A stretch of 64,000 nt of DNA, from positions 107,348-171,347 of the forward strand of contig JAKQEQ010000153.1 in NCBI GenBank assembly GCA_029556545.1, written 5' to 3'. Positions 1-64,000 of the stretch are shown one piece after another. The position numbers and the translations under genes are program-made. A model generated the notes under the pieces. That model had not been told where the DNA came from and did not search any database. It saw only the letters and a list, made by a program, of their open reading frames with translations. Position 1 is the stretch's first letter; every line of letters starts with the position of its first letter. Source of the stretch: Candidatus Hydrogenedentota bacterium. Its GTDB lineage: Bacteria; Hydrogenedentota; Hydrogenedentia; Hydrogenedentales; JAGMZX01.

Positions 1-234
1 GCACACGAGTCGTGCGGCCAATGCACGCCCTGCCGCCAGGGCACGCATACCATTGTTCACTTGTTGCAGACCCTTCTCGACGGCCATGGGACACTTCAGG
101 ACCTGGAAAACATAGAGCGTTGCGCCGCAACCATCCGGGGAGCGACGTTGTGTCCCGGCGGGGACGCCTTCGCCGTGCCGTTGGGCGCGATGATCAGGAA
201 ATTCCGCCCTGAATTCGAGGCGTTATGCAAGTAG
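1..234 (+). CDS. NuoF-like NADH dehydrogenase/hydrogenase subunit, C-terminal fragment
   Basis: Open from the first base to a TAG stop; 77 residues are visible and the start lies outside the window. The fragment opens with ESCGQCTPCRQG, the [4Fe-4S] (N3) motif of the 51 kDa NADH-binding subunit of complex I and of NAD-linked hydrogenases and formate dehydrogenases. About 45 residues later GATLCPGGDAFAVP supplies the fourth cysteine, at the spacing normal for NuoF/HoxF/HydB. The protein would pass electrons from FMN/NADH to a quinone, ferredoxin or hydrogenase partner. Which complex it belongs to cannot be told because upstream genes are missing. It is distinct from the HydB fusion at 24.3-27.4 kb. 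Confidence 0.85.
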   Translation, partial: AHESCGQCTPCRQGTHTIVHLLQTLLDGHGTLQDLENIERCAATIRGATLCPGGDAFAVPLGAMIRKFRPEFEALCK

Positions 235-310
235 GCCCCCTGGGCTTTGCTTGTGCCGGCGCACGCCCGCGTGCGATACGATAAGGCCGCGCCGCAGGAA
301 AGGAAAGACT

Positions 311-706
311 ATGAAAGCGAAGAAGGACATCTTGGTGATTGATGACGACCCGGATATTGCCGAGTATTGCGGCACCGTCCTGGGTAGTCACGGATACCAG
401 GTGCGCAGCGCCATATCCGCCAAAGAAGGCGAGGATGCCCTCCGGGCACAGCGACCGGACCTCGTGATCCTGGACATCATGATGGAGTCCCCCGAATCCG
501 GACTGCAACTCGCCGACGTGATCGCGCGCGATTTCCGCGGTCTGCCCGTGATACTGTTTTCGTCCATCGCGAACGCTTCCATGCAGGTATTCGACACCAG
601 CAAGCTCCCCGTCTCCGTCATCATTGAAAAACCCATCGAGCCCCAGGAATTGCTTGCGACGGTTCGCAAGATACTCAAAGACGAATCCGACGACACGCCG
701 GCGTAG
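311..706 (+). CDS. Stand-alone response regulator receiver (CheY-like)
   Basis: 131 residues forming one REC domain and nothing else. The acidic pocket DDD is at 11-13, the phosphoacceptor Asp55 lies in LVILDIMM, the switch Ser is near 84 in ILFSS, and the conserved Lys107 is in IIEKP. The ATG at 311 follows an AGGAAAG ribosome site; the open frame extends upstream without initiation signals. There is no output domain, so it probably acts by protein contact or in a phosphorelay. No cognate kinase is adjacent; the nearest is the hybrid kinase near 60 kb. Confidence 0.9.
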   Translation: MKAKKDILVIDDDPDIAEYCGTVLGSHGYQVRSAISAKEGEDALRAQRPDLVILDIMMESPESGLQLADVIARDFRGLPVILFSSIANASMQVFDTSKLPVSVIIEKPIEPQELLATVRKILKDESDDTPA

Positions 707-749
707 CGACGGGCGACTATGCCGCGGCACTATCGGGAGGCTGCCGGCG

Positions 750-1406
750 GTGGGTGAACAACGATTCGAGAATCCGCAACGAGTCGAGAAGACCGGAGAA
801 GTGCGTGCGGCCACCGAGACGCCGTGGGGCAGCGACGATCATGAACCGGCCACGGTGATCGTGCTCGCCGGCGGCCGGAGCACGCGCATGGGCGTTGACA
901 AGCGCCTCTTGCTGCTGGACGGCGAGCCCATGATTCAGCACATCCACCGACAGGTCGCGCCCCACTTTGATGAACTGCTGATCGCCGGAGGCGCGGACGG
1001 ACAATTGGCGTTTCTGAACGCGCGCGTCGTCCCCGACGAAGTTCCCGGACAAGGCCCGCTCCAAGGGATTGCGTCCGCCCTCGCGGTATCGCGCCATGAC
1101 CTCAATTTCGTTATCGCGTGCGACATCCCGCTGGTCAATCTCGCCCTGCTCGGCGCCTTATTGCGGGAAGCGAACGACTGTGATTGCGCGGTCCCCGTTA
1201 CCCCCGACGGCCGCTGCGAGCCGCTCTTCGCGGTCTATCGCAAGAGCGCGCTACCCGCGATGCGGCGTGCGCTGCAAGCGGGCGAACGACGTGTCGTCGC
1301 AGCCTTTCAGTATTGTCGCGTGAAGACCGTTCCTCTTGCCTCGCCGGACGAAATCAAGAACATCAACACGTTGGACGATTACCGGGAATTCCTCAGCGCC
1401 CGATGA
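750..1406 (+). CDS. mobA: Molybdenum cofactor guanylyltransferase (MobA-like NTP transferase)
   Basis: About 218 residues. The nucleotide-binding signature VLAGGRSTRMGVDK (about 38-51) and the metal-binding ACDIPLV (about 118) define the MobA/nucleotidyltransferase fold. MobA joins GMP to molybdopterin to form the bis-MGD cofactor used by formate dehydrogenases and related enzymes. The GTG at 750 is chosen because GGGAGG lies about 10 bases upstream; a GTG at 801 is an alternative that drops a poorly conserved N-terminus. The gene starts 43 bases after the receiver gene. The weakest point is the exact substrate, since IspD- and GlmU-like relatives share the signature, but the short C-terminus fits MobA best. 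Confidence 0.82.
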   Translation: MGEQRFENPQRVEKTGEVRAATETPWGSDDHEPATVIVLAGGRSTRMGVDKRLLLLDGEPMIQHIHRQVAPHFDELLIAGGADGQLAFLNARVVPDEVPGQGPLQGIASALAVSRHDLNFVIACDIPLVNLALLGALLREANDCDCAVPVTPDGRCEPLFAVYRKSALPAMRRALQAGERRVVAAFQYCRVKTVPLASPDEIKNINTLDDYREFLSAR

Positions 1407-1511
1407 CATGCGCGGCGGCGCGGCGCGAACGGATAGAGAACAGTGCGTGATACGGCGTGATACGGCGTGGCATGGACGTCCCGCCCCACATGCCGGTTAA
1501 CCCTCACCCTG

Positions 1512-1532
1512 CCCTCTCCCGCGGGGAGAGGG
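1512..1532. repeat. GC hairpin, 9-bp stem with GCG loop
   Basis: CCCTCTCCC, GCG loop, GGGAGAGGG: a perfect stem between mobA and the Nudix gene. No T-run follows on either strand, so it does not look like a simple intrinsic terminator. It may be a dispersed palindromic repeat or an mRNA-end stabiliser. Confidence 0.6.
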
Positions 1533-1591
1533 AGGGGGAGGCGCCAGGGAAATGCCGGGATGTTAATATGACTGGGAAGTGCAGGGGGTTT

Positions 1592-1610
1592 CGGGGGCGG
1601 GACGCCCCCG
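1592..1610. repeat. Short GC palindrome, 8-bp stem with GGA loop
   Basis: CGGGGGCG-GGA-CGCCCCCG, followed by CTCC. A near copy with the same GGA loop and trailing CTCC lies at 22401-22419. It belongs to a family of 8-10 bp palindromes with 3-nt loops seen across the window. It ends 23 bases before the Nudix start codon. Confidence 0.65.
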
Positions 1611-1633
1611 CTCCCGTACCCTGAGGATAAGGA

Positions 1634-2158
1634 ATGACGCAAAGGCATATCGACGAGACGTGGTACGTGCGGCCGGCGGGGTCGATGCGGGAGCGCGTCG
1701 CCTCGGGCGGGGTGGTCGTGCGCATCGAGCGCGGGAACCTGCTGGCGGGGCTGGTGCGCGAGCGGGACCTCGACGGCGCGGTGCTCGAGGGGTACGTGCT
1801 GCCGAAGGGCGGCGTGCAGACGGGGAAAAGCATCGACTCGGCGGCGTTGCGCGAGATCGCGGAGGAGACGGGGCTGACCGAGTTGGTCAAGTTGCGCGAC
1901 CTTGCGGTGCTCGAGCGGCAGGACTCGATGAAGACGTATTGGGCGGTGAATCACTACGCGTTGTACGTGACGGCGCAGGTCTCGGGCGAGATCAAGGACA
2001 AGGAGCACCACTTCGGTTTCGGTTGGTTCCCGATCGAGACGCCGCCCGCGATGTTCTGGCCCGACGAGCGCCGCCTCCTCGACGAGCAGCGCGCCCGCAT
2101 CTACGAGGCGGTCATCGCGCACCAGAACCCGAAGCCGCGAAAAAGCCGCTTCATGTGA
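1634..2158 (+). CDS. Nudix hydrolase
   Basis: 174 residues with a Nudix box at about 61-83 that includes REIAEETGL. The first Glu of the classical GX5EX7REUXEEXGU pattern is Lys here; the metal-binding REUXEE core is intact. Such enzymes hydrolyse nucleoside diphosphates linked to another group, and the specificity cannot be read from sequence. The ATG follows GAGGATAAGGA. The 3' end overlaps the convergent TIM-barrel gene by 8 bases. Confidence 0.85.
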   Translation: MTQRHIDETWYVRPAGSMRERVASGGVVVRIERGNLLAGLVRERDLDGAVLEGYVLPKGGVQTGKSIDSAALREIAEETGLTELVKLRDLAVLERQDSMKTYWAVNHYALYVTAQVSGEIKDKEHHFGFGWFPIETPPAMFWPDERRLLDEQRARIYEAVIAHQNPKPRKSRFM

Positions 2159-3029
2159 GCCGATCGCGGATGGCGCGCACGTGCGCCACGTCGCGGTGCA
2201 GGACGGCGGCGCGTTCCTCGGGTGTGGCGCACTTGCCCAGCGATTCATCCTCGATGCAGAGATCGCCCTCGTACCCCGCATCGCGCAACATGCCGACGAC
2301 GCGCTCGTGGTCGATGTCGCCCTCGTCCAGGGGGCAGACGTACTTCCCGTACTCCCAACCCGCCTCGCGCACGGTCTCGCGGACCTCCTCGGGATAGCGG
2401 ATGTTCTTCAAGTGCGTGTGCTTCGCATACGGCGCCAGCAGCCGGAGTATGCCGTACACCTCGGAGAGCGGATAGCCGCGCCAGTAGAAATTGCCCGTGT
2501 CCAGGGTCGCCCCGATGCGGTTGGACCCGACGCGGTGAAACACGTTCAGCAGAAACGCGAGGTTGTTGCCCTGGAACCCGTGATTCTCGATGGCCAGCGC
2601 GACCGTGAGCCCGCCCGTCCGCGCCAGCGCGCCGCCCAGGCCCGCCGCGAACAGGTTGACCCGCGTCTCGAAATCGAGTTCCCGTTCCCGCGACATGGCG
2701 CTGTCGATGCGGATGTTCGTCATGCCCAGAATCGCCGCGAGTTCCATGGCCCGCGCCACCCACGCGACGTTGTCGCCCGGCTCCCCGACGCTGAAATCGC
2801 GCGCCGTCAGGAAACTGCACGGATGCACACCCAGCGCGCGCAATTGCCGCCCGTAGGCCTCCGCGTCCTCGTCCGTCGCCAGGCGGACCCGGCCCTTCGC
2901 ATCGAACGCCGCGACCTTGAAGTCGCGCGTCAACTCGATTTCGACGGACTCGACATCCAGTTCCCGGAGCCCCTCCGCAAGCGTGGGAAACGTCTCCGCC
3001 AACAGACAGTCACGGATCGAAACGTACAT
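2151..3029 (-). CDS. Sugar phosphate isomerase/epimerase-like TIM-barrel protein
   Basis: 292 residues of the xylose-isomerase-like / AP-endonuclease-2 superfamily. Metal-ligand motifs of the barrel are visible: IENHG (about 148), LDTGNFYW (about 180), HTHLKN (about 206) and CIEDES near the C-terminus. There is no signal peptide, so it is cytoplasmic. These proteins isomerise or epimerise sugars, inositols or hydroxypyruvate; the substrate is unknown. It is the last gene of the minus-strand run that includes leuC and leuD and overlaps the Nudix gene tail to tail. Confidence 0.8.
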   Translation of the reverse strand: MYVSIRDCLLAETFPTLAEGLRELDVESVEIELTRDFKVAAFDAKGRVRLATDEDAEAYGRQLRALGVHPCSFLTARDFSVGEPGDNVAWVARAMELAAILGMTNIRIDSAMSRERELDFETRVNLFAAGLGGALARTGGLTVALAIENHGFQGNNLAFLLNVFHRVGSNRIGATLDTGNFYWRGYPLSEVYGILRLLAPYAKHTHLKNIRYPEEVRETVREAGWEYGKYVCPLDEGDIDHERVVGMLRDAGYEGDLCIEDESLGKCATPEERAAVLHRDVAHVRAIRDRLT

Positions 3030-3134
3030 GGATCAGCGGCCTCCCGAGTCGTTCTTGCTTGCCCCGCACCCCGCCGGCGTCCATAGTCTATGGCCGCCGC
3101 GAGCGGGGATCAAGCGCAATGACAACGGGCGCCG

Positions 3135-3734
3135 TTATGCGGAAGCCGATCGCGCGGTCTCGAACGCGGCGATCTTGTCCTCGAACCGCAGTGTGAGCCC
3201 GATTTGGTCCCAGCCGTTGAGGAGCCGTTCGCGGAGGAACGGATGCAGGTCGAAGGGGACCTCGCCGCCGTCGGGTTTCGTGATGCGTAGCTGTTCGAGG
3301 TCCACCGTCAGTTGGTACCCCTCCTGCGCGCGCACCTCGGCGAACAACTGCTCGACGACCTCGCCCGGCAGGCAAATGGGCAGCATGCCGTTGTTGAAGC
3401 AGTTGTTGTAGAAGATGTCGGCGTAGGACGGCGCGAGGATGCAGCGGAATCCGTAGTCGTACAGCGCCCACGGCGCGTGCTCGCGCGACGAGCCGCACCC
3501 GAAATTGTCCTTCGTCAGCAGGATGCTCGCGTCCCGATAACGCGGCGCGTTCATCTCGAAGTCCGGGTTCGGCGTCTTGCCGTCGTCGAGGTAGCGCCAG
3601 TCGTAGAACAGCATGTCTTCGTATCCCGTGCGCTCGATCCGTTTCAGGAACTGCTTCGGGATGATCTGGTCCGTGTCCACGTTGAGCGCCTCGAGCGGCG
3701 CGACGATGCCGGTGTGTCTTGTGAAAGATTGCAT
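3135..3734 (-). CDS. leuD: 3-isopropylmalate dehydratase small subunit
   Basis: 199 residues, normal for bacterial LeuD. It has the swivelling-domain signature [15 protein letters not shown] (about 78-92) and an N-terminus typical of the family ([18 protein letters not shown]). With LeuC it isomerises 2- to 3-isopropylmalate in leucine biosynthesis. The two genes are usually adjacent; here the MNT-HEPN gene sits between them, starting 30 bases upstream of leuD. The ATG is the only start that keeps the conserved N-terminus. Confidence 0.95.
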
Positions 3735-3764
3735 GGGTTTTCCCGTCGTGTTTCTTCGCCGTTA

Positions 3765-4514
3765 TCAAGTCTGAGGAATTGCCGTGCTCAGACGGTGTTG
3801 AACAATTGCTTGAATTTCTTCGATGAAATCGCGCGCGCCCCGCTGGTATTCCAAGACTTGCTCGGCGGAAATGTCCACGAGTTCACCATACTCCGATTCG
3901 ATCGTACGCTCGAAAATCCGATCATAGAATGCGCCGGACTTGGCGCAAACGTCGCCTGAGGCGACGAATTGTTTGCTGAACAGTGCGCGCGTTCCGGCGT
4001 GCTTGCCGGAGTACATCCCATACACATATAGAAGCGCACTTACCGCACGGAAACACGCATAGTAAAGGCAATGCAGCGCTCCATGCCAATGGTGGGCGTC
4101 GAGCAGGTGCGAGGCGGCATCGAGAGCCTCCTTCGCGTTATCCAGGCGTGCTTGCGCCACGGTCTTCTCTTCCGGACTCAGGTCGCGGGTAGTCTTTTCG
4201 CCACACTGCGGAGTATTCGTGGTCACGGAGCGGTAGAACGGCGTCGCGCGCATGAGCGGTTTCGCCCATTCTTCCTTTGTGTGAATTATTGTGGATATAA
4301 GTTCCCCGGATTCGAGTTCGAGACCATACAATGCGTCACGCAGACCGCCTTCGAGGTTCCGCGTCATTTCACGTTCCACTAACACCAGGAAATCCCAATC
4401 CGAGTCGGGCTGGGCGTCGCCGCGGGCGCGCGATCCATAGAGGATGACCTGCGCGTTCGGGTCGAACCGCAGTACCGCGGCCTTCACGGCCTGTATGAGT
4501 TCCTGGTCGGTCAT
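3765..4514 (-). CDS. Fused MNT nucleotidyltransferase-HEPN domain protein
   Basis: 249 residues from the ATG at 4514. The N-terminal minimal nucleotidyltransferase has GSRARGD (27-33) followed by DWD at 39-41, the metal-binding pair of pol-beta-type transferases. The C-terminal half (about 105-245) is a HEPN helical domain with LYYACFRAVSALL and GKHAGTRALF. MNT and HEPN are normally separate antitoxin and toxin genes in which the MNT AMPylates the HEPN RNase; here they form one chain. I see no clear RX4-6H RNase motif, so it may be a non-toxic relative. An earlier start at 4607 would translate the palindrome at 4568-4588, so I reject it. The gene interrupts the leuC-leuD pair and looks less GC-rich than its neighbours. 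Confidence 0.8.
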   Translation of the reverse strand: MTDQELIQAVKAAVLRFDPNAQVILYGSRARGDAQPDSDWDFLVLVEREMTRNLEGGLRDALYGLELESGELISTIIHTKEEWAKPLMRATPFYRSVTTNTPQCGEKTTRDLSPEEKTVAQARLDNAKEALDAASHLLDAHHWHGALHCLYYACFRAVSALLYVYGMYSGKHAGTRALFSKQFVASGDVCAKSGAFYDRIFERTIESEYGELVDISAEQVLEYQRGARDFIEEIQAIVQHRLSTAIPQT

Positions 4515-4567
4515 CGGGCCTTCGCTACTTTCCAATACGACACGCTTCACATTATACGGCATGCTGC

Positions 4568-4588
4568 GGCACGGGCGTCTCGCCCGTG
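4568..4588. repeat. 21-bp dispersed palindrome (copy 1)
   Basis: Core CACGGGCG-TCT-CGCCCGTG preceded by GG. The reverse complement of all 21 bases recurs exactly at 38786-38806 inside a coding sequence. It lies between leuC and the MNT-HEPN gene. Confidence 0.75.
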
Positions 4589-4598
4589 ATTCAGGTTT

Positions 4599-4647
4599 GT
4601 AGTTCAACCTTCAGGTTGTCTTGAAGACAGGCTAAAGCCAGAACTAC
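4599..4647. repeat. Inverted-repeat element between leuC and MNT-HEPN
   Basis: Outer arms GTAGTTC (4599-4605) and GAACTAC (4641-4647) enclose the small dyad AACCT-TC-AGGTT (4607-4618). It lies immediately beside the 21-bp palindrome, so the gap between leuC and the inserted gene is mostly repeat DNA. Confidence 0.5.
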
Positions 4648-4655
4648 GAACGTGG

Positions 4656-6065
4656 TTACTTGTACTCCCATTCGCGGATGTCGACGAAGCGGCCTTTGAT
4701 CGCCGCGGCGACGGCCATGCCCGGGCTGACGAGGTGCGTGCGGCCGCCTTTGCCCTGGCGTCCCTCGAAATTGCGGTTCGAGGTCGAGGCGCAGCGGTCG
4801 CCGGGGTTGAGCCGGTCCTCGTTCATGGCGAGGCGCATGCTGCACCCGGCCTCGCGCCACTCGAAGCCCGCTTCCCGGAACACCTTGTCCAGTCCCTCGG
4901 CCTCGGCCTGTTCCTTCACGTGTTGCGAACCCGGCACAACGAGGGCCTGCTCGATGGCCGCGTGGACCTTGTAGCCCTTCGCGACGGCCGCCGCCGCGCG
5001 CAAGTCCTCGATGCGCGCGTTCGTACACGAGCCCAGGAACATCTTGTTGATCGCAATCTCGGTGATCGGCGTTCCCTCGTCGAGGCCCATGTATTGCAGC
5101 GCCTTTTCATAGGCGAGCCGCGTATTGGCGTCGGCCGTCTCCGCGAGCACGGGCGTACGGCCGCGGACACCCGTCACCATGCCGGGCGACGTGCCCCAGG
5201 TGACCTGGGGCTCGATATTCCGCGCGTCCAGTTCGACGACGCGGTCATACGCGCAGCCGGAATCGGACGCCCACGACAGCCACGACGCCGCGAGCTGCTT
5301 CCACGGCGTATCCTTCGGCAGGTAAGGACGGCCCTCGAGGTACGCCGCCGTCTTCTCGTCCGGCGAGATGAGCCCCGCGCGCGCGCCCGCCTCGATGCTC
5401 ATGTTGCACACGGTCATGCGCCCTTCCATCGACAACCCGCGGATCGCCTCGCCCGTGTACTCGATGACGTAGCCGGTGCCGCCCGCCGTGCCGATCTCGC
5501 CGATGATCGCCAAAACGATGTCTTTCGCCGTAATGCCGCTGGGCAGCGCGCCGCCGACCCGCACCTCCATCGTCTTCGAGGGCTTCTGGAGCAGCGTCTG
5601 CGTCGCGAGCACGTGCTCGACCTCGCTGGTGCCGATGCCAAACGCCAGCGCGCCGAACGCGCCGTGCGTCGAGGTGTGCGAATCGCCGCAGACGATGGTC
5701 ATGCCCGGTTGCGTCAGCCCGAGTTCCGGCCCGATGACGTGGACGATGCCGTTGCGCCGGTCGTACATGTCGAAGAGCGCGATGCCGGACTCCTTGCAGT
5801 TGGCCGCGAGTTTCTCGACCTGCTGCTTTGACAGGGGGTCGGCGATGGGCCGTGCTCGGTCCGTCGTCGGGATGTTGTGGTCCATCGTCGCGAAGGTCAA
5901 CTCGGGGCGCCGCACGGTGCGGCCCGCGAGGCGCAGCCCCTCGAACGCCTGCGGCGACGTTACCTCGTGGACGTAGTGCCGGTCGATGTACAGAATCGCG
6001 TCTTGACCCTCGGGCGCATGGACCAGATGGGCCGCCCATATCTTCTCGTAGATGTTCTTCGGCAT
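4656..6065 (-). CDS. leuC: 3-isopropylmalate dehydratase large subunit (one cluster Cys replaced)
   Basis: 469 residues from the ATG at 6065, close to E. coli LeuC (466). The aconitase-fold signatures are present: [12 protein letters not shown] with Cys347, and [17 protein letters not shown]. The protein carries the substrate-activating [4Fe-4S] cluster. The canonical CSMCLAMN motif reads CSMRLAMN here, so Cys408 is kept but the third cluster ligand is Arg411 (codon CGC at 4833-4835). Either the cluster is held differently, the enzyme is impaired, or there is a base error (TGC to CGC). The upstream in-frame extension to 6125 overlaps tag and is not used. Confidence 0.93.
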
Positions 6066-6091
6066 GAAATCCTGCAACCTTTCCCGCGGCG

Positions 6092-6670
6092 TCACCGCGC
6101 CGCCAGTTCCTTGAAACGAAAACAATCCGTCGTATGATCGTTTACCAGACCCGTGGCCTGGAGATGAGCGTAAATCACCGTGCTGCCCACGAAGCGAAAG
6201 CCGCGTCGTTTCAGGTCCTTGCTCACCGCGTCGGACAAGGGCGTTTTCGCGGGCAAGTCCCGCATCGACTTCCAGCGGTTGACGACGGGCGCGCCGTCGA
6301 CGAAGCGCCAGATGTAGGCGTCGAAACTGCCGAACTCCTCTTGCACGCGCAGGAACATCCGCGCGTTGTTCACCGCCGACGTGATTTTGAGCCGATTGCG
6401 GATCAGCCCTCGGTCAAGGAGGAGCGCTTCGATCTTCGCGTCCGTGAATCGCGCGATCTTATGCGCATCCCAGTTGCAGAACGCCTTGCGGTAGTTCTCG
6501 CGTTTGCGCAACACCGTCGCCCAACTCAAGCCCGCCTGCGCCGCTTCGAGCGTGAGGAACGCGAAGTGTTTCCGATCGTCATGTACCGGCACGCCCCACT
6601 CCTCGTCATGGTAGCGCACATAGAAGTCCGGTTGCCCCGCGGCCCAGGCACAGCGTGTCCGTTCCTTCAT
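6092..6670 (-). CDS. tag: DNA-3-methyladenine glycosylase I
   Basis: 192 residues. It has the family N-terminus CAWAAG and [13 protein letters not shown], the conserved [12 protein letters not shown] helix, and the C-terminal HTTDCF that supplies His and Cys of the zinc site. It excises 3-methyladenine from alkylated DNA. It lies between hypB (87 bases upstream) and leuC (26 bases downstream) on the same strand, which suggests read-through of the whole minus-strand block rather than a functional link. ATG at 6670 is preferred to the TTG one codon earlier. Confidence 0.95.
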
Positions 6671-6757
6671 CAATCCATATCGCCTCTTGTGTTATGTAAC
6701 AAACCCGTATTCCGCCCGACCTTCGGACAGGCCGCGTGCGGTCCCTGTTCCCGAGGG

Positions 6758-7417
6758 TCAGCGGACGGCGTCCGCGGGGCCGAGCGCGCGGAGCCAGTCG
6801 GCCCAGGCGTCCACGCCTTCGCCGGTGCGGCACGAGACATCGAGCACGGGCACGCCCGGCTGTAGTTTCTCGACGTACTCGCGGAATCGGGCAACGTCAA
6901 AATCGACGTGCGGCAGGAGGTCAATCTTGTTGAGGACCACGAGGTCCGCGCACCGGAAGAGCTTCGGGTACTTGGCGGGCTTGTCGTGGCCTTCGGTCAC
7001 GCTGACGACGGCGACCCGCTTGTCTTCGCCGAGGTCGAACGAGACCGGACACACGAGATTGCCGACGTTCTCGATGACCAGGAGGTCGCCCGGGGCGAGG
7101 TCGAGTTGTTCGAGGGCGCGCAACACGAGGTTGGCCTCGAGGTGGCAGCCGCCCGCCGTGTTGATCTGCACCACCGGCGCGCCCGTTGCGGCGATGCGTT
7201 CCGCGTCGAGCGTGGTGTCCGGGTCGCCTTCGATCACCTGGATGCGCCGCGCCGCGCCGAGCGCCTCGACGGCCCGCTCGATGAGCGTGGTCTTGCCGGA
7301 GCCCGGCGCGCTGATCATGTTGACGGTCGCCACGCCGAGGGGACGCAAGCGATCGCGCACCGCCTGCGCCAGTTCGTCATTGACTTTCAGCACCTTCTCA
7401 ACGACCCGGATTTCCAC
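6758..7417 (-). CDS. hypB: Hydrogenase maturation GTPase HypB
   Basis: 219 residues. P-loop APGSGKTTL (about 37-45), switch region with ENVGNLVCP, and guanine-specificity motif NKIDLL are all present. HypB delivers nickel with HypA to the large subunit of [NiFe] hydrogenases. The N-terminus lacks the His-rich stretch and the CXXCGC metal site found in some HypBs, so it is a short form. The start is GTG at 7417, preceded by GAGGAGAG. It follows hypA by 20 bases. Confidence 0.95.
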   Translation of the reverse strand: MEIRVVEKVLKVNDELAQAVRDRLRPLGVATVNMISAPGSGKTTLIERAVEALGAARRIQVIEGDPDTTLDAERIAATGAPVVQINTAGGCHLEANLVLRALEQLDLAPGDLLVIENVGNLVCPVSFDLGEDKRVAVVSVTEGHDKPAKYPKLFRCADLVVLNKIDLLPHVDFDVARFREYVEKLQPGVPVLDVSCRTGEGVDAWADWLRALGPADAVR

Positions 7418-7437
7418 GGGATTCTCTCCTCATTGCG

Positions 7438-7785
7438 TTATGTCTCATCGAGCACGACCGATTCCAGCACCAGTTCGTCCCCGGCCAGAACGCGCCCGCC
7501 GGCGGCCGCGCACTCCGGGCAGACCCAGAACAGGTCCTCCGGCTCGAATTGCGCATCGCAGGCCGCGCAGGCGATCCGCGCGGGAACGGCGCGCCACTCG
7601 AACGCGGCGTCTTCCGCGAGCGTGCCTTGCACCGCGGCTTGAAAGGCGAATTCGAGGACCTCGGGCTCGACCTGCTGCAGCGCGCCGATGGCGACACGGA
7701 CCCGCGAGACCGGCAGATGGCCGTGCTCGACCGCGATGGCGAGGGCGCGCTCGAGAATGTTCTCGACTATGCTGAATTCGTGCAT
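7438..7785 (-). CDS. hypA: Hydrogenase nickel-incorporation protein HypA
   Basis: 115 residues. The N-terminal nickel site MHE is intact, and a zinc ribbon is formed by Cys73/Cys76 (CAAC) and Cys89/Cys92 (CPEC). HypA hands nickel to the hydrogenase large-subunit precursor together with HypB, which follows immediately. It begins 6 bases after the maturation protease stop, a tight operon arrangement. Confidence 0.95.
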   Translation of the reverse strand: MHEFSIVENILERALAIAVEHGHLPVSRVRVAIGALQQVEPEVLEFAFQAAVQGTLAEDAAFEWRAVPARIACAACDAQFEPEDLFWVCPECAAAGGRVLAGDELVLESVVLDET

Positions 7786-7791
7786 GGACCG

Positions 7792-8376
7792 TTACTTCGC
7801 GGGCGCGCCGTTGCGGGCTTTCGTCGACAAGTGCTCGAACAGCGCGCGCTCCGCAAGGCTGCGGATTTCCGCGAGCGCCCGCGAGGTCAACTCCTGCAGG
7901 GCGCGCCGCGCGGGCGTCGAGAGGTCGTCGCCTTCGTTAAACGAAGCGCCCTCGAGACTGTACACGACCATGCGCGCCGGCAGCCGCCCGATGCGCCGCG
8001 CGGCCTCGATGGCCTCCGCGATGCCGAAGGGATGCCCGAACGAACGGAAGAACCGCCGTGGCACTTCTTCGACGGTGGCCTCGAACCGGTGGAGCGTTCC
8101 GGCCGGCGCGCCCGACCGGGACGCGCCGAAAAGAAAGACGCCGTCTCCGGGCGCCCATAGCTGCATCAGCGCCGCGCCCTCGCCGCTGTGCTCGAAGATA
8201 CGAACCGCTTCGGGCCACCGCGCGCGCACGGCGCGGGCCACGTGCAGCCCCACGCTTTCGTCGCCGTGGTCGGCGCGCCCAACGCCAATCGTGAGAATCC
8301 GTTGCACCCGATCCGGCACGCGCGGGCGCGTGCGGGTGTTTGCGCCATTGACGGTGGATTCCGGTGACACGGCCAT
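7792..8376 (-). CDS. [NiFe]-hydrogenase maturation protease (HycI/HyaD-like)
   Basis: 194 residues. The N-terminal motif GVGRADHGDESVG matches the GxGNxxxxDDGxG nickel-sensing loop of hydrogenase maturation endopeptidases, which cut the C-terminal tail of the large subunit after nickel insertion. A conserved His is not obvious in the second half; YSLEGASF aligns roughly with the family strand. No large subunit is encoded nearby, so its substrate must be elsewhere or lost. It lies 30 bases after the gamma-like gene. ATG at 8376. Confidence 0.82.
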   Translation of the reverse strand: MAVSPESTVNGANTRTRPRVPDRVQRILTIGVGRADHGDESVGLHVARAVRARWPEAVRIFEHSGEGAALMQLWAPGDGVFLFGASRSGAPAGTLHRFEATVEEVPRRFFRSFGHPFGIAEAIEAARRIGRLPARMVVYSLEGASFNEGDDLSTPARRALQELTSRALAEIRSLAERALFEHLSTKARNGAPAK

Positions 8377-8406
8377 GCCGATATTTCCGCTTTGGCTCCT
8401 CGCGCG

Positions 8407-9237
8407 TTACTCGCGCGCGGCGAGAAACTGCTCGACCTCGTCGAAACGGAATACAGGGCCGGTAAGGCCGCTCTTTTCCGCGTCGCAGGTCGCAATCTCG
8501 CGCACGCCGCGCTTCAGGTCGCGCTGCATGTAGACAAACTGCCAATCCTTGCGCACGCCGCGCCGGTGCAGCGCCTCGACGGCGTAAGTCATCATCACCT
8601 CCGGGCCCGCGATGTACGCGACGGCGTAGTACGGGTCGAACGGGGCGCGCGGGATAAGGTTCGTGAACACGCCCACGGGGCCGTGCCAGTCGCGCGACGC
8701 GCGATCGACCGTGACGAGCACCTCCATGTCGAAGCGGCCCCGCCACCGCTCGAGTTCCTTGCGATAAAGGATGTCCTCGGGCGTGCGCGCGCCATACAGG
8801 ACCGTGGTGTGGCCGTAGCGCTCACGCTGCCGGATAAGGGCGTGCACCAGGGGACGCATGGGCGCCAGCCCGATGCCGCCCGCCACAATCACCACGTCGT
8901 TTTCCTCCGCGGGTTCGAGGGGCCAGCCCGCGCCGAAGGGGCCGCTCACCGTGATCTCCGCGCCCGCGTCCAGCCCGCACAGCGCCTCGGTCACGCGACC
9001 GACCGCGCGCACCGTGTGAAGGAGCACGTCCGGCGCGTCAGGATGCACGCAAATCGCCATGGCGGCGGCCCCCACGTTGTTTACGTGAACCATATTGTAC
9101 TGGCCCGGCGCGAAATCCGGGACCGCGCCGCCGTCCGCGCGGACCAACTCCAGCGTGGCGGTATCCGGCGTCTCGGGGACTACGGACCGGATGCGGTAGA
9201 TTGTCTTGTTTGCCTTTTCCTGTTGCGGCGTACTCAT
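8407..9237 (-). CDS. Hydrogenase/sulfhydrogenase gamma-like FAD-NAD(P) oxidoreductase, Fe-S site degenerate
   Basis: 276 residues. The ferredoxin-reductase-like FAD domain has the pattern around PGQYNMVHV (about 44-52), and the NAD(P) domain has VAGGIGLAPMRPL (about 118-130) and IAGPEVMM. The nearest known family is the gamma subunit of group 3b [NiFe] hydrogenases and AsrB-type sulfite reductases. Those proteins end with a four-Cys [2Fe-2S] site of the type KCGVGxCGHC; here the region reads KRGVREIATC, and only one Cys is in register before GPVFRFDEVEQF. The cluster is therefore probably absent. The gene follows the cNMP protein by 20 bases. Confidence 0.85.
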   Translation of the reverse strand: MSTPQQEKANKTIYRIRSVVPETPDTATLELVRADGGAVPDFAPGQYNMVHVNNVGAAAMAICVHPDAPDVLLHTVRAVGRVTEALCGLDAGAEITVSGPFGAGWPLEPAEENDVVIVAGGIGLAPMRPLVHALIRQRERYGHTTVLYGARTPEDILYRKELERWRGRFDMEVLVTVDRASRDWHGPVGVFTNLIPRAPFDPYYAVAYIAGPEVMMTYAVEALHRRGVRKDWQFVYMQRDLKRGVREIATCDAEKSGLTGPVFRFDEVEQFLAARE

Positions 9238-9257
9238 GCTGTTGCCCTTTCAGGACG

Positions 9258-9722
9258 CTAGGCGTACATGTCGCTCATTTGGAGCAGGACCGCGGAGAGC
9301 CTTCCCGTGAAGACCGCCAGGAACCGCTTAATGATCTCGTAGCCGAACTCATGATCGGCCTCGAGGGCGTCGCGGAAGGCGGCGGCGTCAATCGCCAGCA
9401 TGCGCGTTAACTGCGTGGCCCGGGCGTCGAAGCGCCACTGATACGGCGGCACCAGCCAGGAACACCCGAGGACACCGTGCCGGTCGATGGTGTGGAGGAC
9501 AATGGACCCTCCCCGGTGGGGCTCGAAGACCTCGAGGGCAACCTGGCCCTGGCGGATCAGATAGCAGTGGGTCGCCTGACCGCCCGCCCGGAATACGTAC
9601 TCGCCCGCCGGGAAACTCTCGAGGATAACGTGGGGCGTCAGCCGCGCCAGATACTCCGGTGGTATTCCCTTGAAGAACTCGTGTTCGGCCAACAGTTGTT
9701 TGATCTCGTCCACGGATGACAT
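9258..9722 (-). CDS. Cyclic-nucleotide-binding domain protein, no DNA-binding domain
   Basis: 154 residues, one cNMP beta-roll: FPAGEYVFRAGG, YLIRQGQVALEV, then a phosphate-binding-cassette-like stretch around LGCSWLVPP, and a C-terminal helical hinge. There is no helix-turn-helix, so it is not a CRP-type activator. From general knowledge, such proteins often precede bacterial group 3b hydrogenase genes and may tune the enzyme. It is the first gene of the minus-strand block. Confidence 0.85.
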   Translation of the reverse strand: MSSVDEIKQLLAEHEFFKGIPPEYLARLTPHVILESFPAGEYVFRAGGQATHCYLIRQGQVALEVFEPHRGGSIVLHTIDRHGVLGCSWLVPPYQWRFDARATQLTRMLAIDAAAFRDALEADHEFGYEIIKRFLAVFTGRLSAVLLQMSDMYA

Positions 9723-10035
9723 CGCGCGCGTTTCCCTCTACTGCCGGACCCGTTTCCCGTTCCCGCTTTCTCCGTTGCCCGGACACTCGACGGAGGCCGT
9801 CCGCAGGCTGAACTATAAACGGGACGGAACGCAAGTATACCCGCAATCGCCCGCGAAACGAAATACGTGCCCCGGTACCAGACACTCCCACAAACGGCGG
9901 CCCGTCCCTCCGAGAAACCCGAAATACAGGGGGGTAAACCCGCCGCCGCTTGCAGGATTCGCGATTCTGCGTTACAGTTTAGGCAGACGATAACAGGGCT
10001 GTGCCGCGGATGACATCGAGGCATAGCGTGGAATT
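9723..10035. other. Divergent intergenic region, 313 bases
   Basis: It separates the minus-strand hyp/leu block from the plus-strand PAC2 gene and so must hold promoters for both. I see no good TTGACA/TATAAT pair and no clear RNA gene. Confidence 0.5.
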
Positions 10036-10902
10036 ATGGCGCTCCCACTGACCATATATCGCGAACCGAGCTTCTCCGAGGCCCGGCTCGTGATGGGATT
10101 CTCCGGCTGGATGGACGGCGGCGAGGTCTCGACGGGGACCGTCGAGTATCTCGTGTCGCGTTTTCAGACTGTCGAGTTCGCACAGATTCAGCCGCAGGAC
10201 TTCTTCGTGTACAACGTTCCCGGCCCGATGGAGGTGGCCGCCCTGTTCCGGCCGCAGGCGCGCATCGAGAACGGGGTCGTCGCGGCGGTCGAGGAGCCGG
10301 CTAATGCGTTCCACGGTTGCCCCGAGCACAATCTTATCCTCTTCGCGGGCCGCGAGCCGAATGTTCGATGGAAGGCCTACGCGGACTGCATTCTCCACGT
10401 GGCCGCCACCTTCGGCGTAACGAAAATCTACTTCGTCGGCAGCGTCGCGGGGATCGCGCCGCATACCCGCATGCCCCGGTTCTTCTGTTCCGTCTCGGAG
10501 CCGTCCATGACGCCGCTCCTGCAGCAATACGGGCTCGAACCGTCGAACTACGCGGGGCCGGCCGGCTTCGTCACGTACCTGACCACGCGGTGCCCGCAGT
10601 ACGGAATCGAGATGATGAACGTGGTGGCGGAAGTCCCGGCTTACGTTCAGGGGCGCAACGTGAAGTGCATCGAGGCGACGATTCACAAGCTGGGCGAGCT
10701 GCTCGACATCAGCATCCACACGGACGACCTGCACTTCATGAGCGTCGAATTCGAGAAACAACTGAGCAAGATCATTCGTAAGCGCCCGGAACTCGCGGAA
10801 CTCATCGGCAAGATCGAGCACGACTACGACCGCCAGGTCGTCGATACGCAAATGGCCGACCTGAAAGCTTGGTTCGAGAAGCAGGACATCCGGCTCGACT
10901 GA
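10036..10902 (+). CDS. PAC2-family protein
   Basis: 288 residues matching the PAC2 (proteasome assembly chaperone 2-like) fold: LVMGFSGWMDGGEVSTG at the N-terminus, LILFAGREPNVRW (about 99-111), a glycine-rich SVAGIAPHTRMPR, and a helical C-terminus rich in charged residues. Bacterial members are widespread and uncharacterised. Nothing in the window encodes a proteasome, so a chaperone role is not implied. ATG at 10036. Confidence 0.85.
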   Translation: MALPLTIYREPSFSEARLVMGFSGWMDGGEVSTGTVEYLVSRFQTVEFAQIQPQDFFVYNVPGPMEVAALFRPQARIENGVVAAVEEPANAFHGCPEHNLILFAGREPNVRWKAYADCILHVAATFGVTKIYFVGSVAGIAPHTRMPRFFCSVSEPSMTPLLQQYGLEPSNYAGPAGFVTYLTTRCPQYGIEMMNVVAEVPAYVQGRNVKCIEATIHKLGELLDISIHTDDLHFMSVEFEKQLSKIIRKRPELAELIGKIEHDYDRQVVDTQMADLKAWFEKQDIRLD

Positions 10903-10987
10903 GCGCGGCGACGCGCCCGCTCGCCGCGCGCCGTACCGATGCGCTATCATAGGCGTCGCGCACGGTTTCCACTACGCGGATGTACCC

Positions 10988-12685
10988 ATGAAGCTCTCCT
11001 TCCGAATCGCACTGTTCTCCCTCGCATGCGCCTGTTCCGCCGCGGCGCTCGCCGCGCAGGCGGACCCGGTGGCGGCGAACGCATCGCTGCCCCGGCTTAT
11101 CCTCGATCATCCGATCACGTCCGTATTCGCGATTATCGGGATCGGGATGTTGCTGGGCAGCATCAAAATATACGGCGTATCTCTGGGCAGCAGCGGCGTG
11201 ATCTTCGTCGCGATTGTCTTCGGCGCGCTTGGCTGCTCGCTGCCGAAGGAATTAGGCAATTTCGGCTTGGTGCTGTTTGTGTACTGTGTCGGCCTGAGCG
11301 CCGGACCGGGGTTCTTCCGAGCGTTCTTCCGCCACGGGACCGAGCTCGCCAAGATCAGCGTGACGGTGGTCGCCGCGGGCGCAACGGTCGCCGTCGCGTT
11401 CGCGTGGATGGCGGGCGTCCCGGCGCCATTGGCCGCCGGGGTCTTCGCGGGCGCGCTCACGAGCACGCCCGGCCTCGCCACGGCGCTCGCCGACCTGCAG
11501 AACGACCCGATGGTGTCGATCGGCTACGGTATCGCCTACCCCTTCGGTGTCGTCGCCGTCGTATTATTCGTGCAACTGCTGCCGCGTCTCCTGGGCCACG
11601 ACCTCGAGGCGGAGGGCCATAAGCACGCGGCGTCGGGGCCCGACAAGAACCGCATCCAGCGCATGCTCATCGAGGTGTGCAATCCGTCGATCATGGGCCG
11701 CAAAATCCAGGACGTCCACTTCGTCGCCGCGTCGCGCTGCCAGATTTCTCGGGTCTTGCGGGGCGAACGCCTTGTCCCTATCACCTCCGAGACCGTCTTC
11801 GAGGACGGCCAGCATCTGCTCGCCGTCGGCCATGACGACCGTCTCCAGGACCTGGCCGACTTCCTCGGAAGGCGCAGCGACCGACCCTATTATCTCGACA
11901 CGGCCTCGGAATTGATGCAGGTGGTCGCGACAGCGCCCGCCGTGGTCGGTAAGAGCCTGCGCGAATTGAACCTGATCAACAAGTTCGGCGTCACGATCTC
12001 GCGCATCATCCGGCATGACGTGGGCTTCGTGCCCGACGCCGAAACCGTCGTGCAGCGCGCCGACGTGCTCTACGCCGTCGGCGAGCCGCAGGCGATCAAA
12101 CAGCTCGCGACGTTCGCGGGACATCGCACGCGCGTCCTCGATGAGACAGACCTCATCTCCCTGTCGGCAGGCATCATCGCCGGCGTGTTGCTCGGCATGA
12201 CGCCCATCGCCTTTCCCGGCACGCAGGGGTTCACCCTCGGGTTGGCCGGCGGACCGCTGCTTGTGGCGTTGGTGCTCGGGCACTTCGGGGGCGTCGGCCG
12301 CATCCGCGGCCACATGCCGCGGGCGGCCCGGTTGCTCATGACCGAAGCGGGACTCGTCTTCTTCCTCGCGGCCGCGGGCGCCAAAGCGGGGGAGGGCTTC
12401 CTGCCCGTGCTGCGCAGCCAGGGAGTGCCGCTCGTCGTCATGGGCGCGCTGATCAGCACGCTTCCCATGCTTCTCGGCTATGGATTTGCGCGGCGCGTTC
12501 TTCGCCTGGGCCTGCTCGAAACCTATGGCGGCATTTGTGGCGGCATGACCTCGACCCCCGGGCTCGGCGCCCTGACGAGTCGCACCGACTCGGAAGTCCC
12601 CACCGTCAGCTATGCCACCGCCTACCCCGTCGCACTAATCCTGGTGACCGTCTTCGCGCAAATGATCATCGCCGTGCTCACCTGA
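10988..12685 (+). CDS. AspT/YidE-type transporter with RCK_C (TrkA-C) domains
   Basis: 565 residues, the usual size of the aspartate:alanine exchanger/YidE/YbjL family. Two copies of the hydrophobic AspT-type module (about 38-195 and 385-560) carry the repeated signature ALTSTPGLATAL / GGMTSTPGLGAL. Between them, around 215-375, lie two soluble RCK_C-like domains (LIEVCNPSIMGRKIQD; TAPAVVGKSLRELNL) that probably bind a regulatory ligand. The first 22 residues look like a signal peptide. Likely an inner-membrane anion or amino-acid exchanger; the substrate is unknown. Confidence 0.88.
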   Translation: MKLSFRIALFSLACACSAAALAAQADPVAANASLPRLILDHPITSVFAIIGIGMLLGSIKIYGVSLGSSGVIFVAIVFGALGCSLPKELGNFGLVLFVYCVGLSAGPGFFRAFFRHGTELAKISVTVVAAGATVAVAFAWMAGVPAPLAAGVFAGALTSTPGLATALADLQNDPMVSIGYGIAYPFGVVAVVLFVQLLPRLLGHDLEAEGHKHAASGPDKNRIQRMLIEVCNPSIMGRKIQDVHFVAASRCQISRVLRGERLVPITSETVFEDGQHLLAVGHDDRLQDLADFLGRRSDRPYYLDTASELMQVVATAPAVVGKSLRELNLINKFGVTISRIIRHDVGFVPDAETVVQRADVLYAVGEPQAIKQLATFAGHRTRVLDETDLISLSAGIIAGVLLGMTPIAFPGTQGFTLGLAGGPLLVALVLGHFGGVGRIRGHMPRAARLLMTEAGLVFFLAAAGAKAGEGFLPVLRSQGVPLVVMGALISTLPMLLGYGFARRVLRLGLLETYGGICGGMTSTPGLGALTSRTDSEVPTVSYATAYPVALILVTVFAQMIIAVLT

Positions 12686-12771
12686 GCGCCTCCCGCCCGC
12701 CGTCTTCTTTCCCGCCGCGCCCGGAAGAAATCCACACCACGGGTTGTTCGTTTTGTACGGACGTGGTGGGC

Positions 12772-12810
12772 GAACCTCCGCCGGCTTGCAGGCTCAGTGC
12801 GCGGAGGTTC
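12772..12810 (+). promoter_or_regulatory. Hairpin in the citrate synthase leader
   Basis: Perfect 10-bp arms GAACCTCCGC (12772-12781) and GCGGAGGTTC (12801-12810) with a 19-nt loop, 66 bases before the citrate synthase start. No T-tract follows. It may be a leader structure or the end of the transporter mRNA. Confidence 0.45.
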
Positions 12811-12876
12811 CCTCTCCGGTGCGGCGAAAACGCCACCGTGCAGGCGCGCGGCGACACACAAAGGAGGTTGCGCACG

Positions 12877-13992
12877 ATGACGATGGTTTACAGCCCCGGT
12901 TTGGATGGTGTCGTGGCCGGAGAAACCCGGGTTTCCTGCGTGGACCAGGGACGCCTCTTGTACCGCGGCTACGCGATTCAGGAACTTGCGGAAAAGACGA
13001 ATTTCGAGGAAGTCCTGCATCTCATGCTCTACGGCGAACTGCCGGGCGAGGAGCGGCTCCAGTACATCATGGACCGGCTCGATGATTTCCGCGCCTTACC
13101 GGAACAGGTCTACCACGTGCTGCAACACATCCCCGCGACGGTCCCGATGATGGAGGTGGTCCGCACGATGGTCTCTTTCGCGGGGCACTTCGATCCTGTC
13201 GAAGGCGATGACGACGAGGCGATCCGCCAGCGCGCGATCTGGCTGACGGCCCAGGTTCCAAGCATCATTGCGGCCCGGCACCGCCTGTTGAACGGCGACG
13301 AACCGGTCAAGCCGCGGCGGGGCATGTCCCACGCCGCCCAGATGCTCTATCTGCTGTTCGGCGAGGAGCCGGACGACATGACCGCCGACCTGCTGGACCT
13401 CACGCTGGTCTTGTACGCCGAACACGAATTCAACGCCAGCACGTTCACGTGCCGGGTCATCTGCTCGACGGAATCGGACCTCGTTTCGTCGGTCGCGGGC
13501 GCGATTGGCGCGCTCAAGGGGCCGCTACACGGCGGCGCGAACGAAGCCGCCATGAGAATGCTCCTGCGGTTCAAGTCGGCGGACGAAGCCGCGAAATGGG
13601 TCGTCGAGGCGCTGGAACGCAAGGAGAAGATCATGGGATTCGGCCACCGCGTCTACCGACACGGCGACCACCGGGCGCACATCCTCGAACAGAAGATGCG
13701 TAAACTGGCGCACAAGAAGGGGCAGGACCACTGGCTCGCCATTTACGACGCTGTCCGGGACCCCGTGCGACGGCTGAAGAACATCTACCCGAATGTGGAC
13801 TACCCCTGCGGCCTTACCTATCACTTGATGGGGCTGCCGCTTGACCTGTTCACGCCGATCTTTGTGTCCGCGCGCGTAAGCGGGTGGAGCGCCCATTACC
13901 TCGAACAGTCCCGCGGCAACCGGCTTTACCGCCCGCTCAGCGAATACATCGGCCAGGCCGAGCGGACCGTCCCCCCCCTTGACGAACGGTAA
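12877..13992 (+). CDS. gltA: Citrate synthase (or 2-methylcitrate synthase)
   Basis: 371 residues, a short bacterial-type citrate synthase. Catalytic residues are in place: His218 in GPLHGGANE, His257 in GFGHRVYRHGD, and an Asp in PLDLFTPIF (about 323; the family Asp lies in this segment). It condenses oxaloacetate with acetyl-CoA (or propionyl-CoA). The start is decided by a perfect AAAGGAGG at 12861-12868; the open frame upstream is an extension without homology. Whether it is a citrate or methylcitrate synthase cannot be settled without prpB/prpD neighbours, and none are seen. Confidence 0.93.
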   Translation: MTMVYSPGLDGVVAGETRVSCVDQGRLLYRGYAIQELAEKTNFEEVLHLMLYGELPGEERLQYIMDRLDDFRALPEQVYHVLQHIPATVPMMEVVRTMVSFAGHFDPVEGDDDEAIRQRAIWLTAQVPSIIAARHRLLNGDEPVKPRRGMSHAAQMLYLLFGEEPDDMTADLLDLTLVLYAEHEFNASTFTCRVICSTESDLVSSVAGAIGALKGPLHGGANEAAMRMLLRFKSADEAAKWVVEALERKEKIMGFGHRVYRHGDHRAHILEQKMRKLAHKKGQDHWLAIYDAVRDPVRRLKNIYPNVDYPCGLTYHLMGLPLDLFTPIFVSARVSGWSAHYLEQSRGNRLYRPLSEYIGQAERTVPPLDER

Positions 13993-14049
13993 GGGCTTCG
14001 GGGACCGGTCGAACGGGAATCCGCGGGAATCGTTTCCCGGGTCGCGTCG

Positions 14050-14676
14050 TCACTCGGCAGGCAAGTAAGGCGCCGGATCCACCGCCTTGCCATCGATGCG
14101 GACCTCGTAATGCAGGTGGGGCGTCGTGGCGCGGCCGGTCCGACCGATCTTCCCGAGTTCGTCGCCCTTGCACACCTTGTCGCCCACCTTTACGTTCCGC
14201 GCGGAAAGGTGCGCGTAAGCCGTGGCGCAACCCTCGCCGTGATCGACCACCACGATATGGCCGTAGCCGTCCTGAACCGTCGACAACGTTACGGCCCCGT
14301 CCGCCGTCGCGACGACCGGAGCGCCGAACGGCGCCTTGATGTCAATACCGCGGTGCAGACGCGACTTGCCGCTGCCGCCGCTGGCGCGGCGCACACCGAA
14401 GGTCGAAATGACTTTACAGGCAGGATGGTCAATCGGCCACGATTCGGGGACCGCGGCGATGGGCGTCGGCGCGGGCTGTTCCGCCGGGCGTTCAAAAACG
14501 GGGGCGCGGACGGGGCGGGGCTCGATGCGATAGACGTAGGCGGCAAGCGGTCTGGTGGATGTTATCGTCGTGGGTTTCGCTGCTTCGCGGTGCCCCGCAC
14601 ACCCTAGAACCCCCGAAGCCATCGCCGCCATGATCAAGAACGCCGCTACTCCCCCGCACAACCCGCGACACACCAT
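14050..14676 (-). CDS. M23-family peptidase lipoprotein
   Basis: 208 residues from the ATG at 14676, which has GGAAGGAG upstream. A lipoprotein signal (hydrophobic stretch ending GVLGC at about 24) predicts envelope anchoring. The C-terminal LytM/M23 domain shows HRGIDIKAPFG (zinc His and Asp) and HLHYEVR (second zinc site). These enzymes cut peptidoglycan cross-bridges or activate amidases. A Pro-rich linker (about 60-85) joins lipid anchor and peptidase. Confidence 0.9.
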   Translation of the reverse strand: MVCRGLCGGVAAFLIMAAMASGVLGCAGHREAAKPTTITSTRPLAAYVYRIEPRPVRAPVFERPAEQPAPTPIAAVPESWPIDHPACKVISTFGVRRASGGSGKSRLHRGIDIKAPFGAPVVATADGAVTLSTVQDGYGHIVVVDHGEGCATAYAHLSARNVKVGDKVCKGDELGKIGRTGRATTPHLHYEVRIDGKAVDPAPYLPAE

Positions 14677-14903
14677 GCTCGCGCTCCTTCCGCAATAATG
14701 CAATTTCACACCACCGCGAGGGGCCGCGACGCCACCATAGCCGTGGCGTAAGCAAACCCGCAGGCCGAGACCACCACGCATGAGGCCTTCCGAATCCCTC
14801 CACGCGGAGCCATTATAGCAACTCAGGCGCTCCTGCGCCACCTTGATGCGGGGAGCCGCACGCGGGCTGCTTGCAGAAGGCTCATGCACCAAGTCACGAA
14901 GCG

Positions 14904-15389
14904 CTAATGCGTTTGTTGACGCGCGGGCGCGCCGCCCGTCCGCCGCAGCGCCTTGCGCAGTTCGACGTTCTCCGCGTTGGCTTTCTCAAGGCGCTCGCTG
15001 AGAATGTGGATCACGTTCAGGAGCAGCCGCACCGCAACGTGCTTCTCGAGAATGTTGTTGATGCTGCGCTCATCGAGCGTGAAGACTTTCGCGGGGGTGA
15101 TGGCCGTAGCGCTGGCGATGCGCGGCCTGCGATTCAGCACCGCCATCTCTCCGAAAGCATCACCGACTTCGCATTTCGCAATGAGTTCGCTCTTGTTGTA
15201 GATGCCCACCTCGCCGCTCAAGACGATGAAGACATTCGTGCCCAGCATACCCTCGTGGAAGATGGTCTGGTTCTCGTGAAAGTGCAGCACGTTGCCGCAG
15301 TGAAGGATGAACTCCACCTCCTCCGGCGACAGTCCATGGAATATCTTCACCTTCTCCGCGTATTTCCTGTACTTGCTTTCGTCGCTCAT
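14904..15389 (-). CDS. Cyclic-nucleotide-binding domain protein
   Basis: 161 residues. One cNMP-binding domain: FHENQTIFHEG, FIVLSGEVGIY, and a well-formed phosphate-binding cassette GDAFGEMAVLNRRPRIAS. A C-terminal amphipathic helix (about 125-150) follows, with no HTH. The cassette is more canonical than that of the 9258-9722 protein, so cAMP or cGMP binding is plausible. The start at 15389 has GAGAGGA upstream. It is divergent from the GspE/PilB gene. Confidence 0.85.
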   Translation of the reverse strand: MSDESKYRKYAEKVKIFHGLSPEEVEFILHCGNVLHFHENQTIFHEGMLGTNVFIVLSGEVGIYNKSELIAKCEVGDAFGEMAVLNRRPRIASATAITPAKVFTLDERSINNILEKHVAVRLLLNVIHILSERLEKANAENVELRKALRRTGGAPARQQTH

Positions 15390-15585
15390 GGACAATCCTC
15401 TCGGTCCGATAATTCGATGTCCTGCGCACCCGTAGACTTTCGCCATTATCTTACCTTAATCCGCTACGCTTCGCCACTCGCCGCGCCGAACAGAGAAATT
15501 ATGCGCAATTTGCTTTGGCGTGTGGGGCGCATTTACCATCAGCGCGCGAAATCGCGTGGCGCCAGGACGGCGGGAGGGGCATTAG

Positions 15586-17532
15586 ATGAGCATGGACAAC
15601 ATCGAAGCCGGCGACCGGCTGGTCAAGCAGGACCTCATCACACAGGAAGAATTGGCAGAGGCGCGGGACCGCGCCACGCGCTCGGGCATCCCCTGGTATA
15701 AGCAGCTGATTCAGAGCGGCAAGGTGTCGTTCAGCGTTCTCGAGGATGCGCTACGCTACGAGTTCCACCTGCCTTCGACCCAGAGCAAGCAGAAGCAACT
15801 CGGCGACACGCTCGTCGAGATCAAGGCAATTACGCTGGAGCAGTTGCGTGAGGCCTTGGCGGAGCAGCAGCGGACAGGCCGCCTCCTCGGCAACATCCTC
15901 CTCGAGCATGAGTACGTTACCGAGGAGATGATGGCGCGCGCCCTCAGCCGTCAGCAGGGACTCGAGTTCACCGCTATCGAGGACGCGTCCAGCAGTCGCG
16001 ACGCCTTAGAGGCGGTCCCCGAGAGCATCGCCCGAAGCTACCAATTCATACCCGTCGCCATCGAAAGGGACAAGGTGGCCGTTCTCATAGCGGACCCGTC
16101 CCTGCGCGAGCGGCTGGGCGATGCCGGGGTGCTTCTTTCGAAGCGCTTCTATCCGATGATGACGGCAGCGCATGACCTCGAGGCGGAAATCGAGCGTCGT
16201 TATGCGGCGCTGCGCCAGGGCGACGCGCCGAAGGCAGCACCCAGGCAGCAGACCGCACCCGCAAAACAAGCAACCAAGGCCGGCAAGGCCGGTGAACGCG
16301 CAAAGGGAACGCACGCAATGCAGGAACCATCCACGACCAAGACCGCAGCGGAGCCTTCGCGTTTCGAGGAAATCGCGAAGAAGGCGTCCGGCAGCACGGT
16401 TATCAAGCTGGTGTCCACCATTCTCGAGGGCGCCGTGAATTCCGGCGCCACGGATGTCCATCTCGATCCGCAGGAGCCGGAGATGCGTGTGCGCTACAGG
16501 ATCGACGGCGTGCTCCACGATATCATGAGCATTCCGCAGAACACGGAGTTGGCCGTGATTTCGCGAATAAAAATACTCGCCGACCTGGACATCACCGAGA
16601 CGCGCCACCCACAGGACGGGCACATCAGCATGGAGGTGGCTGGCCGTGCATTCGACGTCCGCGTCGCGACGCTTCCCACTTTCCTCGGTGAGCGCGTGGT
16701 GCTTCGACTCCTCGATCAAACGTCCATCTTGTCTGGAATCAAGGACTTGGGACTTGAATCGGACGACGAGAAGAAGCTCACCGGCCTGATCAATCAGCCC
16801 TACGGCATGATCCTGGTCACGGGGCCGACCGGGAGCGGCAAGACCACGACGTTGTATGCGGCGCTGAACCAGAAGAACGTGCTGACCGACAGTATCGTCA
16901 CGCTGGAAGACCCGGTCGAATATCAACTCTCCGGCATCAATCAGGTCCAGATTGATACGCATTTCGGCATAACTTTCGCCGCGACGCTGCGGGCGGCGAT
17001 GCGACAGGATATTGACGTGCTGTTGGTCGGTGAGATTCGTGACGCGGAGACGGCGCATATCGCCATCCGCGCCGCCATGACGGGACACTTGGTCTTCAGC
17101 ACGCTCCATACGAATGACGCACCGGAAGCCATCAGCACCCTGCGCAACATGGGGGTTCCCTCCTACCTCATATGCGGTGCGCTGAGCGCTGTCGTTGCAC
17201 AACGGTTAGTCCGAAAAATCTGCGAAAACTGCCGTCAGCCGTTCAAACCTACGCCGGAAACACTGCGCGCCATCGGTCTACCCGCCACCGTTAAGAAACT
17301 CTACGGTGGGAAGGGGTGCGCCGCGTGCTATCACACGGGCAATCATGGACGAACCGGAATATTCGAAATTCTTGAAATAACCGGTGATATTCGGCACTCT
17401 ATCGCATCCGAGGCTGGCACGCACGAGATTGCGAAGCAGGCAAAGCTCGTTACCATGGCTGAGCGTTGTCGGCAAAAAGTCCGCAGCGGAATCGTGGAAC
17501 CAAAGGAATACCTGCGGGTTATACGGCAGTAG
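15586..17532 (+). CDS. Type II secretion / type IV pilus assembly ATPase (GspE/PilB)
   Basis: 648 residues. Two MshEN-type N-terminal segments (about 10-75 and 80-200) precede a low-complexity Ala/Lys/Gln linker (about 208-245) and the ATPase. Walker A is GPTGSGKT with Lys419; the Asp box LEDPVEYQ, Walker B VLLVGEIRD and His box follow. A zinc-binding pair C546xxC549 and C578xxC581 is typical of the family. It powers pilus extension or secretion from the cytoplasmic face of the inner membrane. No other pilus gene is adjacent. The ATG follows GGGAGGGGC. Confidence 0.95.
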   Translation: MSMDNIEAGDRLVKQDLITQEELAEARDRATRSGIPWYKQLIQSGKVSFSVLEDALRYEFHLPSTQSKQKQLGDTLVEIKAITLEQLREALAEQQRTGRLLGNILLEHEYVTEEMMARALSRQQGLEFTAIEDASSSRDALEAVPESIARSYQFIPVAIERDKVAVLIADPSLRERLGDAGVLLSKRFYPMMTAAHDLEAEIERRYAALRQGDAPKAAPRQQTAPAKQATKAGKAGERAKGTHAMQEPSTTKTAAEPSRFEEIAKKASGSTVIKLVSTILEGAVNSGATDVHLDPQEPEMRVRYRIDGVLHDIMSIPQNTELAVISRIKILADLDITETRHPQDGHISMEVAGRAFDVRVATLPTFLGERVVLRLLDQTSILSGIKDLGLESDDEKKLTGLINQPYGMILVTGPTGSGKTTTLYAALNQKNVLTDSIVTLEDPVEYQLSGINQVQIDTHFGITFAATLRAAMRQDIDVLLVGEIRDAETAHIAIRAAMTGHLVFSTLHTNDAPEAISTLRNMGVPSYLICGALSAVVAQRLVRKICENCRQPFKPTPETLRAIGLPATVKKLYGGKGCAACYHTGNHGRTGIFEILEITGDIRHSIASEAGTHEIAKQAKLVTMAERCRQKVRSGIVEPKEYLRVIRQ

Positions 17533-18330
17533 AACCGGAGGATGCCGGGTGGTTGAGTCATCCATGTGGAGAACTTGTGCATAAGCGACGGCTTACCTCG
17601 TCAGGCAGCCCTTTACATTCTGGGATCCACCACTTCTAAATATCGTATGCACGGACACTTACGACATTTGACGCTAGTTCCACGCAAGATATGTTATGAT
17701 TTATAACTCCTTTATTTACAATAACTTAGTACTCTTCAGATCACCACAACCTTCCGATGGAAACACGGCGATTATCCGTTCCATGCGCTACGGGATAACT
17801 CGTCGCACAAGCGCTGTAAGTCCTTGTCACACACGCCACAACAGGTGTGGATAACCTTCCATGAGAACGTGGAACCAACAACGAAAACCAGCCTGTGAAA
17901 AAGACTTGACGGACCAGGGGAAAAGAGAGTATGAAGTCCCCAACCTGGACGACCGACTGGACATGACGACCGCAATGGAGATCCAATTGCCAACACAGTG
18001 TGGAAAAAGAGACAGGCCTTATCCTCAGCACCATCAACAGACGAACAGCCTGTTACGGATGCACTTACGGCTAAAATTCACAAGTAAACACCCCTTATGA
18101 CTATATACGACTAAAAATATATCTTACGGAATAGAAAGGAAAGGAAAACTTTTCTCGGACATCAAGACGCATCGAACAGGATGTGATGAATCGCCCGTTT
18201 ATAGACGGATACGAACAGAATCGGCTATTTGGAAAGGCTCTTGGTGAAATATGCGCACTTGGTAACCGTAAGGACTTGCAAAGCGCGTACGGTTAACGGT
18301 ACCTTGGTGTCGCGGTAGGGAGATGCTCGC
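17533..18330. other. Gene-free region with DnaA-box-like sites: candidate oriC
   Basis: About 800 bases without a supported gene, visibly more A+T-rich than anywhere else in the window, especially 17640-17740 and 18080-18130. On the consensus TTATCCACA: a perfect reverse box TGTGGATAA at 17846-17854, and one-mismatch boxes at 17565-17573 (TGTGGAGAA), 17576-17584 (TGTGCATAA), 17999-18007 (TGTGGAAAA) and 18019-18027 (TTATCCTCA). dnaN starts directly downstream. This fits a replication origin, although dnaA itself is not present here. Confidence 0.6.
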
Positions 18331-19434
18331 ATGAAGATTGCAATTGCTCGACAGGACCTCTTAGATGCGGTCAATAAAGTCAAGACGGTTGTTCCGTCGA
18401 AGTCCGCGTTGCCTATCCTCTCTCATCTGCTGATTGAGACGGTGGATACGGGTATTCGGGTTAGCGCTACAGACTTGAAGGTAAGCATTCAGTGCGTCGT
18501 TGATTGCGACGTGCGGCAGCCCGGCGGGCTCACCGTATCATGCCAACGCTTGGCTTCGATTTTGAGTGAGCTTCCGGACAAGGAGATAACGCTGACGTTG
18601 GGGGAGAGCAACGTTGTCGAGCTTACTTGTGGCCGTATTCATACGAAGCTGTTCAGTATGCCGTCTGATCAGTTCCCGCCGATCCGCGAATTTGACGTGA
18701 AGCCGGTGTCGTTCAAGCAGGGTGTGTTGAGGTCGCTGTTCTTAAAGACGTCTTTTGCTATCTGTACGGATCAGGCACGATACAACCTGACTGGACTCTT
18801 GTACGAGATAGTCGGCGGGCGACTTACGGTGGTGGCGACCGATGGCCGGCGTATGAGCCTGTGCTGTGAAGAGGAAGGCGTCCCGGATGATCTGGATGTC
18901 AAGGTCATTATCCCGGCCAAGATGGTAAATGAGTTGCAGCGTCTACTTGGCGAGGATGATCCAGTCGAGGTCTTTATCGACCAGAGTCAGGCGGCGTTTA
19001 CATTCAATTCGATTCGTCTTGTAACGGCCCTTATCGAGGGGAATTTCCCGAACTATGACATGGTGATCCCGAAGAAGCATGACAAGGAAGCAATACTGGA
19101 TACAGTGCGTTTCAGCGAAGCCATGCGTCGAACGCGGACGATGACTAATGAGAAGTTCAACTCTGTTCGCTTCAAGCTGGGCGGCAGCATGTTGACGCTG
19201 AAGGTGGTGACGCCGGAAGTCGGCGAGTACGAAGAAGATATGGAAATCCAGTACGACGGCGAGAATGTTGAGATAGCGTTCAACCCAGATTTTATTCTTG
19301 ACATACTTCGCCACGTCAACTCGGAAAAGGTATGCCTCGTATTGCGCGACGCGATGAGTCCGGGCGTGCTTAAGCCGTATACGGAAGCGCCGGTTGATAA
19401 CTACATCAACGTAATCATGCCGATTCGGATCTGA
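18331..19434 (+). CDS. dnaN: DNA polymerase III beta subunit (sliding clamp)
   Basis: 367 residues, standard length. It begins MKIAIARQDLLDAVNKV and ends with the conserved C-terminal PYTEAPVDNYINVIMPIRI; three clamp domains are evident, for example VVATDGRRMSLC in the middle domain. It tethers the replicative polymerase to DNA. dnaA is not upstream as in many bacteria; a pilus/secretion ATPase and the oriC-like region are. Codon usage is noticeably less GC-biased than in neighbours. Confidence 0.97.
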   Translation: MKIAIARQDLLDAVNKVKTVVPSKSALPILSHLLIETVDTGIRVSATDLKVSIQCVVDCDVRQPGGLTVSCQRLASILSELPDKEITLTLGESNVVELTCGRIHTKLFSMPSDQFPPIREFDVKPVSFKQGVLRSLFLKTSFAICTDQARYNLTGLLYEIVGGRLTVVATDGRRMSLCCEEEGVPDDLDVKVIIPAKMVNELQRLLGEDDPVEVFIDQSQAAFTFNSIRLVTALIEGNFPNYDMVIPKKHDKEAILDTVRFSEAMRRTRTMTNEKFNSVRFKLGGSMLTLKVVTPEVGEYEEDMEIQYDGENVEIAFNPDFILDILRHVNSEKVCLVLRDAMSPGVLKPYTEAPVDNYINVIMPIRI

Positions 19435-19488
19435 TACCGGCGCGACGCCCGCCGTTTTATGCGTATATTAACGCAATAGTGGCAATCT

Positions 19489-20223
19489 ATGAGTGACGAA
19501 CAAATCCTCCCGCTGTTCGGATTTACTCATTGCACCATCTTAATGGTCATTGTCGTCTTGAACGCAATTATTCTTCTGCTGCCAAAATGGATGGCGTCCG
19601 CGAAAGCAGTGTCTCACGTCGCTCTCGCTCTGGCCATGTTCATGATTATTCAGGAGATTGCCGACAGGACAGGACATCATGTTCTGCGCGACGTGTCGCT
19701 GACCCAGATTCTGCCGTTGCATCTATGCGGCGTGGCCGTGTTTCTCGTGCCCGTTATGCTTGTCTCGCAGAGCTACACACTTTTTGAGGTGCTCTATTTC
19801 TGGGGCATAGGCGGAGCATCGGTCTCGCTGCTTACTCCCGATCTCGCATTCCCGTTTCCGCACCCGCTTACCATTACCTTCTTCACCAGCCATGCGTTCA
19901 TCATCACCGGCGTGCTTTATGCCATGATTTACTATGGCTTTCGCCCGCGGGCATCTTCCTTGCTGAAGGCGATCATCATGACGGTCGCGTACGCGGCGGC
20001 GGTCGCGCCTGTAAATATCCTTCTCGGAACCAACTACCTATACATCTGTGAGAAGCCGCGCGGGTTCTCCGTCCTTGATTTCCTTGGACCGTGGCCGTGG
20101 TACCTTCCCGGCATGGCGGCGATAGCCCTTGCAGTCTTTGCCCTCCTATATACTCCCTTCCCATTGCTGCACCGGTTCTTCGCCAATCACCGCACGGGCG
20201 ACAGCCAGGAAACCGCCGAGTAG
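19489..20223 (+). CDS. YwaF-like integral membrane protein (TIGR02206 family)
   Basis: 244 residues with about six hydrophobic helices. Family-specific motifs are readable: ILPLHLCG (about 77-84), FFTSHAFI, GTNYLYICEKP (about 182) and LGPWPWYLPG (about 201). This family is a conserved bacterial membrane protein of unknown function. It starts 54 bases after dnaN on the same strand and may share its transcript. Confidence 0.85.
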   Translation: MSDEQILPLFGFTHCTILMVIVVLNAIILLLPKWMASAKAVSHVALALAMFMIIQEIADRTGHHVLRDVSLTQILPLHLCGVAVFLVPVMLVSQSYTLFEVLYFWGIGGASVSLLTPDLAFPFPHPLTITFFTSHAFIITGVLYAMIYYGFRPRASSLLKAIIMTVAYAAAVAPVNILLGTNYLYICEKPRGFSVLDFLGPWPWYLPGMAAIALAVFALLYTPFPLLHRFFANHRTGDSQETAE

Positions 20224-20300
20224 CAACGACTCTTGGGCTCGCCGGCGAACCGTGATTGGAAGATTGCAGCGCCGCAAGGTATATTTCGCTTATCGAACCA

Positions 20301-20317
20301 CGTACCATTATGGTACG
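20301..20317. promoter_or_regulatory. 17-bp operator-like dyad
   Basis: CGTACCAT-T-ATGGTACG, a perfect dyad 21 bases upstream of the ATG at 20338. Its position suits a repressor site or a leader hairpin for the downstream reductase gene. Confidence 0.45.
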
Positions 20318-20337
20318 CCCCACGGGAGACAACCGTT

Positions 20338-21297
20338 ATGTTCGACATGATCAGTCGCCGGACTTTCCTGCATGGCGCGATGGCGGCCTCGACAGGCGCG
20401 GCAATGGGTTTCGGCTTCGAGGACCGTATCCTGCTTGCGCGCGCCGGCGACACGTCAGCGGAGCGTCCGGTGGGGCCGGAAACGTCCGCCATGCCACGAG
20501 GCAAGATCGGCGATCTCGAAGTGAGCCGCCTCATCTGCGGCGGCAACCTGATCAGCGGCTTCGCGCACAGCCGCGACCTGATTTACGTGTCCAAACTCCT
20601 GCGAGAGTACTTCACCGACGACAAGGTCCTCGAAACCTTCCAGCGCTGTGAGGAAAGCGGGATCAACACGGCCTTGCTGCGCTTGGACAACGACACGCTG
20701 CGCATTCTCGACAAGCATTGGAAGGAGCGCGGCGGCCGGCTGCAATGGATCGCGCAAGTCAAGCCGCGCGAACGAGACCTCTTCACGGACATCGACCGCG
20801 CGGTGGACCACGGGGCCGCGGCCGTCTACATCCAGGGGGAAACAGGCGACCGCTTCGTTGAACAGGGGTGGACCGACAAACTCGGCGAAACGCTCGCGCG
20901 GATCAAGTCGCACGGCGTGCCCGCCGGGATGGGCGCGCACAAGATCGACGTGCTGCACGCCTGCGTGAACACGGGGATTGCGCCCGATTTCTACATGAAG
21001 ACCTTCAACGCGAAGAGTTATTGGTCCGCCGGGCCGATGCCGCGCAACGACAGCGTGTGGGAGGAGACGCCCGAGGAAACGACGGCGTTCTTCCAGGGCT
21101 CCAAGGCCCCCTGGATCGCGTTCAAGGTGCTTGGCGCCGGCGCGATTCACCCGCGCGAAGGGTTCCAATACGCCTTCGAGCACGGCGCGGACTTCATCTG
21201 CGTCGGCATGTTCGATTTCCAGGTGCGCGAGGACGCCGCCATCGCCGTCGAGACGCTGGCGTTGCTTGCCGGGCGCGAACGCCCCTGGTGCGCATGA
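20338..21297 (+). CDS. Tat-exported aldo/keto-reductase-like protein
   Basis: 319 residues. A twin-arginine signal (SRRTFLHGA then a hydrophobic stretch, cleavage around 35-40) predicts export in folded form. The rest resembles an aldo/keto reductase TIM barrel: VSRLICGGNLISGF, a DNDTLRILDKHW helix, YIQGETGDRF, and a C-terminal IAFKVLGAGAIHP. The classical catalytic Asp-Tyr-Lys-His set is not clearly present, so it may be a non-reductase relative. ATG at 20338 follows CGGGAGAC. The small four-Cys gene starts 3 bases after its stop. Confidence 0.75.
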   Translation: MFDMISRRTFLHGAMAASTGAAMGFGFEDRILLARAGDTSAERPVGPETSAMPRGKIGDLEVSRLICGGNLISGFAHSRDLIYVSKLLREYFTDDKVLETFQRCEESGINTALLRLDNDTLRILDKHWKERGGRLQWIAQVKPRERDLFTDIDRAVDHGAAAVYIQGETGDRFVEQGWTDKLGETLARIKSHGVPAGMGAHKIDVLHACVNTGIAPDFYMKTFNAKSYWSAGPMPRNDSVWEETPEETTAFFQGSKAPWIAFKVLGAGAIHPREGFQYAFEHGADFICVGMFDFQVREDAAIAVETLALLAGRERPWCA

Positions 21298-21300
21298 AGC

Positions 21301-21474
21301 ATGAGCACGCCGAACCCTTACGAAGACCGCACCGAGTGCGTGGGCACGTGCATCGTGTGCGACCCGAACTGCCCGGTGCACGAACTCCGCGCGCGGGAGC
21401 GCGCGGCGGGCGAGGCGGCGTTCTCATCTCCGCGACTCAACTGGATTCACGAACCAGACTCCGAGTTGTCCTGA
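21301..21474 (+). CDS. Small four-cysteine protein (possible [4Fe-4S] or zinc miniprotein)
   Basis: 57 residues, starting 3 bases after the preceding stop, which suggests translational coupling. Four cysteines at 13, 17, 20 and 24 form CVGTCIVCDPNC (C-x3-C-x2-C-x3-C), which could hold a cluster or zinc. No family recognised. Its 3' end overlaps the convergent Hsp20 gene by 28 bases. Its position suggests a partner of the exported aldo/keto-reductase-like protein, although it has no signal peptide of its own. Confidence 0.6.
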   Translation: MSTPNPYEDRTECVGTCIVCDPNCPVHELRARERAAGEAAFSSPRLNWIHEPDSELS

Positions 21475-22160
21475 GTCGCGCCCGCCTTCTCGACCGTGAT
21501 GGTGAAGACGCCGTCCTTGTAGCTGGTATCGAGGCTTTCCGGCGCGACCGGGCCCGGCAGCGGGAAACTGCGGCGGAATGTGCCGATGCGCCGCTCCTGA
21601 CGCAGATACTCGCCGCGCCGTGACTCCTCCTTCTCCTGCTTGCGCGTGCCCTCGATGGTCAGTGTGTTGTTCTCGATCGATGCTTTGAGGTCCGTCACGT
21701 CCGCGCCCGGCACATCCAGCCGGATGACGTAGCGTCCGTCTTCCTCCTTCACGTCCATCGTGGGTTCGAACGAGAACTCCGTGGCCAGGTCGCCGAAGCG
21801 CGCGCTCTTGCCGAAGCGACCGAAGGCGTCCTCGAACAGCGCGTCGATCCGCTTGCGCATCTCGGACATCTCCTGGAACGGGTCCCACGTGTGCGGGTCG
21901 AACGGCCGCATGTAGAACGGACGCCGCGGCCCGATGCGCGTATCGTCTGGATCTTCCGCCTCGCGGCCTTCCGGTTTGGCGTGGCTTCGCGGGGTTGTTT
22001 GATCGCGGTCGCCGGACGCCTCCTGGTCGGCGGCCTGTCCGACGAGCGCATGCACCCGTTCGTTTAGCCCGAGCAGAAAGAACATCTGCGCCGCCGCCAC
22101 GAGCGCAAGCGCCACGACCAGGGCCACCAGGACTTTCTGTGTGCGATTGCTCGATTCCAT
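21447..22160 (-). CDS. Membrane-anchored small heat-shock protein (Hsp20/alpha-crystallin)
   Basis: 237 residues from the ATG at 22160, which has AGGAGG upstream. Residues about 10-32 form a transmembrane anchor (VLVALVVALALVAAAQMFFLL), unusual for Hsp20. A Pro/charged linker leads to the alpha-crystallin domain at about 130-225, with IRLDVPGADVTDLKA, TLTIEGTRK and FRRSFPLP. It should hold unfolding proteins at the membrane. Hydrophobic anchor plus Met-rich MSEMRKRIDALF segment is the odd part. Confidence 0.88.
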   Translation of the reverse strand: MESSNRTQKVLVALVVALALVAAAQMFFLLGLNERVHALVGQAADQEASGDRDQTTPRSHAKPEGREAEDPDDTRIGPRRPFYMRPFDPHTWDPFQEMSEMRKRIDALFEDAFGRFGKSARFGDLATEFSFEPTMDVKEEDGRYVIRLDVPGADVTDLKASIENNTLTIEGTRKQEKEESRRGEYLRQERRIGTFRRSFPLPGPVAPESLDTSYKDGVFTITVEKAGATQDNSESGS

Positions 22161-22400
22161 AGCGCAAACCTCCTTGCCATTACCTTTTCTTGCCATGGAT
22201 GAAGCAAAATTCGTGCCTCCAATAGCAGATAACTCCGCGAGTCACGAGTCGCTTTGCAGAGTATTCAATCACAGGCACTTGCGCAACGGACTGCCCCGCG
22301 GGACCACCCCGCGCCGCAGCCGGCGTACTGTCGCAAATCGGGCAACTGTCGCAAGACGGGGCAACTCTTGTCGTGGCCGGTAATCCCGCTCCACGTTCAC

Positions 22401-22419
22401 GGGGGCAGGATGCGCCCGC
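22401..22419. repeat. Short GC palindrome, GGA loop, one mismatch
   Basis: CGGGGGCA-GGA-TGCGCCCG followed by CTCC; same layout as 1592-1610, including loop and trailing bases. Confidence 0.55.
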
Positions 22420-22448
22420 TCCTATGTCGTCAGGGCGAGGGGATGGGA

Positions 22449-22478
22449 AAGCGCCCCAAGGCCGACCCTGGGGCGCTT
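22449..22478 (-). terminator. Intrinsic terminator of the hydrogenase operon
   Basis: Perfect 10-bp stem AAGCGCCCCA / TGGGGCGCTT with a 10-nt loop, 26 bases past the hydA stop. Read on the minus strand, the stem ends in a short T run (CTTTCCC), so termination may be moderate. Confidence 0.65.
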
Positions 22479-22503
22479 GCAGGTGATATGCGTTTGCGCG
22501 CGG

Positions 22504-24276
22504 TCAGACTTTGGCGCGCTCGTGGTAGTGGGTGTGCAGGAGTTCGTGAGACTTCTTGCTGTTGGGCTTTCCGAGAAACTCCTCGTAGATGTGTTTGATC
22601 TCGGGGTTCTCGTGGGACTTGCGGAGCGTCTTGCCCTCGTCTTCCTTGTAGATGGCCTGGATGCGCGCGAGCCGCGTTTCGTTGGTGGTGAAGCGCGGCT
22701 GGCCGCCGCCGCCGATACAGCCGCCGGGGCAGGTCATGATCTCGATGAAGTGGTAGGTCGAGAGCCCTTCGCGGACGCGCTCGATGAGTTGGCGCGCGTT
22801 GCCGAGGCCGTGCGCGACGGCGGTGCGCACCGTGACGCCTTTGAGGAAGGCCCACTCCGGCGTGGTTTCCTCGATAGTGACGGCGGCCTCCTTGATGCCT
22901 TCAAGCCCGGCGATGGGCTTGACGTGCAGGTCTTCGAAGGGGAACGGCTTGCCGGTCACGATCTCGTAGACGGTGCGCAGGGCCGCCTCCATGACGCCGC
23001 CGGTGTTCGCGAAGATGTCGGCTGCGCCGGAGGACATGCCGATAGGCGAATCCATCGTATCGTCGGGCAGGCGGTCGAAGTCGATGCCGGCCTGTTTGAT
23101 CATGCGGCCGAGTTCGCGCGTGGTGAGGACGTAATCGACGTCCTGGACGCCGCTGGCGTTCATCTCGGGGCGCTGCGCCTCGAATTTCTTCGCGGTGCAG
23201 GGCATGACCGAGACGACGATCATGTCCTCGGGCTTCTTGCCGATCTTCTCGGCGTAGTAGGTCTTGGCGATGGCGCCGAACATCTGCTGCGGGGATTTGC
23301 ACGTCGAGACGTTCGCCAGCATGTCCGGGTAGAAGTACTCGATGAACTTGATCCACCCGGGCGAGCAACTGGTGAACATGGGCAGCGCCACGGGCTTGCC
23401 GTCGACCAGGGCGTTCTTCAGGCGCGTCAACAGCTCGGTGCCTTCTTCGAGAATGGTCAGGTCTGCCGCGAAGTTCGTGTCGAACACGGCGTCGAAGCCG
23501 ATTCGGCGCAGGGCCGAGACCATCTTGCCGGTGACGAGCGTGCCGGGCGGATAGCCGAAGCATTCGCCGAGCGCGGCGCGGATGGCGGGGGCCGTCTGCA
23601 CGACGACGGTCTTCGTCGGGTCGTCGAGCGCTTCCCACACGTCCTGGATGTGGTCGCGCTCGGTGATCGCGCCGACGGGGCACACTGCGGCGCACTGGCC
23701 GCACTGGACGCAAACGATGTCGTGCAGGTTCAGGTCAAAGGCCGGGCCGACGACGGTGGCGAAACCGCGATTCTGGGGGAAGATGCCGCCGACGCCCTGA
23801 ACCTCGCCGCAGACGGTGACGCAGCGGCGGCAGAGCACGCACTTGCCCGTGTCGCGGATCAGCGCGGGCGTGGAGTCGTCGACGTAGCGCGTGCTCTTGG
23901 CGCCCACGTAAGTGATGTCGTTGATGCCGAGATCGCGGGCGAGCGCCTGGAGTTCGCAGTCGTCGTTGCGCTCGCAGGTCTGGCAGTCGCCCTGGTGGTC
24001 CGACAGGAGCAGTTCGACGACGGTGCGGCGTGCGCCGCGGGCGCGCTTGGTGTTCGTGTGGACGACCATGCCGTCGGCGACCGGCGTGACGCAGGAGGCG
24101 ACGAGCGTGCGCGCGCCCTGCACCTCGACGAGGCACACGCGGCACGCGCCGATGGCTTGCACGTCTTTCAGGTAGCATAAGGTCGGCACTTTGACGCCCG
24201 CCTGTTTTGCGGCGTCGAGAATGGTCGTTCCGGCGGGGACTTCCACCCGGACGTTATCTATGGTTACGGTGGGCAT
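22504..24276 (-). CDS. hydA: [FeFe] hydrogenase catalytic subunit, NADH-dependent type (HydA/HndD)
   Basis: 590 residues, modular M3-type. [2Fe-2S]: Cys34, 45, 48, 62. His-Cys3 cluster: His94, Cys98, 101, 107. Two [4Fe-4S]: Cys146/149/152/156 and Cys189/192/195/199. H-cluster: L1 TSCSPGW (302-308), L2 MPCTAKKFE with Cys360, L3 EIMTCPGGCIGGGGQP with Cys516 and Cys520. A small-subunit-type tail closes the protein. It makes or oxidises H2. The residue after the L1 ligand Cys304 is Ser305, where CpI-type enzymes have the proton-relay Cys. It is the last gene of rex-hydC-hndB-hydB-hydA. Confidence 0.97.
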   Translation of the reverse strand: MPTVTIDNVRVEVPAGTTILDAAKQAGVKVPTLCYLKDVQAIGACRVCLVEVQGARTLVASCVTPVADGMVVHTNTKRARGARRTVVELLLSDHQGDCQTCERNDDCELQALARDLGINDITYVGAKSTRYVDDSTPALIRDTGKCVLCRRCVTVCGEVQGVGGIFPQNRGFATVVGPAFDLNLHDIVCVQCGQCAAVCPVGAITERDHIQDVWEALDDPTKTVVVQTAPAIRAALGECFGYPPGTLVTGKMVSALRRIGFDAVFDTNFAADLTILEEGTELLTRLKNALVDGKPVALPMFTSCSPGWIKFIEYFYPDMLANVSTCKSPQQMFGAIAKTYYAEKIGKKPEDMIVVSVMPCTAKKFEAQRPEMNASGVQDVDYVLTTRELGRMIKQAGIDFDRLPDDTMDSPIGMSSGAADIFANTGGVMEAALRTVYEIVTGKPFPFEDLHVKPIAGLEGIKEAAVTIEETTPEWAFLKGVTVRTAVAHGLGNARQLIERVREGLSTYHFIEIMTCPGGCIGGGGQPRFTTNETRLARIQAIYKEDEGKTLRKSHENPEIKHIYEEFLGKPNSKKSHELLHTHYHERAKV

Positions 24277-24312
24277 AATTCTCTGTCTCCTCTTGATACG
24301 GTTCGAGCGCGT

Positions 24313-27300
24313 CTAGCGCGCACTCGGGACCATTTCCTCGCGGTAATCGCAACGGAGGCAGCGGCGCGCCTCGCGGACCGCCGTCTCTTCGACAAAGGCC
24401 ACTTCGACCTCGTCGAAGTTCATCGCGCGCGCGTCCACGGGGATGAGATTCATGGCGGCGCGCGGCGCTTCCGAGGGATCGGCGTCCGGGTCGAACGCGG
24501 TGTCGACCTGATAGAGTTCCCGCCAGAAGGCGTGCTCCTCCCCGGTCAGGTACTGGTCGATGCCCACGGCGGCCCGTTCGCCCGCGCCGATGGCCTGCAC
24601 GACGGAAGACGGCCCGTCCGAGGCGTCGCCGCCGGCGAACAACCACTCGAGGGAGGTCTGGGCAGTGACTGCGTCGGCCCAGATGTAATTTTTCGCGTTC
24701 AACTTGACCTGCAGGCCGTCCAGGAGCGGCTTCGTCTCCAGCTTCTGGCCGATGGCCGCGATGACCTGGTCCGCGGGCTCGACGAACGTGGCGTCGCCGC
24801 AGACTTCGGGGCGGCGACGTCCGCTGCTGTCGAATTCGCCGAGGGACATGTGGTTGCAGGACACGCCTGCGACCTTGCCCTTTTCGAGCACGACCTCCTG
24901 CGGCGCGATCAGCGTCTTCAGAAAGACGCCTTCTTTCTCGGCCTCCTCGATTTCCTCGGCCCAGGCGGGCATTTCGGCGCGGGTGCGGCGGTAGAGGACT
25001 GTGACGGTTTCCGCGCCGAGCCGCACGGCCGTGCGCGCGGCGTCGATGGCCGCGTTGCCGCCGCCGATGACGACGACGCGCTTGCCGACCTTCGCCGTGC
25101 CTTGCAGGTTGTACGCGCGCAGGAACTCGATGGCGTCGGTCACGCCGTCCGCTTCTTCGTTCTTGATGCGCAGTCCCGAGCCCTTGGGCGCGCCCACGCC
25201 GAGGAACACGGCTTCGTAGCCCTCGTCGCGGAGTCCCTGAAGCGTGAAATCGCGCCCGAGCGCGCTATTGCACTCGATATCGACGCCCATGCGCTCGATC
25301 ATCGTGATTTCGCGTTCGATCTCGGGCCGCGGCAACCGGTAGGACGGGATGGTCTGCACGAGCATGCCACCGGGCTTCGGCGCGGCCTCGAAAACCTTCG
25401 GCTTGTAGCCCAGCCGCGCGAGGAAGAACGCACAGGACAGGCCCGCGGGACCCGCGCCGACAATCGCCACCTTGCGCTTTGCGTTGTCCGCGTTCTCGCG
25501 GACCTCCGGCAGTTGGACGGTGTCTTCCTGCTCGACCATGAAGCGCTTGATGCCGCGGATGGCCACGGGCGCATCGAGGTTGCAGCGGCGGCACTTGGCC
25601 TCGCAGGGATGGAAGCATACCCGCGCGCATATGGATGCGAAGGGATTGCGGTCGCGATGGACGCGCAGCGCTTCGGCGAAGCGCTTCTCGCCGACGAGCG
25701 AGACGAAGCCCGGCACGTAGACGCCCGCGGGGCACGCGCTCATGCACGGCGCGCGCACCAGCGCGGCGCACACGCCCGCCGGGCACCGCTTTTCGCGGAT
25801 GTGTACGTCGAACTCGTCGCGGAAGTGGCGGATGGCGGACAGTACCGGGTTCGGCGCGGTCTGGCCGAGCCCACACAGGGAGGCGGCCTTGATCTGCTCG
25901 CCGAGTTCGATGAGCCGCTCGACGTCGCCCTCGACGCCGCGGCCTTCGCAGATGCGCTCGACGATTTCGAGCATGCGCTTGGTGCCGATGCGGCAGGGGA
26001 TGCACTTGCCGCACGATTCATCCTGGACGAAATCGAGGAAGAAGCGGGCCATATCGACCATGCAGGTGTCGTCGTCCATGACGATCAGCCCGCCGGAGCC
26101 CATGATGGCGCCGAGTTCCTGTAGGGACTCGTAATCGACGGGGACGTTCAGGTGCTGCTTCGGGATGCAGCCGCCCGAGGGGCCGCCGATTTGGGCGGCT
26201 TTGTATTCCTTGTTGTTCGGAATGCCGCCGCCGATGTCGAAGATGATCTCGCCGAGCGGCGTGCCGACGGGCACCTCGACGAGCCCGGTGTTGTTCACCG
26301 CGCCGGCCAGGGCGAAGACCTTCGTGCCCTTGCTCTTCTCGGTGCCGATCGCGGCGAACCAGGCCGCGCCCTTGAGGATGATCATGGGGATGTTCGCGTA
26401 GGTTTCGACGTTGTTCAGGAGCGTGGGCTTCTCCCAGAGGCCCGCGATGGCGGGGAACGGCGGCCTCGGGCGGGGCTCGCCGCGCTTGCCCTCGATGGAC
26501 CGCATGAGCGCGGTCTCTTCGCCGCAGACGAACGCGCCGGAGCCCATGCGAATTTCGAGGTCGAACGAGAAATCCGTGCCCATGATGTTCTTGCCGATGA
26601 GCCCCAACTCGCGGGCCTGCTCGATCGCGAGGCCGAGGCGCTCGACGGCGAGCGGATACTCGGCGCGCACGTAGACGTAGCCCTCGTCGGAGCCGATGGC
26701 GTAGGCCGCGATGGCCATCGCCTCGATCACGCTGTGGGGGTCGCCTTCGAGCACGCTGCGGTCCATGAACGCGCCGGGGTCGCCCTCGTCCGCGTTGCAC
26801 AGCACGTATTTCTTGTCGCCGGGGGCCTTGCGCGTGAAGGACCACTTCATGCCCGTCGAGAACCCGGCGCCGCCACGGCCGCGCAGGCCGGACTGCTTCA
26901 CCTCCTCGACGACCTGATCGGCGGTCATCTCGGAGAGCGCCTTGGCCAGCGCCTGGTAGCCGTCCCGCGCGATGTACTCCTCGATGTTTGTCGGGTCGAT
27001 GGCCCCGCAATTGCGCAGCACGATCTTTTGTTGCTGCTGGAAGAACTCGATCTCCTGCAGCGCGGGGATGACCTGCTCGGTGGTCGCGGTCTTGAAATTC
27101 AGCCGCTCGACGACGCGCCCCTTGAGCAGGTGCTCCTCGACCAGGTGGTCCGCATCGGCAGGCTTCACGCCTTGGTAGAAGACACCGTCGGGGTACACCA
27201 CGATGACCGGGCCGATGGCGCAGGGGCCGAGACACCCGGTGTGCACGATGTTGATTTCCTTATCCAGACCGTGCTTGCGCAGGGCCTGCTGAATAGCCTC

Positions 27301-27375
27301 GCTGAGTTCGAGGGCACCGGAGGCCACGCACCCCGCGCCCGCACAAACCAGCACATGGGATCGCACGTAATTCAT
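24313..27375 (-). CDS. hydB: HydB (NuoF-like) fused to a GltD-like FAD/NAD(P) oxidoreductase
   Basis: 1020 residues. In order: a thioredoxin-like [2Fe-2S] domain (Cys11, 16, 48, 52); the NADH/FMN 51 kDa module with LRGRGGAGFSTGMKW (about 163) and the ESCGKCIPCRIG cluster motif (about 485); then a GltD-type N-terminal Fe-S domain (Cys-rich, about 565-640) and a two-dinucleotide-fold flavoprotein with VGAGPAGLSCAFF (about 678) and VVIGGGNAAIDAA (about 785). The first part takes NADH electrons to FMN for bifurcation to HydA. The GltD part is normally a separate subunit or absent and could add an NADPH site. 36 bases separate it from hydA. Confidence 0.93.
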   Translation of the reverse strand: MNYVRSHVLVCAGAGCVASGALELSEAIQQALRKHGLDKEINIVHTGCLGPCAIGPVIVVYPDGVFYQGVKPADADHLVEEHLLKGRVVERLNFKTATTEQVIPALQEIEFFQQQQKIVLRNCGAIDPTNIEEYIARDGYQALAKALSEMTADQVVEEVKQSGLRGRGGAGFSTGMKWSFTRKAPGDKKYVLCNADEGDPGAFMDRSVLEGDPHSVIEAMAIAAYAIGSDEGYVYVRAEYPLAVERLGLAIEQARELGLIGKNIMGTDFSFDLEIRMGSGAFVCGEETALMRSIEGKRGEPRPRPPFPAIAGLWEKPTLLNNVETYANIPMIILKGAAWFAAIGTEKSKGTKVFALAGAVNNTGLVEVPVGTPLGEIIFDIGGGIPNNKEYKAAQIGGPSGGCIPKQHLNVPVDYESLQELGAIMGSGGLIVMDDDTCMVDMARFFLDFVQDESCGKCIPCRIGTKRMLEIVERICEGRGVEGDVERLIELGEQIKAASLCGLGQTAPNPVLSAIRHFRDEFDVHIREKRCPAGVCAALVRAPCMSACPAGVYVPGFVSLVGEKRFAEALRVHRDRNPFASICARVCFHPCEAKCRRCNLDAPVAIRGIKRFMVEQEDTVQLPEVRENADNAKRKVAIVGAGPAGLSCAFFLARLGYKPKVFEAAPKPGGMLVQTIPSYRLPRPEIEREITMIERMGVDIECNSALGRDFTLQGLRDEGYEAVFLGVGAPKGSGLRIKNEEADGVTDAIEFLRAYNLQGTAKVGKRVVVIGGGNAAIDAARTAVRLGAETVTVLYRRTRAEMPAWAEEIEEAEKEGVFLKTLIAPQEVVLEKGKVAGVSCNHMSLGEFDSSGRRRPEVCGDATFVEPADQVIAAIGQKLETKPLLDGLQVKLNAKNYIWADAVTAQTSLEWLFAGGDASDGPSSVVQAIGAGERAAVGIDQYLTGEEHAFWRELYQVDTAFDPDADPSEAPRAAMNLIPVDARAMNFDEVEVAFVEETAVREARRCLRCDYREEMVPSAR

Positions 27376-27430
27376 GACTGCTTCGTCTCCTTTATCGGTT
27401 CGAGCCGCGCCCGGCCCGCCGCCGCCTTGC

Positions 27431-27796
27431 CTAGATCAGGTAGTCCATCACCGGATTGCCCGCCACCACGTGCTGCCGCACGATGGCCCGCACCCGTTCC
27501 TGGTCCAATTTGCCGTACCGGTATTCCTTGCCGTTCTTGTCCGCAATCGTGAGCATGGGCTCGCGGTCGCACAGGCCCGCGCAACCCGCCTGGCGCAGCG
27601 TGGCGTTCTTGACGCTCGCCGCCTCGAGTTCCGCGGCCATGGCGGCGAGAATCTCCCGCGCGCCCGCCGCGATGCCGCACGTGCCCATGTGCACCGTGAT
27701 TTGGATTTCCTTCGGCCCGCCGCGGAGGTCCAGGTTTTCCCGGGCCTTCCCCCGCAACGCGAGCAGGTCCTGAGGGCTTTTGATTTTTTGCAGCAT
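27431..27796 (-). CDS. hndB: HndB-like [2Fe-2S] ferredoxin-domain hydrogenase subunit
   Basis: 121 residues from the ATG at 27796, with GGGAG upstream. A thioredoxin-like ferredoxin fold with Cys at TCGIAAG and at QAGCAGLCDREP, the spacing of HndB and the C-terminal domain of NuoE/NuoF relatives. It is an electron-transfer component of NADP/NAD-reducing [FeFe] hydrogenases. It sits between hydC and hydB in the operon. Confidence 0.9.
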   Translation of the reverse strand: MLQKIKSPQDLLALRGKARENLDLRGGPKEIQITVHMGTCGIAAGAREILAAMAAELEAASVKNATLRQAGCAGLCDREPMLTIADKNGKEYRYGKLDQERVRAIVRQHVVAGNPVMDYLI

Positions 27797-27825
27797 GGTT
27801 CTTACTCCCACTGTAGGCCGCCCGC

Positions 27826-28350
27826 TCAGCGGGCCGCCGCCTCCGCGTTACGATACTGGTCGAGAATGGCCTGGACGCGCGTGGGCTTGACGCGCTGGTA
27901 CACCTGATCGTCGATCATGATGGCCGGCGCCAGGCCGCACGCGCCGAAGCACCGCGCTACTTCGAGGGAGAACTGCCGGTCCTCCGTCGTGCCGCCCACG
28001 TCGACGCCGAGCTTGTCCTTCAGCGCTTCGAGCACGTTCTTGCCGCCCCGCACATAGCAGGCGGTGCCCAGACACACGCGCACCATGTGCTTCCCCCGTG
28101 GCTGGGTCGAGAAGAACGAATAGAATCCCACTACACCGGCGACTTCGCTGTAGGGCTTGCCCAGACCCAGGCTGATCTTCTTCAGCGCGCTCTCGGGCAG
28201 ATAGCCGAAGATGGCCTGCGCCATCTGCAGCACCGGGATAAGCGCCCCCGGCTTGTCCTTGTAGTCCGCGATCACGTCGTCGAGACGCGCGAGCAGTTCC
28301 TCCTCGCTCGCCTCTTCCGCGCACGTGCATCCGCATGCCTTGTCGTTCAT
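27826..28350 (-). CDS. hydC: NADH-dependent hydrogenase subunit HydC (NuoE-like)
   Basis: 174 residues. NuoE/24 kDa fold with [2Fe-2S] ligands in VCLGTACYVRG and VARCFGACGLAP. It relays electrons within the HydABC complex. The N-terminus has an extra CGCTC cluster of cysteines, possibly just a charged extension. The start at 28350 is fixed by AGGAGG a few bases upstream; TTG two codons earlier is too close to it. Confidence 0.95.
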   Translation of the reverse strand: MNDKACGCTCAEEASEEELLARLDDVIADYKDKPGALIPVLQMAQAIFGYLPESALKKISLGLGKPYSEVAGVVGFYSFFSTQPRGKHMVRVCLGTACYVRGGKNVLEALKDKLGVDVGGTTEDRQFSLEVARCFGACGLAPAIMIDDQVYQRVKPTRVQAILDQYRNAEAAAR

Positions 28351-28434
28351 GTACAACCTCCTTGACTTCTCTCCCGGGCGGTCCGGGGACCGCCCAGTTA
28401 CGGCCTGACGCCCTTACGGCGCCTGGCCAAGGCT

Positions 28435-29097
28435 CTATCGCGTCCCGCCGGCGCCGCTCGCCAGCGCTTCGCGCTCGCATTGGCGGGCGAAGAAGGCGAC
28501 CTTGTCCAGCGCCGAAGTCAGGTCCACGTTCTCGATGTATACGTGCGTCGGGCCGGGCAGTCGCACGGGCGCGAAGTTCAGCAACCCCCGTACCCCCGCG
28601 TCACACAAGAGCTCCGCCACGTTCTCGGCCTGCGCCGCCGGCGTCGCGATGATGCCGATGGAAATCCCGAGTTCCGAGACGACGCGCGGCAGGGCCTCGA
28701 CGGCGTGGCACGGACAGCCCGAGAACTCGCGGCCGACCTTCGCGGGGTCCTTGTCGAACGCCGCCCGGACGCTCAGACGCCTCCACCTGCCCGCGAAATG
28801 CGCCAGGAGCGCCCGCCCCAGGTTTCCGACGCCCACCAGCGCGACCTTCTGAAAGGTGGGCGGGTAAAGGAATTCATCGATGCTGTCCAGCAGGTCGCCG
28901 GCATCGTAACCCCCGTTCGGCACGCCCACACAGCCGAGTTGCATGATATCCCGGCGGACCTGCGCAGCGTTCACGCGCGCCATCGCGGCCAGTTGATGGG
29001 AGAAGATCATGGCGGCGCCTTCGGCGCGGACTTGGAGGAGGATGCGCCGGTAGAGGCTGAGCCGCTCGATCGTTTTTTCAGGCACCATGGGTTGCAT
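28435..29097 (-). CDS. rex: Redox-sensing transcriptional repressor Rex
   Basis: 220 residues. Winged helix at about 1-80 (QVRRDIMQLG recognition region) and a Rossmann NAD(H) domain with VALVGVGNLGRALL (about 86-99), AFDKDPAKVG, and IIATPAAQA. The C-terminal helix swap region ends in FARQCE. Rex senses the NADH/NAD ratio and represses fermentative and hydrogenase genes. Here it leads the hydrogenase operon, so NADH build-up should derepress H2 production. A Rex-like dyad lies upstream at 29109-29126. ATG 29088, three codons later, is an alternative start. Confidence 0.95.
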   Translation of the reverse strand: MQPMVPEKTIERLSLYRRILLQVRAEGAAMIFSHQLAAMARVNAAQVRRDIMQLGCVGVPNGGYDAGDLLDSIDEFLYPPTFQKVALVGVGNLGRALLAHFAGRWRRLSVRAAFDKDPAKVGREFSGCPCHAVEALPRVVSELGISIGIIATPAAQAENVAELLCDAGVRGLLNFAPVRLPGPTHVYIENVDLTSALDKVAFFARQCEREALASGAGGTR

Positions 29098-29108
29098 CTA
29101 GGATTTCG

Positions 29109-29126
29109 TGTTTAACGGACTAAACA
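29109..29126 (-). promoter_or_regulatory. Putative Rex operator
   Basis: TGTTTA-ACGGAC-TAAACA, a perfect 18-bp dyad 12 bases upstream of the rex start. It resembles the published Rex site TTGTTAA-N4-TTAACAA in length, A/T arms and G/C core, but is not identical. It suggests autoregulation of rex and its downstream hydrogenase genes. Confidence 0.55.
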
Positions 29127-29142
29127 TTCGTTAAGGTTTCAA

Positions 29143-29158
29143 TACCTACCGTTAGGTA
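29143..29158. promoter_or_regulatory. Second dyad upstream of rex
   Basis: TACCTA-CCGT-TAGGTA, a perfect 16-bp dyad in an A/T-rich stretch between rex and the MBL gene. It could be another operator or part of the promoter. No factor assigned. The remaining bases to 29449 hold no gene I can support. Confidence 0.4.
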
Positions 29159-29449
29159 TATGCTCATTCCTTAAGTAAACAGCGTATTCGTGAATCCATG
29201 CACAACTGAAGGATATCACAAAGCAATTCCGATTGCAAGCACGAATTTCCACGAATTCAAGGAAACCCGAGCGGCGGTCTCGTCAGACGGCGACAGCGCC
29301 AGGATGCCTGGGTGTGCGGATGGCGTGGGAGACGGGCTCGCAGGGGCGGGGCGGTCTCACGAACCTGGGCCGCGTCGGCGGCGCGCAGTTGTGTTTTCCG
29401 TATCGGCCCAGTATGATCCGCGCCTCGTGGAATGCGGTTGGAGGCCCGT

Positions 29450-30409
29450 ATGGGTGTGGCGACGCCAGACAAAGTGCCTATTGCCGTCGATTGTCATTAC
29501 ATGGGGATTGCCCGGCGTGCGGCGGCGTATCTTCTCATCGAGGACGGGCGCGCAGCCCTCGTGGACAACAACACGAACCGGGCGGTGCCCTTGCTGCTTG
29601 ACGCGCTCGCGGCGTCGGATCTCGCGCCGGACGCGGTCGAATACGTCATCGTAACGCATGTCCATCTTGATCATGCCGGTGGCACGGCGGCGCTGTTGAA
29701 GCATTGCCCGAACGCGACCGTTCTGGCGCATCCCCGGGCGGCGCGCCACTTGGTTGATCCGTCGCGGCTCGTGGCGGGGGCGAAGGGGGTCTACGGCGAG
29801 GAGACGTTCGCGAAGCTGTACGGCGTCATCGAGGGCGTCCCGGAGGCGCGGGTACGGACCTTCGACGACGGCGAAAGCCTTGCGTGGGGAACGCGCACGC
29901 TGCGATTCCTGCATACGCGCGGTCATGCGAACCACCACTTCTGCATCCATGACAGCGGCGCGAACTGCGTACTGGCGGGCGATGCTTTCGGAATCGGAAG
30001 GTCGAGTTGCGAGCGGCAGGGTCCGTCGTTCCTCATTGCGGCGACGGCGCCGACGGATTTTGACCCGGCGTTGGCGCGGGATGCGGTGCGGCGGATCGTG
30101 GAGACCGGCGCGGCATCGGTCTACGTGACGCATTACGGCCGCTTTGACGAGGTGGGGGAGGACGCGGAGAAGTTGATCCGCTGCATCGATCTGCATGAGG
30201 CAATCGTGGACGCGGCGGTTGAGCAGCGCCTCGAGGGGGGCGACTTATATGCGTTTTGTCTGGAGCAAACGTCGGCGGCGCTGGATGAGCACCTGCGTTG
30301 GTGCGGCGTGCTGGATTTCGAGGGGGATCGTTGTTTTGTCGAGGGGGATATAGCGTTGAACGCGATGGGTCTCGCGCATGTTGCGCGGAAGCGCATCGAG
30401 ACGGGATAG
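29450..30409 (+). CDS. MBL-fold metallo-hydrolase
   Basis: 319 residues. The metal-binding signature THVHLDHAGG (about 69-78), a further His in RGHANHHF (about 164), Asp in LAGDAFGIG and His in VTHYGRFDEV match the beta-lactamase-fold hydrolases, close to the glyoxalase-II-like group. The C-terminal 80 residues form a helical tail. The ATG at 29450 is chosen because GGAGG lies at 29440-29444; an upstream ATG at 29432 has none. The substrate is unknown. Confidence 0.85.
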   Translation: MGVATPDKVPIAVDCHYMGIARRAAAYLLIEDGRAALVDNNTNRAVPLLLDALAASDLAPDAVEYVIVTHVHLDHAGGTAALLKHCPNATVLAHPRAARHLVDPSRLVAGAKGVYGEETFAKLYGVIEGVPEARVRTFDDGESLAWGTRTLRFLHTRGHANHHFCIHDSGANCVLAGDAFGIGRSSCERQGPSFLIAATAPTDFDPALARDAVRRIVETGAASVYVTHYGRFDEVGEDAEKLIRCIDLHEAIVDAAVEQRLEGGDLYAFCLEQTSAALDEHLRWCGVLDFEGDRCFVEGDIALNAMGLAHVARKRIETG

Positions 30410-30477
30410 AGACGAGATGTCGGCGGGGGCTGTGTTTTTCGGTAGAATACGGGTACGAACAGGAGAGGAACGGCGTT

Positions 30478-31659
30478 ATGTATTCGGGAATCACGCGGTT
30501 GAGCGGCGGCAGGACGCGGCGGGCGTCTTCGTATGACGTGTCGGGACGGAACGCGGACTGCTGGTTCATCGAGCCGGGCGAGACGCGGGTGCTGGCGGAT
30601 ATCCGGGGTCCGGGGCGGATCACGCACATCTGGATGACCCAGCCGCGGCATTATCGCAGCGTGCTGCTGAAGATGACTTGGGACGATGCGAAGTACCCGA
30701 GCGTGCTTGTTCCGCTGGGCGATTTCTTCTGCCTGGGCCACACGATCGTGAACAGTTTTCAGAACGCGCTGTTTTGCGCGTCCACGTTCCACAACAACAA
30801 GATGGAGAACGGCTGCGCGCTGAACTGCTATGTTGCAATGCCGTTCCGCGAGGGCGCGCGCATCGAACTCGTCAACGAATCCGGCGAGCGGCATCCGCAG
30901 TACTTCTACATCGACTACGAGACTTACGATAGGCCGCTGCCCGAGGACGAGGGGTACTTCCATGCCGAATTCCGGCGTCAGAACCCGTTCGGGGGCTGGG
31001 CGCACGAGATCATCGTGAACACGCCCGAGGCGAACGTGGTGAACAAGAGTCGCCTCGCGTATAACAACAATTACGTGATCCTCGACACGAAAGGCCGGGG
31101 CCACTACATCGGCTGCAACATGAGCATCACGAACTTCCAGAACACGTGGTGGGGCGAAGGCGACGACATGATCTGGGTGGACGGCTACCACTGGCCGCCG
31201 GACCTGCACGGCACGGGCAGCGAAGATTACTTCAACCACGCATGGGGAATGCAGAAGAACACGTTCCTGCGCAACGGGTCGTCGATTCACGAATCCGACA
31301 CCGGCGGGTATCAGACGAGTTACGTGCTGCACCTCGAAAACCCCGTGCGGTTCCGCAAGGAGATCAAGGTCACCATCGAGCACGGGCACGCGAACCACCT
31401 GTGCAACGAGGTGAGCAGCGTCGCGTACTGGTACGCGGCCGAGCCCACGCGGATTATCGCGCCGCCGCCCGCGAGCAAGCGCGCGCCCGTGATGCGGGAG
31501 TCGGCGCACGTCTGGGCGCAAGACGCCAAGTCGCAGGTGACGACGCAGCGCGTGAAACTTACGCCCGAGATGCGGCGCATGAAGGCGTTGTGGCGGAAAC
31601 TGCGCGTGCAGCCGTATGAGGCCCTTGAGAAGGAGCGCAAGAAGGCGGACAAGTCTTGA
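30478..31659 (+). CDS. DUF2961 family protein
   Basis: 393 residues. Hallmarks of DUF2961 are plain: a Ser/Arg-rich start (GRNADCWFIEPGE), VLADIRGPGRITHIWMT, a YPSVLVPLGDFFC strand, ENGCALNCYVAMPF and GTGSEDYFNHAWG. The family includes difructose-anhydride-type glycoside hydrolases and many uncharacterised sugar-active proteins. No signal peptide. ATG at 30478 has AGGAGAGGA upstream; the longer frame from 30298 has no initiation signal and overlaps the MBL gene. Confidence 0.9.
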   Translation: MYSGITRLSGGRTRRASSYDVSGRNADCWFIEPGETRVLADIRGPGRITHIWMTQPRHYRSVLLKMTWDDAKYPSVLVPLGDFFCLGHTIVNSFQNALFCASTFHNNKMENGCALNCYVAMPFREGARIELVNESGERHPQYFYIDYETYDRPLPEDEGYFHAEFRRQNPFGGWAHEIIVNTPEANVVNKSRLAYNNNYVILDTKGRGHYIGCNMSITNFQNTWWGEGDDMIWVDGYHWPPDLHGTGSEDYFNHAWGMQKNTFLRNGSSIHESDTGGYQTSYVLHLENPVRFRKEIKVTIEHGHANHLCNEVSSVAYWYAAEPTRIIAPPPASKRAPVMRESAHVWAQDAKSQVTTQRVKLTPEMRRMKALWRKLRVQPYEALEKERKKADKS

Positions 31660-31685
31660 GGCACGCAAATCGGGGAGAGAAGAAC

Positions 31686-32618
31686 ATGTTTCGTCGCGTC
31701 ATGTTTCGAGTTTCATTGGTTCTGCTTGTTGGCCTGACAGTGACGGCCATCGCGCAGGAGAAGCCCTACGATCAGGTCGTCGACCACGTTTACGCGACCA
31801 TCGACGGCGCGGATTTCCACATGGATGTCTTTGTCCCGAACGGGAAGGCGCGCAAGGATTTCTACGCGCCCAACGACAACGGGTTCGGCCTCGGGATCGT
31901 GGATGTGGCCAGCGGCGCGTGGCACTCGGACCGCGGCAAGATCAGGGACCACGAACAGTCGCAGGTCTATGCGATATTCTGCGCGCGCGGTTACACGGTG
32001 TTCGCGGTGCGGCCCGGCACGCGGCCCCGCTATACCGCGAAGGAGATGGTCGCTCACATCAAGCATGCGATCCGCGATATCAAAGCGAACGCGGACCAGT
32101 GGAGGATCGACCCGGACCGTCTGGGCATCGTGGGCGCGTCCGCGGGCGGGCACCTGGCGTTGCTCACCGTGCTGACGGCCGAGGAGGGGGACCCGAGCGC
32201 CGCGGACGCCCTGTTGCGGCAGGATACGCGAGTGAAGGCGGCGGCGGTATTCTTCCCGCCAACGGATTTTCTGGACTGGCCGGGGAAGGACCTGAACGGC
32301 GTGGCGGAGTTGGTGGGCGACATTCTGTTCAAGGGCGGCGCGGCGGGGCGCAGCCTCGAAGAAGTGCGCGTCGAGGCCGAGGCCATCTCGCCGCGGCGGC
32401 TCGTGCGCGGCAAGACCCCGCCGATGCTGTTCGCTCACGGGGACGCGGACCCGCTCGTGCCGCTGCAGCAGTCGAAGATCATGGTCGAGGCGCTGCGCCA
32501 GGCCGGCAACGAAGCCGATCTAATCGTCAAGGAAGGCGGCGGCCATCCCTGGATCACTATTCCCTTCGAGGTCATCCAGTTCGCCGACTTTATGGACAAG
32601 CACCTGGCCGGCAAGTGA
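31686..32618 (+). CDS. Secreted alpha/beta hydrolase
   Basis: 310 residues with an N-terminal signal peptide (hydrophobic 8-22, cleavage after AIA). The nucleophile elbow GASAGG (about 159), an Asp in HGDADPLVP and a His in GGGHPW form the triad of the BD-FAE/acetyl-esterase type. It probably deacylates a carbohydrate or xenobiotic ester outside the cytoplasm. GGGAGAGAAGAAC precedes the ATG at 31686. A diverged copy of its last 47 codons lies 1067 bases downstream. Confidence 0.85.
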   Translation: MFRRVMFRVSLVLLVGLTVTAIAQEKPYDQVVDHVYATIDGADFHMDVFVPNGKARKDFYAPNDNGFGLGIVDVASGAWHSDRGKIRDHEQSQVYAIFCARGYTVFAVRPGTRPRYTAKEMVAHIKHAIRDIKANADQWRIDPDRLGIVGASAGGHLALLTVLTAEEGDPSAADALLRQDTRVKAAAVFFPPTDFLDWPGKDLNGVAELVGDILFKGGAAGRSLEEVRVEAEAISPRRLVRGKTPPMLFAHGDADPLVPLQQSKIMVEALRQAGNEADLIVKEGGGHPWITIPFEVIQFADFMDKHLAGK

Positions 32619-32650
32619 CACCGGCGCGGCTTGCATCACGCGCGCGACTC
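32475..32650 (+). repeat. Left copy of a 176-bp direct repeat (3' end of hydrolase gene)
   Basis: It covers the last 47 codons and stop of the hydrolase plus about 32 bases beyond. It aligns without a gap to 33542-33717 at a constant offset of 1067 bases. By hand, 119 of 144 coding positions match. Confidence 0.85.
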
Positions 32651-32711
32651 GCCTGCGCATTCGTTGTATTGGAGGGGCGCGTCGTGCGGTGAATTCAGTC
32701 GCGAGGGTCAT

Positions 32712-32740
32712 TTGACAGGGCCGTGTTGTTGGGGTATACT
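32712..32740 (+). promoter_or_regulatory. Consensus sigma-70-type promoter
   Basis: TTGACA (32712-32717), 17-bp spacer, TATACT (32735-32740): nearly perfect, 94 bases before the NYN start codon. It lies inside the flanked cassette, so the cassette carries its own promoter. Confidence 0.8.
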
Positions 32741-32834
32741 GACGTTACCATCTACTCCCCGCGGGACTTGCCGAAAGGCCTCTTGCGGGGTTATCAATTT
32801 AGCGGGCAATGAGATCGATTTCCGGGGAGGGACC

Positions 32835-33467
32835 ATGCTCACTGAGCCCAGTGTGAAGCGGGCCTACGCATTTGTTGACGGTCAGAATCTCTTCTACGCG
32901 GCCAAGAAGGCCTTCGGTTACTCGTATCCGAACTACGACCCGAGTGCGCTCGCCCGCGCTGTCTGCATCTGAAAAGGCTGGCGTCTGGACGGCATCTATT
33001 TCTATACGGGCATACCACGCATTCGGGACGACGCGCACTGGAACCATTTCTGGACGGCCAAATTGCGCAGTATGGGTAAGCGCGGGATTCATACGTTCAC
33101 ACGGCATTTGCATTATCGCAATCAGAGCATAGTTCTCCCGGACGGCAGGGAATCCACGGTTCTTGTCGGCCAGGAGAAGGGCATTGACATTCGAATCGCC
33201 CTTGATGTAGTGCGCATGGCCCGTGAAGATCGCTTTGACGTGGCCATCTTGTTCAGTCAGGACCAAGACCTGTCAGAGGTCGCCACGGAAGTTCGCAGGA
33301 TTGCCAAGGCACAGGACCGCTGGATCAAGATAGCCTGCGCGTTTCCGGTCAGTCCGACCTACGCCAATGAGCGTGGCATCGACCGCACGGATTGGATATC
33401 CATTGATCGCGCGACGTACAACGCGTGCCTCGATCCGAATGACTACAGATTGAAATCAAGAGGCTGA
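32835..33467 (+). pseudogene. NYN-domain nuclease gene interrupted by an in-frame TGA
   Basis: The ATG at 32835 (GGGGAGGG upstream) opens a frame running to 33467 with a single TGA at 32970-32972, after codon 45. Both halves are typical of NYN (PIN-like) RNases: AYAFVDGQNLFYA with the catalytic Asp, then FYTGIPR, WNHFW, QEKGIDIRIALDVV and the acidic FSQDQDLSE, ending in RATYNACLD. The reading frame is otherwise perfect, which argues for a recent nonsense change, a read error, or recoding. Many window genes end in TGA, so a reassigned code is unlikely. An internal restart after the TGA would lack the first catalytic Asp. It looks less GC-rich than its neighbours. Confidence 0.85.
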
Positions 33468-33541
33468 ATAGACGAATTCCGGGTGCCTCAAGTGGACGAG
33501 GAAGACGCGGAATCGCGTCGTGGGGGCATTGTGGTGTCTTG

Positions 33542-33685
33542 AAGATGATGGTGACGGCGCTGCGTCAGGGGGGCAACGACGCTGACCCAATCGTAAAGGA
33601 AGGCGGCGGTCATCCCTGGATCACGGTATCCTTCGAGGTTATCCAGTTCGCGGATTTTATGGACAAGCACTTGGTCGGAAAATAA
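33542..33685 (+). pseudogene. 3'-end fragment of an alpha/beta hydrolase gene
   Basis: 47 codons plus TAA, in frame, matching the C-terminus of the 31686-32618 hydrolase at 39 of 47 residues, including GGGHPWIT and FADFMDKHL. It has no start, no upstream part and a different stop codon. Most base differences are at third positions, so it came from a homologous functional gene rather than a fresh duplication. The matching DNA continues to about 33717. Confidence 0.85.
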
Positions 33686-33792
33686 CAGCGGCGCGGCTTG
33701 CATCGCGCGCGCGGCGCGTCTACACTAAAGTTTCACGCGGGGAAGAAGTGTAGTCCGTCGTTTCTCTCGTGGTTTGGAAGAGGGATTCCGTA

Positions 33793-35352
33793 ATGCTTGC
33801 TCGATTGGCGCCATGGACGGCCTTTATGCTTGCGGCGGTTTTCGCGGTTGGCCATAACTATTACATCCAGCAGACGTTCTGGATGCCCGACGATGCCTAC
33901 ATCTCGATGCGGTACGCGGAGAATTTCGCGGCGGGCAAGGGGCTGGTTTACAACGAGGGCGAGCGGGTCGAGGGTTACACGACATTCCTCTGGGTGGTGC
34001 TGTTAGGCGGAGGCGCCTTCGTCGGGCTGGACCTCGAGGCCCTCGCGCAGGCGATCGGCATCACCTTTAGTCTTGGCGCGCTGTTCCTCGTTTCGCGGGC
34101 GCACCGTTTCGCACCGGGGCTGTCGCCCTGGAGTTCCGCGCTCGCCGTACTGATGATGGGCACGTGCGGCGTATTCACGACCTGGCTCATGGCGGGTATG
34201 GAGACGCCGCTCGTGGCGTTCTGGTGCGTTCTGGCGGTGCTGCTCAACGAGCAGGTGCGGGCACAACCGCGCGCGCCGGGGCTGCTCGTGCTGTTGGGCG
34301 TGTGTTGCGCGCTTGCGGCGATGACGCGGCCCAACATGGGACTGGTCTTCGTCGTGCTGCTGCTTGACCGGTTCATCGACGCGGTGCGGACGCGCAACGC
34401 CTCATTTCTCTTGTTCCCGCTTACATTCGGCGCATTATTCGGCGCCTATTTCCTCTGGCGGTATACGTATTACGGCTTTCTCTTGCCGAATACGTTCTAC
34501 GTGAAGGTGGGCGGCACCTGGGCGCAGGCGATGCGCGGCATGGATTACACGGGCCGTTTCCTTGGGGCGACGTTCTTCATCGCGGCCTCGGCGCTAGCCG
34601 CATACCTCATTCCGAAACGGGCGTTTGGGGCGCCGGGTCTGCGGCGCGTGCTGCTGACGCTACTCACGGTCCACGCCGCCTACGTCGTGATCGTCGGCGG
34701 AGATTTCATGCCGTCGTTTCGCTTCTTCGCATCGGTGTTCCCGCTCCTGGCCCTGCTCGCGGCGATGAGCGTGGCGGCGATGCGCCCGCATGCCGCGGTG
34801 GCGCTCATTTTCGTCGCGCTCGCGCATAACGGCATGATGCTGGTCAGTCATCGCGACATCGGCGACCGCGCGGGCAAGGGCAACGTCGGCCGGTACGGGA
34901 AGCGCGTTGGGCTGTGGCTGCGGGAGCACGCGCCGCCGGACGCGCTGCTCGCCACGAATACGGCGGGCAGCATCCCCTTCTTTTCGAAATTGCCCGCGAT
35001 CGACATGTTGGGGCTCTGCGACGCCGTCATCGCCCATCGAGACTTGCCGGTGGGCCGCGGCACGCCGGGACACGAAAAGGGCGACGGGCGCTATGTGCTG
35101 TCGCGCAAACCGGACTACATCCAGTTCGGGTCCGCATCGGGCTCGGTGCGGCCCGTGTTCCGCGGCGACCGGGAAATCTTTCAGGCGGCGGAATTCAAGC
35201 GCGACTATGTGTCGCGGACCTACGCGATCGGCGGCGGCGGGGTGGTGCGGCTGTACGTGCGCAAGCCGGCGGCGGGCGGCAAACCGTTGAGCGCGGTCTC
35301 TTCCGAAGAGACCGCAGCGCGGAAAAAAGAAGTGTGGAAGCCGTCCGGCTAG
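33793..35352 (+). CDS. Polytopic glycosyltransferase (GT-C, PMT/ArnT-like)
   Basis: 519 residues with roughly 9-10 membrane helices. The first periplasmic loop holds the GT-C metal-binding acid pair in MPDDAYISMRYAENFA (about 31-46), followed by GLVYNEGERVEGYTTFLW. This places it in the family of lipid-linked-sugar-dependent mannosyl- or arabinosyltransferases. A soluble C-terminal domain (about 360-505) follows. The ATG at 33793 is preferred over the GTG at 33769 because AGAGGGA is upstream. A 23-bp hairpin (35293-35315) is embedded near the C-terminus. Acceptor unknown. Confidence 0.8.
   Translation: MLARLAPWTAFMLAAVFAVGHNYYIQQTFWMPDDAYISMRYAENFAAGKGLVYNEGERVEGYTTFLWVVLLGGGAFVGLDLEALAQAIGITFSLGALFLVSRAHRFAPGLSPWSSALAVLMMGTCGVFTTWLMAGMETPLVAFWCVLAVLLNEQVRAQPRAPGLLVLLGVCCALAAMTRPNMGLVFVVLLLDRFIDAVRTRNASFLLFPLTFGALFGAYFLWRYTYYGFLLPNTFYVKVGGTWAQAMRGMDYTGRFLGATFFIAASALAAYLIPKRAFGAPGLRRVLLTLLTVHAAYVVIVGGDFMPSFRFFASVFPLLALLAAMSVAAMRPHAAVALIFVALAHNGMMLVSHRDIGDRAGKGNVGRYGKRVGLWLREHAPPDALLATNTAGSIPFFSKLPAIDMLGLCDAVIAHRDLPVGRGTPGHEKGDGRYVLSRKPDYIQFGSASGSVRPVFRGDREIFQAAEFKRDYVSRTYAIGGGGVVRLYVRKPAAGGKPLSAVSSEETAARKKEVWKPSG
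35293..35315. repeat. 10-bp stem, CCG-loop palindrome inside a coding end
   Basis: GCGGTCTCTT / AAGAGACCGC around a CCG loop, translated in frame as part of the glycosyltransferase C-terminus (about residues 501-508). Same architecture as the other short palindromes in this window. Confidence 0.6.
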
Positions 35353-35454
35353 GAGTGGGCGGATAAGTCCTGGAAGTGGCGGGCCATGTGGTTTGTTGTG
35401 CTACACTCGCCGTATCTCGCATGAAACTTGTGACAAGACGTGGAGGACGCAACC

Positions 35455-36060
35455 ATGAGTCAGAAAACCTGCTCAGGAATCTTTTTGTGCGCGTTGCTAG
35501 TCGCGGGGACGGCGTTGTCGGGGTGTGGCGGCCAGAAGGCCGAAGCGCCCGCGGCGCCCGCGCCGGCTGGGGCGGCGACGGCGAGCGATGCCGTCGGCGC
35601 GAAGGTCGCAGAGACGATCATCGAGCAATCGGCGAAGGCGCAGGGCGAAGATGTGGACGTGCAGATAGGGTCGTCCGGCGACGCGATGAGTATCAGTGTG
35701 AAGGGGGCGCAGGGAGACTACCAGATGACGACGGGGGCGTTCAGCAGCCTGCCGCAGGGGTTCCCGGAGGATGTGCCGGTGTATCCCGGCCTGAAACTCC
35801 AGATGACGAACGTGCTGCCGGGGGAGCAAACGTTCAGCGTCGTCGGCCAGACGGACGCGAAGCACGATGTCGTCTTCGCGTATTACCAGAAGGAATTGCC
35901 GGCGCGTGGCTGGACGCAGCAGTCGGTGATGCAGCAGACGGCGGAATCTCAGCCGATGTCCATGCTGCAATGCACGAAGGACTCGCGGACGGTGCACGTG
36001 CTGGTGATGACGGACGACGAGGCCACCACGGTGAGCCTCACGACGGGCGTAGAGGAATAG
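35455..36060 (+). CDS. Lipoprotein of unknown function
   Basis: 201 residues. Signal peptide with lipobox LSGC (Cys24), then an Ala/Pro-rich linker and two short repeated-type regions: DVDVQIGSSGDAMSISVKG, and a C-terminal module around GFPEDVPVYPG and HDVVFAYYQKELPARGW. The last module recurs in bacterial lipoproteins of unknown role. TGGAGGAC precedes the ATG. It is likely anchored in the periplasm or outer membrane. Confidence 0.8.
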   Translation: MSQKTCSGIFLCALLVAGTALSGCGGQKAEAPAAPAPAGAATASDAVGAKVAETIIEQSAKAQGEDVDVQIGSSGDAMSISVKGAQGDYQMTTGAFSSLPQGFPEDVPVYPGLKLQMTNVLPGEQTFSVVGQTDAKHDVVFAYYQKELPARGWTQQSVMQQTAESQPMSMLQCTKDSRTVHVLVMTDDEATTVSLTTGVEE

Positions 36061-37050
36061 TCACTCGGGCCGGGGCGCGCCGAGGTGTTTCTCTACGAAA
36101 TCGGTAAGCGCCTCGATGTCAATCTCGTGGCCGCCGTCGTGGACGTGGAGGGTGACGTTGTCTTCCGCGTTCAGGTCCCGATAAATGGGTCGAATCTCCG
36201 CGAGGGCCTGCTTGGCCAGAGAGACGGTGAACTGGGTCTCGGGTTCTTGGCGTCCATTCTGGCATTGGAGCGGGCGCGGCGCGACGAGGGCGTAGATATC
36301 CGCGAAATCGACGCGTTCGCGCAGCCCGTCGAACTTCCAGCACATGCAGTGGTTCTGTTCCATCTGGTCCATTACGGTGAGGAAGCCGCAACTCGACGTC
36401 GCCGTGACGCGCGGGTCCATTGCGCCGAGCCACATGGCCATCTCGCCGCCGAGCGACAGTCCCGCGCAGCCGATGCGCCGCGCGTCCACCTCGGGCAGCG
36501 TGTGGAGGTAGTCGACGCACCTTATCAGGTCCCATAGCCGCTCGCCCATGAGCGTACGGCCCGGTTCGTACACTTCGTGTTGCCCCACGTCCGTGCTGAT
36601 TACGACGTAGCCGCGTCGGGCCAGGACCTCGCCGAACAGTCTGTATTCCTTTTTCGCGGGGTCGAACGGCGTCATGCGGTTCCCGCCGTGGCCGTGAATA
36701 CACACGACTGCCGCGAGCGGCGCCTCGACCCGCTCCGGGCGGACAACGACCGCGGTGAAGGTGCGCCCCGGCGTCGCGCGCAGGCTCACCGTCTCGAGCG
36801 CATAGCCGTCGCGCCCTTCCCGGGTCCGCGTCTCGGGTTCGAGGGGGACGGCGTCGCGTTTGCCCGCCAGGTCATCGATGTGCAGCAACGTCGCGAGTTC
36901 CGCGCGGACGCGCTCCTGCCATGCGCGCGCGGCCTCGGGCGTACCCGGTTCGTAGCGCATGGCGCGCAGCGGATCCGCGGGGGCCGTCGCCGCCCCAACG
37001 AGCAGCGCGGCGGCCACGGTCATAATCACGAAGGGGTCTTCTTTCCTCAT
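36061..37050 (-). CDS. Exported alpha/beta hydrolase (acetyl-xylan-esterase-like)
   Basis: 329 residues from the ATG at 37050, GAAGGGAG upstream. A signal peptide (VIMTVAAALLVGAATAPA) is followed by the hydrolase: oxyanion loop HGHGG, nucleophile elbow GLSLGG (about 216) and HDGGHEID with the His. The segment that normally holds the acid, NGxxDP, reads NGRQEP, so the acid may be Glu or the triad is altered. It resembles the 54056-55219 esterase in outline. The longer frame to 37938 is antisense to the ZIP gene and not used. Confidence 0.82.
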   Translation of the reverse strand: MRKEDPFVIMTVAAALLVGAATAPADPLRAMRYEPGTPEAARAWQERVRAELATLLHIDDLAGKRDAVPLEPETRTREGRDGYALETVSLRATPGRTFTAVVVRPERVEAPLAAVVCIHGHGGNRMTPFDPAKKEYRLFGEVLARRGYVVISTDVGQHEVYEPGRTLMGERLWDLIRCVDYLHTLPEVDARRIGCAGLSLGGEMAMWLGAMDPRVTATSSCGFLTVMDQMEQNHCMCWKFDGLRERVDFADIYALVAPRPLQCQNGRQEPETQFTVSLAKQALAEIRPIYRDLNAEDNVTLHVHDGGHEIDIEALTDFVEKHLGAPRPE

Positions 37051-37097
37051 CGCCGCATTCTCCCTTCCGTCGGTCCCATTCGGCGGATCCCGTTCGC

Positions 37098-37913
37098 CTA
37101 CCCGAGCGCCACGTCGAGCATCATCATCGTCGCGAAGCCGATGAGCGCGCCCGCGGTTACCTCGTGCGTGTTCTTCCCGAGTTGGGCCTCGGGGATCAAC
37201 TCCTCGACGACGACGTAGATCATGGCCCCGGCGGCGAAGGCGAGGGCGTAAGGGAGCATGGGCCGCATCAGGAGCACCGCCGCCGCGCCCAATACGCCGG
37301 CCACCGGCTCGACCATACCCGAGGCCTGGCCGTATTGAAAGCTTTTCCAGCGGCTCATGCCCTCGCGTCGCAACGGCACAGCCACGGCGGCGCCTTCCGG
37401 GAAGTTCTGGATGCCGATGCCGAGCGCCAGCGCGATCGCGCCCGCCAACGACGCGGTGGGCAGCCCCGCACCCACCGCGCCAAACGCCACGCCGACCGCC
37501 AGCCCTTCGGGGATGTTGTGCAACGTGATGGCCAGCACGAGCAGTACGCTCCGCCGCCACGTGGTCTGGATGCCCTCCGCCTCCTCGCGCGGGAAGCCGA
37601 GGTGCAAGTGGGGAACGACGCTGTCCGCCGCCCACAGAAAGACGCCGCCGATCAGGAAGCCGATGACCGCGGGAATCCACGCGGGCAGGGGACCGTCCTC
37701 GGCCATCGCGATGGCCGGGGCGAGCAACGACCAGAAACTCGCCGCGATCATGACCCCTGCGGCGAAGCCGAGCATCGTGTCCAGCGTGCGCCGGTGAATC
37801 GTCTTGAAGACGAATACGGCCGCCGCGCCGAGGGCTGTCATGCCCCATGTGAAGCACGTCGCCAGAAACGCCTGCCCGACAGGGTGCAGTTCGGTGAACC
37901 AGGATATCGCCAT
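37098..37913 (-). CDS. ZIP-family metal transporter (GufA-like)
   Basis: 271 residues, about eight helices. Metal-binding helices are clear: [14 protein letters not shown] (about 131) and [13 protein letters not shown] (about 170), plus VVPHLHLG in the loop. GufA-type ZIPs move zinc or other divalent cations across the inner membrane. It precedes the esterase by 47 bases on the same strand. Confidence 0.93.
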
Positions 37914-38099
37914 ATGACCTACCTCGTGTTTGGGGCAACCCCGCTCCCCTGACGGACCGGCGGCATTCTACCGACCCGCCGTATCGCGCGCAATGCTTGA
38001 AATCATGGTGCGGGGCGTGTAGGCTTCCGGGCGCTGCTCCCGGCGGCGCGGTATGCCGCGGGGGCGGGAATCCAACACAAGCAGAGCCGGTCCAATTTC

Positions 38100-39245
38100 A
38101 TGTCTTCTGAAACACGTTCCCCCCTCGATGTCTTTGAAGCGGTCTGTTCCGATTTCTATGCGGCGGCGCGGGAGGCGGCGGCGCACGGCCGGAAGATCGC
38201 CGGATTTCTCTGCTCGTATGCGCCGCAGGAGCTGGCGCATGCGGCGGGGTATATGCCCGTGCGCGTGCTCGGGCGGCCCGGGGGCACGCCGCGGGCCGAC
38301 GAATTGATCCAGCCTTTCGCGTGCAGCTTCGCGCGGAGCAGCTTCGACAGCGCCCTGGCGGATGAGTTGGATTTCCTCGATCTGGTCGTGTTCTCGCACA
38401 CGTGCGACACGATGCAGAACGTGGCGGACCTCTGGAGGCGCAAGAAGCCGGAACACAACGCGTTAATCGTGTCGTTGCCGACTCATACGCAAGGGACCGC
38501 CGCGCGCGCGTATTTTCGCGCCGAGTTGCAGCGGGTGCGCGAGCGCATCGAGGCGCTGGCGGGCGCGATCGACGACGAGACCCTCCGTTCAAGCATCGGT
38601 CTCTACCAGCGCCACCGGAATGCGATGAATCGGCTGTATGCGGTGCGCCGCGAGCATCCCGACCACCTGAACGGGCGGCAGGTGTTGTCCGCCGTCGTAT
38701 CGTCACTGTTGATGCCGAAGGAAGAACACCTGCCGTTGCTCGAAACGCTCGTTGCTCACGTCGAGACCACGCCAGCGGGCGATGACACGGGCGAGACGCC
38801 CGTGCCACGTGTCTTCGTAGCCGGTAGCGTGTGCCAGAACATGGGATTCATCGCGGCCATCGAGGAAGCGGGCTGCGCGGTGGTGGACGACGACCTCTGC
38901 ATGGGCTCGCGCCAGTTCTGCATGGAATATGCGGACGCGGCGGACCCGCTCGATGCGCTGGCTGAGATGTACCTGTCGCGTAGACCCTGCCCGGCGTTCC
39001 ACGCGCCGGGATTCGACCCCGGGCGGCATCTCGTCGAAAAGGCCCGGACCGCCCGCGCGGACGGAGTCGTGTTCCTCCTGACCAAGTTCTGCGATCCGTG
39101 GTTCTTCGACTATCCCCACGTGAACCAGGCCCTCGAGGATGCCGGCATCCCGACGCTGCTTGTCGAGGTCGAACAGCATTTGCCTGTGCCGGAGCAGTTC
39201 CGCACGCGCATCCAAGCCTTTTTCGAAATGCTCGCGGCGAGATAG
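38100..39245 (+). CDS. 2-hydroxyacyl-CoA dehydratase family subunit (HgdB/BcrC-like)
   Basis: 381 residues. Cluster cysteines lie in FLCSYAPQE (about 38), SHTCDTMQN (about 101) and TKFCDPW (about 331), as in subunits of 2-hydroxyglutaryl-CoA dehydratase and class I benzoyl-CoA reductase. Such proteins remove water, or reduce, through a ketyl radical after ATP-driven electron injection by an activator; an activator is encoded at 42385. Residues 230-237 (TGETPVPR) are encoded by the 21-bp palindrome and look like an insertion in a surface loop. Likely cytoplasmic. The substrate is unknown. Confidence 0.82.
   Translation: MSSETRSPLDVFEAVCSDFYAAAREAAAHGRKIAGFLCSYAPQELAHAAGYMPVRVLGRPGGTPRADELIQPFACSFARSSFDSALADELDFLDLVVFSHTCDTMQNVADLWRRKKPEHNALIVSLPTHTQGTAARAYFRAELQRVRERIEALAGAIDDETLRSSIGLYQRHRNAMNRLYAVRREHPDHLNGRQVLSAVVSSLLMPKEEHLPLLETLVAHVETTPAGDDTGETPVPRVFVAGSVCQNMGFIAAIEEAGCAVVDDDLCMGSRQFCMEYADAADPLDALAEMYLSRRPCPAFHAPGFDPGRHLVEKARTARADGVVFLLTKFCDPWFFDYPHVNQALEDAGIPTLLVEVEQHLPVPEQFRTRIQAFFEMLAAR
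38786..38806. repeat. 21-bp dispersed palindrome (copy 2), in frame in coding DNA
   Basis: CACGGGCG-AGA-CGCCCGTG followed by CC; the exact reverse complement of 4568-4588. It is translated as TGETPVP within the dehydratase subunit. Confidence 0.8.
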
Positions 39246-39439
39246 GCACTTTCCCATTCGTTGCCACGACAAGCAGCCTCCAGGTCCCGCTGGCGGTGCG
39301 GCTCTTCGCGAAAGCGCATCCAGACGTTTGCACGGAGTGCGGCTCCATCCTGTTTCCTACGCCCTGAAACGCGTGCCATATGTCGTGGCCAGTCGGTCGG
39401 CGATATCCGAGGGGCGGCGGGAAATCATTAGTATCTTGA

Positions 39440-39468
39440 TTGACAAATGGTGAATTCTGTGAAATAAT
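39440..39468 (+). promoter_or_regulatory. Probable promoter of the propeller/PKD protein gene
   Basis: TTGACA (39440-39445), 17-bp spacer, AATAAT (39463-39468) 57 bases before the ATG at 39525, in a locally A/T-rich stretch. Confidence 0.6.
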
Positions 39469-39524
39469 CCCTTGTGGCGATGGGCTGCAAGCGCCACAGG
39501 CGCGAAGATGAGGAGGGATTTGAG

Positions 39525-42107
39525 ATGAAAGTCTCTTGCAGCGGACTGGTAGTTGCTTTCGCAGCCACCTTCCTAACGGCGACTGCGTCCGCTGGCGATA
39601 CCGCGACTATCCTCCGTAGCGGGCAATTCCGTGAAATCACGGACGGGGAGAATGCGGGCTATCGCGTCACGTATCTTCGCATGAGCGCCGACGGGAGCCG
39701 TATAGTCTTCACCACCCACCCGAGTCTGGCCAATTTTCACGACACACTGCGCATCATTGACGCGGACGGTTCGAACGAGCGCGTCATCTTTCAAGACGCG
39801 GGACCCGAGCTGGGCGATTTCCCGAAAGTGACCACGGCCTTCGCCATCAGCGCCGACGGATCGAAGGTCGTATATGCGCGTCGAAACGCCAACGCCTTGT
39901 ATGACATCTACGTCTATGACGCGGAGACGAGTCAGAGCGCGCCGCTATTGACGCATACACCGTTTTTGAGCTCGAATGAGACGTCGAGTCGACCGTTGGA
40001 AGCGTACGCTTTCATGGAGTACTTCACCCTGTCCGGGAACGGGGAGTGGCTCTTCTTCATCAATCGCTTCGGTCCCATCGGATATTTCAACACGGAACCG
40101 GAACTGGCACCGGACGGGATGACCTTGTACCGGGTCCACGTGCCCACCGGCGCGGCCCAGCGCGTGTATTCGCAGGCTGACCTTCGTTCCACGCCCGGAG
40201 TCCCCGAGAACGCCGTGGACGTACTGACCGCGAACGGTCTGGTCGCGACCAATCACACCGGCAGTATCCTCATGTTGCCCGTTGGGGGTTCGGGCGCTTC
40301 GGCCCATCCGCCGCGCAGCCTCTTGCGCATTGACCCGGCGGCCGGGGCATCGAGCGCGACGGTGGTGCTCGATTTGCGGAACACGGTGTTTCACGGGCCG
40401 AGTCTCAACGCCGACGGCGACCGAATGGTCGCTACATGGTCCGGCGAAGACCTCGAGGATCGGGGCCTGTTCGTCATGGACACCGACGGGCAGAACCGAT
40501 TCCTGCTGGACGACGGGGTGTCAAGTAACTTTCCGCTCCGTCCGGAACTGAGCGCGGACGGGTCGGCGGTTGCGTTTCAGGCGGGCAGCCAATCCGACGT
40601 GTACTGGGCGCCGACGGACCGTTTCGGGCCGCTTCCCGTCGGGACGCAAGTCATGAACGGCATCGGGCGGCGCTTGTCCATCAGCGCGGACGGGCGGCGT
40701 ATTGCGTTCATCGCGGGGGTGCGGTACGACAGCCGGGCGCTTATCACGGGATTTCACCACGAGGTTGTGCTTTTTGACTGGAGTGCGGGACCGGCTAAGG
40801 AAGGCATCCCGGGGATTGCGGAAGTCGTGGGCGTTCCCGATTTCGAGTTGGTTCCGACGCCGACATTGCAGGCTCAGCCGAAATTCTCGCGCACGTGGCA
40901 GTATTTCATCTCCGGGGAGAATCTGGGCGACCTATGGAGTCAGGGCTTTGGCAGCAACGGCAGGCCGATCAACGGATTCTTCGGTATGGGCGCTGCTTAT
41001 GGTCTGCGCGATGATGGTGAATGGGACGATCAAACGGCGGGCGACGGCCATATCGACGACGTGAACATCTGGGCAAGCGTTGACCTCCCCCCCGGCGAGT
41101 ACACGGGCCGCGGCGGACTGACGACGGAAGACGGCAAGGCGGCCATTGTCGATTTCGCCGTGCCGGTGCGCGCGCCGGTATCGCCGGCAGCCGATTTCAC
41201 GGCATCCCCGATGGGCGGCGGAGCGCCCCTGAGCGTGACCTTCACGAACACGTCGAGCGGCGATTTCACGACGGGCCGATGGGACATCGATAATAATGGG
41301 TCCTTCAATATCACCTCCGCCGAAGACCCGGTGAATTACGTCTACAATACGCCCGGGGTGTATAGCGTCCGGCTGGAAGTGGAGTTCTTCGGCGATAAGA
41401 GCGAGACCGTCAAGACCGGTCTGATTATTGTCACGGAACCTGGCACGGAGGGCGAAGGGGAAGGAGAGGGGGAAGGCGAGGGCGAAGGCGAGGGCGAACT
41501 GCCGGAACCGCTCAGTATCGTCACGCATCCAAGCAGTACCGCGCTGTACGAAGGCGCTTCTCATGCGTTCAGAATCGTGGTTGCAGGTGGGGTAGGCGCG
41601 ATTCAGTACGACTGGAAGAAGGGCGGCGTAAGTCTTGGTGCGCCAAGCCAGTCCACCTATGCGATTGTTTCCGCGACGCAGGACCACCAAGGCGACTATT
41701 GGTGCACCGTTTCTGATGACTTAACATTGCTCGATTCGAACGAAGCCGTTCTGGCGGTATATTCGCGACCGGAGGAAGGAAGTCACGGGGCGGACCAGGA
41801 TGCGGATTTCCTAATCAGCGTGACCGAACTCCTCCGAGTTATCCAGTTCTACAACTCGGGCGGCTTCCACTGCGCCGTGAACCCCGGCGACACGGAAGAC
41901 GGATACGTGCCGGGTCCGGGCGCGAATCAATCGTGCGCGCCGCACGCGAGCGACTTTGCGCCACCCAATTGGATCGTCGAACTTGCCGAATTGCTCCGCC
42001 TCATCCAGTTCTACAATTCCAACGGCTACCATCCCAACTGTGGCACGGAGGACGATTTCGCGCCGGCTCCAGGCATCGCTCAGCCATGTGACGCTGAGGG
42101 GGAATAG
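39525..42107 (+). CDS. Secreted beta-propeller/PKD protein with EG linker and tandem ELLRxIQFYN C-terminal domains
   Basis: 860 residues from the ATG at 39525, with AGGAGGGA upstream. A signal peptide (cleavage after TASA) leads to a TolB/WD40-like propeller (about 25-460, repeated ISADGSKVVYA / LSADGSAVAFQ blades), a PKD domain (about 555-630), an (EG)n linker (about 640-655), an Ig-like domain (about 660-745), and two copies of a short module with ELLRVIQFYN and ELLRLIQFYN (about 760 and 815), each followed by a Gly-rich DGYVPG/DDFAPAPG segment. The tandem module resembles a dockerin-like pair and probably mediates surface attachment. Function unknown. Confidence 0.82.
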   Translation: MKVSCSGLVVAFAATFLTATASAGDTATILRSGQFREITDGENAGYRVTYLRMSADGSRIVFTTHPSLANFHDTLRIIDADGSNERVIFQDAGPELGDFPKVTTAFAISADGSKVVYARRNANALYDIYVYDAETSQSAPLLTHTPFLSSNETSSRPLEAYAFMEYFTLSGNGEWLFFINRFGPIGYFNTEPELAPDGMTLYRVHVPTGAAQRVYSQADLRSTPGVPENAVDVLTANGLVATNHTGSILMLPVGGSGASAHPPRSLLRIDPAAGASSATVVLDLRNTVFHGPSLNADGDRMVATWSGEDLEDRGLFVMDTDGQNRFLLDDGVSSNFPLRPELSADGSAVAFQAGSQSDVYWAPTDRFGPLPVGTQVMNGIGRRLSISADGRRIAFIAGVRYDSRALITGFHHEVVLFDWSAGPAKEGIPGIAEVVGVPDFELVPTPTLQAQPKFSRTWQYFISGENLGDLWSQGFGSNGRPINGFFGMGAAYGLRDDGEWDDQTAGDGHIDDVNIWASVDLPPGEYTGRGGLTTEDGKAAIVDFAVPVRAPVSPAADFTASPMGGGAPLSVTFTNTSSGDFTTGRWDIDNNGSFNITSAEDPVNYVYNTPGVYSVRLEVEFFGDKSETVKTGLIIVTEPGTEGEGEGEGEGEGEGEGELPEPLSIVTHPSSTALYEGASHAFRIVVAGGVGAIQYDWKKGGVSLGAPSQSTYAIVSATQDHQGDYWCTVSDDLTLLDSNEAVLAVYSRPEEGSHGADQDADFLISVTELLRVIQFYNSGGFHCAVNPGDTEDGYVPGPGANQSCAPHASDFAPPNWIVELAELLRLIQFYNSNGYHPNCGTEDDFAPAPGIAQPCDAEGE

Positions 42108-42384
42108 ACGTCTCCGACTCCTGGCCGCGCGATGTGCGTGGCGGGTTGTCGCTTGCGCGGGAGTAATGGAGGGACTGGCTAAGCCGGTCCAACCTGCCGT
42201 CAGGGATTTTCCCGCCACCCATCCGGTTGAAATAGGGCGGGGCGGCGTGTAGGCTTTGGGCGGGCGCGGTCTTGACGGACCTTGCAGGGCGCTCGCCGTG
42301 TAGTCATCACCCGGGAATCAGTAGTCGGATGTCCGTGAATCTCAATCTTCCCAACGAAACGCTAGATGCCGTGAGGGCCGCGCG

Positions 42385-43194
42385 GTGAGCGGGGTGTTAC
42401 TATTCGCGGGGGTGGACGTCGGGTCGGCGACGACGAAGGCCGTACTGGTGGACGTCGAGGGCCGGGTCGTGGCGCACACGGTGATCCCGAGCGGGGGGAA
42501 ACTGGCGGCGGCGGCGACCGTCGTCCTCGAGCGCGTGCTGGGGGAGGCGCGCGTGACGATGGAAAACGTTGCGGCGCTGGTCTCTACGGGTTACGGACGC
42601 GAGAGCGTGTCGGGGCGAACGAAGGCGGTCACGGAAATTACCTGCCACGCGCGGGGCGCGCACACGTTGAATCCGGCGGTGCGATCGGTGATCGACATCG
42701 GCGGGCAGGATTCGAAGGCGATCGCGCTGGACGAGCGCGGCGGCGTGCGGCGTTTCGAGATGAACGACAAGTGCGCGGCGGGCACGGGCCGCTTTCTCGA
42801 GGTCATGGCGCGGACGCTGCAAGTCGGCCTCGACGAGATCGGGCCGTTGGCGCTGAGCGCGGAGTCGCCCGCGCGGATTTCCTCGACTTGCACCGTCTTC
42901 GCGGAGAGCGAGGTCATCTCGCTGCTTGCGCAGGACGAGAGCATCCCGAGCATCCTCGCGGGGTTATGCACGGCCATCGCGCAGCGGGTGAATTCGCTGG
43001 CGGCGCGGGTGGGCATGATGCCCGAGGTCATGATGACCGGGGGGGTTGCGAAGAACGTTGGGGTGGTCCGGGGCCTCGAACAGGCGGTTGGATTGCCGTT
43101 GATAACGCCGGAGGAACCGCAGATTGTGGGCGCGCTGGGCGCGGCTTTGATCGCGCGCGACCTCGGCGCGAGAAGACAGGACGCAACAGCATGA
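42385..43194 (+). CDS. ATP-dependent activator of 2-hydroxyacyl-CoA dehydratase (HgdC/BadF-type)
   Basis: 269 residues of the ASKHA fold: GVDVGSATTKAVLV (about 9-22), IDIGGQDSKAIAL (about 103) and MMTGGVAKNVGV. The dimer-bridging [4Fe-4S] ligands Cys130 (NDKCAAGTG) and Cys169 (SSTCTVF) are present. The activator couples ATP hydrolysis to one-electron transfer onto the dehydratase component. GTG start at 42385. Its stop overlaps the next start (ATGA), so the two are translationally coupled. Confidence 0.95.
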   Translation: MSGVLLFAGVDVGSATTKAVLVDVEGRVVAHTVIPSGGKLAAAATVVLERVLGEARVTMENVAALVSTGYGRESVSGRTKAVTEITCHARGAHTLNPAVRSVIDIGGQDSKAIALDERGGVRRFEMNDKCAAGTGRFLEVMARTLQVGLDEIGPLALSAESPARISSTCTVFAESEVISLLAQDESIPSILAGLCTAIAQRVNSLAARVGMMPEVMMTGGVAKNVGVVRGLEQAVGLPLITPEEPQIVGALGAALIARDLGARRQDATA

Positions 43195-44420
43195 GTGAAA
43201 AGCGCGTGAGGATTCGGTCGGCGGAGAAGATGAAGGAGATGATGACGCTTTATTACATGACAGCCAAGATGGCCGAGCAGGAGAAGAGCCCGAAGATCGC
43301 GTGGATTACCAGCGGGGGACCGGTCGAAATCCTGCACGCCGCGGGCGTCATCCCGATCTACCCTGAGAACCACGCGGCCATGTGCGGGACGGTCCGCATG
43401 GCGGACCGGCTTTGTGGCGTGGCCGAGGACCGGGGCTACTCGCGCGACCTGTGCTCGTACGCGCGATCGGACATTGGTTCGATCCTGAGCGGCGAGAGCC
43501 CGATAGGCGGGTCGCCGAAGCCGGACTTTCTGGTGTGCTGTAACAACATCTGCGGCACGGTGACCAAGTGGTACCAAGCGCTCCAGCGCATGTTCAATGT
43601 GCCGCTCATTTTCATCGACGCGCCGTACCAGTACGAGGCGGATCGGCCCGAGGCGCTGGCGTATATGAAGGCGCAACTCGAAGAAATGATTCAGACCGTG
43701 GGTGAGATCACGGGCAAGCCGATCAAACCGGATACGCTCACGGAGACCCTGCTGCGGTCTGAAGAGGCGGTGCAATTGTGGCGGGACATCCAGGATTTGC
43801 TGCGCCACCGGCCCGCGCCGATGAACTCGTTCGATACGTTTATTCATCTAGCGCCCATCGTGACCCTGCGCGGCACGCCCGAGTGCATCGATTACTACAA
43901 GGAACTCAAGGCCGAGATGGAGGAGCGGGTTCGCGACGGTGTCGCCGCGGTCCCGGGCGAGCAATTCCGGCTCGGTTGGGACAATCTGGCCATCTGGTAC
44001 AAGGTGAAGTTTCTTGCGGACAAGTTCGCCGAGCACCACGCGGCCCTGGTGGTCTCCACGTACACGGAGAACTTCTGTTACCAGGCGCCCGACCGCCGGG
44101 AAGACGACCTGCTCTGGACCATGGCCGCGAATTACCTTGGCGGTTATATCAATCATGGACTGGACTACCGCGAGCGCGAATTGACGGAGATGGCGGAGAA
44201 CTTCCACCTGGACGGGTTCGTGATGCACTCGAACCGCAGTTGCCGCGCCTACTCGTTCGGCCAATATGAACTTGCGCAGAGCCTGGAGCGGAAACGCGGC
44301 ATCCCTACGCTCATGATCGAGGCCGACCAGAGCGATACGCGCGCCTGGTCCGACGAACAGGTTGCCACGCGCATCGACGCCTTCATGGAGTCGCTTGCCG
44401 CGCGCCGCGTGGCGGTCTGA
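43191..44420 (+). CDS. 2-hydroxyacyl-CoA dehydratase / benzoyl-CoA reductase family subunit
   Basis: 409 residues. Cluster cysteines lie in MADRLCGVAED, RDLCSYARSDIGS (about 98) and LVCCNNICGTVTKWY (about 118-132); further conserved blocks are ENFCY and MHSNRSCRAYSFGQ near the C-terminus. It belongs with BcrB/BzdO/HgdA-type subunits. With the activator directly upstream and the BcrC/HgdB-like subunit 4 kb away it could form a radical dehydratase or reductase, or a double-cubane reductase. The ATG overlaps the activator stop by 4 bases. Confidence 0.88.
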   Translation: MSEKRVRIRSAEKMKEMMTLYYMTAKMAEQEKSPKIAWITSGGPVEILHAAGVIPIYPENHAAMCGTVRMADRLCGVAEDRGYSRDLCSYARSDIGSILSGESPIGGSPKPDFLVCCNNICGTVTKWYQALQRMFNVPLIFIDAPYQYEADRPEALAYMKAQLEEMIQTVGEITGKPIKPDTLTETLLRSEEAVQLWRDIQDLLRHRPAPMNSFDTFIHLAPIVTLRGTPECIDYYKELKAEMEERVRDGVAAVPGEQFRLGWDNLAIWYKVKFLADKFAEHHAALVVSTYTENFCYQAPDRREDDLLWTMAANYLGGYINHGLDYRERELTEMAENFHLDGFVMHSNRSCRAYSFGQYELAQSLERKRGIPTLMIEADQSDTRAWSDEQVATRIDAFMESLAARRVAV

Positions 44421-44436
44421 AGGAGAGGGGCGGGTA

Positions 44437-44480
44437 GGTCGGACGGGTCGGACGGGTCGGACAGGTCGGACGGGTCGGCG
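44437..44480. repeat. Tandem 10-bp repeat (GTCGGACGGG)
   Basis: About four to five units of GTCGGACGGG, one of them with an A substitution, immediately after the dehydratase gene. Likely a slippage-prone minisatellite. Confidence 0.7.
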
Positions 44481-44596
44481 TTTCTTGCGTGCATGGGGGC
44501 CATGCGCTATAGTGGCGTGACCGCATCCTCCGCGCAGGGCCGCGCCGTGGGGTTGCGGGCTGCGGGCGGCACGGGAGGGTAAGGAGCGTGGAAGGC

Positions 44597-45559
44597 ATGG
44601 AGACTACCGCGGGCGCTGGGGCGGAGCCTGAAGGGCGCGTGACGCGAATCCCCGGGACCTACTCGATGGCCGCCTATGTCCTGGTGGCGATAGTGCTGAT
44701 TCTCGGAGCGGTGACGCCGCTGCTCGAACGCACTGATTTCGGCGAATACCGCCCCTTTTTCGCGAACCTGCGCCTCCTCGATGACGAATCCGTGCCGACG
44801 CTGGTAAAGGTATTGCTGGTGTATCCCGCCGCGGCGGGCGTGGCCGTGATTATCGCCGCGGCGTGCGCGGGCGGCGCGGTGCGGGCCGTGATCATTCATC
44901 TGCTTGGCGTGGCGCCGTTCCTGGCTTACTATTCAGATGAGGCGGTGCGCCGCAGCTTCGGCGCGCCCTTCGACATGCCCGTGTTCCTGAACCTGTTTCT
45001 GCCTTTCGGCGGTGCGTTCGCGCTCATCGGCGTGGCGGGGCTGTACGCGGGCGGGCGCATCCGCCGGGCGTTTCCCGAGCACCGGGCCGGTGCGATTGCG
45101 GGGGGCATCGGCGGGGCCTACTTCCTGCTGTCGTTGATTGTGCCGCTCGAGGCACCTGAGACCGGCGCCTACCCGTTGATCGCGCCGTTCAAGTTGATGT
45201 TCGAGGACCAGGGCCTCTGGTCGATGCAACTGATCGGTGTCTCGCGCCTGTTCATTATGCTGCTCCTGGCGACGGCGTCGATCCTGGCGCTGCAATCCGC
45301 GCCCGCGTGTCCGGATGCCGCCGTGCGCGCGCGTCTGCTGAATCGGCTGTGGAACGGGCACCTGATCCTCTTGCTGCTCGCGCCCGCGGTGGTGCTGTTG
45401 TTCGTGGGCTTCGGCAAGGCCGGCGACGGCGACCTTCTGGCGCATCTCTCTTACGTGCTTAAGACGGCGCTGACTACGCTGGGGCTGCTGTTCCTGTTGT
45501 TGATGGGCGCGGTGGACCTGATCGTCATCGGCGCGGATGTGAAGCAGTCGGGAGGCTGA
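44597..45559 (+). CDS. Polytopic membrane protein of unknown function
   Basis: 320 residues with about seven hydrophobic helices: SMAAYVLVAIVLILG near 26-42, and several Ala/Leu-rich segments to the end. A cytoplasmic N-terminus (METTAGAG) and short polar loops are visible. No family recognised with confidence. The ATG at 44597 has AAGGAG about 10 bases upstream; a GTG at 44588 is too close to that site. It may act with the adjacent kinase, but that is only position. Confidence 0.7.
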   Translation: METTAGAGAEPEGRVTRIPGTYSMAAYVLVAIVLILGAVTPLLERTDFGEYRPFFANLRLLDDESVPTLVKVLLVYPAAAGVAVIIAAACAGGAVRAVIIHLLGVAPFLAYYSDEAVRRSFGAPFDMPVFLNLFLPFGGAFALIGVAGLYAGGRIRRAFPEHRAGAIAGGIGGAYFLLSLIVPLEAPETGAYPLIAPFKLMFEDQGLWSMQLIGVSRLFIMLLLATASILALQSAPACPDAAVRARLLNRLWNGHLILLLLAPAVVLLFVGFGKAGDGDLLAHLSYVLKTALTTLGLLFLLLMGAVDLIVIGADVKQSGG

Positions 45560-45605
45560 GGTCGCGAATCGGGTCGTTCTTGGCGAAGCCTGCGCCCGGA
45601 ATGCC

Positions 45606-47285
45606 TTACTTGCCTCGCCGCAGGGGGATGACGCCGCGGAATCCGACGGTGGCCAGGCGCGACTCGGGAAACAGGCCTTTCCGTGCGGTGCAGGCGAGTT
45701 CCTCCGGTTTCGAACTCCAGCAACCGCCGCGTACGGCTCTCCTGGGGGCGTTCGGCGGTCCGTTGCCGCCAGGGCGCCGCGCCACGGGGTAGGGCACAAA
45801 CGGGTCCTTCGTCCATTCCATGACGTTGCCGGCCATGTCCTGAATGCCTTCGGGGGTGGCGCCGGATTCGTGCATCGCGATAATCGAGGGCATCCCGAGG
45901 TTCTCGCCGAAGTTGCAGCGCGTCGGGTCGGGGGGAAGGCTGCCCCAGGGATAGCGCCGGTTTTCCTTGCCGCGCGCGGCGAACTCCCATTGCGCCTCCG
46001 TGGGGAGGTCCTTACCCAGCCACTGCGCGTAGGCGAAGGCCTCGGCCCACGTGACGCCGACGACGGGCTGATCGGGCCCGTTGTATTGCGGGTCGCGCCA
46101 GTATTTCGGTTCGGGACGGCCGGTGGCCTCAAGAAACCGGGCGAACTCGGCGACAGTCACCGGATGCACGTCCATCCAGAATGGCGCGACATATACTTCC
46201 TCTTCCGGAGCTTCGTCGCGGACCTCGTTGTTTCCCATGAGGAAATTGCCGCCCTCGATATAGACCATACCGTCCGTCGAAGGCTGTTTGTCACCGTTGG
46301 GCGTCAGTACCTGGACCGTGGTCACCCCGTATGCCGTCTCGAACGCTTCCTCGAGGGCGACGCGGAACTCCGTGGCGGACTGCCAACGTCGCTCTTTCTC
46401 CTCGGCGACGGCGCGGTCCAGCACGGCCAAGAGTCCGGGCGACACGTCCTCGCGCACTTGCGGGGTCGGCACGTAGTCGTCCAACGGCGTGCGAAGGGTC
46501 AGCAGTTCATAGAATAGCAGCCCCACCGAGTACAGGTCCGCGCGGAGGTCCACCGCGCGTCGGAGGCGTTGCTCGGGGGCGGAGTATCCGAGGGTGCCTA
46601 CCGGGTGCCCGGAGGCGGCTGCGTCAGCGGTCGCGGTCAGGAGCTCTTCGTGCACCACTTTGGCCAGGCCGAAATCGAGGACCTTGATACGCTCGCCCGC
46701 GAGGAGGAAGACGTTTTCGGGCTTGATGTCGCGGTGAATCACCGTGCGGTGGGCGTATTCGAGGGCGGCAAGCACCTGTTTGAGCAGTGTGACGCCGAGC
46801 CGCACTTCGACGAGACGGCGGTCGGTGCGCTTCTTGCGCAAGAAGGCGCGCAGCGATTGCCCGCTCAGGAATTCCATGGAGAGGTAGAGGATGCCCTCGC
46901 TGGTCCAGGCCACGTCGTGGACGGCGACGATGTTCTCGTGACGGAGGCGCCGGGCGATCTGCGCCTCCTGGATGAACATTTGGCGGCCTTTCTCGGTGCG
47001 GAGCATCTCCGGGTGCATGAATTTGAGGGCCACCGGCTCTTTTACCAGCGCATCCAGGGCACGGTACACCACGCCCATGCCGCCCTTGCCTATGCGTTCC
47101 TCGATGATGTAGCGGTCACTCACGCGGTCGCCGCGCTCGAAGGCGAGATTGAGGTGCGTCTCGCGCAACGCGGCGCTCGGTACGCGGAGCGGCGCGCGGC
47201 AATTGAAACACACCCCCTCCTTCCCTTGTACCGTGGGCGGCGCGAGAATGCGGAGCCCGCACTGTGAACAAACGACCTCGATCAT
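45606..47285 (-). CDS. Ser/Thr protein kinase fused to an FGE/sulfatase-modifying domain
   Basis: 559 residues. N-terminal zinc ribbon (CSQCG at about 6, CFNC at about 26), then a PknB-type kinase (about 55-330) with GKGGMG, VALK, HRDIKPEN and LDFGLAK, and a C-terminal formylglycine-generating/SUMF1-like domain (about 345-559) with GGNFLMG, GVTWAEAFAYAQWLG, LPTEAQWEFAARG and VRGGCWSS. In true FGEs two Cys activate sulfatases; here only one Cys is near the expected place, so the fold may be used for binding instead. Kinase-FGE fusions are typical of Planctomycetes and relatives. ATG at 47285. Confidence 0.92.
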   Translation of the reverse strand: MIEVVCSQCGLRILAPPTVQGKEGVCFNCRAPLRVPSAALRETHLNLAFERGDRVSDRYIIEERIGKGGMGVVYRALDALVKEPVALKFMHPEMLRTEKGRQMFIQEAQIARRLRHENIVAVHDVAWTSEGILYLSMEFLSGQSLRAFLRKKRTDRRLVEVRLGVTLLKQVLAALEYAHRTVIHRDIKPENVFLLAGERIKVLDFGLAKVVHEELLTATADAAASGHPVGTLGYSAPEQRLRRAVDLRADLYSVGLLFYELLTLRTPLDDYVPTPQVREDVSPGLLAVLDRAVAEEKERRWQSATEFRVALEEAFETAYGVTTVQVLTPNGDKQPSTDGMVYIEGGNFLMGNNEVRDEAPEEEVYVAPFWMDVHPVTVAEFARFLEATGRPEPKYWRDPQYNGPDQPVVGVTWAEAFAYAQWLGKDLPTEAQWEFAARGKENRRYPWGSLPPDPTRCNFGENLGMPSIIAMHESGATPEGIQDMAGNVMEWTKDPFVPYPVARRPGGNGPPNAPRRAVRGGCWSSKPEELACTARKGLFPESRLATVGFRGVIPLRRGK

Positions 47286-47583
47286 GCCTCATGTTCCGCC
47301 AAGCCGGGGCCAAGAAGTGTTATGTATAGTGTAACACCGACGCGGGGTTTGGACAAGGGACGGGAACGGGGAGGGACCAGGGACCAGGGACCAGGGAGTG
47401 CGGGACTACGGATCAACGACCGGGCGGTGCGGCGGAATGGGGGCGGCCGCGCTTTCGTCGTGCGGGTCCGCTTTGTCCGGCGTAATGCACGGGTTCTCGA
47501 AACGTGTTGACATGCCGCCGACCGGTCCGATAGGGTTGGGCTCGGTATCGTGCGCTATCCTGTGCAAAGGAGTTTTTCGTCCC

Positions 47584-48660
47584 GTGAGTTCCCTGAAGGC
47601 ATTCTCGACAGCCGGTCGCCGGTCCGTGGTGCGGTCCCTGCCGGCCGGGCTGGCGATCGCGTTAGCGGTCGTTGCCTCCGCGCAGCCGCCGGTCACGTTC
47701 ATCGTTGGCGAGGGCACGGGCAATCCGGGGGATGTTGCCGAATTGCCGGTGTCGCTTGAGAGCGGTGGAACGCGCCCGGCCGCGCTCACGCTCATCCTCG
47801 AGTACGACCCCGAGAAGGTGTCGCCCGAGGAGACCTATTACCAGTTCGTGCAGGAAGACCTTGAGGGCGAGCCGACCGTTGCGACGGCGCCGGTGCGTCC
47901 CGATCAGACGCTCTTGGACGCGCAAAAGCTGGTCTCCCACAACATTCCTTTTCCTGGCCAGTTACGGCTGGTAATTGTGGGTCTAAACACCCTCGAGATC
48001 GGGGATGGGCCCCTGGTGACCGCGGCTTTCAGGCTCGTGAGCGGCGGATCGGGCGAATTTGTCGCGGTGGTCGGCGGCGATGAGAGCAGCGCCACCTCCG
48101 CGGGCGCGGCCGAGATCCCCGTCGCCTTTGTGGACGGCGGCATTCTGGTTGGCTGCGACCCCGCGGAAGCGCCGAGCGCGGTCCAGGCAACGCAGGGATT
48201 GAAGGATCGGGTCGAGGTGACATGGGACCCCGTTGCCACGCCGGGCGCGCAATACCGCGTATATCGGAGCGACGATGCGGATCCGGCGCACGCCGTACCG
48301 CTGGGCATGGGATGGGAGAGCGCCACGCGGTTCAGCGACGTGACGGCGCGGCCCGCCCAGACTTCCGGCGGGTTCGCCTGCTGCCCGCCCGGAGAAGTGA
48401 TTGTGTTCCAGTACTATTATTGGGTGAAGGCGCGAACCGCGTCGGGGTGCGAAAGCGCGTTCAGCGCCGCGCCCGCTCTCGGGTATCGCGGCGCGGCCAA
48501 GTCGCGTCCAGGCGAGGAAGCGGGCGTGATCGGGGACGGTGTCTTCCTCGGCGGCGCGATGGCGTTGCTCTTGTGCGCGCATGTGATGCGGGCGTCGGGC
48601 CGTGTCCGGCGGCCTGAAGGCCGCACTTCTCACGATAGCGGTGTGCAGTGCGGGCTCTAA
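47584..48660 (+). CDS. Secreted cohesin-domain protein with Fn3-like domain and C-terminal membrane anchor
   Basis: 358 residues from the GTG at 47584 (AAAGGAG upstream). Signal peptide (about 18-34). Residues about 36-195 match the cohesin fold: VGEGTGNPGDVAELPVSL, ALTLILEYDPEKVSPEE, and GPLVTAAFRLV. Then an Fn3-like domain (about 200-310), then a C-terminal hydrophobic helix (GGAMALLLCAHVM) with a basic tail. The protein is probably anchored outside the inner membrane. No cellulosome is seen, but dockerin-like modules occur in the 39525 protein. Upstream of 47584 a short GGACCAG triplication (47374-47394) lies in non-coding DNA. Confidence 0.78.
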   Translation: MSSLKAFSTAGRRSVVRSLPAGLAIALAVVASAQPPVTFIVGEGTGNPGDVAELPVSLESGGTRPAALTLILEYDPEKVSPEETYYQFVQEDLEGEPTVATAPVRPDQTLLDAQKLVSHNIPFPGQLRLVIVGLNTLEIGDGPLVTAAFRLVSGGSGEFVAVVGGDESSATSAGAAEIPVAFVDGGILVGCDPAEAPSAVQATQGLKDRVEVTWDPVATPGAQYRVYRSDDADPAHAVPLGMGWESATRFSDVTARPAQTSGGFACCPPGEVIVFQYYYWVKARTASGCESAFSAAPALGYRGAAKSRPGEEAGVIGDGVFLGGAMALLLCAHVMRASGRVRRPEGRTSHDSGVQCGL

Positions 48661-48708
48661 CCCGCCTTCAAGGGTTCAGGCGAAAGATCGGAAGGGTAAG
48701 AAGCGCTC

Positions 48709-49545
48709 ATGTATCCGGTGCTGTTCAAGTTCTGGGTATTCGAGTTCCACACGTATACCGTGTTGATGGCCGGCGCCTTCCTGCTGGGGGTGTATCTTTT
48801 TTTCCGCCACAACGAACGGTTGGCGGAGCCCTTTCCGGTCACTCCGATCGGTGCGCTCTGGCTGTTCCTCGGGATTCTGGTCGGGTCCAAGGTCTATTAC
48901 ATTCTAGAGTATCGCGATGCGCGCGAACTCTTGAGCCTCGTGCGCATCTGGGAAGGGGGACTGGTGTCCTACGGGGGCATCATCGGCGGGGCGGCGGCGG
49001 TCATCTACTTACGTGTCAAGGGGGTCCCGATACTGCCGATCGGCGACCTCGTGGTGAGTTACGTGCCGCTGTGTCACGCCATCGGGCGGCTGGGTTGTTT
49101 CTTTAACGGCTGTTGCTGGGGGAGGCCGACGGACCTGCCGTGGGGCGTAGTGTATCCGGAGGGAAGCGCCCTGCATGGTTACTTGCTCCATGAGCATATC
49201 CGGCAAGGCGCGGCGCCGGGGGATGCCGGGCACCCGCACCCGGTGCACCCGACGCAACTGTATGAAAGTCTGGGCCTGTTTGTCATTTATCTTCTCTTCT
49301 GTTATGTGTACCCGCGGCGCACCCGCCAAGGCGGCTTGCTGCTCTTGTACCCAGTGTTTTACGGGGTCTTGCGCTTCCTTGTGGAGTTTTTCCGGGCGGA
49401 TCCGACGCATGAGGTTCCTCTGGTGCACTTGCGGCTCTCGCAGGCGATCAGTCTTGGACTTGTAATTGCCGGTTTGCTTGTGTACATTACGGTGCGTTCC
49501 CGGTTGCCGGAGCGAGGGGCGGAGGAGGCCCCGCCGCGGGCTTGA
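48709..49545 (+). CDS. lgt: Prolipoprotein diacylglyceryl transferase
   Basis: 278 residues, about seven helices. Active-site and lipid-binding motifs are intact: LVSYGGIIGGAAAV, HAIGRLGCFFNGCCWGR (about 119-135) and HPTQLYES (about 180). It transfers diacylglycerol from phosphatidylglycerol to the lipobox Cys of prolipoproteins, several of which are encoded in this window. It starts 48 bases after the cohesin gene. Confidence 0.96.
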   Translation: MYPVLFKFWVFEFHTYTVLMAGAFLLGVYLFFRHNERLAEPFPVTPIGALWLFLGILVGSKVYYILEYRDARELLSLVRIWEGGLVSYGGIIGGAAAVIYLRVKGVPILPIGDLVVSYVPLCHAIGRLGCFFNGCCWGRPTDLPWGVVYPEGSALHGYLLHEHIRQGAAPGDAGHPHPVHPTQLYESLGLFVIYLLFCYVYPRRTRQGGLLLLYPVFYGVLRFLVEFFRADPTHEVPLVHLRLSQAISLGLVIAGLLVYITVRSRLPERGAEEAPPRA

Positions 49546-49639
49546 CCCGCAGGGTTTTTAGTGCTAAGATGGTTGAGGCAGACATAGGGGAAGGCAGTAA
49601 TGCGAATGAGGCAGTCCATGAGTGTTGCCGAGAACGGCA

Positions 49640-49660
49640 AGCCCCGCGAGGCGCGGGGCT
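49640..49660. repeat. 9-bp stem palindrome with AGG loop
   Basis: AGCCCCGCG-AGG-CGCGGGGCT in the 413-base gap between lgt and the CFI-box protein. No T run follows. The rest of the gap holds the promoter at 49751-49780 and no gene. Confidence 0.65.
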
Positions 49661-49750
49661 GCGTTGCCGTGCACGGTCGCGGCAGTCTATCCCCATTTCC
49701 TCCGGCAGGGGTAGCCCGCCAAAAATGCAGGGCTTTGCCCAAATAAAGTG

Positions 49751-49780
49751 TTGACAAGCGTGAAGAAACCGCTTTATAAT
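49751..49780 (+). promoter_or_regulatory. Strong sigma-70-type promoter
   Basis: TTGACA (49751-49756) and TATAAT (49775-49780) with an 18-bp spacer, both hexamers perfect. The leader to 49959 is about 170 bases, with AAAGGAG about 13 bases before the start codon. Confidence 0.85.
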
Positions 49781-49958
49781 ACGGGACCAGGAAGTTTGGA
49801 GTGGCAGTATGGCTCTCCTCGGAGGGCATTCCTACCCCCAACGCCGGCCAATTTTGAGGGGTAGCGGAAGGATGAATGGAATGACGTGACGACCAGAGGG
49901 GCCGTTGCGGTTTTTTGAGTGTACTGTGTAGAGGAAAGGCGTAAAGGAGACTATTGTC

Positions 49959-52900
49959 ATGGGGACCAGCAAAAAGTTAGTACTGGCGTTACTCGTCAGC
50001 CTGATGATGGTGTTAGCGCTGGGCATTGGCTTGGTACCCTCGCGTCCCGTGGATACCGCGGGCGCGGCGGACCAAAGTGGGCGGATCGACATGGTCGACC
50101 TGCTGAATCAGATTCTGGGTATTCAGCAAGTGGGCGACATCACCCTGCTATCCGCACTGGAGGGCGCGACGGTCAAGACGCCTTCGGATAATGCGGCGAC
50201 TCCGCCGATCATCATTCCGGTGCAGGCGGCGCTCGCCGGCGGCGATGGCACGGAAACGGTCCACTTCGCCGCGCAGACCACGGACCAGAGCCCGTGGACC
50301 CCGCCTGACCTGTGGGTCGGCGATGATTCCCAGGTGAGTGGTGTCGTGGGCGCCGCGGAGGGATATGCGGGCCTGCTGGACATCGGGCCGGGGTTTTACC
50401 AGGCCGGCTTGGCGAACATCCAGAAGAGCATCCTTGTCTACGCCTTGGTGAACGCTTCGCAGGTGAAGGCGCAGGTCAGCCTCCAGTACGAGGCCACCAA
50501 CTCCGAGGCTGAAGCAGTCGGCCTCACCCTTGCGCAGACCGAGGCTTCAGTAGACGTGGATGACAACGCACTTCCCGACGACTTGTTCAACGATGTGGCG
50601 CCGGGAGAACTCTGGGTGTCCACGCAGAACAAGGACGGCCGGGCGCGGACGATCCTCGTCGCGAATCTCGATGACACGGGCCTGGGCGGAAAAGCGGCGG
50701 GCACGTACTCCGTGCAACTCGGTTCGGACATCAAGGTTACTGCTCCGAACACGGACGCCTTGGTGGGCGAAGGTCTTGTGGACAGCGGCGAGTCCACCTT
50801 GCTCCTGGTCGAGGTTGTGGGCGACTTGGCCGCGTTGTTGGACCGCATCGACGGCGTGGACTCGCCGGTAGACCGCCAGGCATGGGCGGATGCTGTAAAC
50901 GGCATTGCCCCGGCCGCCGCGCTGGCCTCGTATGTCCAGATCAGCCTCCTCTACACTTACAATAGTGGCCTGAATTACAACGAACTGAAAGACCTGACGG
51001 GTACGAGTCTTTCCGTGGGGCTCGCGCTGAGCGGGCTTGATCTTGCCGGCACGAATGCCGTGCAGTTGTGGTCGTACCCGACGATGGTGGACGACCTCGA
51101 GGGTGTTGTCTACCTGGCGAACGACCCCGACGCACAGGGTTGGCGTTTGATCGACCCGAACGCGGTGGCGGTGGACGTCGGCGCGGGCACGCTCGATGCC
51201 TCGCTCCAGACGCTGTCCGTGTTTACGCCGTTTGACTCGGGTCTCGCAATTTCGAGCATTGCGCCGTCCCGCATTCCGAGCAATTTCGCGGGCGCGGACG
51301 TGACGCTTACCGGCGTCTTCCCGACCGAGACCGGCCTTGACTTGGCCGGGGCGGCGGCCGCCTACTCCGTGACGATTGCGGGCGCGGCGGCTGACTTCCG
51401 GCTCGGACCGGCGAAGCAGGACTTCGCGGTGACCCCGTATGACGGCGTCAATCAGAACACCATGTACATCTCCTCGCCCGCGGTTGCCACGACGGGTGTG
51501 GTCGATGTTACCGTAGTCGACTTGGCCAATCCGGCCAACCAGGTTACCAGCCAACAGTTGTCCGTACAGAACGTGTACTCCGTGACGGTGGAGACGCGCG
51601 ATAGCGTATCCGCCATTAGCACGCCGGGCGGTGTGGCGCTCAGTCCCGGTCAGTCCGCGGACCTGCCCGGCAACTACCCGGATCCGGCGGGCAAGTTCTT
51701 CGACGGCGACGCCATCAGCGCGAGCCTGGCCCTGGTCGGTGTCTCGCTGGTGAACTGGGAAGTCAATGGCGTCAACGCCGGCAGCAACGCCACGCTGAAC
51801 CTGACCGTTACGCAAGACACGACCATTACGGCTGTGGTCCAGCCGCTGGTTGGTCTGTGCACACTGTCGGTCAGCACGATTGGTCTCGGCGTTGTCGAGC
51901 CTAACGGCGGCACGTTCCCGTGCGGTACCGGTGTGAGTTTGACGGCGATTCCGAGCTCCGGGTGGGAGTTCGTGCGGTGGGAAGGCGCCATCGGCGAAGC
52001 TGACCCGCAAGCGAACCCGATCACCGTCATCGTCAATGCCGACATCGAGGTGACGGCGGTGTTTGCGGAAGTGTCGCAGATTGACCTCGATGCCGATCCG
52101 CTCCAAGGCCCGTCCGGCGCCATCACCGAGGTTTGGCTCTTCGGCGGCGTGGTGGCGCAGGTAAGCGGTACGGGCGTGATTCCCGGAACCGTCCTTACCT
52201 TCAGCAATGCGGACGATCTCACGAATCCCGAGACCGCATCGGCCACGGTCTTCGAACGCACCGCCGGCGGTCCCCCCGAAATCGTTATCCCCGTTGCGCC
52301 GGCGAGTTGGTTCGCGGGCGGTCAGGCGGCGGTTATGACTAACCTCACCGCTACGCGCCCGGACAGCGGGACTGACACAGCGAACAATGCCTTGACGTTC
52401 AAGCAGTATGACATCGGCGCGGACGGCGTGGCGACCACGGCGTTCGTGATCAATCCGACTGTTGGCAACACGATCGGCGTGTGGGACGGCGCGTCGCCGG
52501 ACAACATCACGCTCGAATTGCCGGCGCTGGGCGCGTCCGCGGGCAATGAAGTATACGGTATCGCGCGCACGGTGCAGATTCCGAATGCGAAATCGACCAC
52601 CGAAGCGCTCGGCACCAGTGCGTTCGACGCGCTGCTCACCGCTCAACAGAGCGGGGCGCTGATCCCGGCGGCCTACGACTTCAGCATGCACCTCTATGGG
52701 CCGCTGCAGGTCAGCAAGACCACGCCGCCGGTCGGATCGGGCGTGTACAACAACGCGAGCGCTCTGACGACCTTCGACCGCACTGTGGACGTGAACGGCA
52801 ACCCGGTCCAGACCGGCGCCGCGCTGCTCACGTTCCCGGTTACGGGTTCCGGCCTGACCGCCGCCGACGTGCGCAAGGGCCTGACCATGTGGGGCGTCGA

Positions 52901-53846
52901 GTTGAACTATGACTACGCGGCCGAGCAAATCGTGCCGGTCATCCCGCAAGCGGTGGCCTACCAGAGCACGCTCGTGCGGAGCGAAGTCAGCCCGGCGCTG
53001 GCCTTGGATACGCCTGACGCGACGACCATCAACCTCGTGGATCAGGCGCGCCTGTACAGCCTGAACGGCTTCAGCCTGCGCCAGAACGCCGTGTTCGACG
53101 CCGAAGTGGCCGCGGGCATCCGTCTCGCCACGGCGAGCGGCACCTTCACCGCCTCGAACACCAACGGCGGCGATGCGTTGCGCATCGTGTCCGCGTTGGG
53201 CGGCCTGGCGTGGGTGGACCGCGTCGCGTTCGTCGGCACCGCCGGGAAGATCGGCGGCGTCGTGAGCACGTTCCCGGCCGGTTCGGCTGACGGTACGACC
53301 GAGTTCGAGTTGAGCTTGCAGTCGCCCCCGAGTTCCGGCGGCGAAGCGGGCATTGTCGACCTGGTTATCTACCTGAAGTCGGCGCCGACGGTCGAGGCGG
53401 CGCGTCTCTCTCGCGTGTTCGAGTACAGGGCTGCGCCGCAGCTCAACCTGAACCTGTTGCTCCTGCTGCTTGGCCTGCTTATCGCGATCCTTGGCCTCGC
53501 GGCCGGCGGCGACAGCGGCGGCGGCGGCGGCCCGTGCTTCATCGCGACCGCGGCCTACGGCACGCCCATGGCGGCTGAGATCGACGTGCTGCGCGACCTG
53601 CGCGATCAGGTCTTCCTGAACAGCGCGGCCGGCTCGGCCTTCGTGGACACGTACTACGCCTTCAGCCCGGCCATCGCCCAGTTCGTGGCGGACAGCCCGG
53701 TCCTGGCGTCGATCATCCGTGTGGCCCTCGTGCCCGTGGTGGTCGTCAGCCGAGTCGTGCTGGCCCTGCCGATGCTGAGCGCGGCCCTCGCGCTGCTGTT
53801 CAGCGGCTGGATCGTGGCGCGCCGCATGCGCCGCGCCACGCGGTAA
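49959..53846 (+). CDS. Large secreted surface protein with CFI-box C-terminus
   Basis: 1295 residues. Signal peptide (KKLVLALLVSLMMVLALGIGLV) and a DQSGRIDMVDLLNQIL segment near 40 that recalls a half-dockerin. Then long all-beta, Ala/Gly/Thr/Asn-rich domains including IPT/TIG-like (IAPSRIPSNFAGADVTLTG, about 432) and InlB-like repeats (VSLTAIPSSGWEFVRWEG, about 655). A Leu-rich helix (about 1165-1183) and Gly tract precede the C-terminal CFIATAAYG (Cys1193), a conserved helical region and a last hydrophobic segment ending RRMRRATR. This is the CFI-box C-terminal sorting/anchoring region. It has its own strong promoter and terminator. Confidence 0.85.
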   Translation: MGTSKKLVLALLVSLMMVLALGIGLVPSRPVDTAGAADQSGRIDMVDLLNQILGIQQVGDITLLSALEGATVKTPSDNAATPPIIIPVQAALAGGDGTETVHFAAQTTDQSPWTPPDLWVGDDSQVSGVVGAAEGYAGLLDIGPGFYQAGLANIQKSILVYALVNASQVKAQVSLQYEATNSEAEAVGLTLAQTEASVDVDDNALPDDLFNDVAPGELWVSTQNKDGRARTILVANLDDTGLGGKAAGTYSVQLGSDIKVTAPNTDALVGEGLVDSGESTLLLVEVVGDLAALLDRIDGVDSPVDRQAWADAVNGIAPAAALASYVQISLLYTYNSGLNYNELKDLTGTSLSVGLALSGLDLAGTNAVQLWSYPTMVDDLEGVVYLANDPDAQGWRLIDPNAVAVDVGAGTLDASLQTLSVFTPFDSGLAISSIAPSRIPSNFAGADVTLTGVFPTETGLDLAGAAAAYSVTIAGAAADFRLGPAKQDFAVTPYDGVNQNTMYISSPAVATTGVVDVTVVDLANPANQVTSQQLSVQNVYSVTVETRDSVSAISTPGGVALSPGQSADLPGNYPDPAGKFFDGDAISASLALVGVSLVNWEVNGVNAGSNATLNLTVTQDTTITAVVQPLVGLCTLSVSTIGLGVVEPNGGTFPCGTGVSLTAIPSSGWEFVRWEGAIGEADPQANPITVIVNADIEVTAVFAEVSQIDLDADPLQGPSGAITEVWLFGGVVAQVSGTGVIPGTVLTFSNADDLTNPETASATVFERTAGGPPEIVIPVAPASWFAGGQAAVMTNLTATRPDSGTDTANNALTFKQYDIGADGVATTAFVINPTVGNTIGVWDGASPDNITLELPALGASAGNEVYGIARTVQIPNAKSTTEALGTSAFDALLTAQQSGALIPAAYDFSMHLYGPLQVSKTTPPVGSGVYNNASALTTFDRTVDVNGNPVQTGAALLTFPVTGSGLTAADVRKGLTMWGVELNYDYAAEQIVPVIPQAVAYQSTLVRSEVSPALALDTPDATTINLVDQARLYSLNGFSLRQNAVFDAEVAAGIRLATASGTFTASNTNGGDALRIVSALGGLAWVDRVAFVGTAGKIGGVVSTFPAGSADGTTEFELSLQSPPSSGGEAGIVDLVIYLKSAPTVEAARLSRVFEYRAAPQLNLNLLLLLLGLLIAILGLAAGGDSGGGGGPCFIATAAYGTPMAAEIDVLRDLRDQVFLNSAAGSAFVDTYYAFSPAIAQFVADSPVLASIIRVALVPVVVVSRVVLALPMLSAALALLFSGWIVARRMRRATR

Positions 53847-53864
53847 GCGCATCCTGACCTGTCG

Positions 53865-53906
53865 CTCCGGCGGGACGCCCGAGAGGGCCTCCCGCCGGAG
53901 TTTTTT
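53865..53906 (+). terminator. Intrinsic terminator
   Basis: Perfect 10-bp arms CTCCGGCGGG (53865-53874) and CCCGCCGGAG (53891-53900) with a further inner GCCC/GGGC pair, followed by TTTTTT. It begins 18 bases after the CFI-box protein stop. Confidence 0.92.
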
Positions 53907-54055
53907 GTCTGGCTGGACGCGGCGTATGAGATGTCTCCGGCGCGGGGCTGTTTGTTGGCATCGAGTTGCGCTTCCAGTTATCCTTTGGTAGGGACAAGGA
54001 AGCGTACTGGGCATCAATAGTCGGCAAAGTACGCGCAATTGAGGAAACGGCGACG

Positions 54056-55219
54056 GTGAAACGTGTCCTGTTCGGCATAGTGGGCGGGTTGGTGTCGCTG
54101 GCGGCGGCCGGGAACCCCGCAACCGGCGATGGCTACCTTGGATATGGTATGGAAGAGCGATTGCCCGCCTTCGCCGAGGCGCAGATCGCGCGGATGACGT
54201 TTCCGCTCGCGTATGACCCTTCGGGGGAGACGCCGTTCTCGGTCTGGCGGGAACAGGCTCGCGCGAAACTGATCGAATGCCTCCTTGAACCACCGCCCGA
54301 GGCGTCCTTCGACGCCGTCGTCGTGGACCGAAAAGACCGGGGGACCTACGAGGCGCGCAAGATCGTGTTCAACGTGTCCGGTTTCTGCCGTATCCCGGCG
54401 TACCTGCTTGTGCCCAAGGGGACCGGCCCGTTCCCGGCGATGATCGCGCTGCACGACCACGGCGCGCGGTTCTCGATCGGCAAGGAGAAAGTGGTGCGGC
54501 CCTTCGGCGTCTCGCACGAGGTCAAGCGCGACGCGCAAGAGTGGGTGGACGCCTGTTACGGCGGGCGTTGGATCGGCGACGCGCTTGCCGCGCGCGGCTA
54601 CGTCGTCTTCGCGGCGGACGCACTCTTCTGGGGCGAACGGGGCCGGCGTGAAGGCGTCGCCTACGAGGAACAACAGACCCTCGCCGCGAACCTGCTGCAA
54701 GTCGGCATGACGTGGTCCGGCGTCATCACGTGGGACGACGTCCGCTGCGCCGAATTTGTCGCGACCTTGCCCGAAGTCGAACCCGCGCGCATCGGGGCCG
54801 TGGGGCTGTCGATGGGCTGCCACCGGACGTGGATGCTGAGCGCTGCCACGGACCGCATTGCGGCGGGCGCGGCCATCTGCTGGATGGGCACGACGGAGGC
54901 CCTCATGGCGCCCGGCAACAACCAGACCAAGGGCCAGTCCGCCTTCTCGATGCTGGTCCCGAACCTGCGCAACTACCTCGACTACCCCGATGTGGCCGCC
55001 ATCGCGTGCCCGAAACCGACGCTGTACTACAACGGCGAGCAGGACCCCTTATTTCCCGTGCCGGGCGTCGAGGCCGCCTACGCCCGCATCCGCCGCGTCT
55101 ACGAGAGCCAGGGCGCGGGCGACCGGCTCGTGACGAAACTCTGGCCGGTCCCCCACGTGTTCAACCTCGAAATGCAGGAAGAAACCTTCACGTGGCTCGA
55201 CCGGCAACTCACGCCGTAG
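54056..55219 (+). CDS. Exported alpha/beta hydrolase (dienelactone-hydrolase/acetyl-esterase-like)
   Basis: 387 residues from the GTG at 54056, with GAGGAAA upstream and a signal peptide (VLFGIVGGLVSLAAAG). Triad motifs: HDHGARFSIG, nucleophile elbow GLSMGC (about 247), NGEQDPLFP with the Asp (about 328) and VPHVF with the His (about 365). It resembles the 36061-37050 hydrolase; here the acid is present. Its last codons recur at 56281-56307. The frame upstream of GTG lacks initiation signals. Confidence 0.83.
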   Translation: MKRVLFGIVGGLVSLAAAGNPATGDGYLGYGMEERLPAFAEAQIARMTFPLAYDPSGETPFSVWREQARAKLIECLLEPPPEASFDAVVVDRKDRGTYEARKIVFNVSGFCRIPAYLLVPKGTGPFPAMIALHDHGARFSIGKEKVVRPFGVSHEVKRDAQEWVDACYGGRWIGDALAARGYVVFAADALFWGERGRREGVAYEEQQTLAANLLQVGMTWSGVITWDDVRCAEFVATLPEVEPARIGAVGLSMGCHRTWMLSAATDRIAAGAAICWMGTTEALMAPGNNQTKGQSAFSMLVPNLRNYLDYPDVAAIACPKPTLYYNGEQDPLFPVPGVEAAYARIRRVYESQGAGDRLVTKLWPVPHVFNLEMQEETFTWLDRQLTP

Positions 55220-55332
55220 CCGCAGCGGCGGGGAGGTGGGATGGCCCAATTCCGCGTGACTTCTGGTTCTTGAATGGGAAGCGCACCGCTATGGCGGACT
55301 GCTTCGTCCTGCATCCCATCGTATACGATGCC

Positions 55333-55719
55333 TCACTTTCCGAAGTCCGGCAAATTATGCGGCAGCTTCGGGATCGGACGCAGCCTGATCCTCGCCTCAT
55401 CGGCCACCGCGAAGTGGCCTTGCCAATCATCCCGGCTTTGGAGTACGGCGACTGTGCGTTCCGCGACGTATGTCGGCGAGGAGGGTACGAGGCGAAACAA
55501 GATCACACCACATGCAGCGGGTTTCCCCGACCTGTACGCGAGTTCGCCGAAGTCCTTGTCAAACGTGACCATGACACGCGACTCAAGCCGCGCCCGCGCA
55601 AGGACTTCCTCATCGGAGCTTCCAGCCATTTCGGTGCGTGCCCACAGTACATCGTATCCGGCCGCGCGCAGAGCGTTCACCGCCGCCAACGGAAAATTCT
55701 CGTTCGCCAACAAGTTCAC
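55333..55719 (-). CDS. DUF5615 (PIN-like) putative toxin
   Basis: 128 residues. NLLANENFPLAAVNAL with an early Asn/Glu pair, then MVTFDKDFGELA with the acidic patch and GVILFRL, match DUF5615 (Mut7-C-like PIN) proteins, predicted RNases. The GTG at 55719 overlaps the DUF433 stop (GTGA), so it is translationally coupled to its antitoxin; the longer frame from 55776 is antisense-overlapping and rejected. Confidence 0.85.
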   Translation of the reverse strand: MNLLANENFPLAAVNALRAAGYDVLWARTEMAGSSDEEVLARARLESRVMVTFDKDFGELAYRSGKPAACGVILFRLVPSSPTYVAERTVAVLQSRDDWQGHFAVADEARIRLRPIPKLPHNLPDFGK

Positions 55720-55946
55720 TGGTGCACCAGGTATACTTTTTCCGACTTCAGCACTTCGCTTGCGTACCGCAGGCAAGCGAGTATGTCATCGTGAGTAAGA
55801 CCGGGATAGTTCTCGGCCACCTGCTGTTCGGTCCAGCCCTCCGCAAGAAGCTCGACTACGAACTCGACGGCGATCCTGGTTCCGCGGATTACCGGTTTGC
55901 CGACCAGCACCTTCGGATCGATGGTGATTCTGTCTTCCCAATTCAT
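55716..55946 (-). CDS. DUF433 putative antitoxin
   Basis: 76 residues. Typical DUF433: RITIDPKVLVGKPVIRGTRIAVEFVVELLAEG with the HTH-like continuation TEQQVAENYPGLTHDDILACL. It is normally paired with DUF5615 toxins, as here. ATG at 55946 is preferred because GAAGGGA lies about 8 bases upstream; the ATG two codons earlier is too close. It should bind DNA and neutralise the toxin. Confidence 0.88.
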   Translation of the reverse strand: MNWEDRITIDPKVLVGKPVIRGTRIAVEFVVELLAEGWTEQQVAENYPGLTHDDILACLRYASEVLKSEKVYLVHQ

Positions 55947-56280
55947 GATCATTTCCCTTCATGCATATCGTCAAGACGCGCTCAACCGACTTCAAGACGC
56001 GAAGGGCCTTCCTTCCATCACTTCTTGCTCGGCATCGTGGTTACGGCAAGATTCGTTCTCTATCCATGCTAATCCCGACGAGCTCTTGATAGGGCTGACA
56101 GGCAACTCTTTCATAGCGTCAAACGTCACGCTTCCAGCCTTGTCCTTCACCGGGGCTCTTGCCTTTTTCCATCTGGAGTTGTGTCAACATGCATCCGAGA
56201 AAGCTGGGACAGCATCACTTTCTCTGTTCTTGGGCAATTTGAGGATAGTCGCTGTCCGGATGCGGATCAAGTGGTCCGCG
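55947..56280. other. Gap behind the toxin-antitoxin pair
   Basis: About 330 bases, visibly A/T-richer than neighbours. The only candidate is a minus-strand frame from a GTG at 56150 to a stop at 55992 (52 residues, DAMKELPVSPIK), with no recognised family and no clear ribosome site. It may be decayed DNA of the inserted segment or the antitoxin promoter region. Confidence 0.4.
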
Positions 56281-56307
56281 CGGCTGGACCGGCAACTCAC
56301 GCCATAG
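56281..56307 (+). repeat. Copy of the esterase 3' end
   Basis: 24 of 27 bases match 55193-55219, including the frame for LDRQLTP and the TAG stop. The following bases (GCGGCGGGGA) also match after a short indel. It overlaps the 3' end of the agmatine deiminase gene on the other strand. Confidence 0.75.
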
Positions 56308-57358
56308 GGGCGGCGGGGACTTCGTGGGTGAGGCAGTGGATGGTGCCGAGGCCCCAGACGAGGTCGAGGGCGTGGATGCCGAGGACGCGGCGGTCGGGGA
56401 AGAGTTCGGCGAGGATGCCGAGGGCGATGCGGTCGTTGGCGTCGTTGAAGGTGGGGACGAGCACGACGCCGTTGCCGATGTAGAAGTTCGCGTAGCTTGC
56501 GGGGAGGCGGTGGCCGTCGAAGGTGAGGGGCGCGGGCATGGGTAGGTGCGCGACGTGGAGCCCCGCGCGACGCGGGGCGAGGCGCGCGCCCTCGAGACGC
56601 CCGCGGTTTTCGGCGAGGGCGCGGTGGTTGGCGTCTCGGGAGTTTGTCTCCTGGCAGAGGACGACGGTGTCGGGCTTGACGAAGCGGCACAGGTCGTCCA
56701 CGTGGCCGTGGGTGTCGTCGCCGGCGATGCCGGCCCCGAGCCAGATGACCGTTTCGATTCCCAGGTATTGGCGGAAAATGGCTTCGTAGTCGGCGCGGGT
56801 GAATCCGGGGTTACGCACCTGGACTGCGGGATCGAGCAGGCATTCTTCCGTGGTCAGGAGCGCGCCGCAGCCGTTCCCGTCGATGGCCCCGCCCTCAAGC
56901 ACGACTTTGCGTCCCTCGTGCGCGGCGTCGATCACGGGCGTGCCCAGCATGCGCGCGATGCGCACGGCCCACGAGGCGTCGCGCGCGTAGTTGCGATATT
57001 TGGCCCAACCGTTGAAGCCGAAGCGCACGGCGGTCAGGGGCGCGTCGGGGCCGTGGACGAAACACGGCGAGATGTCGCGCATCCAACCGCGGTCGAGCAG
57101 GACGTGCACGAAGGTGATCAAGTCGCTGTCGACGCCCGCGCGCCGCAAGACGCGCCGGGCGCGCGCCTCGTGCGCCGGCGACTGCACGGCGAGGTACACG
57201 CGCTCGTCCGGCAGGAGGCCCCGCACGATCTCCGCGAAGACCCACGGGATCGGCTGGAACTTGCCCGGCCAGTCGCGCGTGTTCGCGGGCCACGCGAGGA
57301 GGGTTGCGGCGTGGGGCTCCCACTCCGCAGGCATCCGCGGCGCCGTGGATGCGGTCAT
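56297..57358 (-). CDS. aguA: Agmatine deiminase (peptidylarginine-deiminase family)
   Basis: 353 residues. Substrate and catalytic motifs: WPANTRDWPGKF (about 23), RGWMRDISPCFV (about 90), EGGAIDGNG (about 154), HGHVDDLCRFV (about 216) and the nucleophile Cys in GLGTIHCLTHEVP (about 344). It converts agmatine to N-carbamoylputrescine. It follows aguB by 2 bases. A palindrome (56560-56578) adds the loop residues APRRAG near 262-267. Its last codons overlap the duplicated esterase end, so the tail may have been rewritten. Confidence 0.93.
   Translation of the reverse strand: MTASTAPRMPAEWEPHAATLLAWPANTRDWPGKFQPIPWVFAEIVRGLLPDERVYLAVQSPAHEARARRVLRRAGVDSDLITFVHVLLDRGWMRDISPCFVHGPDAPLTAVRFGFNGWAKYRNYARDASWAVRIARMLGTPVIDAAHEGRKVVLEGGAIDGNGCGALLTTEECLLDPAVQVRNPGFTRADYEAIFRQYLGIETVIWLGAGIAGDDTHGHVDDLCRFVKPDTVVLCQETNSRDANHRALAENRGRLEGARLAPRRAGLHVAHLPMPAPLTFDGHRLPASYANFYIGNGVVLVPTFNDANDRIALGILAELFPDRRVLGIHALDLVWGLGTIHCLTHEVPAAPMA
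56560..56578. repeat. 8-bp stem palindrome with CGA loop, in frame in aguA
   Basis: GCCCCGCG-CGA-CGCGGGGC inside aguA, coding for part of LAPRRAGL on the minus strand. It closely resembles 49640-49660. Confidence 0.6.
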
Positions 57359-57360
57359 GA

Positions 57361-58266
57361 TCAGGCGTCCTCGAGGAAACGCCGCTCGATGCCGTGGTAG
57401 GCGTCGATGCGGCGGTCGCGCAGGAACGGCCAGTTGCGGCGGATGGTTTCGAGATGTTCGAGATCGACCTCGGCGGTGAGCACGTCTTCCCGGTCCTCCG
57501 GCGCTTGCGCAATGATCACGCCCTGCGGGTCCGCCACGAAGGACATTCCCCAGAATTCGATGCCCGCCTGCTCGGGCACGGGCCGTTCGAAGCCGACCCG
57601 GTTCACCGCCGCGACATAGACGCCGTTCGCGATGGCGTGGCCGCGTTGTACGGTCGTCCAGGCGTCGCGCTGGGCCGCGCCGTACTGCGCCTTTTCATGC
57701 GGGTGCCAGCCGATGGCCGTCGGATAGAAGAGCATCGTCGCGCCCCGCAGCGCGGTCAGGCGCGCGGCCTCCGGGTACCACTGGTCCCAGCAGATGAGCA
57801 CGCCGACGCGCCCGAATGCCGTGTCGAAGACGCGGAAGCCGAGGTCGCCGGGGGCGAAATAGAACTTCTCGTAATAGGCCGGGTCGTCCGGGACGTGCAT
57901 CTTGCGGTAGAGGCCGAGCAACGCGCCGTCGGCGTCGATGACCGCCGCGCTGTTGTGGTGCACGCCGGGGGCGCGCTTCTCGAAGACCGGCACGATGATC
58001 ACGGCCCGGAGTTCCGCGGCCAGCGCCTGGAACGCTTCCGTTGATGGCCCGGGCACGGGTTCCGCCAGGTCGAAGAGCCGCGCGTCCTCCTTCTGGCAGA
58101 AATACTGCGACCGGTACAACTCGGGCAGGCAGATGATCCGCGCGCCCGCCGCCGCTGCCCGCCGCGTTGCGTCTTGCGCCGCGCGCAGGTTCGCCGCGCA
58201 GTCCGGCCCCATCGTCATTTGCACGAGGCCAATGGTCACGCGCGATGGATGAGTCGTTTCCGCCAT
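57361..58266 (-). CDS. aguB: N-carbamoylputrescine amidase
   Basis: 301 residues of the nitrilase superfamily. Triad regions: LPELYRSQYF (Glu, about 48), YRKMHVPDDPAYYEKFYF (Lys, about 121) and LICWDQWYPEAARL (Cys, about 158). Downstream IGWHPHEKAQYG and HAIANGVYVAAVNRVG fit the AguB subgroup. It hydrolyses N-carbamoylputrescine to putrescine, the step after AguA. It follows proB by 19 bases: a proB-aguB-aguA operon. Confidence 0.95.
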   Translation of the reverse strand: MAETTHPSRVTIGLVQMTMGPDCAANLRAAQDATRRAAAAGARIICLPELYRSQYFCQKEDARLFDLAEPVPGPSTEAFQALAAELRAVIIVPVFEKRAPGVHHNSAAVIDADGALLGLYRKMHVPDDPAYYEKFYFAPGDLGFRVFDTAFGRVGVLICWDQWYPEAARLTALRGATMLFYPTAIGWHPHEKAQYGAAQRDAWTTVQRGHAIANGVYVAAVNRVGFERPVPEQAGIEFWGMSFVADPQGVIIAQAPEDREDVLTAEVDLEHLETIRRNWPFLRDRRIDAYHGIERRFLEDA

Positions 58267-58285
58267 GCCGTTCTCCCGCCGCGAT

Positions 58286-59413
58286 TCACAAGAGCACCAG
58301 GTTGTCCCGGTGGATGACCTCGTCGAAATCCTTGTGGCCGAGGATGCCCGCGATTTCGACGGTCTTCTTGCCGCGGATACGGGCCACGTCGCGGCTTGAA
58401 TAGTTTACCAGACCGCGCGCGAGGTCATGCCCCGCCGCATCGCGCACGAGCACCGCCGCGCCCACGTCAAACTCGCCCCGGACCTCGACAACACCCGCCG
58501 GAAGCAGGCTCTTGCCCTGGTTCACGAGCGCCTTGCGCGCGCCGTCGTCGACGATGAGCTGTCCCTGCATGACGCGCCCGAACGCGATCCACCGCTTGCG
58601 GTGCGACAGGCTCTCCCGGGCTGGCGCGAACACCGTACACGGGACCGTGCCCTCGAGCACGCCCCGAACCACGCCCTGGCGGTTGCCGTTTGCGATGATC
58701 ACGGGCACGCCCGCCGCCGCCGCGATACGCGCCGCCTCGAGTTTCGTGCGCATGCCGCCCGTCGCGGCGACGCTTCCCGCGCCGCCGGCGCACGCCGCGA
58801 TCTCGTCCGTGACGCGCTCGACATAAGGGATGATTTTCGCGTCCGCGCGTTGCGCGGGATTCCCGTCGTACAGGCCGTCCACATCGCTCAGGATAATCAG
58901 GAGTCCCGCGTTGATCTTCGCGGCGATCTTCGCGGCCAAGGTGTCGTTATCGCCGAAGCGCAACTCCTCGACCGCGGTCGAGTCGTTTTCGTTCACAATG
59001 GGCACCACGGTCTTGAGGCTGAAGAGGGTGTTGAGCGTATTGCGCACATTCAAGTAACTCTGGCGCTTGTCCAAGTCCGACCACGTGAGCAGCACCTGCG
59101 CGCTGCGGAGCCCCTCGCCGTAGGTTTTCAGCAGGGTCTCATAGTAGTGCATCAATGTCGCCTGGCCCACGGCGGCGACGGCCTGTTTGTTGCGCAGGTC
59201 CGCGGGGCGTTTGGTGAGGCCGAGGGCGTTCATGCCGCAGCCGACCGCGCCCGAACTGACGATGAGCACGTTCAGGTCGTGCCGCCGCTTCAGGGCGGCG
59301 ATCTCCTTCACCACCGCCTCCATGACCATGCCCTCGAAGGCCCGGCGTCCGCTGAGCAACTGCGTGCCGATCTTCACGACCAGCGTCCGTATCGTATCAG
59401 GATCGAACTTCAC
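58286..59413 (-). CDS. proB: Glutamate 5-kinase
   Basis: 375 residues, the full-length form with a C-terminal PUA domain. KIGTQLLSGR at the N-terminus, IVSSGAVGCGMNALG (about 51), PIVNENDSTAVEELRFGDNDTLAA (about 137), and VAATGGMRTKLEAARIAA are diagnostic. It phosphorylates glutamate in proline biosynthesis. proA is not adjacent. First gene of the minus-strand operon with aguB and aguA. Confidence 0.97.
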   Translation of the reverse strand: MKFDPDTIRTLVVKIGTQLLSGRRAFEGMVMEAVVKEIAALKRRHDLNVLIVSSGAVGCGMNALGLTKRPADLRNKQAVAAVGQATLMHYYETLLKTYGEGLRSAQVLLTWSDLDKRQSYLNVRNTLNTLFSLKTVVPIVNENDSTAVEELRFGDNDTLAAKIAAKINAGLLIILSDVDGLYDGNPAQRADAKIIPYVERVTDEIAACAGGAGSVAATGGMRTKLEAARIAAAAGVPVIIANGNRQGVVRGVLEGTVPCTVFAPARESLSHRKRWIAFGRVMQGQLIVDDGARKALVNQGKSLLPAGVVEVRGEFDVGAAVLVRDAAGHDLARGLVNYSSRDVARIRGKKTVEIAGILGHKDFDEVIHRDNLVLL

Positions 59414-59567
59414 GACAATCCGTCCAGGTGTTGCCCCCCAGCGCGCACAGCTTACCGCGCGCCCCCCACGCGGCGCAAGCGCTTACGCCGGCCCGGCGTT
59501 AGGCTTTTCCCATGAGTCTCGGGACTCCACAAAGACAACCGAGCCGCGTGGATATGTACGGCCCTGC

Positions 59568-59724
59568 ATTCAGATTCCAAGTGCAACATTCTTTTCGCCA
59601 ACTGGGCTTTCGTTTGGAGGGGCGTGTCTCTCACCCAATTCGGAGACACGGCACTCCAAAAGAAAGCCTCTTGCGGAAGTGTCCGTAATCTGAGAACTTA
59701 GCGTGTTGCACTTGGACCTTGAAT
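59568..59724. repeat. Nested inverted-repeat element, 157 bp
   Basis: Outer arms: 59568-59588 and 59704-59724, 18 of 21 positions complementary, with a perfect 13-bp core TCCAAGTGCAACA. Inner arms: 59605-59630 and 59643-59668, 23 of 26 complementary, 12-nt loop. It fills much of the 404-base gap between proB and the histidine kinase. It has no gene. It resembles a MITE/REPIN or a structured RNA. Confidence 0.7.
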
Positions 59725-59817
59725 CCAGCGGCGTATCCCCCCTTGCGCGAAAGGCGAAAATGCCTTACCATGGATGCGACGTCAGGAAGCGCGGTTTGGG
59801 AAAAGGGGGTAAGAACG

Positions 59818-61887
59818 ATGGCCGAAGCCGATATCCGCCGCCGGATGTGGGCCGTGTTCGCGATGATGGCGTGCGGCATCGCGACAGTGTTTGTAACTTT
59901 CCTGGTCTGGCGCCAGGAATTGCTTGCGGAGTCCGTAGCGAGCGCGTTCTTCTTCGGGGCGGCGCTGCTGATCGGCGGCAGCGCCATGTTGGTGGCACTT
60001 GAGACGCCGTACATTCCGAAAGTGACGCCCGCCGTATTCACTGGCGCGGCACTTGTCATCTTCTCCCAATTCATGAACGCGATAGACGAATTATCGCCTG
60101 TGCGGCGCGTGCCGTTTTTCGGGCGGGACGGCGCGCTCTACATGCCATATCTGGATGACGTCTTGCTCTTCCTGGGAATGGGTATCCTGTTCGCGAGCGC
60201 GTATCTGGCGATTCTTGACGCGTTGCTTGCGCGGGCACGGCTCATGGCGGAGAGCGAGAAACGGCAACTGGCGCTAAAGTCCGCCGAACAGTACTCTCAC
60301 GCGCTGGCGTTGAGCGAGGCCCGTGCCTGGCAACAACTCGCTGAACTGGAAAACCTTTATGATACGGCGCCGGCGGGGTTATGCCTGGTGTCGCCCGAGG
60401 GACGCTTCCAACGGGTCAACCGGCGCATGGCCGAAATGGACGGTCTGTCCCCGGAAGACCACATTGGTCGGCGGGTCGAGGACTGGCTCCCCGAGACGGG
60501 CCGCACGCTGGCGCAAATCTGCAATGAAGTGACGCGCAACGGACACGCCCGCCCTAATTTTGAGTTGTCCGTGACCTCGGTCGCGAAAGGGGCCGGGCCG
60601 CGGGTGTGGCTGGCCAGTTGTTTTCCGATTTCCAGTCCGGACGGCGTAGTGGTGGGCGTGCAGATGGTGGTGCAGGATATCAGCGAACTCAAGCATGCCG
60701 AGGCCGGGCGGCGTCACCTTGAACAGCAGATGCAGCAGAGCCAGAAGCTCGAGAGCCTCGGCGTGTTGGCTGGCGGCATCGCCCACGATTTTAATAATCT
60801 GCTCACGGGAATTCTCGGCAATACGAGCCTGGCGCTCGAACGTGGTGAAGTGGATGATAAGACCCGCGCCCTACTTGAAGCCGCGGTAGAGGCCGCGCGC
60901 CGCGCGGCCGAACTGACGCAACAGATGTTGGCCTATGCCGGACAGAGCGCCATTAAACCGAGGTTTCTTGACGTGTCGCGCTTGATTCAGGACAATCTGC
61001 CGCTCCTGCGCGCCTCGGTGACCAAGCGTGCGGCACTGACGCTGGCGTGCGCGGAGGAGCTTTCTCCAATCGTGGCCGATCCGATTCAAGTCCAGCAGCT
61101 AGTCATGAATCTGGCGACCAACGCTTCGGAAGCACTTGGCGAAGACAGCGGACGCATCACTATATGCACGGGCGAGAAGGACTATAGCGAAGACGAACTG
61201 GCCCAGTGCGTTGTCTGCGAAGACCCGTGGCCAGGGCGCTATGTTTACATCGAGGTGGCTGATTCGGGGTGTGGGATCGACCCCGAGGCGCTGCCGCGCA
61301 TTTTCGAGCCTTTCTATTCCACGAAATTTGCCGGGCGCGGGCTCGGCCTATCCGTCGCCGTCGGGATAGTACGCCGTCACCGCGGGGCGCTCGGCGTGGA
61401 ATCGACGCCCGGCGGCGGGACCGTATTCCGCGTGTTGTTTCCCGCGGCACGGGGCCAGGTTTCCGGCGCCCCGGCGCCGGCGTCCGCGGAGACCGTCTCT
61501 TGGCGCGGTCAGGGGCTTGTGCTCGTGGTCGACGACGAAGAGATGGTCCGTATCACGGCCCAGGAAATCCTCGAAGACTTGGGCTTCGAGGTGATTTGCG
61601 CCGAGGACGGTGTCGTGGCCGAGGGACTCTTCCGCCAACACCGTGACCGGCTGGTGGCGGTCTTGCTGGACCTCACGATGCCTGGCAGGAGCGGGGCGGA
61701 CACCTATCGCGCGTTTGCGTCCTACGGCGCGGCCGTACCGGTCGTTGTCTGTTCCGGGTTCTCCGAAGACCACGCGCTCCAGCAGTTTGAGGGAGAGCGT
61801 CGGGTTCGGTTCATGCACAAGCCTTACGCGTATGACACCGTCATGCGCCTCATGCGGAAATTGACGCCGAGCGCCGCGGACGCCTGA
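59818..61887 (+). CDS. Hybrid sensor histidine kinase with PAS and receiver domains
   Basis: 689 residues from the ATG at 59818 (AAAAGGGGGTAAG upstream). Four hydrophobic segments (about 13-33, 40-60, 67-85, 108-135) form a membrane input. Then a coiled coil, a PAS domain (about 180-300, LYDTAPAGLCLVSPEGRF), a HisKA/HATPase core with GGIAHDFNNLL (His323), NLATNASEAL, DSGCGIDP and GRGLGLSVA, and a C-terminal receiver (about 565-680) with Asp618. The layout is of the NtrB-like hybrid kind. No dedicated output regulator is adjacent. Confidence 0.93.
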   Translation: MAEADIRRRMWAVFAMMACGIATVFVTFLVWRQELLAESVASAFFFGAALLIGGSAMLVALETPYIPKVTPAVFTGAALVIFSQFMNAIDELSPVRRVPFFGRDGALYMPYLDDVLLFLGMGILFASAYLAILDALLARARLMAESEKRQLALKSAEQYSHALALSEARAWQQLAELENLYDTAPAGLCLVSPEGRFQRVNRRMAEMDGLSPEDHIGRRVEDWLPETGRTLAQICNEVTRNGHARPNFELSVTSVAKGAGPRVWLASCFPISSPDGVVVGVQMVVQDISELKHAEAGRRHLEQQMQQSQKLESLGVLAGGIAHDFNNLLTGILGNTSLALERGEVDDKTRALLEAAVEAARRAAELTQQMLAYAGQSAIKPRFLDVSRLIQDNLPLLRASVTKRAALTLACAEELSPIVADPIQVQQLVMNLATNASEALGEDSGRITICTGEKDYSEDELAQCVVCEDPWPGRYVYIEVADSGCGIDPEALPRIFEPFYSTKFAGRGLGLSVAVGIVRRHRGALGVESTPGGGTVFRVLFPAARGQVSGAPAPASAETVSWRGQGLVLVVDDEEMVRITAQEILEDLGFEVICAEDGVVAEGLFRQHRDRLVAVLLDLTMPGRSGADTYRAFASYGAAVPVVVCSGFSEDHALQQFEGERRVRFMHKPYAYDTVMRLMRKLTPSAADA

Positions 61888-61907
61888 AATCGGCGGCGCC
61901 TCCCGGA

Positions 61908-63512
61908 TCATTGGAAAGGATGCGCCGCATACATCCGCGCGAGCAGGTCTTTCGCCACGCCGTGCCACGTCGCCGCGACATCCGGCCCCGGTGAGTTTTC
62001 CTCGCCATACTGCGATTTGCCGTTATGCACAAACGGGGGGTTCGTGTCCCATTGACTTTTCGGAATGATGTAGCCGATCTCGTCGTTCGCCAGGCCGACG
62101 ACGAGGTTCTGGCGACCGGCCATCAGGGAACGCAACGGCGGCGTTTCCACCGGCGCGACCTCGAAGTCGCGGCCCGGTAGCGCCTCGATACCACCCTCGA
62201 CGATTTCGGGATAAACCTCGCCCGGTACGGTGAGTACGAGCACGTCGCCGATGCGGAGAAGGTTCGCCTCGCTCTTTGCGCGCCCGCCCCGGTAATAGCC
62301 TTCGTGGATCGCACCAAGCATGATGCCCCACTTAAACTTGCCGCTCATCGGGGCCAGGAACGTCTTCGCCGTAACGGCGACAAGCGGGTTCTCATTCTTC
62401 CACACCAGCGCCGGCTCGCGCAGCGCCTTGCAGGCCGCGATCGCGACATTCTCGCCGAGGGCCTCGGTCTTTTCGAAGCCGTCCTCTTTGAACTTGCGGA
62501 TGCCGTCGCGATGGGGCACTTCGATGCGCAATTGCGTCATCAGGCCGCCGATCATGCCCTGAACGTAAACACATGTGCCGCCGAGACCCGCGACCCCGTT
62601 CGGATCGGGCACGCCGTTTTCGACGCCTTCACGGAGGTAGTGGCAGAAGTCGGAGGAAACGATGCAATTCCTGCCGCCGAGCGTCTCGGGATGGTTGCCC
62701 CAACTGACGAGCGTGGCGATGGTTTCGTCCGCGTCCGGCTTCGTGAAACGCCACAGATACATGTTCAGATCGAGCACATGGGGCTTGCGCGTGTCCTGCA
62801 CGAAGCCTTCCTTGGGCAGCGCGACGGTCGCGCAGTACATGTCGCAATGTTCGAGCTTGCGTACGGCCTCCTCGACGGCCGCCGCGGCCTCCCGCTGCAA
62901 GTTCTCGAGATACCGGGAATCAAACCCGATAAGGGGGATATCCAGCCCCTTGATCCGCCTCCAGAAACTCCAGATCTTCATCGTGTCCGGCACTTCGTGG
63001 CAATGGGTCGAGGAAATGATGACGTGGTCGATGTCCAGCGACGGATCCACCAGTTCTCGGATGCGGATACACTCGTTGTGGAAGAGCCCGATGGCGTCCA
63101 CGGACACAATGACGACCGTTACCCCGTTGTTGCGCAGCGCCAGCGCGCGGGCCCATTGCGGATCGTTGATGCCTTTGGCCGGGCGGTTTGTGCCGAAGCC
63201 GGCAATCCAGATGCCGTCGAATTTGCCGTTGCCGTTGTGGTCCGTGTAGGTGTCCACGTCGGGGTCGTACTTGCCGTTGTCATTGACGTCTACCCACGGG
63301 TCGTAGTCGTCCATGTTGACGGTGATGTCTCGCTTCGCGACACCCACTTCGAGGCGGCCCGGCGCCGGTTTCGTTCCGGGCTCCGGTTTGAGGAGGTCGC
63401 GTTCGTAGTCGTGGTACGGCCCGCGCATGCGGGAGAAGAAACAGCCGCCGCACAGCAGCGCAATCACGAGCAAGGCGGTCAGAATCTTATGACGACGCAG
63501 GAACCCGAACAC
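61908..63512 (-). CDS. Ceramidase-like (neutral/alkaline ceramidase superfamily) lipoprotein
   Basis: 534 residues from the GTG at 63512, with GAGGAG upstream. Lipobox ALLCGGC (about 23) predicts a lipoprotein. An inserted calcium-type motif DVNDNGKYDPD...DHNGNGKFDG (about 76-105) is unusual. Metal-site features of the superfamily: GVAKRDITVNM, IVSVDAIGLFH, SSTHCHEVPD, LVSWGNHPETLGG and the C-terminal VGLANDEIGYIIP. Members cleave N-acyl sphingolipids or related amides, but the specificity is untested. The longer frame to 63587 has no signal. Confidence 0.83.
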   Translation of the reverse strand: MFGFLRRHKILTALLVIALLCGGCFFSRMRGPYHDYERDLLKPEPGTKPAPGRLEVGVAKRDITVNMDDYDPWVDVNDNGKYDPDVDTYTDHNGNGKFDGIWIAGFGTNRPAKGINDPQWARALALRNNGVTVVIVSVDAIGLFHNECIRIRELVDPSLDIDHVIISSTHCHEVPDTMKIWSFWRRIKGLDIPLIGFDSRYLENLQREAAAAVEEAVRKLEHCDMYCATVALPKEGFVQDTRKPHVLDLNMYLWRFTKPDADETIATLVSWGNHPETLGGRNCIVSSDFCHYLREGVENGVPDPNGVAGLGGTCVYVQGMIGGLMTQLRIEVPHRDGIRKFKEDGFEKTEALGENVAIAACKALREPALVWKNENPLVAVTAKTFLAPMSGKFKWGIMLGAIHEGYYRGGRAKSEANLLRIGDVLVLTVPGEVYPEIVEGGIEALPGRDFEVAPVETPPLRSLMAGRQNLVVGLANDEIGYIIPKSQWDTNPPFVHNGKSQYGEENSPGPDVAATWHGVAKDLLARMYAAHPFQ

Positions 63513-63587
63513 GGCGTGGTTCTCCTCTTGGCTGATGGGAAGACACGAAGCTTCTTGTTGACCACCCTTCCGGCGCGAAAGTTTCAC

Positions 63588-63774
63588 GTGTGATGCACTT
63601 CAAACGACGTAAGGGACGAAAGTGACGTAAGGGCCCGGGACAGGCAGTAGACTACGGGACAACCACCTGTTTCCGCCGGCATTCCCCGGAAGACCAGCGT
63701 CGGCTTCCGTCATTTAGGTCGCTCGCGTCCCTTTGGTCCCTTCCGCCCCTTCTCTTGCCGCCGCCCTTGTGCCC
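63588..63774. other. Short gap
   Basis: Contains a direct repeat of GACGTAAGGG near 63604-63630 and little else. No gene seen. Confidence 0.4.
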
Positions 63775-64000
63775 CTACCGCAACATGCGGCCCAACTCAA
63801 CGAACGGCGCCGCGGACGCCAGGAACAGCCCGCGCGCGCGCGGTGAGGTGTTCACCAACGCCGCCATGCGCGGCGCATGGCGGTAATAAGCCGCGATTAA
63901 GCGACGGCCCCCCGGCGTCGCGGCCAGCGCCTTGTCCCGGAATGCGCGGAGGGCCGCCAACGCCTCCTCATTGTCGCCGAACGCGGCCTTCGCCGGGCAC
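63775..64000 (-). CDS. CFI-box-like C-terminal fragment
   Basis: The frame enters from beyond the window end and stops at 63775; 75 residues visible. CPAKAAFGD, EEALAALRAFRDKALAATPGGRRL, IAAYYRHAPRMA and a hydrophobic end align with the C-terminus of the 1295-residue protein (CFIATAAYG, DVLRDLRDQVFLNSAAGSAF, DTYYAFSPAIA). The FI of the CFI box is replaced by PA, so the signal is degenerate. Probably another secreted protein. Confidence 0.7.
   Translation of the reverse strand, partial: CPAKAAFGDNEEALAALRAFRDKALAATPGGRRLIAAYYRHAPRMAALVNTSPRARGLFLASAAPFVELGRMLR

Follow-up and report, generated by a model that had tools for sequence, protein, structure and literature searches.

What is left of a group 3b [NiFe]-hydrogenase locus when the catalytic genes are missing, and why would a bacterium keep it? 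This question is raised by a minus-strand block of five genes in a Hydrogenedentota draft genome (GCA_029556545.1, contig JAKQEQ010000153.1, 96% complete), of which one stretch of 64,000 nt (the window) was analysed. In the order of transcription, the block encodes a protein made of a stand-alone cNMP-binding domain (9258..9722, PF00027), a gamma-like NAD(P)/FAD protein homologous to the 3b gamma subunit (8407..9237, NAD_binding_1), a HycI/HybD-type protease (7792..8376, TIGR00072), hypA (7438..7785, PF01155) and hypB (6758..7417, TIGR00073). The cNMP and gamma-like genes are 20 bases apart. The initial annotation had described this order without beta, delta and alpha genes, and a gap of only 30 bases between the gamma-like and protease genes; open reading frames and family matches bore out the order, and the gap lies at 8377..8406, the site of delta and alpha in relatives. 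Chance reading frames are ruled out, because all five genes match families and stand in the same order in a second species of the genus (G001, locus L071), where the gap is also exactly 30 bases. The same window encodes an [FeFe]-hydrogenase about 13 kb from the block, and an Rfam scan of the whole window gave no match at gathering scores.

The five genes keep the order of the phylum, which is beta-cNMP-gamma-delta-alpha-protease-hypA-hypB, with three genes missing. No match to beta, delta or alpha was found within the block at E 1e-5. Weak matches were not counted as remnants: the best in the window stretch had E 0.088, and those in G001 were about 3 kb outside the block (E 0.007) or within hypB (E 0.051). 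Relocation of the 3b subunits is ruled out within the two drafts. A PF00374 search of the source genome (G000), as the initial annotation had proposed for a large subunit with a cleavable C-terminus, found the large-subunit loci C34 and C124 only, both outside the block, and no 3b-like alpha occurs elsewhere in G000 or G001. The beta protein of G008 as query, which matches its own genome and four other control genomes, gave no match in G000 or G001 at E 1e-5. The locus is of 3b type and has no catalytic genes; the types 3b, 3c and 3d are assigned here from gene content and from the best models, which stay under their cut-offs, not by a hydrogenase classifier.

Comparison with relatives agreed with the view of the initial annotation that structural genes were deleted from a 3b-type locus. 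In a survey of 68 genomes of the phylum, nine others had a close gamma (E 1e-50), with delta and alpha adjacent in 9/9 and beta also present in 8/9, the ninth contig ending too early; this count covers close gammas only, more distant ones (about 26-36% identical, e.g. G021, G054, G014, G044, G002 and G047) being rows of one alignment only. The alpha proteins read from eight relatives all carry RICGIC, DPCISC..H and 9-12 trailing residues. The downstream test covered 75 loci (10 in-phylum and 65 other), and among the control loci listed from other records, 65 had 2.2 kb or more downstream, of which 64 had both delta and alpha. Two annotated plasmid operons also had the catalytic genes in place, and no relative with a complete 3b enzyme was found that keeps the gamma and protease genes separate from the structural genes. 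The GTDB control set favours typical gammas, because it was chosen by two peptide patterns and comprises the best 80 of at least 567 confirmed; L094 and L128, which duplicate G058 and G020, are included in counts out of 88 and in these 75 loci, and are left out of counts out of 86. Because the second species has the same stripped block, a deletion at the level of the lineage, before the two species split, is supported, with both stripped genomes (n=2 species) being drafts.

The genes at the 3' end of the block are the sole copies of hypA and hypB in the genome. HypB matches TIGR00073 at 3.5e-77 (258.7 bits against a cut-off of 121.2), and HypA matches PF01155 over the cut-off and is 2 bits under that of TIGR00100. 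We counted an invariant position as changed when it differed in either species (window or G001). Among the controls listed with long enough matches, 0/45 invariants were changed in HypB and 0/10 in HypA; "invariant" is weakest for these two, because only 9 and 11 of the 86 distinct controls could be used, compared with 55 for the protease and 78 for the cNMP protein. HypD is encoded on contig C100. Two other [NiFe]-hydrogenases occur in G000, 3c-like and 3d-like by gene content and models under cut-off, and the 3d Hox-like enzyme is present in both species. HypA and HypB are likely to serve hydrogenase(s) elsewhere in the genome, because they are sole copies beside two other hydrogenases.

The explanation we prefer, with a probability of roughly 0.6, is that the block is a 3b remnant in which the nickel-insertion pair works, and the cNMP protein and the gamma-like protein (pseudo-gamma) persist as nucleotide-binding proteins that do not transfer electrons. 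Beta, delta and alpha would have been deleted from a 3b-type operon before the two species split. The block would then be kept for two reasons: hypA and hypB presumably mature the remaining 3c-like and/or 3d-like enzymes, and the two upstream proteins would still bind nucleotides, the gamma-like one probably NAD(P)H.

A more passive history, in which only hypA and hypB matter and the upstream proteins drift, is rather unlikely in our view. It would keep the cNMP, gamma and protease frames open because they lie between the promoter and hypAB, where stops would cause polarity. The position of the sole hypAB copies is in line with this, and so is a promoter-like motif, TTGCGGGTATACTT (9833..9846, minus strand), which precedes the cNMP start by 110 nt; G001 has the identical 14-mer at 109 nt, and a scan for the sigma-70 consensus did not pick it. 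Gamma and protease no longer have their catalytic sites, and the flavin-type domain of gamma (pN/pS 0.47) and the protease (0.40) are the least constrained parts. But a constraint on frames only would leave pN near pS, and the cNMP protein (0.16) and the NAD domain of gamma (0.11) resemble hypB (0.15). The loss of all three genes would presumably have served hypAB equally well. Frames are open in both species, with no gaps in cNMP, gamma, protease and hypB, and dN/dS between the window and G001, from pairwise counts at dS 0.67-0.99 and not from a branch test, was 0.09 for cNMP, 0.21 for gamma, 0.28 for the protease, 0.24 for hypA and 0.10 for hypB. Within gamma, most of the constraint falls on the NAD(P)-binding domain, which is 92% identical between the species (pN 0.046), compared with 73% in the flavin-type domain (pN 0.185). 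The ratio of the two pN values, 3.98, was reached by 0/102 control pairs among the controls listed, a set restricted to pairs of 68-93% identity, in which a sequence can belong to several pairs; the closest reached 3.58, and the largest ratios among the controls belong chiefly to the pairs of greatest similarity.

It is improbable that the pseudo-gamma has become a new enzyme that works as an NAD(P)H oxidoreductase, its flavin site altered and its partner new. Its fold is well predicted (mean pLDDT 85.9) except at the N-terminus and in the loop, with the gamma subunit of Pyrococcus furiosus SHI as the best PDB match (TM 0.83). The NAD(P)-binding domain (PF00175, 5.8e-15) keeps 29/32 invariants with GGIGLAP intact, and some positions on the FAD side are also kept, namely those of VGxVT, which we take to be usually on the FAD phosphate side; the protein may still bind flavin, to judge from these residues. 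Against enzyme activity, the invariant Ser61 and Cys210 (Ser and Cys, respectively, in 86/86 controls listed) are each replaced by Ala in the two species; their equivalents presumably assist hydride transfer in proteins of this fold class. Ser63 is Cys in both (Ser in 85/86 listed), and the flavin-side motif at residues 54-63 (9049..9078) is changed in both species. Over the whole protein 24/73 invariants are changed among the controls listed, including 11/26 in the N-terminal domain in one or both species, S61 and S63 among them, the others being kept. In the former [2Fe-2S] loop (residues 240-259, 8461..8520), which is modelled with low confidence, C243, C248 and C259 are replaced and only C251 of the four cysteines is left; the four-cysteine pattern is kept in 88/88 control loci listed (86/86 distinct). 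The pLDDT blocks of the loop, 39-40 in the window protein and 54-74 in an intact control, differ in the expected direction but carry little weight because they are low in both. The block has no other redox gene.

The initial annotation had also suggested that the parts now serve a hydrogenase encoded elsewhere. This holds as likely for the hypA/hypB pair and not for the other parts: electron transport by gamma and trimming of the 3c-like or 3d-like large subunit by the protease are very improbable. The role of gamma as electron carrier is predicted to fail because its defining residues, the [2Fe-2S] ligands, are lost. The protease matches TIGR00072 over the cut-off and the Pfam HycI model 3 bits under its own. 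The nickel ligands in the HycI/HybD family are, as we assume, Glu/Asp, Asp and His, as in E. coli HybD. The window protein aligns with HybD (1cfz) over 148 residues. Asp84 (55/55 controls listed) is Gly in the window and Ser in G001, and Asp40 (55/55) is Glu and Gly, respectively. The window protein keeps E40 and H115 and has lost D84, and G001 has lost both D40 and D84; 4/11 invariants are changed among the controls listed. A role as standard endopeptidase is unlikely, judging from the sequence, because these defining residues are lost. A function in trans would fit the C-terminal residues beyond the last motif in both the C34 and C124 large subunits, and the C34 locus without a TIGR00072 match of its own. 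But the C124 operon encodes both a diaphorase and a protease of its own, the latter with ligand residues in place. G009 has a single protease gene for two hydrogenase loci, which means that some enzymes do without a protease of their own and weakens the idea that the protease was kept for the C34 enzyme. An assembly or binning artefact has a negligible chance, because the two drafts, though in many contigs, share architecture, 30-base gap and substitutions, and their blocks lie on 175 kb and 33 kb contigs with different surroundings.

The preferred reading, a remnant with a working nickel-insertion pair, would leave a task for the cNMP protein, in which 0/10 invariants are changed (78 controls listed). 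A stand-alone cNMP protein accompanies 80 of the 86 distinct control loci listed, and among the matches listed its gene stands between beta and gamma in 69 of the 75 such loci with enough upstream sequence. A relative of it opens a HoxEFUYH operon in G033. Ten of 19 surveyed genomes had [NiFe] large subunits and no such cNMP protein at E 1e-8, the hydrogenase type among these other genomes being determined for G033 only, and the extra copies in G018 and G039 sit among non-hydrogenase genes. The cNMP protein and pseudo-gamma might together form a module that responds to nucleotides and has a regulatory or scaffold role, perhaps on the 3d Hox-like enzyme. It is a tentative extension that the two, together with the pseudo-protease, could form a non-catalytic module that senses NAD(P)H, cyclic nucleotides or both, and that controls how the other hydrogenases mature or how active they are, via HypA/HypB or by direct contact with the 3d Hox-like enzyme.

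The nearest known likeness to the cNMP protein is HoxI, the cNMP-domain dimer of the soluble 3d hydrogenase of C. necator, also a small stand-alone cNMP protein whose gene accompanies those of an NAD(P)-linked hydrogenase. According to passages of PMC3702609, HoxI is bound to the diaphorase and provides a site of activation by NADPH; here, in contrast, no 3b enzyme is left to activate. The name HoxI is given to the cNMP protein of a 3b cluster in a passage of one study (PMC12319191), and literature found by text search scarcely mentions such a protein with group 3b. C. necator was absent from the 24 plasmid records matched at E 1e-3, from a collection that may not include pHG1.

Passages of PMC11406978 report that groups 3b, 3c, 3d and [FeFe] occur in Hydrogenedentota, and that [FeFe] and [NiFe] enzymes rarely occur in one genome; the source genome, in contrast, combines an [FeFe] enzyme with two [NiFe] loci, besides the gutted 3b locus. 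Such gutted loci are not mentioned in those passages, and none was found in the titles and abstract openings of the open-access literature.

The protease belongs with the HycI/HybD endopeptidase (1cfz) by its family match, but has Gly at an Asp ligand position. The gamma subunit is nearest to that of P. furiosus SHI (PDB 9nez/9nf0; ShyABCD/HydABGD), which is the best solved match of the gamma profile as well as the best fold match of the model, while its own best NCBIfam models, AsrB and cytochrome-c3-hydrogenase gamma, are both far under their cut-offs. The operon of the relatives has beta, gamma, delta and alpha like those of SHI, under equivalog cut-offs. Unlike SHI, the window block is without beta, delta and alpha, and its gamma is without cluster ligands and conserved flavin-side residues. 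It means that gamma, protease or Hyp matches alone do not prove that a genome has a 3b hydrogenase. The lineage has kept the cNMP protein and the NAD(P) domain of gamma under selection without the enzyme, a natural experiment in which a possible regulatory role can be told apart from electron transfer, and the stripped block shows which parts have value without the H2 chemistry of the 3b enzyme.

Five co-directional genes on the minus strand are most likely the remainder of a group 3b-type [NiFe]-hydrogenase operon. By family matches they encode a cNMP-binding-domain protein (9258-9722), a gamma-like flavin/NAD(P) protein (pseudo-gamma, 8407-9237), a hydrogenase maturation protease homologue (7792-8376), HypA (7438-7785) and HypB (6758-7417). 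The spacer is 20 bases between the cNMP and gamma genes and 30 bases (8377-8406) between the gamma and protease genes. The initial annotation had seen here a 3b-type locus without catalytic genes, and both the five genes and the 30-base gap are confirmed. Neither flank is related to the block. Upstream there is a plus-strand gene of the PAC2 family; downstream come a gene for a methyladenine glycosylase and then a leuC-like one (recognised by eye). The window is part of contig C192 in G000, a draft genome of 6.1 Mb with a stated completeness of 96%. An identical 14-mer, TTGCGGGTATACTT, is located 110 nt upstream of the cNMP start in G000 (window 9846-9833) and 109 nt upstream in G001, the second species of the genus, in surroundings that have otherwise largely diverged. 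It looks like a putative -10 element with an upstream extension and is not among the sites listed by a sigma-70 scan; its position fits a single transcript from cNMP to hypB.

At the window start, a gene pair (L070 7435-12582) that begins about 4.9 kb before the left edge and covers the first 234 bases of the window encodes a molybdopterin oxidoreductase with a NuoG-type N-terminus and a NuoEF-type fusion. The pair is like an NAD-linked formate dehydrogenase, and is near glutamine synthetase and ammonium transporter genes.

A close gamma (E 1e-50 or better) was found in 11 of 68 genomes of the phylum: G000, G001 and nine others (G008, G058, G004, G030, G018, G039, G020, G032, G066), and in all nine others gamma is followed by delta and alpha. 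Beta is present in eight of them, and the contig of the ninth (G030) ends within cNMP. Contigs of sufficient length showed the order beta-cNMP-gamma-delta-alpha-protease-hypA-hypB (G008, G004, G018 and G020, and in G030 the part starting at cNMP); hypF follows the block in all three scanned (G008, G018, G020). The G039 contig stops after the protease, its sole hypB being elsewhere; G032 has no hypB. In G066, alpha is directly followed by another delta/alpha pair (L185 8202-10109; about 30% identity), and the 12 kb read there gave no match to a protease or hyp gene. The best NCBIfam matches of the relatives' subunits are the sulfhydrogenase models ShyA, ShyB and ShyD, below equivalog cut-offs, and the eight alphas read all have L1 and L2 motifs and a tail of 9-12 residues. 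The plasmid-borne operons annotated in Rhodococcus sp. DK17 and Burkholderia savannae likewise consist of consecutive 4Fe-4S, cNMP, FAD/NAD(P), delta-like, large-subunit and protease genes.

Other records supplied 65 control loci whose sequence continues for at least 2.2 kb past gamma, and 64 of these contain both delta and alpha. The sole exception is L163, from the Calothrix sp. MO_192.B10 MAG, with beta, cNMP and a gamma carrying all four cysteines (3975-6804); the next 6 kb have no delta or alpha match, and contain CHAT- and RTX-repeat-type genes. It may represent an independent second case of gutting, this one in a cyanobacterium.

Among the genomes searched, the genus is represented by just one more, G001, which carries these five genes in unchanged order and with the 30-base gap, between different outer neighbours. 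Because both species share this stripped block and beta was not found in G000 or G001, the loss of beta, delta and alpha most likely predates their split. Substitutions common to both species at otherwise invariant gamma positions likewise point to a single event. PF00374 detected two loci in G000: a 3c-like one (C34), where a VhuA-like large subunit adjoins a small subunit and Fe-S/flavin genes, and a 3d-like, HoxFUYH-like one (C124); in G001 it detected one, with a HoxH 94% identical to the G000 protein.

The window also encodes an [FeFe]-hydrogenase (PF02906, 22504-24276), an adjoining NuoF/GltD-like fusion of 1020 aa (24313-27375), and a protein (28435-29097) with the domain make-up of Rex, in a genome that bears two [NiFe] loci as well. 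One paper reports non-canonical bifurcating [FeFe]-hydrogenases in Hydrogenedentota, and [FeFe] and [NiFe] enzymes rarely in one genome (PMC11406978). The 3b enzyme may have been superseded by this [FeFe]-hydrogenase, which would make the loss understandable.

The hypA and hypB genes of the block are the only copies in G000, a likely reason for their retention, and HypD is encoded on C100. Exactly one hypB passed the cut-off in 18 of 19 genomes surveyed, and in G004, G008, G018 and G020 it is the copy in the 3b block. Both other large subunits of G000 carry C-terminal residues past the last motif, as expected for enzymes with Hyp-dependent maturation, which these two would presumably undergo. 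A protease with intact ligand residues is encoded in the C124 operon itself.

We counted as invariant the positions with a single residue in at least 95% of controls, and as changed those altered in one or both species. Pseudo-gamma has changed at 24 of 73 such positions (86 distinct controls, their GTDB share being the best 80 of at least 567 confirmed, which favours typical gammas): 11/26 in the flavin-type N-terminal domain, 3/32 in the NAD(P) domain and 10/15 in the C-terminal Fe-S part (Fisher vs NAD(P) domain, p 0.005 for the flavin-type domain and 0.0001 for the Fe-S part). Cysteines 243, 248 and 259, each found in 86/86 controls, are replaced and C251 is kept. Ser61 and Cys210, also in 86/86, are Ala in both species; their equivalents assist hydride transfer in ferredoxin-NADP reductases. 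The protease has changed at 4 of 11 positions (55 controls), including Asp40 (Glu in G000, Gly in G001) and Asp84 (Gly and Ser, respectively), whose counterpart in an alignment with HybD is an Asp serving as Ni ligand. No invariant position has changed in cNMP (0/10, 78 controls), HypA (0/10, 11 controls) or HypB (0/45, 9 controls). AlphaFold2 predicted a confident fold for pseudo-gamma (mean pLDDT 85.9), and P. furiosus SHI gamma (9nf0/9nez) is its best structural match. Where the cluster loop used to be (240-259), pLDDT is below 50, a modest contrast because the same part of an intact control reaches only 54-74.

For the single species pair G000 and G001, counts of the Nei-Gojobori type give a dN/dS of 0.09 for cNMP, 0.21 for gamma, 0.28 for the protease, 0.24 for hypA and 0.10 for hypB, and the alignments of cNMP, gamma, protease and hypB are gap-free. 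If there was a single early loss, this divergence accrued after the enzyme went. There is nothing unusual in the loss of an enzyme and the retention of a Ni-insertion pair. What is unusual is that three further proteins, two of which lack their catalytic sites, remain under purifying selection with the enzyme gone. The main rival is that cNMP, gamma and protease are retained passively, through polarity, and this accounts better for the protease and the flavin-type domain, which is 73% identical between the species (27/100 residues differ). It accounts less well for the cNMP protein and the NAD(P) domain, 92% identical (10/120 differ; Fisher p 0.0003). The ratio of nonsynonymous divergence, flavin-type to NAD(P) domain, is 3.98, reached by none of 102 control pairs of intact gammas (maximum 3.58; 97 within 0.7-1.9), which is a ranking and not a p-value because control pairs share sequences. 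It counts against reading a domain contrast that ratios tend to be higher in close pairs: of the top four control values, three (2.07, 2.27, 3.58) belong to the pairs of greatest similarity (86-91%); in the band of G000-G001 (80-85% identity) the control maximum is 1.61.

In G000 the cNMP protein of the block is the only copy at E 1e-8. Its family reaches beyond hydrogenases: stand-alone members (L179-L183; G018 C90 and C177, G039 C249, C337 and C510) have PAS-histidine kinase, type II secretion, pyridine nucleotide oxidoreductase, alpha-2-macroglobulin and acetyltransferase genes as neighbours. A second, different stand-alone cNMP-domain protein of 180 aa (14904-15446) is also encoded in the window, faced on the opposite strand by a 648-aa ORF, secretion/pilus-ATPase-like by eye. 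Evidence against an action on Hox comes from the extra copies among unrelated genes in G018 and G039, and from 10 of 19 surveyed genomes that have PF00374 matches and no such cNMP protein at E 1e-8 (G006, G007, G009, G013, G014, G015, G019, G021, G024, G026). The first gene of one operon in G033 encodes a relative of the window protein; HoxE-, HoxF-, HoxU-, HoxY- and HoxH-like genes follow, then protease, hypA, hypB and hypF, so such a protein can accompany a 3d-like enzyme in this phylum. This operon, the single copy in G000 and an analogy with HoxI suggest that the cNMP protein and pseudo-gamma might now act on Hox. HoxI is the small subunit of the C. necator soluble hydrogenase, described as a dimer bound to the diaphorase and called the NADPH activation site (PMC3702609), and a 2025 paper gives the name HoxI to the cNMP-domain protein of a 3b cluster (PMC12319191).

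Follow-up and report, generated by a model that had tools for sequence, protein, structure and literature searches.

An NYN nuclease gene between two diverged copies of a hydrolase 3' end: a candidate integrase-less cassette in a Hydrogenedentota genome

How does a nuclease gene come to lie directly behind an intact hydrolase gene, with a second, diverged copy of that gene's end on its far side? The question is raised by a locus in the window (the whole stretch of 64,000 nucleotides analysed here, positions 107348-171347 of a MAG contig), the features of which are collected in Table 1.

Table 1. Features of the hydrolase-NYN locus, in positions of the window
Feature	Position	Strand	Evidence or remark
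Alpha/beta hydrolase gene (BD-FAE type), intact	31686..32618	+	Pfam BD-FAE, 2.4e-30; last 48 codons form repeat copy 1
Direct repeat copy 1: hydrolase 3' end and ~36 nt past its stop	32474..32654	+	Repeat search; three-way comparison with G001
Inserted cassette, 886 bp	32655..33540	+	Missing from G001 (BLASTN)
Sigma-70-like promoter, TTGACA-17-TATACT	32712..32740	+	1 found, 0.5 expected; placement recurs in relatives
Conserved hairpin RNA	32750..32799	+	Model search of the window's genome, 63 bits
NYN-family nuclease gene, 210 codons, interrupted	32835..33467	+	Pfam NYN, E = 5.7e-10
In-frame TGA at NYN codon 46	32970..32972	+	Relatives have varied sense codons at that place
Direct repeat copy 2: orphan hydrolase 3' end, runs into the native downstream region	33541..33721	+	Repeat search
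Native downstream gene, membrane protein	33793..35352	+	Directly 3' of the hydrolase in G001; no match in a Pfam search

The two gene ends and the empty site in a congener

The first-pass annotation had described an ungapped recurrence of the hydrolase end 1067 bases downstream. A repeat search recovered it, with figures within a few bases of the earlier ones, as a single ungapped pair of 181 nt with 83% identity at a spacing of 1067. Recomputation over the last 48 codons returned the earlier values exactly, with 119 of 144 coding bases (25 differences) and 39 of 47 residues in common. These differences are distributed as 4/5/16 over codon positions 1, 2 and 3, and 16 of them are synonymous and 9 are not. 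Since the next best direct repeat within 7 kb is only 29 nt long at 76% identity, chance is ruled out as the source of the pair. Between the two copies there is no integrase, as had been noted before, and no other sizeable gene besides the NYN ORF. The G+C content of the cassette region is 55-59%, compared with up to 65-71% in the hydrolase and downstream genes.

A comparison with related genomes, which had been proposed as the check on an insertion, was carried out on 119 relatives, among which G001 is the sole congener. In G001 the hydrolase gene adjoins the same next gene (BLASTN), that is, the site is empty, and the NYN gene has no match anywhere in the G001 genome. The locus is collinear on both sides, with DNA identities of 85% for the upstream gene, 83% for the hydrolase gene and 74% for the downstream gene; the hydrolase protein is 82% identical to its orthologue at the syntenic locus. 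The distance from stop to next start is 107 nt from copy 2 in the window and 111 nt from the hydrolase in G001. Because the G001 locus is empty and collinear and lacks the NYN gene, the cassette is an insertion and copy 2 occupies the native position. The sole congener thus lacks the arrangement, and the orphan fragment is no recent tandem copy, so that both observations expected to speak against the earlier proposal turned out otherwise.

Over the 144 nt, copy 1 and copy 2 differ at 25 sites, copy 1 and G001 at 24, and copy 2 and G001 at 37. In the three-way comparison 17 changes are specific to copy 2 (4/4/9 by codon position), 4 to copy 1 and 16 to G001 (3/1/12), and at 4 sites all three differ. 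As copy 1 is about as distant from copy 2 (25/144) as from G001 (24/144), and differs mostly at third positions, import of an end is a better account than recent duplication on the spot, and a recent tandem copy is, on these distances, excluded as the origin of the repeat. The earlier interpretation is thus supported in part; however, the foreign copy may be copy 1, the reverse of what had been assumed. Copy 2 runs on into the native downstream gene and so looks like the displaced native end, and the end in copy 1 looks like the imported one. The three sequences are compatible with three histories: import of copy 1 and partial decay of copy 2, import of copy 2, or an older duplication that later decayed.

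The NYN gene and its leader RNA

The promoter and the NYN gene that had been placed between the copies are both present, but the gene is broken by an in-frame TGA, which had been overlooked, as had the hairpin. Because of this stop at codon 46 the ORF encodes no full nuclease as it stands. With the stop read as X, the ORF matches PF01936 at 40.3 bits (cut-off 24.2) and is 55-63% identical to its relatives; D15, D118, D143 and D145, invariant in 51 relatives, are also present in it. The predicted fold of one relative, L059 (AlphaFold2, pLDDT 92.6), has the NYN protein 2qip (VPA0982) as its best PDB match (E = 5.1e-8). By sequence no match was obtained in the PDB, and no NCBIfam model was found for the subfamily. 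The family has a distant PADLOC match to HEC-09 (1e-15). It shares the Pfam NYN domain, the conserved acidic residues and the fold with NYN/LabA-like nucleases and HEC-09, and differs from them in forming a separate subfamily of 205 aa whose genes have a leader RNA of their own. The HEC-09 match, together with occasional restriction-modification genes among the neighbours of NYN, suggests a conflict role for the cargo. Single in-frame stops were also seen in otherwise full-length NYN genes of L115 and L117 (codon 71; the same stop in two Caldilineaceae MAGs), L134 (codon 25) and L200.

The window hairpin has a 10-bp stem, a CUU/C internal loop and a GCC-GAAA-GGC cap, followed by UUAUCAAUU, with a minimum free energy of -23.2 kcal/mol (z = -3.7). 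A hairpin of ~50 nt lies between promoter and NYN gene in 84 of 85 loci (83 above the cut-off automatically, and L100 as a visible variant), with the consensus ACTTGCTCCCCGCCCGACACGCCGnAAGGCCTCGGGCGGGGTTATTTTTT. Tested on the sequences of 60 relatives, the 13 pairs of the structure are intact in 97.8% of cells, and for 10 of them at least one relative carries changes in both partners; no measure was equalled in any of 500 shuffles, and slid versions score far lower. A search against Rfam (4227 models) gave no match for the window or for ten relatives, so this covarying RNA in front of NYN is absent from that collection.

With its GC-rich stem and U-run the hairpin resembles an intrinsic terminator, and it probably limits read-through into the NYN gene; perhaps it is also a target or partner of the nuclease. 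Since loci of this NYN subfamily almost always have the RNA, the two probably work together. In L062, L065 and L075 the NYN start directly follows the U-run, so that a ribosome-binding site would fall inside the 3' arm of the hairpin. A second terminator-like hairpin was seen by eye between the conserved RNA and the NYN start in L130, L094 and L112. Type III toxin-antitoxin systems (ToxIN type) carry a tandem-repeat antitoxin RNA upstream of a ToxN-like nuclease gene. The order of promoter, structured RNA with a terminator-like hairpin and nuclease gene is common to both, but the present unit has a single hairpin, no tandem RNA repeats and an NYN rather than a ToxN fold, and was not assigned to that type.

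Searching 386 genomes with the hairpin model located it in 17; in most of them NYN accompanies it, in a few it does not. Hairpins lacking NYN were seen in L181, L182, L189 and L192, with (by eye) a GH127-like gene, a ThpR/LigT-like gene, a ParD/ParE-like pair and an unknown ORF 3' of a Cas6-like gene, respectively, behind them. In L188 (G096:C4:390460-393509, RNA on the minus strand at 1501-1550) the hairpin is joined directly to the last ~20 NYN codons, followed by hsdS. Read from this order, L188 is a deletion scar that retained the RNA, and RNAs without NYN may accordingly be relics; the other reading of them, that the RNA serves different cargo, is weakened by the same locus.

Bracketing repeats and spread of the NYN unit

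Bracketing was defined as direct repeats scoring >=30 on both sides of the NYN unit. By this measure 12 of 66 NYN loci are bracketed, compared with 5 of 472 offset control blocks (Fisher P = 1.7e-8) and with 4 of 161 other ORFs of the same loci. L130, with a dispersed palindromic repeat, and L097, with local repeats, were removed, leaving 10 of 64 testable loci, bracketed by imperfect repeats, against 2-3 control loci; the loci were chosen as best matches, so these frequencies are rough.

Bracketing repeats were found in the window and in about 11 other loci. Where their source could be recognised, the arms correspond to the 3' end of an adjoining gene or to part of a tRNA, with an intact gene on one side, an orphan end on the other and no integrase between. 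The intact partner is an isocitrate/isopropylmalate dehydrogenase gene (Iso_dh) in L057, a permease-like gene in L069, a CN hydrolase gene (CN_hydrolase) in L070, a superoxide dismutase gene (SOD) in L116 and, in convergent orientation, UxuA in L111 and a COX1-like gene in L119. The partner is tRNA-Ser in L072 and tRNA-Arg in L075; L074 and L121 have bracketing repeats with no partner gene named. A later set added L147 (168 nt, 92%, at the 3' end of a TlpA-like gene) and L143 (arms of 50 nt, 100% identical). For L147, empty sites with the uninterrupted arrangement are present in G418, G419 and G422. The locus is not the isolated curiosity for which it had been taken: several phyla have the same layout, at genes unrelated to the hydrolase and at tRNAs, and this recurrence indicates a repeated kind of insertion, not a one-off accident.

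The arms lie 766-1380 bp apart, of which NYN takes up 621-651 bp, and in most cases only ~20-40 bp separate the NYN stop from the right arm. Repeat lengths (47-181 nt) and identities (79-100%) differ between loci. When the coding arms are pooled, the differences fall as 20/18/52 by codon position (52 of 90 at third positions; P = 1.7e-6 versus even), or ~21/16/53 with L070 in its correct frame. The ratio of synonymous to other differences is 12/2 in L057, 5/0 in L069 and 6/2 in L111. In these three loci and the window the copies thus differ mostly synonymously, which argues that one copy came from elsewhere. In L147 the differences are 3/6/4 by codon position, without synonymous bias. The repeats of L116, L121 and the window show no clear identical core at the gene-internal edge. 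In L075, the stretch between the tRNA copies contains a fragment that looks, by eye, like the N-terminus of an integrase; it had no match in Pfam.

No repeat could be detected in about 85% of NYN loci, and an additional phylum contributed four testable loci, none of them bracketed. The NYN relatives from the same order, L033-L039, have no repeats of >=30 nt, which at first pointed to a one-off event. None of the isolate genomes checked has bracketing repeats; the flanked cases come from MAGs or from genomes other than those isolates, with one congener for the window.

NYN relatives at ~60-70% identity occur in at least 257 candidate stretches of genome contigs, 80 of which were retrieved, from at least 15 phyla, including Candidatus lineages, Pseudomonadota, Planctomycetota, Verrucomicrobiota and Chloroflexota. 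The distribution is patchy, with the unit in 14 of 386 diverse genomes and, within two single phyla, in 5 of 47 and 6 of 95 genomes. Related units in different phyla have DNA in common from the promoter to just past the stop only, and their flanks differ. These blocks look like the ends of the unit; they were not counted as proof of its boundaries because identities of 80-90% may reflect only constraint. In three Gemmatimonadota MAGs (L056, L061 and L064) ~3 kb of left flank and NYN are collinear at ~90%, and the right flanks diverge just past the NYN stop.

Among viral contigs a single protein query found nothing, and an alignment query gave 5 matches, only two of them close, on short contigs; phage records contained no NYN relative. 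On plasmids there is one close match, from Methylobacterium bullatum, in which NYN has no flanking repeats. Only 2 of the 98 genes adjoining NYN are integrases.

Possible routes of entry

The explanation that we favour, holding it at slightly better than even, is that a non-autonomous integrative cassette of ~0.8-1.4 kb, lacking an integrase, entered behind the hydrolase gene and brought a homologous 3' end with it. The unit would consist of the promoter, the hairpin RNA and then the NYN nuclease gene, and would have arrived joined to the hydrolase 3' end of a related organism. Recombination within the common gene end, most likely by a tyrosine-type integrase acting in trans, would then have left the hydrolase gene complete but with an imported tail (copy 1), followed by the cassette and, beyond it, the native tail in a displaced position (copy 2), if the direction is read correctly. 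The cargo would be a ribonuclease, its expression presumably restrained by the terminator-like hairpin, and may serve as a defence or addiction gene that favours retention of the cassette. As the first-pass annotation had recognised, the layout mimics regeneration of a gene's 3' end.

Established for this explanation are the empty site in the congener, the bracketing repeats, their recurrence at unrelated gene ends and tRNAs, the largely synonymous divergence of the copies in four cases, and the conserved RNA. Against it count that copy 1, not copy 2, is nearer to G001, that the changes specific to copy 2 also fit decay in place, that most loci lack a repeat, that L116, L121 and the window lack a clear core, and that L147 is not synonymous-biased; no recombinase for the cassette was identified. 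Such a cassette would be very small, would reach at least 15 phyla and would carry no recombinase itself, yet it would have come to lie repeatedly at the ends of host genes, leaving the genes intact.

Several known elements offer partial precedents. Phage 21 and e14 integrate in icd and supply a replacement 3' end of this protein-coding gene; the replaced gene end is the likeness, but unlike the cassette they have their own integrase and many genes. CIMEs are segments that keep att sites and lack integration or transfer genes (PMC5704250). The cassette likewise is a segment bounded by gene-end repeats with no such genes inside; however, the known CIMEs are decayed ICEs or IMEs, whereas here the segment measures 0.8-1.4 kb and holds one recurrent gene with its own RNA. 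No parent ICE or IME and no integrase was found for it, the only candidate being the integrase-like remnant of L075.

In fungal mitochondrial mORFs, a foreign C-terminus arrives together with a nuclease ORF, and the native C-terminus is found ~1 kb downstream; hybrids of atp6, atp9, cox2 and nad3 are described, and the differences in one copy are mostly synonymous (PMC3630166). Both have a nuclease ORF between two host-gene 3' ends, and in the cassette too one end would be foreign and the native end displaced. The present cassette differs in being bacterial, in having an NYN (PIN-like) rather than a LAGLIDADG or GIY-YIG nuclease, in its structured RNA and in its many unrelated targets, tRNAs included. 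The mORF-type layout is present, and foreign origin of one end is supported in L057, L069 and L111; in the window either copy may be the foreign one. The cassette can be said to resemble both CIMEs and mORFs.

The same likeness prompts the first alternative, which we consider unlikely: that NYN cleaves genes lacking the cassette close to their 3' end, whereupon the donor gene end is copied in by repair together with the cassette, and the native end stays downstream. NYN is the sole gene between the copies, the layout equals that of the fungal mORFs (PMC3630166), the NYN stop lies close to the right arm in most cases, and PIN-like nucleases include DNA flap endonucleases, of which T5 FEN is a weak fold match to the NYN model (E = 6e-3). 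Characterised NYN proteins, however, are ribonucleases, and relatives are Mn-dependent (PMC11346440); the targets are too varied for one site-specific endonuclease, and closely related units have different flanks. Somewhat less probable is that the promoter-RNA-NYN unit (~0.8 kb) is self-propagating, NYN, possibly with the RNA, driving insertion at varied gene 3' ends and bringing a spare target end with it; such a unit would be a bacterial counterpart of mORFs and a new minimal mobile element.

We give a similarly low chance to a single capture, in which one end of the donor DNA paired with the hydrolase and its other end was attached by illegitimate joining, the NYN unit being a passenger. 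This would account for the window taken alone, where the imported end is diverged and both an integrase and a core sequence are missing, but unrelated genes in different phyla have the layout around the NYN unit too, far more often than the controls do. Less probable again is an insertion that duplicated a long part of the host gene's end, with copy 2 decaying afterwards. The copy-2-specific changes in the window are only mildly biased to third positions (4/4/9), the L147 copies differ without such bias (3/6/4), and the L143 arms are 100% identical over 50 bp. However, L057, L069 and L111 differ almost only synonymously, as separately functional genes would, the repeat lengths range from 47 to 181 nt, and in the window copy 1 is as distant from copy 2 as from G001. 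A transposon with target-site duplication, which leaves short repeats of fixed length that are identical at birth, was rejected because the repeats vary between loci in both length and identity.

The flanking-repeat signature offers a route to other integrase-less cassettes that annotation has overlooked.

A separate observation concerns the TlpA gene end. On the reverse strand of L172 (G262:C88), at 4.2-5.1 kb, a HigB/HigA-like toxin-antitoxin pair (recognised by eye) lies just beyond the orphan TlpA 3' end, so that insertions may have used this gene end more than once.
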